DNA of 24,343 nucleotides from a virus, in the IMG/VR virus record IMGVR_UViG_3300025070_000232, positions 1-24,343 of that record; one strand, written 5' to 3'. The notes below the pieces were generated by a model. It had not been told where the DNA came from, did no database searches, and saw nothing but the letters and a program-made list of their open reading frames with translations. This document shows positions 1 through 24,343 of the stretch, one piece after another; position 1 is the first letter of the stretch, and each line of letters begins with the position of its first letter. The position numbers and the translations under genes are program-made.

Positions 1-2
1 CT

Positions 3-614
3 AGTAATAGGTCTAATGTTTCTACTTATACTATTAATTCTGCTAATACTTGGGAAAGAAAAACTATTACTTTTGTTGGTGATACAACAGGTACATGGAC
101 AACAGATACAAGTGTTGGTTTAAATTTAATATTTAGACTTGACGATACTGGAGGAACAAGTTCATTAAATCAGTGGACTGCAACAGGAGATGCTTTTGCT
201 AGTGGTTCAGTTAGATTTATGGGTAATGCTTCAGCTACTTGGCAAATTACTGGAGTCCAACTAGAAGTAGGCGAACAAGCCACACCATTTGAGCATAGGT
301 CATTTGGGGAAGAACTAGCTTTGTGTCAGAGGTATTTTTATTCCAGTGGGACGGGCAACTCCTTTGTGGGTCAGTCAGTTCCTACAGCCTTAAATGTCTC
401 AATAGGCACTGGCTCGTTTAAGCAGGCTATGAGGGTATCCCCTACTGTTTCTTTTCCAGACGGTGCAGGTCAATCTGGTGCATTAGCTGATGCAAGTTGC
501 ACAGCATCTGATATTACTGAAAACGGGGTAAGACGTTGTATCAAATCTTCTGGTAGTTGGATTGATACAAGGTCGCCAGTTCAAGGGCGATTTACCGCAG
601 ATGGGGAGTTGTAA
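3..614 (+). CDS. Tail fibre / receptor-binding protein, C-terminal part (5' truncated)
   Basis: The frame is open from base 3, so the true start lies outside the window; the ATG at 219 is internal. The visible ~203 residues begin with a beta-rich stretch (WERKTITFVGDTTGTW and following) resembling the carbohydrate-binding-like modules of phage fibres. Then comes ITGVQLEVGEQATPFEHRS followed by ELALCQRYF. From memory this phrase recurs near the end of many phage tail-fibre and tail-spike proteins, where it precedes a C-terminal beta domain. The role would be adsorption to the host surface. The stop TAA shares its last A with the ATG of the next gene. The fibre assignment rests on motif memory; the receptor cannot be told. 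Confidence 0.72.
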   Translation, partial: SNRSNVSTYTINSANTWERKTITFVGDTTGTWTTDTSVGLNLIFRLDDTGGTSSLNQWTATGDAFASGSVRFMGNASATWQITGVQLEVGEQATPFEHRSFGEELALCQRYFYSSGTGNSFVGQSVPTALNVSIGTGSFKQAMRVSPTVSFPDGAGQSGALADASCTASDITENGVRRCIKSSGSWIDTRSPVQGRFTADGEL

Positions 615-793
615 TGATAGAAACAATGAACATACAAGTGGCAAAGTATACTGCTGATGACGGCATCAACACGACCATAGTTGCAACCATTGACGGAATA
701 ACAATGTCTGTACCAATAGACCCTGCTAACAGACACTACCAAGCAATCCTTGAATGGGTAGCTGAAGGCAACACAATAGCTGAAGCAGACTAG
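614..793 (+). CDS. Small phage protein (59 aa), NRHYxxILEWVAEGNTI family
   Basis: ATG at 614 overlaps the TAA of the fibre gene by one base and is preceded by GGGGAG (603-608), a good ribosome-binding site. The product is 59 aa and soluble. It carries VPIDPANRHYQAILEWVAEG followed by NTIAEAD. From memory this pattern (P..P.NRHY...L.WV..GNTI..AD) is a very common small phage protein found beside tail-fibre genes or fused to their ends. Its function is not established; an accessory or chaperone role in fibre assembly is a guess from position. The coding call is strong because of the coupling, the RBS and the family-like motif. Confidence 0.75.
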   Translation: MIETMNIQVAKYTADDGINTTIVATIDGITMSVPIDPANRHYQAILEWVAEGNTIAEAD

Positions 794-795
794 GT

Positions 796-990
796 ATGAA
801 AATGAGTATACAACCTGAACTAAAAGTACAACTAGAATTAGATGCCCACGAGAAAGAATGTGCTATCAGATATAAGATGGTCAATGACCAACTAAGTGCA
901 TTAGACAAAAGAATGTGGCGAATAGAAGCTATGTCTATGGCAGGTACATTAGGTGTAGTAGCTTTAATAGTCGCAATAGTAATGAAGTAG
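796..990 (+). CDS. Holin-like single-pass membrane protein (64 aa, XhlA-like layout)
   Basis: The N-terminal ~45 residues are charged and helical (QLELDAHEKECAIRYKMVND and on). They are followed by one hydrophobic segment, MAGTLGVVALIVAIVM, and a terminal Lys. This layout of amphipathic helix plus one C-terminal membrane span matches XhlA-type haemolysin/holin-accessory proteins and other small phage lysis proteins. It probably sits in the inner membrane, and could help release the SleB-type endolysin encoded on the other strand. Met3 (802) has better spacing from the AGG at 792-794, so the true start may be there. A virion or inner-membrane role not linked to lysis remains possible. Confidence 0.55.
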   Translation: MKMSIQPELKVQLELDAHEKECAIRYKMVNDQLSALDKRMWRIEAMSMAGTLGVVALIVAIVMK

Positions 991-1001
991 GATAAGAATA
1001 C

Positions 1002-2978
1002 ATGGCAATGTTTAAAGGCTTTAAGCCACAAGGATTACAGAAGATAGCCACACGTATGGGTTATGCAGGTAGTATGGAAAAGTTTGATGACTACTTGAAG
1101 CAGAACCCTGACAAAGAACGTGAGATGATTGTGTACAGAAGTAAAGCACAAGAGATGGCTAAGGGTGGTGTAGTTAAACTGCAAACAGGTGGTGCTCCAA
1201 CACAGTCTACCCCTTCCACAACACCTATACAACAAGCATACGTACCCACATTAGGTGAAGCAGAAGGACAAGTACCTGCCTACGGCACAGCTACTGACCC
1301 AAAGACTATAACAGATGCAAGTGCTACACTCGCACAGACAGGTGCAATACCTGTAGGTGCTGTAACACAACCTGAACTAACACCTGTAATGCAAGAGCAA
1401 ATAATTACTCCTACTACAGGACAACTAACAAGCACACCTGTAGCACCTACATATGGTGCAGAGACAGCACAGGCAAGTGCTCCAACAACTGTTACTTCAA
1501 CTGCTATGACTGCTGACCAAGCTAGTGATGACGTACAAAATGCATTACAGGCTAATACAGCAGCTCAGACAGATGCATCAGATACTAAAGCACAGGTTGT
1601 AGCAGCTCAACAGACAGCTACAAGTGTAGCCAATGTAACTGCCGCACAAGGTAGTGCAATTACACTAAACAATCCTACTACTAGACAGATACAGACAGGT
1701 GAATTAATTGATGGTGTAGCTGATGCAGAGAAAGCTAAGGCATTTACTGAGCAGGTTGAAGCTGCCACATCTACTCCTAGTGAACAGGCAACTGTAGCAG
1801 GACAACTTGCTACTCTAACTGCTAACTTTGATGCAACCAATCCACCTGCATGGGCAGCAGGAGCACTTAGAGGTGTTCAGGCTATGATGCAACAAAGAGG
1901 TATAGGTGCATCTAGTATGGCAGGACAGGCAATGGTTCAGGCAGCATTAGAGTCTGCACTACCTATAGCTAATGCAGATGCACAGACAGTAAGAACATTT
2001 GAATTACAGAACTTATCTAATAGGCAGCAGAGAGCTATGTTAGCTGCACAACAACGTGCTACATTCTTAGGCTTAGAGTTTGACCAAGACTTTCAGGCAA
2101 GAGTACAGAACTCTGCTAAGATAGCTGATATAGCTAATAGAAACTTTACTGCTGAACAAGCTATAGCATTAGAGAATAGTAGAACAGCTAATACAGTTAA
2201 TCTAAACAATTTATCTAACAGACAAGGTGTAGTCATGGCTGAAGCATCAGCACTTGCACAAATGGATAGTGCTAACTTAAATGCGAGACAACAGGCAGCA
2301 GTACAAAATGCTAACAACTTCTTGCAGTTAGATATGGCTAATCTAAGTAATGAACAGCAGACTTCTCTATTTAATGCACAGGCAATCAATCAATCGTTGT
2401 TAACAGACCAAGCTGCCACAAATGCTGCTAGACAGTTCAATGCTACATCAGATAATCAGACAAATCAATTCATGGCTAATTTAGCTAATCAAGTATCTCA
2501 GTTTAACTCTACACAGACTAATGCACAGAATCAGTTTAATGCAGGTGAGTTAAATACATTGTCAAGATTTAATGCAGAGGTAGCTAATCAACGTGACCAA
2601 TTCAATGCACAGAATCAATTAGCTATTGCACAGAACAATGCTGTGTGGAGAAGAGAGATTGCTACAGCCGATACTGCAAGTATTAATCGTGCTAACGAAT
2701 TAAATGCTAAAGCAGTATTAGACATATCTACACAACAATACGATAACTTATGGACCTTTTATGCTGACACTATGGAGTGGGCATGGAAAAGTGCAGAGAA
2801 TGAACAGGACAGAATTAAAGAACTTGCAGTAGCTAACATCAGTGCTGATGCTAGAACAGAAGCACAAAAAATGGCTAACAGTGCTTCAGGAGCAAGTGCT
2901 ATTGGTAGTTTAGTAGGACAACTAGGTGCGGCTTATATAGGTACATTAAATCCTGCTAAAGTTGTTTTCGGAGGTTAA
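1002..2978 (+). CDS. Large Ala/Gln/Asn-rich virion-associated protein with hendecad repeats (658 aa)
   Basis: The N-terminus (about residues 1-60: FKGFKPQGLQKIATRMGY to MAKGGVVKLQTGG) resembles, from memory, the start of conserved structural proteins in marine cyanophages and pelagiphages. Residues ~65-270 are low-complexity Ala/Thr/Gln/Pro, probably disordered or fibrous. Residues ~337-553 are a long helical region. The phrase NL(S/N)(N/A) recurs at 337, 403, 425 and 447, and QFN-type units put Phe at 479, 490, 501, 512, 523 and 534, all on an 11-residue period. The end (632-658) is small and hydrophobic. The position between the fibre and ejection-like genes suggests a virion protein, perhaps a rod or fibre. 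The exact role is unknown. The start is ATG 1002, with AGGA about 9 nt upstream; Met3 is an alternative. Confidence 0.7.
   Translation: MAMFKGFKPQGLQKIATRMGYAGSMEKFDDYLKQNPDKEREMIVYRSKAQEMAKGGVVKLQTGGAPTQSTPSTTPIQQAYVPTLGEAEGQVPAYGTATDPKTITDASATLAQTGAIPVGAVTQPELTPVMQEQIITPTTGQLTSTPVAPTYGAETAQASAPTTVTSTAMTADQASDDVQNALQANTAAQTDASDTKAQVVAAQQTATSVANVTAAQGSAITLNNPTTRQIQTGELIDGVADAEKAKAFTEQVEAATSTPSEQATVAGQLATLTANFDATNPPAWAAGALRGVQAMMQQRGIGASSMAGQAMVQAALESALPIANADAQTVRTFELQNLSNRQQRAMLAAQQRATFLGLEFDQDFQARVQNSAKIADIANRNFTAEQAIALENSRTANTVNLNNLSNRQGVVMAEASALAQMDSANLNARQQAAVQNANNFLQLDMANLSNEQQTSLFNAQAINQSLLTDQAATNAARQFNATSDNQTNQFMANLANQVSQFNSTQTNAQNQFNAGELNTLSRFNAEVANQRDQFNAQNQLAIAQNNAVWRREIATADTASINRANELNAKAVLDISTQQYDNLWTFYADTMEWAWKSAENEQDRIKELAVANISADARTEAQKMANSASGASAIGSLVGQLGAAYIGTLNPAKVVFGG
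2010..2660 (+). repeat. 11-residue (33-bp) degenerate repeat region inside the 658-aa gene
   Basis: Codons for residues 337-553 encode degenerate 11-residue units. The clearest run is residues 477-553: seven consecutive units with Phe or Asn at the third position and Gln/Asn/Ala elsewhere. The nucleotide copies have diverged, so the repeat is conserved at protein level rather than being a recent tandem duplication. Confidence 0.7.
2970..2974 (+). promoter_or_regulatory. Ribosome-binding site GGAGG setting the start at 2980
   Basis: A full GGAGG lies 5 nt before ATG 2980. It supports that start over the upstream in-frame TTG at 2962, which lies inside the preceding gene. Confidence 0.8.
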
Positions 2979-2979
2979 T

Positions 2980-3204
2980 ATGCTTAATCCAGCATTTAGT
3001 ATTTCACAAGAAGTTGATGCTTTTATACAACAAAGAAAGAATACAAAAAAACCTACTACTAGAAATAGTGGGTTACTAAAAAGAAACTCTATGGGTGTTG
3101 ATACTCAAGACAGTGGTTCAAAACAACCTATAGAAACTATAGCAGACATAGTAGAATCACTCAGAGCAGAGCAACAAAACATTAAGGAATTAAAAGATGC
3201 CTAA
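2980..3204 (+). CDS. Small unknown protein in the virion module (74 aa)
   Basis: The start is ATG 2980 with GGAGG five bases upstream. The protein begins MLNPAFSISQEVDAFIQQRK and has a polar, Lys/Thr/Asn-rich middle that looks unstructured. It ends in an acidic helix with coiled-coil character (IADIVESLRAEQQNIKELKD). No family is recognised. It lies between the 658-aa repeat protein and the 169-aa conserved protein, and its end overlaps the next start by 8 nt, so it is co-translated with virion genes. A scaffold, linker or minor virion role is only a guess. Confidence 0.65.
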   Translation: MLNPAFSISQEVDAFIQQRKNTKKPTTRNSGLLKRNSMGVDTQDSGSKQPIETIADIVESLRAEQQNIKELKDA

Positions 3205-3706
3205 TAGAAATGAACCATTGATAGATGCTCCTATTCCGGGAATGTCAATGACACACGAGTTAGGTGCTAGACCGTGGCAACAACCTGCAAAGTACACAAC
3301 GGTTGAGGATGCTTCTAAGTATTATATTACTAGGATGCAAGATAAACAGTTTACAGAGACATTAGTAAATGTTTTAGAAATGGGTGTTCCTATAACAACA
3401 TTAGCTAATACAATACAGCTATCTAGTGTTATGCAAGGTTTGCATAGCATAGATGTAGGAATGTTGGTATTACCTGTTATTATGGAGACCATAAAATTAG
3501 TTGCAGATAGTGCTGATATAGAGTATAATACAGGATTAGATGCCGATGATTCTGTCAAAATAGGTAGTAATACAAGTGATATTGACGTTACAATAGGTAA
3601 ACTAAGTGATTTAGTTGACGATGATGAAGATGAATTACCTATGGATATGCAAGAAACTGCTACAGAAGAGGAAGAACCTCAAATGGGATTAATGGCTAGG
3701 AGATAA
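3197..3706 (+). CDS. Conserved marine-phage virion-module protein ending in GLMARR (169 aa)
   Basis: The N-terminus, PLIDAPIPGMSMTHELGARP followed by WQQP, and the core VLEMGVPITTLANTIQLSSV match, from memory, a conserved protein of unknown function in marine cyanophages and pelagiphages, found near structural genes. Residues ~55-105 form a hydrophobic helical core. The last ~55 residues are strongly acidic and end in QMGLMARR. That ending is shared in kind with the 400-aa protein encoded at 8338-9540. It overlaps the preceding gene by 8 nt. A structural or ejection-complex role is likely from context but no activity can be assigned. Confidence 0.7.
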   Translation: MPNRNEPLIDAPIPGMSMTHELGARPWQQPAKYTTVEDASKYYITRMQDKQFTETLVNVLEMGVPITTLANTIQLSSVMQGLHSIDVGMLVLPVIMETIKLVADSADIEYNTGLDADDSVKIGSNTSDIDVTIGKLSDLVDDDEDELPMDMQETATEEEEPQMGLMARR

Positions 3707-3708
3707 TA

Positions 3709-4878
3709 TTGGGTTTATTTGGTAGTAATACTATGAGTTTTTTAGGTGGTGTAGCCGAAGGTGCATCTAAAGAAATAGCTCGTCAGCAATCTAGTATAGA
3801 TGCTCTTATAAAAGATGCATCACAAGTTATAATGGCAGATAGATTGGCTACAAGAAAAAGAAGACAGACTAGAATGTCAGACTTAGGTGATAAGTATAAT
3901 GTTTTAAGAAATAAAGGACTAAACAATTCGTCTATAAAAGTTGTATTAGAGCAAGATTTATATGATGATGTAATTAAAATATCAAAGAAACCCGGGATTA
4001 CAAAAGACAAACTAAATAGTTTTGTTAGTGTTACAGGTGATACAGACGTTAATGTAGATAAATCTTCCTTACTTAATTATTTAACTAGAGATATTGTAGA
4101 CACAGATTTATCAGGCATGAAATTTACAGGTGGTGGTGTAGATACTTTGGCTGCGTTAGGTTTACGTAGACCTGTAGGAGAAACCATAAAGGCTAAAACT
4201 GATTTAGTTACACCTAAAAGAACTATAGAAGTAGATGATGACATTTCTAAAATAGGTGGTGGTTTTACTGCTAGTGCTCAAAGAGCTTTAGATACTAGAA
4301 CTAAAATGTCAAGTGCTGCTTTCAATAGAAGTGCTGCGTCTGTTTTAGCTGACCAAGCTGGAATTAAGTTAGATTTTAAATATAATTCAAGTACAGGTGG
4401 TTTTGATATAGAAACAGACGAGGAAAAAGGAGAGAAAACAAATCAGATATTGCAAAAGGCATCTGAATTAACAATGCAATATGATAAAATTGTATTTCAA
4501 GATTTTTCAATGGATGATACAGTGGCTTATGATTATTTACTTTTTCCTCAAGGTAAGTTAAATGCAGTTGATACGTCAAATCTTAAACTTAAAAAGGGTG
4601 GGGATAAAACTAGTGACAGCAATAAAGTTGGAGACCTTTCTGAAAAACCAAAAATAAAGATAAAAGAAGAAAATGAAGAAGTTAAAGTTCCTACTTTGTT
4701 ACAAGCTATTACAAGCGAACTAGAAAAAGGTTCTACAAAGTTTCCTCCTGATTTAAAACAAAATTATATTAAACGTAGAACTCAAGAACTACTTGACGAT
4801 GGTAAAGATTTGTCAGATGCTCGTAGTATAGCACAAGCTGAAGTAAGAAAAGTTATAAAAGAAAGTGGTCTTCAATAA
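3709..4878 (+). CDS. Putative internal virion protein (389 aa), TTG start
   Basis: The best start is TTG 3709, because AGGAGA (3698-3703) lies 5 nt upstream; ATG at 3733 (residue 9) lacks a comparable site. The protein starts with a Gly-rich hydrophobic patch (GLFGSNTMSFLGGVAEGAS). A basic helical part follows (residues ~45-60, RLATRKRRQTR), then a mixed alpha/beta middle with GGG turns and a charged Lys/Glu-rich C-terminal third. No enzyme motif was seen. Its place before the 1157-aa protein, with one-base stop/start overlap (TAATG), suggests a member of the same internal-virion or ejection set. The function is inferred from neighbourhood only. Confidence 0.6.
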   Translation: MGLFGSNTMSFLGGVAEGASKEIARQQSSIDALIKDASQVIMADRLATRKRRQTRMSDLGDKYNVLRNKGLNNSSIKVVLEQDLYDDVIKISKKPGITKDKLNSFVSVTGDTDVNVDKSSLLNYLTRDIVDTDLSGMKFTGGGVDTLAALGLRRPVGETIKAKTDLVTPKRTIEVDDDISKIGGGFTASAQRALDTRTKMSSAAFNRSAASVLADQAGIKLDFKYNSSTGGFDIETDEEKGEKTNQILQKASELTMQYDKIVFQDFSMDDTVAYDYLLFPQGKLNAVDTSNLKLKKGGDKTSDSNKVGDLSEKPKIKIKEENEEVKVPTLLQAITSELEKGSTKFPPDLKQNYIKRRTQELLDDGKDLSDARSIAQAEVRKVIKESGLQ

Positions 4879-7800
4879 TGTATAAAGATTATAATTTTTA
4901 TGATAGCAATGATATGAATAAAGAGGTCTTGACAAAAGACCTTTCTTTTCTTGAGGATGCTGCTACTCTGTTAGAGGAACGAGCAGGTTTTAATGATGAT
5001 GAATTAGATACTCCTGAAAAGATATATGAAAATTACATGGAACATTTTCGTATATCTGACGTTAATGAGGTTACAGCAGTAAAAGACTTACGTCATGTAA
5101 TGACAGGCACAACTGAACAAAAAGCTAGATATGGTAGATTATTAGATTTATATGAAAGGTCTGAAGGAGAGAGTTTCTTTGAGGATGTGGATACAGGTGT
5201 AAGGAAACTAGGAGATTATGCACAAGGTCTTGCAACTGCACCTTCTACTATTGCTAGTGTTTTTACAGGTGGATTTAGTAAGATTGCTGCACAAGGAGGT
5301 GTACAAGCTAGTAAATTAGGCATTAAAAAAATACTAGGCGAGGTTATGAAAGCAGGTGTTAAGGGTGCTTTAATTGAAGGTGGGGTTGGTTTAGGTCAAG
5401 GTGTTGTAAAAGAAAGCACTAGAGTTGCTTCAGGCATAAAAGGAGAGAAGGGTTTTGAGATTGAAAGACCTTTAACTGAAACAGCACTTGCAGCTACAGG
5501 TGGATTTTTACTTACAGGTATTACTAGAGCTGCTACATTACCTTCAGAGTTAAAAACATTGAAGTTAGAAGAAAGAGCATCATCGGCTATAAAACTCCGT
5601 GAAGCAAAAGCTAAAGCTAAAACAGATGAGGTTTTAAAGAGTGCAGATAAAGATACTATAAGTAAGATAGATGAAAATTTAGTAGAAGTAACTAAGACAA
5701 AAAAAGGTGATGTTGATAAAGCACCCCTTGACCCTAAAAAAGTAGCAGAAGGTGTACAATTAAAAAAGGATAAATCTACTTCTGAAACTATGACATCTAC
5801 CTTGTCAGAAGAAGTTAGAAATAATATTACTGCGGCAGTATTGCGTGTTGGTAAAGATGTAGTTAATCAAAAGCCGGGAGAAAGAATAACAGCAGCTATA
5901 TACAGAGCTATTGTTAGAGGAGATGTTCCTATAGATAATATAACTAAAGTATTAGATGAGCACAATATAACTTTAGACCAATTCTCTCTAATATATAAAG
6001 CTGACGTATCAGAAGCAGGTCGGATACTAGCAGAACAAAGTTTAGTTAGTAGAACATTTGGTGGTAAAGCTAGTAAAAAAGACAAACAGGCTGTTAAAGA
6101 TTTATTAGACCAAGTTGATGGTTTAGATAAAGCAGGTGTATCTAAAGTATCTGCTAAAGAAACAGCAGAAACATTAAAAGAAAATCCATTGTTATTAGGA
6201 TGGCGATTGTTTCAAGACATAGACCAAGCTAGAATATCTCTTATGACTGTTCAACCTAAAACAGCAGGTAGAAATACAGCCAATGGTGGCTTTAGAATAA
6301 TGACAGATGCTATGACTCGTGCTATGGATAATGTGCTATATAATACAGGTCAGCTTAGATACGGCTTAAAAGGTAATTACAGAATTAATCCTTTTGATGG
6401 AACTTACGATGTAGCCAAATTTATGTTTAATCCATATGAAGGTGACTTAATAAAAAAAGTATTCTCAGAATCTTTTCCAAATGAATCTCGTAGATTGTTT
6501 TTTAAAAATGCTGACATTGAAGCTAGGGCAGGTGGAGATGGTATACTAACTACCATAGGTAGAAAGTTAAACTTTTTAAATACAGCATCTGATAATATAT
6601 TTAAACGTGCAGTATTAGGTGCATCTTTAAAACGAAGCATAAAAGATGCAAACATTCCTATATCTGCCGATGCTAAGAAAACAATTATACAACAGAGAGT
6701 TGCACAAATACTAGGACCTGATTATAGAACATCACCTGACTACACAAAGACAGTAAATGCTGTCACAAAACAAGTTAATAAACAAAAGAATCATACAATA
6801 TTTACAGCTTATGAATCAGGTGAATTTTCTAAGATAGCAACAGATGATATGTTCACAAAGGCAACTAAAGATGCTTATGATTTTGCTTATCAAACTCAAT
6901 TTAAGGAGTATGGTAAACTTGGTTCTGATGCAGCTAGAGGATTAATAACAGCAGTTAGAAAACTTCCCTTTGTTCTTTCTAGTGTTATACCCTTTCCTAA
7001 ATTTGTGGCATCGCAATTAAAGTTTATATATCAACACGCACCTGTTATAGGCATGATACCATTAGAAAAAATACCTAATCCACTAAGTCCTATTAAAGCT
7101 AAAAAAGTTAGATATGATTTTAAAGACAGGTTAGCAAAACAGTTTACTGGTGCCGCTTTAACAACAGTAGCATATGCATGGAGAGCTAGACAAGGTGACA
7201 CAAACCATTGGTATGAGTATAAAAATAATGAAGGCAAATTAGTAGATGGTAGAGCTTTATATGGTCCTTTCTCTATGTTTATGTTATATGCTGATTTAAT
7301 TTATAGATACAAGAGAGACCAATTACCTACTAAGAGTTGGGGAAGGTATGCTAAAGATGTATTACAAGCAGTAGCAGGTTCTACATTTAGAACAGGTTTA
7401 GGCTTATATACATTAGATAAACTTCTTACAGATTTGAGTAACACAGAAGGTGAAGGTGGTGAAGTCAAAGACAGAATTGTAGGAGAAGTTGTTGGTAATT
7501 TAGTTAAGACAGTCACTATACCAGTTGCTCCATTTAGAGATTTGTATGCTCAGTTTGATATTAAATCTTCATATATACCTGAAAGTAGGACAGGAGAAAC
7601 TAATCTATTTGACATCATTGATGCTAGAGGAACATCTAACTTAATTGACTTTGGTGAAGATACTCCTTTTATAGGTAAAGAAGGTTTTGCTAGTATACCA
7701 TCTTTAGCTAGTAAGTTGAATTTAGAGTACGATAAACCGGCACGTTCTGCATTTCAAACAGGACCTATAATAGCACAAGACCCTCTTGTTAGTCAGATAA

Positions 7801-8351
7801 CCACAGAAACTACTAGACCTGCTAAAAATGCATATCAGCAAGAGTTAGGTCGTTTAAATATGCAAAACTTTCAAATATATAAAAGGCATCCTAACGAAAA
7901 AGTGGATAGATTAACACGTTTTTATTTAAGTGAAGAAGGAAGTGATACTAATTTAAATGAGGTTATGGCTAGGGTAATAAGAAAAGACCAATATAAACAA
8001 ATGTCTTATAAAGAAAAAAGAGAAGCTATTTATGTTGATTCAATGAAAATTATAGGTAGAGCTAGAAAAAAAGCACTAGGAGAAATAAAAACTGTGGAGG
8101 GTTCAAAGGCAGGTGCTAAGTACACTACTATTGACTCTCAAAAGTGGCAATCTCTAAATCAAAGAACCAAAGAAGCCGTCAATGAATTATTAAAAAGGGA
8201 ATTACCTAAATATTCTTTTAATGATTTTACTAGTGTTAACGCAGATAAAGATAGAATGGTTAGAATAAGAGATAAAGAAATAAGTATATTAAATTTAGCA
8301 ATAAAAGCAATACCTAAAGTAAGGAAAGGAATTATAAGTGGAACTAGATAA
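4878..8351 (+). CDS. Giant putative internal virion / DNA-ejection protein (1157 aa)
   Basis: This is the largest gene of the window. Residues ~1-110 are acidic and helical, and from memory resemble the starts of large structural proteins in marine phages (NYMEHFRISDVNEVTA). Gly/Ala-rich hydrophobic stretches occur at ~115-140, ~160-180 and ~200-220. A second hydrophobic group is at ~687-735 (LITAVRKLPFVLSSVIPFPK and after), ~756-770 and ~791-810 (ALYGPFSMFMLYADLIYRYK). Size, alternating helical and membrane-active segments, and the place after other virion genes suit a T7 gp15/gp16-like ejection protein that lines a DNA channel through the envelope. No lysozyme or polymerase motif was seen. 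The start overlaps the previous stop by one base. Confidence 0.6.
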   Translation: MYKDYNFYDSNDMNKEVLTKDLSFLEDAATLLEERAGFNDDELDTPEKIYENYMEHFRISDVNEVTAVKDLRHVMTGTTEQKARYGRLLDLYERSEGESFFEDVDTGVRKLGDYAQGLATAPSTIASVFTGGFSKIAAQGGVQASKLGIKKILGEVMKAGVKGALIEGGVGLGQGVVKESTRVASGIKGEKGFEIERPLTETALAATGGFLLTGITRAATLPSELKTLKLEERASSAIKLREAKAKAKTDEVLKSADKDTISKIDENLVEVTKTKKGDVDKAPLDPKKVAEGVQLKKDKSTSETMTSTLSEEVRNNITAAVLRVGKDVVNQKPGERITAAIYRAIVRGDVPIDNITKVLDEHNITLDQFSLIYKADVSEAGRILAEQSLVSRTFGGKASKKDKQAVKDLLDQVDGLDKAGVSKVSAKETAETLKENPLLLGWRLFQDIDQARISLMTVQPKTAGRNTANGGFRIMTDAMTRAMDNVLYNTGQLRYGLKGNYRINPFDGTYDVAKFMFNPYEGDLIKKVFSESFPNESRRLFFKNADIEARAGGDGILTTIGRKLNFLNTASDNIFKRAVLGASLKRSIKDANIPISADAKKTIIQQRVAQILGPDYRTSPDYTKTVNAVTKQVNKQKNHTIFTAYESGEFSKIATDDMFTKATKDAYDFAYQTQFKEYGKLGSDAARGLITAVRKLPFVLSSVIPFPKFVASQLKFIYQHAPVIGMIPLEKIPNPLSPIKAKKVRYDFKDRLAKQFTGAALTTVAYAWRARQGDTNHWYEYKNNEGKLVDGRALYGPFSMFMLYADLIYRYKRDQLPTKSWGRYAKDVLQAVAGSTFRTGLGLYTLDKLLTDLSNTEGEGGEVKDRIVGEVVGNLVKTVTIPVAPFRDLYAQFDIKSSYIPESRTGETNLFDIIDARGTSNLIDFGEDTPFIGKEGFASIPSLASKLNLEYDKPARSAFQTGPIIAQDPLVSQITTETTRPAKNAYQQELGRLNMQNFQIYKRHPNEKVDRLTRFYLSEEGSDTNLNEVMARVIRKDQYKQMSYKEKREAIYVDSMKIIGRARKKALGEIKTVEGSKAGAKYTTIDSQKWQSLNQRTKEAVNELLKRELPKYSFNDFTSVNADKDRMVRIRDKEISILNLAIKAIPKVRKGIISGTR
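4922..4944 (+). other. Terminator-like hairpin inside the 1157-aa gene
   Basis: AGGTCTT (4924-4930) and AAGACCT (4936-4942) are perfect inverted repeats around a 5-base loop. The stem extends by a G-T and an A-T pair and is followed by a pyrimidine-rich tract (TTCTTTTC). It lies about 15 codons into the gene. This could be chance or a weak attenuator. Confidence 0.3.
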
Positions 8352-9540
8352 CGAAACTTTAAAACAAATTTCTGAAATAGATGACAGAATAGACAATCAG
8401 ACATCTCCTAAATATAAAAGCGTAGGTGAAGCGTTAGAAGGTATAGGAACAACGGTAGCAGGTATGGCTTCGGGTGCTGTTAGTGCTACATTAGGACTAC
8501 CAACAGATGTTGTTGCTGCAGGAGTAGGTATAAAAGATGCTATATTTGCAGATGACGGTGAAAGAATGGATGCTTTTAGTAAGGGATTTACTGAAGTGTC
8601 TAAAGAAAATATGGGTTCAGAATATTACAAAGAAAATTTTAATACATTACTAGATTCTTTAACAGATAATCCTGTATTAAAAGAAGATGCTAAATCAGGG
8701 TTTAGTGCAGGTGAGTTTGGTGGTGTTGGTGGAGTTGTTGCTAAAGCACCTAAGATAGCTAAAAATGCTATTGCACAAAAAGAAACAGCAAGAGAAATAT
8801 TATCATCTCTAGGACTATCCTCTAAAGCTATGAAAAATATAAATGTTGATAATATGAGTATTGACGGTGCAGTAAACTTAGCTAAAAAGTTAAAGGTAGC
8901 TAGAGCTAAACTGTACGGTACAGATGAACAAGGTAATGTAGGCAATGCTGTAATGGCTATGACTGCTAAACGTGAGCCGTCTCCTGTTAGACAAATGACT
9001 AAAGCAGACCAAATGATTTCTGTGTTTCCAAAGCCTGAAAGAATGTTTCCAAAAGGTGAAGCACCTAAAGGTGGTGACTATTTAAATCCTAAAACAGGAG
9101 ATGTATTAACAGATAGAAATGTATCTTCAGCTAACATAAAAATTAACCCTGATGGTAAACCTTCATTTAATGTTTCAAGTGATAACGTAGATAGTGTTGG
9201 AACTGTAGGTAAGGGGAACTCTCAAATAAAGACTAATTTATTTAAAAAGAAAGCAGGTTGGAAGTGGACAGATACTCCATCAGGAATGGATAATGTGGAA
9301 ACATTAGTATCTGTTACACATAAAGGTAAACATTTTTACACAATAGAAACGGATTTTACCAAAGGTGTTAATCTAAAAAAATACCCTAATCAGAAAACAG
9401 AACCCAAACTAAGACCAACTGTTATAGGTCAAATAGAATTGGGAGAACCTATTGGTGAAATATCAGTAAGAGGTAATCCACATAAAGTATATAATAAAAT
9501 TAAAACATTCAATAGAGGTGGATTAATGGCACGTAACTAA
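8338..9540 (+). CDS. Putative internal virion protein ending in GGLMARN (400 aa), GTG start
   Basis: It starts at GTG 8338, overlapping the previous gene by 14 nt, with an AGGA-type site about 7 nt upstream. Residues ~33-62 are a Gly/Ala-rich hydrophobic segment (GTTVAGMASGAVSATLGLPT), like the membrane-active stretches of the 1157-aa neighbour. A second Gly-rich patch is near 120-130. Residues ~160-200 are basic and helical, and the C-terminal ~150 residues look beta-rich. The protein ends FNRGGLMARN. It is the last + strand gene, and its stop overlaps the convergent mazG stop by 4 nt. A virion or ejection role is inferred from order and composition. No catalytic motif was seen. Confidence 0.6.
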   Translation: MELDNETLKQISEIDDRIDNQTSPKYKSVGEALEGIGTTVAGMASGAVSATLGLPTDVVAAGVGIKDAIFADDGERMDAFSKGFTEVSKENMGSEYYKENFNTLLDSLTDNPVLKEDAKSGFSAGEFGGVGGVVAKAPKIAKNAIAQKETAREILSSLGLSSKAMKNINVDNMSIDGAVNLAKKLKVARAKLYGTDEQGNVGNAVMAMTAKREPSPVRQMTKADQMISVFPKPERMFPKGEAPKGGDYLNPKTGDVLTDRNVSSANIKINPDGKPSFNVSSDNVDSVGTVGKGNSQIKTNLFKKKAGWKWTDTPSGMDNVETLVSVTHKGKHFYTIETDFTKGVNLKKYPNQKTEPKLRPTVIGQIELGEPIGEISVRGNPHKVYNKIKTFNRGGLMARN

Positions 9541-9896
9541 CGGTCATCTCCTGAACCTTGAAGTGTTCCACGTTCTTTTCTACCATGTAACTTCTTCAAG
9601 TTTTCTTTCATAATATCATTCAATGGAACACCTACCTCTTTAGCCATCATGGCACAGTACCAAATCACATCACCTATCTCTGATGCTATGGCAAGTTTTT
9701 TCATTTCAAAGCCTTCCTTATCCTCGCCATCACGTATAAGTTTCTTTACTTTACCTGCAACTTCCCCTGCTTCACTTGTCATACCTAATGCTAAGTACTC
9801 TAGTGCCTTTTCTTTAGGAAAGATAGCAGTCTGTCCTGCCAAGTTTTCATATTTATCAGGGGTTATAAGTTCGTCTATAAATAACTTATCCTGCAT
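9537..9896 (-). CDS. mazG: MazG-like nucleotide pyrophosphohydrolase
   Basis: The motif pair of the MazG/all-alpha NTP-PPase fold is present. Counting from the upstream ATG at 9926, these are SEAGEVAGKVKK (E52xxE55) and SEIGDVIWY (E83xxD86), which would bind Mg2+ and hydrolyse (d)NTPs to NMP and PPi. The tail LHGRKERGTLQGSGDD is typical of phage MazG proteins as I recall them. Family roles are dNTP-pool cleaning or lowering host (p)ppGpp. ATG 9896 is preferred, since GAGGA lies just upstream and the overlap with the neighbour is only 11 nt. ATG 9926 would add 10 residues and a 41-nt overlap, larger than elsewhere in this module. It is the last gene of the - strand module, after RNR, consistent with nucleotide metabolism. 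Confidence 0.88.
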   Translation of the reverse strand: MQDKLFIDELITPDKYENLAGQTAIFPKEKALEYLALGMTSEAGEVAGKVKKLIRDGEDKEGFEMKKLAIASEIGDVIWYCAMMAKEVGVPLNDIMKENLKKLHGRKERGTLQGSGDDR

Positions 9897-10134
9897 GTAC
9901 TTCCTCGCTTCTTCTTCTATTCTCATCCCTTTTCACCTTTTCTAATTGATTAAAATACGCAGTGTTATAACCACGTTGCCATTCTTTTCTTTCTAACTCA
10001 TTTGATTTCTTAGATGGTCCTGCAATAATAACACGTGCATTACCTACCTTACGTGTATAAGGTCTGCTGTCAAAAGTTGCATAACCTCTATCAAACATAT
10101 GTTTAATAATATGTTGAGGTTTTCTATTCCTCAT
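9886..10134 (-). CDS. Small basic unknown protein (82 aa)
   Basis: The start is ATG 10134 with GGAG 7 nt upstream; an upstream TTG at 10155 would overlap the neighbour more. The protein is strongly basic (MRNRKPQHIIKHMFDRGYAT at the start, and RKEWQRGYNTAYFNQLEKVKR near the end). It has no membrane span and no Cys pairs. The charge suggests nucleic-acid contact, but no fold is recognised. It overlaps the T5orf172-like gene upstream by 11 nt, so the two are co-expressed. Confidence 0.6.
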   Translation of the reverse strand: MRNRKPQHIIKHMFDRGYATFDSRPYTRKVGNARVIIAGPSKKSNELERKEWQRGYNTAYFNQLEKVKRDENRRRSEEVHAG

Positions 10135-10639
10135 ACTTCTTCTCCTCTTTATCAAATATTGTGTTTAATTCTTCTAAGTCTTCAACGTAAAACCATTCAC
10201 CTTTCTTGTTGTATTTTTTCTTGACTAGTAGCTTGTGTATACTTCTCTCAGCTACATGACGATTGTTAACTTTGTATGCCATAACTAATTCATAATTTCT
10301 AAAAGGTGAACCTGTTTGATAAGCATTTAATCTGTCTTCAGCATTGACTGCCTTACCAATCTTGTACCAATTAATCCAAGCTGTGTTTGTTATAGCATAT
10401 ATTTCTCCTTCTTTTGTTTGTTCTATCTTTTGATGCGACCATGCATCATCAAGAGATTTGTATCTGCCCGGCTTATGTAAAGGGTTGGATTTAGGTATGT
10501 ACTTGCCATTGACAAACATTCGAGTTGTATTCTTACGTACATAAGAAGACAATCTTTCTCGCCTACCTGATGGTCTTACATACCACAGTTCACCATCTTC
10601 AAACGTAGCAGGTGTTCTTAAGCTATCTGTTAAGTCCAT
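10124..10639 (-). CDS. T5orf172 / MUG113-type GIY-YIG superfamily protein
   Basis: Residues ~78-150 carry the GIY-YIG-like signature of the T5orf172/MUG113 group: GEIYAITN (78-85, the 'GIY' strand), WYKIG (91-95, the 'YIG' strand), R103 in EDRLNAYQTG, E131 in AERSIH, and GEWF (147-150). In GIY-YIG nucleases the conserved Arg and Glu are catalytic, so it may cut DNA. In phages such proteins can be free-standing homing-type nucleases, repair factors or DNA-binding modulators. The N-terminal ~70 residues are basic and could bind DNA. AGGAG 5 nt before ATG 10639 supports the start. It is 8 nt downstream of the 79-aa gene. Confidence 0.75.
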   Translation of the reverse strand: MDLTDSLRTPATFEDGELWYVRPSGRRERLSSYVRKNTTRMFVNGKYIPKSNPLHKPGRYKSLDDAWSHQKIEQTKEGEIYAITNTAWINWYKIGKAVNAEDRLNAYQTGSPFRNYELVMAYKVNNRHVAERSIHKLLVKKKYNKKGEWFYVEDLEELNTIFDKEEKKYEE

Positions 10640-10647
10640 TGTATCTC

Positions 10648-10887
10648 CTATTTATCTTTTATTTCTTTTGGTTCTTCTTGTTTAGGTCTTTCTAGATATT
10701 TTACCAACACATTTAGTTTGCCATTAGCACTATCTAATGCAGATAACTCTTTTACTATAGTATCTACAATAGTAGGATGGTCTCCCACACCTACAGGATT
10801 AGTCATCATAACTTCTATATTAGCTATGTGACCATTCATTTCTCCTAGTAGTTTAGTCTTTATTGCCTGCAATATCATGTCTCTCAT
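10648..10887 (-). CDS. Conserved small phage protein (79 aa), TNPxGVGxH family
   Basis: The product is mostly helical, with HIANIEVMMTNPVGVGDHPT in the middle and a Lys/Glu-rich tail. From memory, a protein of this length with the phrase 'H.AN.EV...NP.G.G.H' is widespread in marine cyanophages and pelagiphages and has no known function. The start ATG overlaps the TGA of the upstream 50-aa membrane protein (ATGA), indicating translational coupling. No catalytic residues or metal ligands stand out. Confidence 0.7.
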   Translation of the reverse strand: MRDMILQAIKTKLLGEMNGHIANIEVMMTNPVGVGDHPTIVDTIVKELSALDSANGKLNVLVKYLERPKQEEPKEIKDK

Positions 10888-11036
10888 TTACTTCTCCCTT
10901 TTGGTTTTAGATGTAATAACTCTCTGATGTGTAACTTCCTACCTTTGAAGAACACTATTAAATTTATGGTAGTGTTGATGGAAATGGCTATTAACAACCA
11001 CCATTGCCACCAAAGTAATTGACTACCTTCTAACAT
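10884..11036 (-). CDS. Small membrane protein (50 aa)
   Basis: A 50-codon frame fills the gap between RNR and the 79-aa gene. Its ATG overlaps the RNR stop by one base (TAATG) and its TGA overlaps the next start (ATGA). The protein has a Trp-rich entry (LLWWQWW), a hydrophobic span (LLIAISINTTINLIVFF) and a basic tail (KGRKLHIREL...KPKGRSK). This suggests one membrane span with the positive end inside. The function is unknown; small phage membrane proteins of this kind include superinfection-exclusion and lysis factors. The coupling on both sides makes it very likely real. Confidence 0.65.
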   Translation of the reverse strand: MLEGSQLLWWQWWLLIAISINTTINLIVFFKGRKLHIRELLHLKPKGRSK

Positions 11037-11055
11037 TAACTAGCCTGTATGTCAA
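11027..11055 (-). promoter_or_regulatory. Weaker promoter candidate at the RNR 3' end
   Basis: TTGACA (11050-11055), exactly 17 nt, then TAGAAG (11027-11032) on the - strand. The -35 is perfect but the -10 matches only 4 of 6. It spans the junction of RNR and the 50-aa membrane-protein gene, similar to the placement of the stronger sites. Confidence 0.3.
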
Positions 11056-12949
11056 CCATCTCACACGCATCTGCTGTGCAAGCTAGTTCTCTACCACCAC
11101 TAGTTGTATCTTCTTTCTCATAATCTGCTAACTTAGACCAATCAATAGACTCAGGCATTTCATGCGATAGTGCATAATATTTTGCTTCATCTATATCTTG
11201 ATAAGGTGCTTGAGCATATGTATGGTCACTGAATGGTAGGAATGATATACCTGATACTTCATCAAAGTTTTTATATACCCATGCTCCTACTTCCATCCAC
11301 TCATCTTCCTTAACAGACACAGTAACAGAAGGCTTGTGTTCACACCAATGTCTTTGGAACATGAGCCAATACTCTAACTGTTCTATAGCTGTCATATCTG
11401 TCCTAGTTGTAGCACCTGAAGGTGACTTCATAGGAAAGCTAAACACAGTTGTACTGTCAGGCTTCATAACGTCAGGCTCACTTGGTATGCCACTTTCTTT
11501 CATAAACTGTGTGATAGGGTCTTTGTTATCACCACGTACAGTTCTGATGTAATAGTCATTATGTCTAGCATGAATACCTGAAGCACTGTCAACTAATTGA
11601 CTAACTGTACCACTAGGTTTGACACAAGTTATAGCAGTTGACTGTGGTATGCCTAAATCTTTAGCCATCTTCTTGTTAGTTTCTACTGCTACATCTCTTA
11701 GTATCTGTAGTATCTCTTCTGTCCATATAGGGCAGTCAAGAATACCTGTTAGGGAAACTCCTAATAGTCTTTCTTCCTCTGTATTATCCTTCCATACCTT
11801 ACGTAAATATTTAAAATTAGTAAGAGTTGATTGGAATGTACCAAGTATAGTAGCTACACGTACCTTTTCTTTCAAAGATTCTAAACCATCTGTAACTCTG
11901 CATACTACCTCTGTAAGATTACAGAACTGATATGGTCTAAGTATAATCTCACTACATGGATTACAACCAAAGTAGTGGTCAGTTTCTCGTCTACCATTCT
12001 CAGATGCCTTAACTTTAGCTGCTTGTCTATTAAAGATGCCACGTTCACCTGACTTAGATTCATATAAGGATGTCCACTCTCGCATGAATGTACCCATCTC
12101 AGGCTTGCCTTTAAATGCTACAGAGTTATTAGCCAATGCTCGTTGCCCTTCATTCTCCCACCATTGACCTGACTTAGCATGTCTCATTTGGTCATCACCT
12201 AAGTTAGACAATGATATAAGAGCAGACCTACGTACACCACCAACAACTACAACTTCACCAATCTTGCACATAATATCATGGCACTCAATAGGAAACAATC
12301 GTCTGCCTTTAGCACCCTTGAACTTTTCTATACAGAATCTGAATAGTTCTTCTAGTGGTGCAGGTCCTGATGCCCTACCACCAAATGTCTTCAGTCTTGC
12401 ACCTGCTGGTCTGACCTGTGATACATCCCAAGTAGGCACTTGCCCTACATATAGCATAGCAATAAGTTCTCTCAAGGACTTTGCCCAACCGGGTCGGCTG
12501 TCACCGACAGTGATGATAGTAGTGCTGTCCTCAAAGTGCTCATTGACTATGGGTAGCTTATCTACATTCTCACGTTCAACAGAGAAGCCAACACCTGTGC
12601 CACACATAAGTATGTACATACATTCATCAAATGAACGTGGACTATCCACAGGTATGTAGCTACAGTTGTAACCACCAACATGACACCTATCTAATGCAGG
12701 TCCTGCTGTCATCAAGGCTCTCATACTTGGCATGACACCTAGATTCATTATCTGTGATGTCATCTTTTCTTTCAAGGCTTTAGTAATAGTATAGTTATGA
12801 TTCTTAGACAGATGATTAGTCATGTAGTCAAAGTATCTGTCTACAGTTTCTCCCCAATTCTCTCTTCGTTGTTCATCTTCTTTCCACCTTGCATAGCGAG
12901 ACAATGCTATGAAGTTTTGATAGTCTGTTGGTAAATAGTTATTTAGCAT
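11036..12949 (-). CDS. nrdJ: Class II (adenosylcobalamin-dependent) monomeric ribonucleoside-triphosphate reductase
   Basis: It reduces ribonucleotides to deoxyribonucleotides for phage DNA synthesis, using coenzyme B12 to make the thiyl radical. All key positions of the Lactobacillus-type monomeric enzyme (RTPR) can be placed: the redox Cys C96 (YNCSYIPV); the block GCNPCSEIIL with N330, radical Cys C332 and E334; the partner C343 (QFCNLTEV); and a C-terminal pair C624/C629 (ACTADAC), spaced as in the RTPR re-reduction pair. KPSGTVSQLVDSASGIH is the phosphate-binding loop. At 637 aa it is shorter than the ~739-aa RTPR. No class I beta subunit gene is nearby. The start is ATG 12949, 3 nt after the upstream stop, with GGAG in the overlap. 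Confidence 0.9.
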   Translation of the reverse strand: MLNNYLPTDYQNFIALSRYARWKEDEQRRENWGETVDRYFDYMTNHLSKNHNYTITKALKEKMTSQIMNLGVMPSMRALMTAGPALDRCHVGGYNCSYIPVDSPRSFDECMYILMCGTGVGFSVERENVDKLPIVNEHFEDSTTIITVGDSRPGWAKSLRELIAMLYVGQVPTWDVSQVRPAGARLKTFGGRASGPAPLEELFRFCIEKFKGAKGRRLFPIECHDIMCKIGEVVVVGGVRRSALISLSNLGDDQMRHAKSGQWWENEGQRALANNSVAFKGKPEMGTFMREWTSLYESKSGERGIFNRQAAKVKASENGRRETDHYFGCNPCSEIILRPYQFCNLTEVVCRVTDGLESLKEKVRVATILGTFQSTLTNFKYLRKVWKDNTEEERLLGVSLTGILDCPIWTEEILQILRDVAVETNKKMAKDLGIPQSTAITCVKPSGTVSQLVDSASGIHARHNDYYIRTVRGDNKDPITQFMKESGIPSEPDVMKPDSTTVFSFPMKSPSGATTRTDMTAIEQLEYWLMFQRHWCEHKPSVTVSVKEDEWMEVGAWVYKNFDEVSGISFLPFSDHTYAQAPYQDIDEAKYYALSHEMPESIDWSKLADYEKEDTTSGGRELACTADACEMVDIQAS

Positions 12950-12952
12950 TTC

Positions 12953-13114
12953 TTACTCCATTAATACTTTCATGTGTTTAACTTTAACACCTTCTAAATC
13001 GTGAAACAGTTCATTCATATAATCTTCAAAGTCTTCAGTAACATCCTCATCTGAAGGTATGGGATAGTCTTCAGGGTCTACTTCTAATGTTAGCATGATT
13101 TTAACTTTTATCAT
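12953..13114 (-). CDS. Small acidic protein (53 aa)
   Basis: A 53-codon frame fills the interval between the DUF3310 gene and RNR. It reads MIKVKIMLTLEVDPEDYPIP, an acidic middle (SDEDVTEDFEDYMNEL), then EGVKVKHMKVLME. The strand-acidic helix-strand pattern resembles a small protein that I recall from many marine phages ('MIKVKL..EVD...IP...D'). Its start overlaps the DUF3310 end by 14 nt and its stop lies 3 nt before the RNR ATG, so the three are co-translated. The function is unknown. Confidence 0.65.
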   Translation of the reverse strand: MIKVKIMLTLEVDPEDYPIPSDEDVTEDFEDYMNELFHDLEGVKVKHMKVLME

Positions 13115-13406
13115 TGTACACCTCTATAAGTTTATTGAGATACCATTGTGCTTTTTCTAAGTCTTCAAGACCATTTTTATATTCGTATCTCCATATATAC
13201 TTTAATATATTACCCTGTAAGTAATACTTAAACCCTTCATTAGTAGCTGCACCAATAGCATCAATAGTTTCAATACCTGCTTTGTTGTAATGAACAGGAT
13301 GATTGACCATATCCTCTTTGGGAGAACCACCTAAATAATTAACTCCATTATCATTATTCTGCATTTTCTCTGCCATTTTTCTCATATACTCCATATGTCT
13401 CAACAT
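13101..13406 (-). CDS. DUF3310 family protein (101 aa)
   Basis: Residues ~33-97 match DUF3310, a short helical phage domain often annotated as a nucleotide-kinase-like protein. Seen here are VNHPVHYNKAGIETIDAIGA, the GFKYYLQGNILKYIWRYEYK core and LEDLEKAQWYLNKLIEVY. The biochemical role is not established. It sits in the nucleotide and recombination part of the module, between endonuclease I and RNR. ATG 13406 overlaps the previous TAA by one base. The first ~30 residues are Met-rich and polar and lie outside the domain. Confidence 0.85.
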   Translation of the reverse strand: MLRHMEYMRKMAEKMQNNDNGVNYLGGSPKEDMVNHPVHYNKAGIETIDAIGAATNEGFKYYLQGNILKYIWRYEYKNGLEDLEKAQWYLNKLIEVYNDKS

Positions 13407-13756
13407 TATGCATTACCATCAGTGTCTGCATCAAAAGACAATACCACAACATTGTCATGTTTGTCAACTACTTTTGCTTTTTTCTTTTCAGGTGTAAAGG
13501 CTACATCATCAAATGCATCAGCTTTATCTTCTAGCTTTTTTCTTACATACTCATCTTCTTCCATAACAGGAACTGAAGAGCAGACTACCTTACAAAAAGA
13601 AAGTACTCCATAGTAATCATCATCTGTAAGAGGATTGTCTACAGATGTAATGATTGACAAGTCTACTTCTCCTGTCCAATCTCTTTTGCTATCTAGTCTA
13701 GGTCGTATGTTTATTATAAAGTCTTCATTTTTTATCTGCTTTATTACATTTTTCAC
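13406..13756 (-). CDS. Unknown protein (116 aa), GTG start
   Basis: It starts with GTG 13756 in a GTGA overlap with the endonuclease I stop. AGGAG lies 6 nt upstream and no in-frame ATG is near. The first ~60 residues look like an alpha/beta domain (FIINIRPRLDSKRDWTGEVD, then YYGVLSFCKVVCSSVP). The C-terminal half is charged: acidic (MEEDEYVRKKLEDKADAFDD), then Lys-rich, ending in an acidic tail (SFDADTDGNA). No family is recognised. Its place between the junction resolvase and DUF3310 suggests a replication or recombination accessory, but this is inference only. Confidence 0.6.
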   Translation of the reverse strand: MKNVIKQIKNEDFIINIRPRLDSKRDWTGEVDLSIITSVDNPLTDDDYYGVLSFCKVVCSSVPVMEEDEYVRKKLEDKADAFDDVAFTPEKKKAKVVDKHDNVVVLSFDADTDGNA

Positions 13757-14211
13757 TTGGTTCTCCTCACTTTACTTCCTGCAAATTTAATAAAATTAAG
13801 GTGTCTGTTTTTACCTTTTTCTTTAAGCCAATCTTCAGGTATTATTCTGTCGTAATATCTGAAGCCATGTTTAATACACCACTCTGCGTATGTAGATTTC
13901 GCACCTTTGCTTAGCTTACTTCGACTGTTTGTAAATACAAATCTAATATCTAGCTTAGGGTGTTGCTTCTTTATGCACAGATGCTTTCTTCTGTCTGTAG
14001 TTAAAAACCTACCTTTAGTTTCTATTATTATGCCATTGTTTAGTATAAAGTCAGGGGTATAGGTGCGATAAGCTAAATCTTCCCATTCTATCTTAATTGA
14101 TTCATAATCATATTTATGTTTCAACTTTTTTAAATAGAGTGAGATAGCATGTTCTAACCCACTCCTATACCCATACTTTATAGCTTCTCTTCTTACTTTA
14201 TGAGGAGACAT
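13753..14211 (-). CDS. T7-like endonuclease I (Holliday-junction resolvase)
   Basis: It resolves branched DNA (Holliday junctions and replication branches) and in T7 also helps break down host DNA. The T7 gp3 active site is visible with nearly the same numbering: E20 (RSGLEH; T7 E20), D54 (YTPDF; T7 D55), E64 and K66 (IIETKG; T7 E65 and K67). The length is 152 aa against 149 in T7. The region after the catalytic strand (RRKHLCIKKQHPKLDIRFVF) also fits the family. Its ATG lies directly after the exonuclease stop, and its TGA overlaps the next start, so the recombination enzymes are translated together. Confidence 0.92.
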   Translation of the reverse strand: MSPHKVRREAIKYGYRSGLEHAISLYLKKLKHKYDYESIKIEWEDLAYRTYTPDFILNNGIIIETKGRFLTTDRRKHLCIKKQHPKLDIRFVFTNSRSKLSKGAKSTYAEWCIKHGFRYYDRIIPEDWLKEKGKNRHLNFIKFAGSKVRRTK

Positions 14212-15063
14212 TTAGGCACTCTTGAGACTTATATACTGTACCATCTTAGGCTCTTTAGCCTGAGACATCTGTGCAGGCAACTCTTGTAGAGTCTCCCAAC
14301 AAGACTGTCGATAAGAACAGAAGGTACAATTCTTATTGAGAACCATGTTGCCTGTTTCTTTACCTCTAAAGGTTTCAGGCTCAGGTTCAAAACATCGTAC
14401 TAAGTCTTTGGATTCTACAGCCTTTATAGACTGCTTAACTTTATCAAGTTCTTTATCCATATCTATGTTAGCAGGAACATATTTGAATTGACCATTGGCT
14501 TTATTAACAACCCACCAACCACCTGCTTTGTAGCCTGATGCTTTCGCATAACCTGCGAGTTGTCCTACGTAACCAAAGCTATCACCTGAAGCTAACGACT
14601 CATAAGAATCAAACTTATACTTATAAGACCAATCAGATGCAGACTTAATATCGTCAACTGCTCCATCAACAACTAAGTCATAAGAGCCTGATATAGTATT
14701 ATCGTCATCAATTTTAAGTACTACATTGTCACTGTCTTTGTACTCGACATTGGCTTCTGTAAGTAATCCCTTGAATACTGATTCAACTATATCACCAATC
14801 ATCATGTTCATAACAAACGTAGTGGGTCTAGGTAGTGCAGTCTCAGGTCTATTCTTTTCAAACCATAGTTGACATGAAGGTCTACCTATATTGGACATAC
14901 GTAACCTAAACCCATCTCGTTTATTACCACCTGCAAACTGACGTTTGAGTGACTCCTTTATTTCTTCGCCTACACGATTGATAGTCTCATCACTCATTGA
15001 TGTCAAACCCTTAGAAGCATTTTCTAAGTATTGACTAATTGCCAATTCACCACGATGTTGCAT
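14212..15063 (-). CDS. Cas4/RecB-like PD-(D/E)XK nuclease with Fe-S cluster cysteines
   Basis: Nuclease core: E94 (IGDIVESVF), D129 (GSYDLVVDG), D138-x-K140 (VDDIKSA) and Q168/Y172 (VGQLAGYA, the QxxxY motif of RecB-type exonucleases). Four cysteines, C64 (RPSCQLW) and C246, C249, C255 (CTFCSYRQSC), bracket the core as in Cas4 and AddB, where they hold a 4Fe-4S cluster. The expected activity is DNA-end resection, the job of T7 gp6 in this genome position. It is preceded by the candidate ssDNA-binding protein (one-base TAATG overlap) and followed by endonuclease I, forming a recombination and host-DNA-degradation block. The direction of digestion cannot be read from sequence. Confidence 0.85.
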   Translation of the reverse strand: MQHRGELAISQYLENASKGLTSMSDETINRVGEEIKESLKRQFAGGNKRDGFRLRMSNIGRPSCQLWFEKNRPETALPRPTTFVMNMMIGDIVESVFKGLLTEANVEYKDSDNVVLKIDDDNTISGSYDLVVDGAVDDIKSASDWSYKYKFDSYESLASGDSFGYVGQLAGYAKASGYKAGGWWVVNKANGQFKYVPANIDMDKELDKVKQSIKAVESKDLVRCFEPEPETFRGKETGNMVLNKNCTFCSYRQSCWETLQELPAQMSQAKEPKMVQYISLKSA

Positions 15064-15968
15064 TAGGCTACCTCTTCTTCTATATCAATGAAGTCACCAA
15101 CTACAGAGTTATCCTCATCATCATACTTCTGATTTGCCTGAGCATCCCATTCGTTAATGATGTAACTGTTATAGTTCTCTACCCAAGCTAAAAAGTTAGC
15201 AAAGGTTTCTTGGTCAGCATCAGCTAGTTCAATAGTATTACTAATGTCTAGACTAGCAGTAGGCAGATAAAAACAATTACCATTTGGTAACTTTCTTTCT
15301 TCAGTACCTACTGTGATACTATGCTGAACAGGAAGTCTCTTCATCTGAGATAACTTGGTAAAAGGTATGCCCATTATCTTGAAGGCATCTCTGTTATCAA
15401 TCTCCCATATAAAAGGTTGACTATCTACTTCAACAGGCTCACCCTTCTCATTTGTGGCATTGACTAAATCAACCATACCAAACACAACACGTACACGTTT
15501 TATCTGCTTGATAAGTTCTTGTGTCTTCTCAGGTAATGATTTAAAGTCTTGTATATATCCTGATGGTTTGCCACAATTAAACCCACCCTGATTGTCTTTC
15601 AAGTCTATATTAAGATTGTCTGCCATAAGTGTCTTATGATAAGTACCCATAGGCTCACCTGCTTTTGCAGACATATTCTTAACAAATCTCTTATACATAA
15701 ATCTCTGTATAAAAGGTCTTATCGTTGCAGAAGTTGCGTAGACTGCCTTATCATCAGGTATGTCCAACTTGTATGTACCACCTTGAACGACTTCTACGTT
15801 CATAGACTTTCCTTGCACTTCTGCTTCACCCATTATAGGTGAATGGTTTATCTTCAATCTAGGTAAGGTGTTTGACTTCTTATCACTAGTTGTAGTTTCT
15901 CCTGCGATACCCATAGCTTTTGCCATTGCAGCATAATTATTTGTATCTATTGTAACTAAATCACTCAT
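15063..15968 (-). CDS. Candidate single-stranded-DNA-binding protein (301 aa)
   Basis: It occupies the slot between DNA polymerase and the exonuclease where an SSB would be useful. It has the typical highly acidic C-terminal tail (from YDDEDNSVVGDFIDIEEEVA to the end), which in T7 gp2.5 and bacterial SSB recruits partner proteins. The body is mixed alpha/beta and rich in aromatic and basic residues (FIQRFMYKRFVKNM). Near the start is LPRLKINHSPIMGE, a phrase I recall from marine phage proteins of this kind. No OB-fold signature can be proven by eye. An annealing protein is an alternative. A strong promoter match lies just upstream, and AAGGAA about 8 nt before ATG 15968 supports the start. 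Confidence 0.55.
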   Translation of the reverse strand: MSDLVTIDTNNYAAMAKAMGIAGETTTSDKKSNTLPRLKINHSPIMGEAEVQGKSMNVEVVQGGTYKLDIPDDKAVYATSATIRPFIQRFMYKRFVKNMSAKAGEPMGTYHKTLMADNLNIDLKDNQGGFNCGKPSGYIQDFKSLPEKTQELIKQIKRVRVVFGMVDLVNATNEKGEPVEVDSQPFIWEIDNRDAFKIMGIPFTKLSQMKRLPVQHSITVGTEERKLPNGNCFYLPTASLDISNTIELADADQETFANFLAWVENYNSYIINEWDAQANQKYDDEDNSVVGDFIDIEEEVA

Positions 15969-15998
15969 ATGTAATTTCCTTTCTGTTAAAGTTTTATT

Positions 15999-16027
15999 GT
16001 TATATCATATAACGTCTTTGGTGTCAA
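15999..16027 (-). promoter_or_regulatory. Sigma-70-type promoter before the ssDNA-binding-protein/nuclease genes
   Basis: -35 TTGACA (16022-16027), 17-nt spacer, -10 TATAAC (15999-16004) on the - strand, with an AT-rich stretch after it. It overlaps the last codons and stop of the DNA polymerase gene. Transcription would begin near 15992, about 24 nt before the ssDNA-binding-protein-like start codon. Confidence 0.7.
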
Positions 16028-18020
16028 GCCAATTATTACCTATTTTTGCTTCTAATAATAATGGCACATTAAAATCAATATTAAATTTTTGATTTATGAT
16101 GTTTAGTAAGTCTTGATTGGCTGAATGTAGTAGGAATAAAACCTGCTTCTCTTCTTCAGGATGTATGTCAATGACTATTGAATCATGTACACTATTCACA
16201 ACACAAGACTTCAGATTGGTTAGTAGCCTGTCTATGTGCATAAGTATAAGAGGAACAATATCAGCAGTAGCAAAACTTTGTACAGGATAATTCTTAACCT
16301 GTGTGAAGTTAGTTATCTTGCCATTTGCATATCTCTTAGCATCAGGAAATGCAAACTCTCTACCTGAAGGTATCTTTATCTTACCTGTAGTCATAACTTC
16401 CTTAGCCAATTTGGTGTGCCATAGTGCAATTCCCTTGTACTTTTCTGTGAAGTGCTTATAATATGTTGCCTGAGAAGGTGTCCTCCCAAATCCTGTTGCT
16501 CCATACAAGGGTGCAAACGTGTGTGCCTTCGCTTCTTGGCGAGATGTCTTTTCACCTGCATCACTAATAACACGAGCAGTATAACTATGCACATCAAATC
16601 CATCTTCAATCTCCTTCATAGCAGTTTGGTCTTGTGATAAAAATGCAGCAGCTCTGAACTCTAACTGTGCAAAGTCTGCTTCAAGTATCTTGCCACCCTT
16701 CCAACGTGACACAAATACTTTCTTGACAGGGAATGTACCACCTCTAGGCATATTCTGCATGTTAGGGTCAGCACCACTAAACCTGCCTGTAGCAGTCCTA
16801 TGTTGTAGCAGTCTCACATGTAGCTTGCCATCAGGCTTTATGTGAGTCTGTATACCTTCAACAAAGGAAGACAAGTAGGTATCAAGTGCAGACAATCTCT
16901 GTAAGTCTGATAAGAAGTTCATGGCACTAGTCATGTTCTTATGTTTAGCCATAGTATATAGTGTGCCTAAGTTAGTCTTGTTTACACTAAACCCATTGGC
17001 ACTAACCCACTTAGCATTAGGAGCATTGAACTTCAACCCACCTATTACCATTTTATCAGGTATAAATAAGTAGCCAACAGAATCACAAGCATCACACTTG
17101 GTAGGTCTAGCAAAAGGAGTTCCATCTTTCTTTACCTTTCTAATGTATCCTGTGCCTGAACAAGGATTACATTGCTCTGCCTTAGTCTTGTACACTATAG
17201 TTGATTTAGTAGATACAGTTTGCTTATAGTCTGTATTGTCCATATAAGGAGTAAAGCTATTTGCCCATAGTGCTTTTTCTAGTGGCTTTCTACTGTAGAT
17301 AACCCAAGACATCTGTTCAGGACTGTTAAGATTGATAGGTGTATCACCCATTAACTCTTTGACTTGTTTGTTTAGTCTCTTCTCTATGTCTTGTTTCTCT
17401 TGCTCGAACTGTACACGTACTGAATCCAAAGCATCCTTGTCAACAGTAAACCCACGTTGATATATTTTAGCTAGGGTTGTGGCAACCTGATTAGTAAACA
17501 ATACTGTTTCCATAAGACTAGAATTATCAGTAGTATTAAGTCTTCTGTAAATAGAATCACTCAACAGTTGAGTTGCTTTTAAGTCAGCAGATAGATAATC
17601 TGATAACTCTTCGTGTGGTATCTCATCAACAGATGTATGGTTTTTGAAATACTCTTTCATAGTGTCTTGCTTCTTTGTGTCTAGGTCATGTCTTATAGCA
17701 CATGCTTCTAGTGACAAAGGTTCTTTCTGTCCACGTTGAAGTATATACTCACCCAACATGGTGTCAAAGACTGTGCCATCATACTTGAAGCCACATTCCC
17801 ATAACCACAGTAAGTCGTGAACAATGTTATGTCCAATCAATACTGTAGCTTGGTCTAGTAGTTCTTGTACACCTGTGAAGTCATCTCTGTACAAGTATTC
17901 CTTACCTGTGTCTGTCAAACATCCCACCATGACAAGTTTGTTGTCAGCTTCAAATGGGTCAAGGTGTAACTTACCACCTCTATGTGTAACAGTATTCTCT
18001 ACATCAAGTGTTAACTTCAT
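16005..18020 (-). CDS. Family A (T7-like) DNA polymerase with 3'-5' exonuclease and a zinc-finger insertion
   Basis: Replicative polymerase, 671 aa. Exonuclease: D6/E8 (LDVENT), D69 (IGHNIVHDL) and D146 (YLSADL), so proofreading should be active. Polymerase: motif A with D449 (LEADFAQLEFR), motif B R494/K498/F502/Y506 (SRQEAKAHTFAPLYG) and motif C H612-D613 (VNSVHDS). F502 equals E. coli Pol I F762, where T7 has Tyr. Between the two halves, C284xxC287 and C309xxC312 (CNPCSGTG ... CDACDSVG) form an inserted zinc-ribbon-like unit. It overlaps the helicase by 4 nt (ATGA). The fold and role are certain; the finger's function is not. Confidence 0.95.
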   Translation of the reverse strand: MKLTLDVENTVTHRGGKLHLDPFEADNKLVMVGCLTDTGKEYLYRDDFTGVQELLDQATVLIGHNIVHDLLWLWECGFKYDGTVFDTMLGEYILQRGQKEPLSLEACAIRHDLDTKKQDTMKEYFKNHTSVDEIPHEELSDYLSADLKATQLLSDSIYRRLNTTDNSSLMETVLFTNQVATTLAKIYQRGFTVDKDALDSVRVQFEQEKQDIEKRLNKQVKELMGDTPINLNSPEQMSWVIYSRKPLEKALWANSFTPYMDNTDYKQTVSTKSTIVYKTKAEQCNPCSGTGYIRKVKKDGTPFARPTKCDACDSVGYLFIPDKMVIGGLKFNAPNAKWVSANGFSVNKTNLGTLYTMAKHKNMTSAMNFLSDLQRLSALDTYLSSFVEGIQTHIKPDGKLHVRLLQHRTATGRFSGADPNMQNMPRGGTFPVKKVFVSRWKGGKILEADFAQLEFRAAAFLSQDQTAMKEIEDGFDVHSYTARVISDAGEKTSRQEAKAHTFAPLYGATGFGRTPSQATYYKHFTEKYKGIALWHTKLAKEVMTTGKIKIPSGREFAFPDAKRYANGKITNFTQVKNYPVQSFATADIVPLILMHIDRLLTNLKSCVVNSVHDSIVIDIHPEEEKQVLFLLHSANQDLLNIINQKFNIDFNVPLLLEAKIGNNWLDTKDVI
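17085..17171 (-). other. Zinc-ribbon-like insertion in DNA polymerase (residues 284-312)
   Basis: Two CxxC pairs 21 residues apart, each followed by a Gly-rich turn in the style of DnaJ CxxCxGxG knuckles. It lies between the exonuclease and palm/fingers motifs, near where T7 polymerase carries its processivity (thumb) region. Confidence 0.7.
17740..17767 (-). promoter_or_regulatory. Weaker promoter candidate inside the polymerase gene
   Basis: TTGACA (17762-17767), 16-nt spacer and TATACT (17740-17745) on the - strand. The hexamers fit well, but the spacer is 16 and the site is inside the exonuclease coding region, not at a gene boundary, so it may be chance. Confidence 0.3.
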
Positions 18021-19240
18021 GCTGTATACCTCGCTGTCTTGTAGTCAAGTTCGCAATGAACTGTGCCATGCCAACCTGATAACTTATTCTTTACAATATT
18101 AAGATGTCTCTGTACATCTTCCTCGTCTTGTCCTTCTACTTGTGGGTTCTTGGCTATCAATACCATCAAGTCTGCTTCTGCAGCTTTTCCTGTACGTGAG
18201 CCTTCCATCATAGCTTGGTTCAGTACAATCTTACCTTCAGCTTCAGCAGATAACTGAGACATATAAAAGACTGCACACTCATACGTCTTGGCAATCTGCC
18301 TAGCATGTATTGCATTAGCCTTCAATGCTTCATCAGGTCGAGAGAATCCACCTGTCCTAGCAAACTTATCTCCCATGTCTAATACTAGAATGTCAGGCTT
18401 GTATGCCTTACACACACTCTCAACCCATGCCATGTCACGATTAGATGCATCACGTATCTTGATATTATCAAAGACAGGTTTGTATCTAGTCTGTGCTTGA
18501 GCAGGATTGTTCTTGACTTCTTGTACAGTCATGCCTGTGGCTGCCGTCAAGTATCTTGCACCAACTCTGTGGTAACCTTCTTCATTACAGAGTATAACAC
18601 ACTTAGCACCTTGATGTGCAAATCCATTTGGACTAGCTATAAGGGATGCATGGAAGGATGTCTTACCTGTGTTAGGTCTAGCACCAACCTCAATCAAGTG
18701 ACCTGCATTGATACCATCTAGCTTACGTGTTAGACTAGGTATATTGAATGTCCATCTAGCTTCTAGGTCATTCTTAGCAAGCAATGTCTCAATAGAGATG
18801 TCATCCCATTCTATATTAAGGTTAGGTGTAAAATCATCCCCATACAACTCAAGAAGATTTCTAAGGGGTTCAAGAGAGGATTTAGCACCATTAACGTAGT
18901 CAAAGCCAAGATTGGCAATGTCTTCGCCAACAACTTGCTGAAACAATTTAGATAGTACTTCTTGTGCGATGTCACTTCCAAGTGGTTGCTCCTTCTTGAT
19001 TGTATTAAACAGAGCAGAGTATCCCTGCTTCTGTGCAGTAGTCATTGATGGATTGTTAGCTAAGAATAATGCTTCTATCTCATCAGGTGTTACTGTCCTC
19101 TCGTATATATCTATTGCTTTATCGAGAGTTTGTTTAATCTTACGAACATCCTTACTGAACAACCTGTCAGGGCATTTAGCACCTCTGTGGTCATCGTAGA
19201 ATGTTTTATCCATAAGACTTCGTATTAATGATAATTCCAT
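18017..19240 (-). CDS. DnaB/T7-gp4-type replicative helicase (407 aa)
   Basis: The RecA-like motor domain is at about residues 165-407: Walker A GARPNTGKT (186-194, K193), acidic CNEE (218-221) and Walker B DILVLDMGD (D288). Further motifs are YMSQLSAEAEGK (327-337) and SRTGKAAEADLMV (348-360), with the ATP-sensor residues expected of superfamily 4 helicases. The N-terminal ~150 residues are helical, without a zinc ribbon or TOPRIM, so this is helicase only. Primase is the separate gene 4 nt upstream, whereas T7 fuses the two. It should form a hexamer at the fork. The TGA overlaps the polymerase ATG, keeping fork proteins coupled. Confidence 0.92.
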   Translation of the reverse strand: MELSLIRSLMDKTFYDDHRGAKCPDRLFSKDVRKIKQTLDKAIDIYERTVTPDEIEALFLANNPSMTTAQKQGYSALFNTIKKEQPLGSDIAQEVLSKLFQQVVGEDIANLGFDYVNGAKSSLEPLRNLLELYGDDFTPNLNIEWDDISIETLLAKNDLEARWTFNIPSLTRKLDGINAGHLIEVGARPNTGKTSFHASLIASPNGFAHQGAKCVILCNEEGYHRVGARYLTAATGMTVQEVKNNPAQAQTRYKPVFDNIKIRDASNRDMAWVESVCKAYKPDILVLDMGDKFARTGGFSRPDEALKANAIHARQIAKTYECAVFYMSQLSAEAEGKIVLNQAMMEGSRTGKAAEADLMVLIAKNPQVEGQDEEDVQRHLNIVKNKLSGWHGTVHCELDYKTARYTA

Positions 19241-19244
19241 GTTG

Positions 19245-20018
19245 TTACTCCTTTGGGGTTAAGGTCATTAAGTTTTCCATATCGACAGGTGTACGATATT
19301 TTAAGTCATCTGTCAATCTAATTATTTTTATATCCTTTACGTAGGCTCTTAGTTCTTTTGCAAATGACAATGTCTTAGGCAAGGCATCAGGGTCAAGTGC
19401 TATGATTGCTGTTGAGAATCGTGAGAGATACTTCTTATGAGACTCTGCCAATGACGTACCCAACACAGCTACCCCAACTAATACATCACTACCTACCACA
19501 GATGCACTAACACAATCCTCAACAACAACTGCTACCCTACCACATCCATGAACAAAAGGCAAGTTACTTTTTCCATATCGTTTCCATTTAGGCAATAACT
19601 TTGTTACTGACCTACCAACTGCATCAACGATTATATCATTATGCTCGACAGGAAATACAACTCGCTTGTCCTTGACATCGTAGTGTAGATTCAATTTGTC
19701 ACAATCTAAACCCCACAGTTTACAGAAGTCCATAACCTCTTTCCTGTGATTATGTGACACTACGTACTCAGGTAATATAAATTCTTCTTTATCAAAATCT
19801 AAGACATCATCTGTAATTGCATCACGAATATCATCTACAGATAAATGCACACGTGTCGAACCTGATATTTTACAAGTAGACTTATAACAATTCCATAGTA
19901 GCTTACCCATATTGTTAGTAGCAGTAAAGGTTTTATATCCGTTACAATTAGGACAAGTAAGTCTTTTACTTTCTCCTACACTTAATTGTAAATCAGTTAC
20001 ATAGTTATAAATATTCAT
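19245..20018 (-). CDS. DNA primase (zinc ribbon + TOPRIM, 257 aa)
   Basis: The N-terminal zinc ribbon has C22/C25 (LTCPNCNG) and C44/C49 (WNCYKSTC), the usual template-recognition element. The TOPRIM core holds the metal-binding acids E167 (VAVVVEDCVSAS) and D209-x-D211 (IIALDPDA). It makes RNA primers for the lagging strand and corresponds to the N-terminal half of T7 gp4, here free-standing. The helicase follows after 4 nt. A strong promoter match lies 57-85 nt upstream of the start, in the end of the recombinase gene, so primase is probably the first gene of a replication transcript. The RBS is weak (AGTGAG). Confidence 0.9.
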   Translation of the reverse strand: MNIYNYVTDLQLSVGESKRLTCPNCNGYKTFTATNNMGKLLWNCYKSTCKISGSTRVHLSVDDIRDAITDDVLDFDKEEFILPEYVVSHNHRKEVMDFCKLWGLDCDKLNLHYDVKDKRVVFPVEHNDIIVDAVGRSVTKLLPKWKRYGKSNLPFVHGCGRVAVVVEDCVSASVVGSDVLVGVAVLGTSLAESHKKYLSRFSTAIIALDPDALPKTLSFAKELRAYVKDIKIIRLTDDLKYRTPVDMENLMTLTPKE

Positions 20019-20049
20019 TTGTATATCTCACTTATATGTATATATAGTA

Positions 20050-20973
20050 TTAGTTGTTCGGCACGTACCCTGTGCTTATAACATACTTTTCACGAGTTGT
20101 CAATGCATTTTCAGCAGAAGCATATGTATTTTTCATGTAAGGTTTCACACTATTGGGGTTAGCATGACCTGTCACAGACATAATTTGACCCATAGACACA
20201 CCTGCTTCTACCATCTCAGTAGTACCTGTCCTACGTAAGTCAGCTATTCGTAGCTCATTGGGTAGTCCACAGAGCTTCATTGTCCTTCTAGCTACTTTGG
20301 ATAGCCTGTGAAGAGAATAAGGCTCATACGACCCCCTAATCGCAGTTGGGTAAGGTGCGACATAAGACTGAAAACCATACTCTTCCTTCTGTTGTTTAAG
20401 CATTTCTAATAAGTCAAGAGAAATAGGCAGATGTACTACACTTCTTCTCTTTGACTGTTGCAAATTTAGCACACTTTTATCAAAATCTATGCTAGAAAAC
20501 TCTAATGTTCTCATATCTCCTACTCTCTGACACCATTCATATGCCATTTGTACAATTAATCCTATGTTTCTGTACTTGAAATCACTATAAGCATAGTCAA
20601 GAAATTGACACACTTGTTCTTTTGTCCACACAACTTTCCTAGTTTGTGTTGCCTTTCGTCTGAATGTAGCAAAAGGATTTGACTCAGCGTATCCCATCTC
20701 CATAGCAAATGAGTATAGTTTTCTTGCTACAGAACATATATGATTAGCCATAAAGATACCACGTTTTAGCCACACTTCATAGGCTCGTCTTGCCTTTGCA
20801 CCTGACAAGTTTTTCAATTTAGTTGTTGACAATTTTTTGGTGTCTACAGATGTGTCTAACATAACACCTAAGAAGTATTTATAATCTACTTTAGTTTTAT
20901 CTGCTAACATATTGAAATCACTAGATAAATAGTAATCGTCTACTAAATTTGTTAGACTTTTAATCTGCTGCAT
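20050..20973 (-). CDS. int: Tyrosine recombinase / phage integrase (307 aa)
   Basis: Site-specific integration or excision by strand exchange. The core-binding helical domain is at residues ~1-105 and the catalytic domain at ~110-307. Catalytic set by alignment to XerD: R150 (CQRVGDMR), K175 (QQSKRRSVVHLPI), R247 (ADLRRTG), H270 (VTGHANP) and nucleophile Y279 (KPYMKNTY). The residue normally His in H-x-x-R is Ala here (A244). The phrase DLRRTGTTEMVEAGVSMGQI resembles pelagiphage-type integrases as I recall them. No repressor or tRNA-like att site was seen in the window. ATG 20973 overlaps the preceding gene by 14 nt. A role in dimer resolution is an alternative to lysogeny. Confidence 0.9.
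   Translation of the reverse strand: MQQIKSLTNLVDDYYLSSDFNMLADKTKVDYKYFLGVMLDTSVDTKKLSTTKLKNLSGAKARRAYEVWLKRGIFMANHICSVARKLYSFAMEMGYAESNPFATFRRKATQTRKVVWTKEQVCQFLDYAYSDFKYRNIGLIVQMAYEWCQRVGDMRTLEFSSIDFDKSVLNLQQSKRRSVVHLPISLDLLEMLKQQKEEYGFQSYVAPYPTAIRGSYEPYSLHRLSKVARRTMKLCGLPNELRIADLRRTGTTEMVEAGVSMGQIMSVTGHANPNSVKPYMKNTYASAENALTTREKYVISTGYVPNN
20075..20103 (-). promoter_or_regulatory. Sigma-70-type promoter for primase-helicase-polymerase
   Basis: -35 TTGACA (20098-20103), 17-nt spacer, -10 TATAAG (20075-20080) on the - strand, inside the last ~18 codons of the integrase gene. The expected transcription start is near 20068, 50 nt before the primase ATG. Confidence 0.75.
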
Positions 20974-21301
20974 TTTTTAGTTTCCATTCTTTTTGTTTGG
21001 CTATTTGGTCATCAGCAAATCTGTTTAAGTAATTAGTGACAAAATCTTCTATGCCATTACTATGATAATGTTTATCATATACTCTTTTTTTGATTGACCA
21101 TCTACCTGTTGTGCAGTAGTAGGCATATTCCTTACCTGCTTTATTTTCTATGTATAACATAGTCGTGCCTGAACCCATGTAGGGTATCTTATTTTTTATG
21201 AGGTAGGTTTCTACAAAATCAACTGTTTCATTTGTATCTCGTCTAAGAACTACTTCTCCTTTAGAGTTTGTTCTCTTATACTGCCACTCACTTGTACTCA
21301 T
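20960..21301 (-). CDS. Unknown protein upstream of the integrase (113 aa)
   Basis: The start is ATG 21301, with GGAG immediately upstream and a 14-nt overlap with the preceding gene. A longer frame up to 21385 would overlap far more and begins with residues read out of frame from the neighbour. The protein is mixed alpha/beta: SEWQYKRTNSKGEVVLRRDT, FVETYLIKNKIPYMGSGTTM, a YYCTTGRWSIKKRVY strand pair, and a basic helical tail. No family is recognised. It overlaps the integrase start by 14 nt, so it is probably made together with it. An excisionase or regulator role is conceivable but not shown; no clear helix-turn-helix was seen. Confidence 0.6.
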   Translation of the reverse strand: MSTSEWQYKRTNSKGEVVLRRDTNETVDFVETYLIKNKIPYMGSGTTMLYIENKAGKEYAYYCTTGRWSIKKRVYDKHYHSNGIEDFVTNYLNRFADDQIAKQKEWKLKNAAD

Positions 21302-21536
21302 ATGCTCCACTCCATCTTGTATAGTGTCCATGTTCGCACTCAACTTTAGCACCAACAATACTAGCAAGTTGAAACTCCATTCCATCTAGCTTGCATATCT
21401 GTTCATAATCTAGTGGAACTTTTTCATCTGTGTTAGCGTTGATACTACGTAAATCCTCAAGCATATTGAGTATCTGTCTTGCTTGATGCTTAGTTAAGTT
21501 TATTATCTTATTTATTTCTTTTACTTTCTTCGCCAT
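21288..21536 (-). CDS. Unknown small protein (82 aa)
   Basis: A basic helical N-terminus (KKVKEINKIINLTKHQARQI) leads to a second helix (LNMLEDLRSINA), then an acidic stretch and a C-terminal part with Cys/His residues (KVECEHGHYTRWSGAYEY). Two helices followed by a short polar domain could bind DNA or RNA, but no family is recognised. The start lies 1 nt after the 39-aa gene's stop and the end overlaps the 113-aa gene by 14 nt. It is part of the segment led by the promoter at 21716-21744. Confidence 0.6.
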   Translation of the reverse strand: MAKKVKEINKIINLTKHQARQILNMLEDLRSINANTDEKVPLDYEQICKLDGMEFQLASIVGAKVECEHGHYTRWSGAYEYK

Positions 21537-21537
21537 A

Positions 21538-21657
21538 TTATACCTCCAATGCTATATAAATACATAATGCTATAATTAATAACTTACCATAATCTAAGTC
21601 ATACTTTGTACTCTCTCCATACTTCTCCTCGAAGTGTGCTATTATTCTATGCCACAT
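21538..21657 (-). CDS. Very small membrane-tail protein (39 aa)
   Basis: The frame starts at ATG 21657 with AAAGGAG about 6 nt upstream and stops 1 nt before the next ATG. It reads MWHRIIAHFEEKYGESTKYD, then LDYGKLLIIALCIYIALEV, so a polar half is followed by a hydrophobic tail that could span or anchor in a membrane. It is the first open frame after the promoter at 21716-21744. The function is unknown. The RBS and tight spacing support it despite its size. Confidence 0.55.
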   Translation of the reverse strand: MWHRIIAHFEEKYGESTKYDLDYGKLLIIALCIYIALEV

Positions 21658-21673
21658 TTTATTCTCCTTTCTT

Positions 21674-22180
21674 TCATGCTACTTCTCCTGTCATCCATTG
21701 TGGTTTATTTGTATACTTATACCTTGCAAATCTAGACTTGTCAACTATATAAAACTTTCTATATGCTTCAATAGGAAAGTTCTCATCTGTCTTCAAGTCA
21801 TCATGTCCACTAAAACATTGTGGGTGTGGTGTTATAAAGTTCTTCCAATCAGGTACAAACTTCTTACCTTCCCACAAGGGAAGAAAATGTTTGATTGCAC
21901 CATGTATTTTATTGTATCTTCTAGTGTACTCACTCAACATACAGTCATACAAACTAAATGCCCATATATAGTTTAACCTATTCTCCATTGCCCATAGTGT
22001 GCAAGGGTGCTTTTGATGTACAGGTTTGTACAACCCATGTTCCTCTGCGTAGTCAGGTGCATGATGCCATAGTGTAGTACATAACATCTGTGCTTCTTCT
22101 AGTGGCATCTTAACTACATGTTGGTCACATAGAGATGATGCTATCTCACGTGGTGTTTTTTCTATAATAAATCTATTCAT
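21674..22180 (-). CDS. Pyrimidine-dimer-glycosylase-like phage protein (168 aa)
   Basis: The start is ATG 22180 with GGGAG 7 nt upstream and an 8-nt overlap with the lysin gene. Motifs CDQHVVKMPLEEAQMLCTTL, KHPCTLWAMENRLNYIWAFS and EYTRRYNKIHG match, from memory, a phage family often annotated as pyrimidine-dimer DNA glycosylase (Pyr_excise-like) in marine phages. If correct it would start repair of UV damage in sunlit water. The T4 endonuclease V catalytic N-terminal Thr is not evident here (the sequence begins MNRF), so the chemistry is doubtful and 'glycosylase' should be read as a family label. Confidence 0.6.
   Translation of the reverse strand: MNRFIIEKTPREIASSLCDQHVVKMPLEEAQMLCTTLWHHAPDYAEEHGLYKPVHQKHPCTLWAMENRLNYIWAFSLYDCMLSEYTRRYNKIHGAIKHFLPLWEGKKFVPDWKNFITPHPQCFSGHDDLKTDENFPIEAYRKFYIVDKSRFARYKYTNKPQWMTGEVA
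21716..21744 (-). promoter_or_regulatory. Sigma-70-type promoter for the integrase cluster
   Basis: -35 TTGACA (21739-21744), 17-nt spacer, -10 TATAAG (21716-21721) on the - strand, within the last codons of the glycosylase-like gene. The expected start is near 21709, about 50 nt before the 39-aa gene. An AT-rich stretch lies upstream of the -35. Confidence 0.75.
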
Positions 22181-22604
22181 GTTTAGTCTCCCATCTATAA
22201 AATATGTGGTCATCTATTCTTGTTACATACGTCTTAGTATCTGCCCAACTAGGATTAACATAGTGTGCATGGTAGTGTGTAGCACCCTCAACAAAGTCAT
22301 CTAAGTGTCCATTGTATACACCATTAGCAATGTGCATAGCAGTTCTCCACGCCTGATGTTCTTTAGGCTTGTCACTCTTACCATCACAGTACCAACTGAA
22401 TTGACATCTATTCTTGATAGGAAAGTCAGGCTTCCATTTATATGTTGCACCTTGCTTAACTACGTCACATACTGTGTTAGGGTATCGTGTATCCTTTACC
22501 CTATTCATCACAACTTGTGCGACTGCCACTTGCCCTATGAAACTTTGATTCTTAGCCTCATGGTACACGTTGAGTGCTAGGCATATCATTGATTCCAATA
22601 ACAT
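22173..22604 (-). CDS. SleB-type cell-wall hydrolase (endolysin, 143 aa)
   Basis: Hydrolase_2/SleB fold: CLALNVYHEAKNQSFIGQVA with the general-acid candidate E16, VAQVVMNRVKD, a Cys-bracketed QFSWYCDGKSD (C67, C73) and the core GATHYHAHYVNPSWA. Family members cut peptidoglycan glycan strands, and in phages they serve as endolysins. There is no clear signal peptide (it begins MLLESMICLALNVYHEA), so export would need a holin. The only holin-like gene in the window is on the other strand at 796-990. It starts with one-base overlap after the 64-aa gene. Its place in the early module, not with late genes, is unusual for a lysin. Confidence 0.88.
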   Translation of the reverse strand: MLLESMICLALNVYHEAKNQSFIGQVAVAQVVMNRVKDTRYPNTVCDVVKQGATYKWKPDFPIKNRCQFSWYCDGKSDKPKEHQAWRTAMHIANGVYNGHLDDFVEGATHYHAHYVNPSWADTKTYVTRIDDHIFYRWETKHE

Positions 22605-22798
22605 TAGTTTATCTCCTGTCCTCTACGTTCAAGTTCTTGTTCTAATTGACCAATAACATTGTCAAAACAATCTTTAATTGTAAAGATAGTTCCATCATTA
22701 TCTTTTGGCTTATCAAGTAACTTAGCTTGCTTAACTTGACGTTGAATGTCATACATATCACACAACATATCTTTAATATTCATTTGGTCAAAAGCCAT
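22604..22798 (-). CDS. Unknown small helical protein (64 aa)
   Basis: The protein is nearly all helical and charged: FDQMNIKDMLCDMYDIQRQV, KQAKLLDKPKDNDGTIFTIK and a Glu/Arg-rich end (VIGQLEQELERRGQE), with possible coiled-coil character. No family is recognised. It is joined to both neighbours by one-base stop/start overlaps, so it belongs to the Dcm-lysin transcript. No function is proposed. Confidence 0.55.
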   Translation of the reverse strand: MAFDQMNIKDMLCDMYDIQRQVKQAKLLDKPKDNDGTIFTIKDCFDNVIGQLEQELERRGQEIN

Positions 22799-22989
22799 TA
22801 CGCAGTCTCCATTTCACTTAGGAACAATACACCACCATAGTTACCTTCTCCATCTGCACTTACCTCAACCTTGACATCTTTGTATCTAGGCTTGGTTAGA
22901 TGAAACTGTGGAAAGCCATCTTTACTTTCTCCTAAGTAACTCTTTATTCTAAAACCTTCAAGTTGTTTATAGTAATTATCTACATTCAT
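22798..22989 (-). CDS. Unknown small protein (63 aa)
   Basis: A beta-rich pattern with Gly turns: YKQLEGFRIKSYLGESKDGF, PQFHLTKPRYKDVKVEVSAD and NYGGVLFLSEMETA. It could be a small barrel or adaptor, but no family is recognised. The start overlaps the methyltransferase stop by one base and the end overlaps the next gene by one base. The coding call rests on this coupling and on the clean frame. Confidence 0.55.
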   Translation of the reverse strand: MNVDNYYKQLEGFRIKSYLGESKDGFPQFHLTKPRYKDVKVEVSADGEGNYGGVLFLSEMETA

Positions 22990-24038
22990 TATACTCTCTC
23001 CTCTGTGTTGTTATACATATCAAACCATTCATCTAACTGTATGCCCTTGAGTATATGTGCAATCACATCAACTGTCCACCCATTACCAATCATCTTGTAT
23101 CTCTGCGAATTGGATACATGATTGGTGTAGTTGTCAGGTAATGTCTGCAATCTCTCACACTCTAAGGGTGTTAGCTTTCGCCACATATCTTTTGATACTG
23201 CAACCTTTGGTTCTCTGTGTCCACCTTGCATGGTAGTAAGAGTAGGTGCTTTGCCTTCTTGTGCATACACTCGCTTGATTGAGTCATGCCCTTTGAGGTC
23301 AGCAGTACCAACCCTAATCAATCCATCTTTGGACATGGTAGGGTTATCTTTCAGTACCATAGTACGTTGCTTACGTTCAATACTATTCCACCATACTGCA
23401 CCATTATACCTAGCAGTAAGACAATGAGACTTACCATCTTGGCTAGTCATCTCATCTGTAGCATAGCCATCTTCTAGTATGTCTTGCATAGTAATACCCT
23501 TGTCAATCATGTCATCAATAGGCATCTGCTTGTACTTAGGATAGTGTTCAAAGTCATCTTCAACATCATAGTATAGTTTACCAAACCAATATAGTCTGTG
23601 TCTATTCTGACCACTAAGCCACTTAGAGTTTCTAGCTTGTGGTTCAAAACCCATGTACTCTGATATGACATCTTGTGACTTCTTAGCCATACGTACATTC
23701 TCTAAGAGTACATACTTAGGCTTGACCACTTTTAGTATATCAACAAAGTTGAAGAACAACTTACTACGTGGGTCATCAAAGTTCAACTGATGTCCTGCAA
23801 ATGAAAATCCCTGACAAGGTGAGCCACCCATCATTAGGTCTATACCCCAACAGGATATCTCATGTGGGTCTAGGTCTGTGACATCTCCTAGCTGACGAGT
23901 GTTAGGAAAGTTAGCTTGTGTAACTTGGATTGCATACTTATCAATCTCACTTGCATAGTAGTTGTCTACGTGGATGCCTAGCTTTTGCAAGGCAACTTGC
24001 CCACCACTACAACCATCAAATAAACTTAGTACATTCAT
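22989..24038 (-). CDS. dcm: DNA (cytosine-5-)-methyltransferase, orphan phage type (349 aa)
   Basis: It transfers methyl from S-adenosylmethionine to C5 of cytosine. Motifs in order: I LSLFDGCSGG (4-13), IV MGGSPCQGFSF with catalytic C75, VI VLLENV (E113), VIII QNRHRLYW (144-151), IX LTPLECERLQTLPDNY and X QRYKMIGNGWTVDV. The recognition region lies between VIII and IX (about 160-290) and should set its specificity. ATG 24038 has GGAG 8 nt upstream; a longer frame to 24068 overlaps the small upstream gene. No partner restriction enzyme is in view, so it probably protects phage DNA or changes host regulation. Confidence 0.93.
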   Translation of the reverse strand: MNVLSLFDGCSGGQVALQKLGIHVDNYYASEIDKYAIQVTQANFPNTRQLGDVTDLDPHEISCWGIDLMMGGSPCQGFSFAGHQLNFDDPRSKLFFNFVDILKVVKPKYVLLENVRMAKKSQDVISEYMGFEPQARNSKWLSGQNRHRLYWFGKLYYDVEDDFEHYPKYKQMPIDDMIDKGITMQDILEDGYATDEMTSQDGKSHCLTARYNGAVWWNSIERKQRTMVLKDNPTMSKDGLIRVGTADLKGHDSIKRVYAQEGKAPTLTTMQGGHREPKVAVSKDMWRKLTPLECERLQTLPDNYTNHVSNSQRYKMIGNGWTVDVIAHILKGIQLDEWFDMYNNTEERV

Positions 24039-24040
24039 AT

Positions 24041-24169
24041 CTATTCTCCATATCCTTGAGGACAACAATCCTCACAATAAGTTTCATCTTTATAAAAGAA
24101 ACATACCTCTGCACAAGTCATGTCTCCACAGTCAACACACTCTTTGTTATACACGTACTCATCTTCCAT
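24041..24169 (-). CDS. Small Cys-rich, probably zinc-binding protein (42 aa)
   Basis: Seven cysteines, in the pattern KECVDCGDMTCAEVCF and later YCEDCCP, give CxxC-type pairs able to bind one or two zinc ions. ATG 24169 is chosen because GGAG (24176-24179) lies 6 nt upstream; longer starts at 24181 or 24226 lie inside the preceding small gene. Small zinc-ribbon proteins in phages often bind nucleic acid or host polymerase, but no target is evident. The -35 box of a strong promoter match overlaps the start codon. The methyltransferase begins 2 nt after the stop. Confidence 0.55.
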   Translation of the reverse strand: MEDEYVYNKECVDCGDMTCAEVCFFYKDETYCEDCCPQGYGE

Positions 24170-24174
24170 GTCAA
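24146..24174 (-). promoter_or_regulatory. Sigma-70-type promoter before the methyltransferase segment
   Basis: -35 TTGACA (24169-24174), 17-nt spacer, -10 TATAAC (24146-24151) on the - strand. The -35 overlaps the start codon of the Cys-rich gene. Transcripts would begin near 24139, inside that gene, and carry the methyltransferase as first complete gene. Confidence 0.65.
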
Positions 24175-24272
24175 TCTCCATATAAAGTTGGTATTTCTTC
24201 GTTAGGTAAATAATCTTCTTCATCATCTCTTAGAGTTTCCTCAAATAGATTATACAGTTCTTCTTCTTCCAT
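24171..24272 (-). CDS. Very small acidic protein (33 aa)
   Basis: The frame starts at ATG 24272 with AGAGGA about 8 nt upstream and ends 1 nt before the Cys-rich gene's ATG. The product is MEEEELYNLFEETLRDDEED followed by YLPNEEIPTLYGD, with 15 acidic residues and no basic residue except one Arg. Such DNA-mimic-like acidity is seen in some phage inhibitors of host proteins, but this is only a compositional remark. The RBS, tight spacing and clean frame support coding. Confidence 0.5.
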   Translation of the reverse strand: MEEEELYNLFEETLRDDEEDYLPNEEIPTLYGD

Positions 24273-24342
24273 TTGTTGAATCCTCTACTTTTGTTAGTAT
24301 TCTAATGCCTACACATAACATTATGATTGAGATTGTGTATGA
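24250..24342 (-). CDS. Possible 3' end of a small membrane-protein gene (partial)
   Basis: An open frame runs in from the window edge and stops at TAA 24250-24252. It begins with a hydrophobic stretch (TISIIMLCVGIRIL) and ends in a basic tail (NGRRRTV), overlapping the next start by 23 nt. It may be the end of a membrane protein or a chance frame; too little is visible to decide. Confidence 0.3.
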   Translation of the reverse strand, partial: SYTISIIMLCVGIRILTKVEDSTNGRRRTV

Positions 24343-24343
24343 T

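Follow-up and report, generated by a model that had tools for sequence, protein, structure and literature searches.

Results

Gene content and phage affiliation of the window

The window, by which we mean the whole 24,343-base virus record analysed here, is a fragment of a marine HMO-2011-like phage. Its minus strand carries int (20050..20973), which encodes a tyrosine integrase of 307 aa (PF00589, E 4e-18; phrog_1; 58% identical to the HMO-2011 integrase), followed by primase (19245..20018; phrog_47, E 2e-10; 59% identical to the HMO-2011 primase), the gene of a DnaB-like helicase (18017..19240; phrog_19, PF03796) and that of a family A DNA polymerase (16005..18020; phrog_17, PF00476; 65% identical to HMO-2011). 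Homologous int, primase, helicase and polymerase genes stand in the same order in the Puniceispirillum phage HMO-2011, and the window was assigned to the HMO-2011 type on this basis. The Roseobacter phages CRP-1 and CRP-345 share the order of int, primase and helicase with the window, their polymerase following a few genes later. The polymerase translation, inspected by eye, contains one full CXXCXGXG motif (CNPCSGTG) and one imperfect copy (CDACDSVG); such DnaJ-like motifs in the polymerase are given as a feature of HMO-2011-type phages in the available part of PMC6918029.

The known hosts of the HMO-2011 group are Alphaproteobacteria (SAR116, Roseobacter RCA and SAR11), and phages of this type are described as dominant and broadly distributed in the available part of PMC9038755. 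Contigs of two lengths, 55,371 and 62,825 bases (L247-L250), carry the same match and occur in the MAGs Flavobacteriales TMED123 and Neomarinimicrobiota MED589 alike. Because contigs of the same sizes and with the same match occur in two different MAGs, the MAG origin says little about the host.

A predicted promoter within the last codons of int

The first-pass annotation had placed a TTGACA-N17-TATAAG site in the 3' coding end of int, and exactly this site is present on the minus strand at 20103..20075; int and primase are encoded on that strand as well. The -35 hexamer TTGACA (20098..20103) is spelled by codons 291-292 of 307 (Leu TTG and Thr ACA), the TG of an extended -10 (reading TGt) lies at 20082..20083, and the -10 hexamer TATAAG, with G at -7, occupies 20075..20080. 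The site agrees with the sigma70 consensus at 11/12 positions, comprising 6/6 in the -35 and 5/6 in a -10 that lies, at 17 nt, within the 16-18 nt expected, and it has TG at the extended -10 position. The T found at -7 in the E. coli pattern is replaced by G, and this non-T base within an otherwise sigma70 layout places the site in the alphaproteobacterial -7A/C/G class. The site is absent from the output of our consensus scan because that scan requires the -10 to end in T. The last base of int (20050) sits 25 nt past the end of the -10, and primase, the first gene behind the predicted promoter, starts at 20018. Given the usual -10-to-start distance of 6 nt stated in the available part of PMC8407463, transcription is predicted to start at 20068 on the minus strand and to yield a leader of ∼50 nt, in agreement with the start near 20068 proposed in the first-pass annotation. 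A faint likeness to a T7-like promoter was noticed by eye in the 31-nt gap between int and primase and was rejected, no RNA polymerase gene having been recognised among the window proteins searched (not all of them) or in the HMO-2011 annotation.

To set these matches against chance, we counted sites in shuffled and recoded sequences. Sites at 11/12 with N17 and TG, on both strands, number 2 in the window compared with a mean of 0.05 in 40 dinucleotide shuffles, and sites at 11/12 with N16-18 number 5 compared with a mean of 1.15 (40 shuffles). When the last 25 int codons were recoded synonymously 20000 times, 102 trials yielded an 11/12 site that included TG, and 150 yielded one regardless of TG. 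Taken as a single sequence, the int-end site is suggestive and constitutes modest evidence; its conservation among relatives is decisive.

Conservation of the int-end site at the DNA level

We searched IMG/VR with int and compared the int-primase junctions of the best 80 of ∼600 loci. A set of 114 int genes, among them that of the window and many that come from shared contigs, was long enough and at least 60% identical; together with HMO-2011 it was reduced to 30 representatives sharing less than 90% nucleotide identity, all drawn from the matches listed. Genes below 60% identity were left out of the codon test, apart from HMO-2011, which was kept; also left out were CRP-345, CRP-1, CRP-2, CRP-207, CRP-603, ctYwJ313, CRP-235 and truncated genes. 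Among the matches listed, Leu291 is encoded by TTG in 30/30 representatives (background share 21%), Thr292 by ACA in 30/30 (background 53%), and Ser300, whose codon overlaps the end of the -10, by AGC in 25/27 (background 11%). Only 8 of the 147 int columns with the same residue in at least 80% of these listed sequences have an invariant codon; TTG291 is the most improbable of these and ACA292 ties for third, rank alone being used because the codon probabilities assume an independence that is untrue for related sequences.

The remaining parts of the site are similarly retained. TANAAG lies exactly 17 nt after TTGACA in 25 of the 30 representatives among the matches listed, with C directly behind it in 25/25 and the TG extension in 24/25, and T at -7 with spacer 17 is found in 0/30. 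On the coding strand of the same 30 listed int genes (28.6 kb) all 14 sites at 11/12 lie at the 3' end, as do 25 of the 30 sites at 10/12; the antisense strand holds 7 sites at 11/12, five of them within one bin. Taken together, these comparisons argue that the bases of the predicted int-end promoter are conserved at the DNA level, even where the protein code would allow change.

Unusually few silent changes were also seen in int codons 15-31 (window ∼20881-20931, minus strand), where Ser17 is TCT in 30/30 representatives among the matches listed.

The predicted first transcribed bases hold a further conserved element, GTGCCGAAC (20056..20064, minus strand), of which this is the sole exact copy in the window. 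TGCC[GA] stands behind the -10 in 23 of the 25 -10-bearing representatives among the matches listed, inside int in 11 of them and past the int stop in 12, and its TGCCG form, where located, lies 7 to 11 nt from the -10. Because this conservation ignores the stop codon, it is a matter of DNA or RNA and not of protein, and TGCC[GA] alone may well act at the RNA level in addition to the promoter.

Exceptions and distant relatives

No TANAAG was found in five of the 30 representatives among the matches listed (L041, L064, L154, L070 and L073), and on a tree of the int representatives no fewer than three changes are required to account for the loss of the -10. L041 and L064 have no room for a leader, their primase beginning 1 nt behind the int stop. 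Since TTGACA is kept in all five, a working promoter cannot account for the whole of its conservation; part of it may have another cause or be inheritance. At the int-primase junction of L121 and L052, int ends differently, the -10 is gone and an extra frame seems to lie before primase, suggesting that a gene was inserted between the two.

Like the window, HMO-2011 carries TTGACA-N17-TAAAAG with TG at its int end. The int end of CRP-345 reads TTGACA-N16-TACAAT, combining a 16-nt spacer with T at -7. In CRP-1, TTGACA is followed by a poor -10 (TATGCT at 16 nt, by eye), and the MAG contigs L247 and L248, whose int is 49% identical, have TTGACA-N16-TAAAAT, again by eye. The int ends of CRP-2, CRP-207, CRP-603, ctYwJ313 and CRP-235 were scanned and contain no such site. 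As far as these sequences indicate, distant relatives having an int-end site appear to use spacer 16 with T at -7, and the missing T is not universal.

A twin site at the 3' end of the polymerase gene

A second predicted promoter of the same architecture, the twin, lies at 15999..16027 on the minus strand, with TTGACA in the last polymerase codons, N17, and TATAAC directly after the stop. It is present at 11/12 in 23 of 26 representatives among the matches listed; most have a spacer of 17, and CRP-207 and CRP-603, which differ in the stop region, have one of 16. The twin occurs in CRP-2, CRP-207 and CRP-603, although the int-end site is absent from all three. The polymerase end of HMO-2011 reads TTGACG-N17-TATAAC (10/12), that of CRP-235 has only a different 10/12 match, TTGACG-N18-CATAAT, and that of HTVC033P has nothing resembling the twin. 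A codon test covered 24 of the 26 genes, all but those of CRP-235 and HTVC033P; the two most improbable invariant codons in 382 conserved columns among the matches listed were CTT665 and GAC666, the codons of the twin's -35. Further, the polymerase genes from the matches listed contain 26 sites at 11/12, of which 23 are the twin and 3 lie elsewhere, with 0 on the opposite strand. Two unrelated genes, int and polymerase, thus carry the same signature, and the twin is an independent instance of it. The gene behind the twin was considered as an SSB and this was rejected: the mean pLDDT of its model was 71, nothing in the PDB matched it at E ≤ 0.001, and matches to T4 gp32 complexes at E 0.15-0.2 were not counted as evidence.

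Other sites on the early strand

Between 9537 and 24343, the early strand carries TTGACA-Nx-TANAAN five times at x=17 and 0 times at x=16 or 18. Over the range x=10-25, spacers 15 and 24 each gave one further early-strand match and spacer 25 gave two; the opposite strand of the early region and the sense strand of the late region gave none. Five N17 sites were reached in 0/2000 shuffles and 0/1000 synonymous permutations (mean 1.0); the pattern had been relaxed to TANAAN after the sites were seen, and the spacer profile is the better control.

That all five are promoters did not hold up, the sites at 11055 (the RNR end) and 24174 being the failures. At 11055 the -10 lies inside the start of the next reading frame and the site is not well conserved; some site scoring at least 10 is found in the RNR-end stretch of 24/61 representatives, not all at the place of 11055. 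For 24174, any site scoring at least 10 in the 260 nt before the gene was found in 5 of the 27 relatives examined (of 80 fetched), and three of these five are alike, with TTGACA-N16/17-TATAAC at -105 to -112 compared with -136 in the window.

A third, less certain site, TTGACA-N17-TATAAG at 21716..21744 on the minus strand, is embedded in the 3' end of a gene that spans 21674-22213. TTGACA is present in 27 of 32 distinct relatives, the -10 varies, and T at -7 is found in 0/32; the codon evidence is weaker, with GAC in 19/19 at rank 4 of 11 invariant columns. These observations are suggestive of a possible third promoter, which would serve a 141-aa gene and int.

Transcription of the replication genes apart from int

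The first-pass annotation had also proposed that the embedded promoter would let primase, helicase and polymerase be transcribed without int, separating replication from an integration decision. As an interpretation of the sequence, the first part of this proposal is well supported by the predicted promoter and its conservation at the DNA level. In a simple terminator scan of the int-primase junction on their strand, no terminator-like site was found, so int messages probably also carry primase and the separation would be one-way. With this qualification, a separation of replication from the integration decision is plausible.

For comparison with phages lacking int, we searched with the primase of the Pelagibacter phage HTVC033P and obtained 80 loci, none with a recognisable int in the DNA covered; this reached up to 1.8 kb upstream, such that an int farther away would be missed, and primase starts were taken from the start of the match. 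Leaving out four loci with too little upstream DNA, we scanned the 160 nt before primase in 76 of the 80 (30 non-redundant), and 0/76 scored at least 10.5; the best score among the 30 non-redundant loci was 10.0 (L466). This contrast fits a separate replication promoter that accompanies int, as seen in a single distant lineage. Against generality stand the five of 30 int-bearing representatives among the matches listed that lack the -10 through at least three events.

Discussion

On the strength of these comparisons, we consider the int-end site to be a host-type sigma70 promoter of the alphaproteobacterial kind, lying within the last 17 codons of int, with a probability of roughly 80%, and it is very probably the promoter for primase, helicase and polymerase. 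Its form would be TTGACA, a 17-bp spacer and the extended -10 TGnTANAAG, in which the -7 base is not T. Initiation by host RNA polymerase near 20068 would give a transcript that has a short leader and carries primase, helicase and polymerase without int. The twin (16027-15999) would start the next gene block, from 15968 downward, and the less certain site at 21744-21716 the block holding int, such that transcription of the early strand would proceed block by block, the promoter of each block lying in the end of the preceding gene. The benefit would be expression of the replication genes without integrase.

The base at -7 bears on which polymerase reads these sites. Both the int-end and the polymerase-end promoters lack T at this position, the base in close relatives being G at the int end and C at the polymerase end. 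Without it, the int-end site would be weak for an E. coli-type polymerase; a missing -7 T is unusual for E. coli and common in Alphaproteobacteria, the hosts known for this phage group. According to the available part of PMC8407463, T at -7 is missing from more than 60% of the sigma70 promoters of the Alphaproteobacteria studied, a spacer of 17 is usual, and CarD is proposed to make up for the absent T. The -7A/C/G promoters described in that part of PMC8407463 resemble the present sites in their TTG-type -35, spacer of 17 and TA-rich -10; unlike them, the int-end site is phage-borne, lies in a coding region and has a perfect -35 and an extended -10. No RNA polymerase gene is listed in the HMO-2011 annotation and none was recognised among the window proteins submitted to two profile searches of 10 each (not all proteins), which makes the host polymerase the likely reader. 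Host CarD might possibly be needed. The one MAG searched, itself not safely linked to the phage, contains a 197-aa frame that has a CarD-type domain.

It could be argued that chance or protein constraint suffices, the codons for LT...VIS happening to spell a promoter that related phages inherited. The sequences are indeed related by descent, 0.5% of recodings yield an equal site given the protein, and the five representatives without a -10 retain TTGACA. Against this, TTG in 30/30 at a background of 21% is the extreme of 147 columns and AGC reaches 25/27 at a background of 11% (both among the matches listed), TGCC[GA] lies beyond the int stop in 12 of the 23 listed representatives having it, and the polymerase-end twin has the same architecture with its -10 outside the gene. 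We therefore regard chance or protein constraint as unlikely. A different kind of DNA-level constraint would arise if the conserved DNA beside int served recombination or integrase binding. An attP often adjoins int. This usual neighbourhood, the TGCC[GA] element without an assigned role, and the integration of CRP-3, a distant member of the group, at tRNA-Met (as given in the available part of PMC6918029) would all suit such a function. Five int-bearing representatives do without the -10, however, and the polymerase-end twin has no relation to int. Moreover, a scan of the whole window gave no tRNA, and Rfam matched nothing in 19000-22500 or, at E values up to 1, anywhere in the window. The single T-arm-like match (23641) lies far from the int-end site and does not exceed chance level; likewise, no attachment site was found at the int end of five matching MAG contigs, and no tRNA in the three loci scanned. 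An attP at the int-end site was rejected on these grounds, and we hold a recombination or binding site there to be very unlikely.

The letters might instead act in the message, through processing, leader structure or ribosome binding at primase, and not in initiation. The position of TGCC[GA], 7-11 nt after the -10 where its TGCCG form was located and, in the group with short leaders, beside the ribosome-binding region of primase, speaks for such an element. It would leave unexplained both the exact placing of TTGACA 17 nt before TANAAG and the recurrence of the same pair at the polymerase end, and Rfam gave no match; as the sole function of the conserved letters, we find it highly improbable. 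A sigma70 promoter at the int end could also be more than a constitutive start. It might be a regulated switch in which G at -7 imposes a need for an activator (CarD or a phage factor) and TGCC[GA] is an operator through which a phage regulator silences the replication genes while int stays on, placing the lysis-lysogeny choice inside int; we regard this elaboration as doubtful.

Returning to the promoter reading, promoters inside the end of a preceding gene are a known kind. The -7 feature is already known for the host class from the available part of PMC8407463. No promoter described for HMO-2011-type phages was found in the open-licence papers covered, which is weak evidence of absence; the word "promoter" is absent from the main text of PMC9038755 and PMC6918029. 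A parallel is the Pseudomonas phage LUZ100, for which the available part of PMC10134795 describes an integrase block that is transcribed apart and a downstream gene with its own promoter; by measurement, int there has its own promoter and transcription mostly ends behind it. LUZ100 differs, according to the same part of PMC10134795, in that it encodes an RNA polymerase and has a terminator after int, neither of which was found in the window fragment.

Since invariant codons reveal where the two promoters lie, they offer a cheap and concrete test of replication timing in HMO-2011-type phages, and of whether replication must have a start of its own once an integrase is carried. Invariant codons at gene ends are also a suggested way to find hidden promoters. 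In HMO-2011 itself (L083), two perfect 12/12 TTGACA-N17-TATAAT sites, starting at 27144 and 5502 on the minus strand, lie on the late-gene strand; they are two of the six sites listed for L083 and, unlike the early embedded sites, have T at -7.
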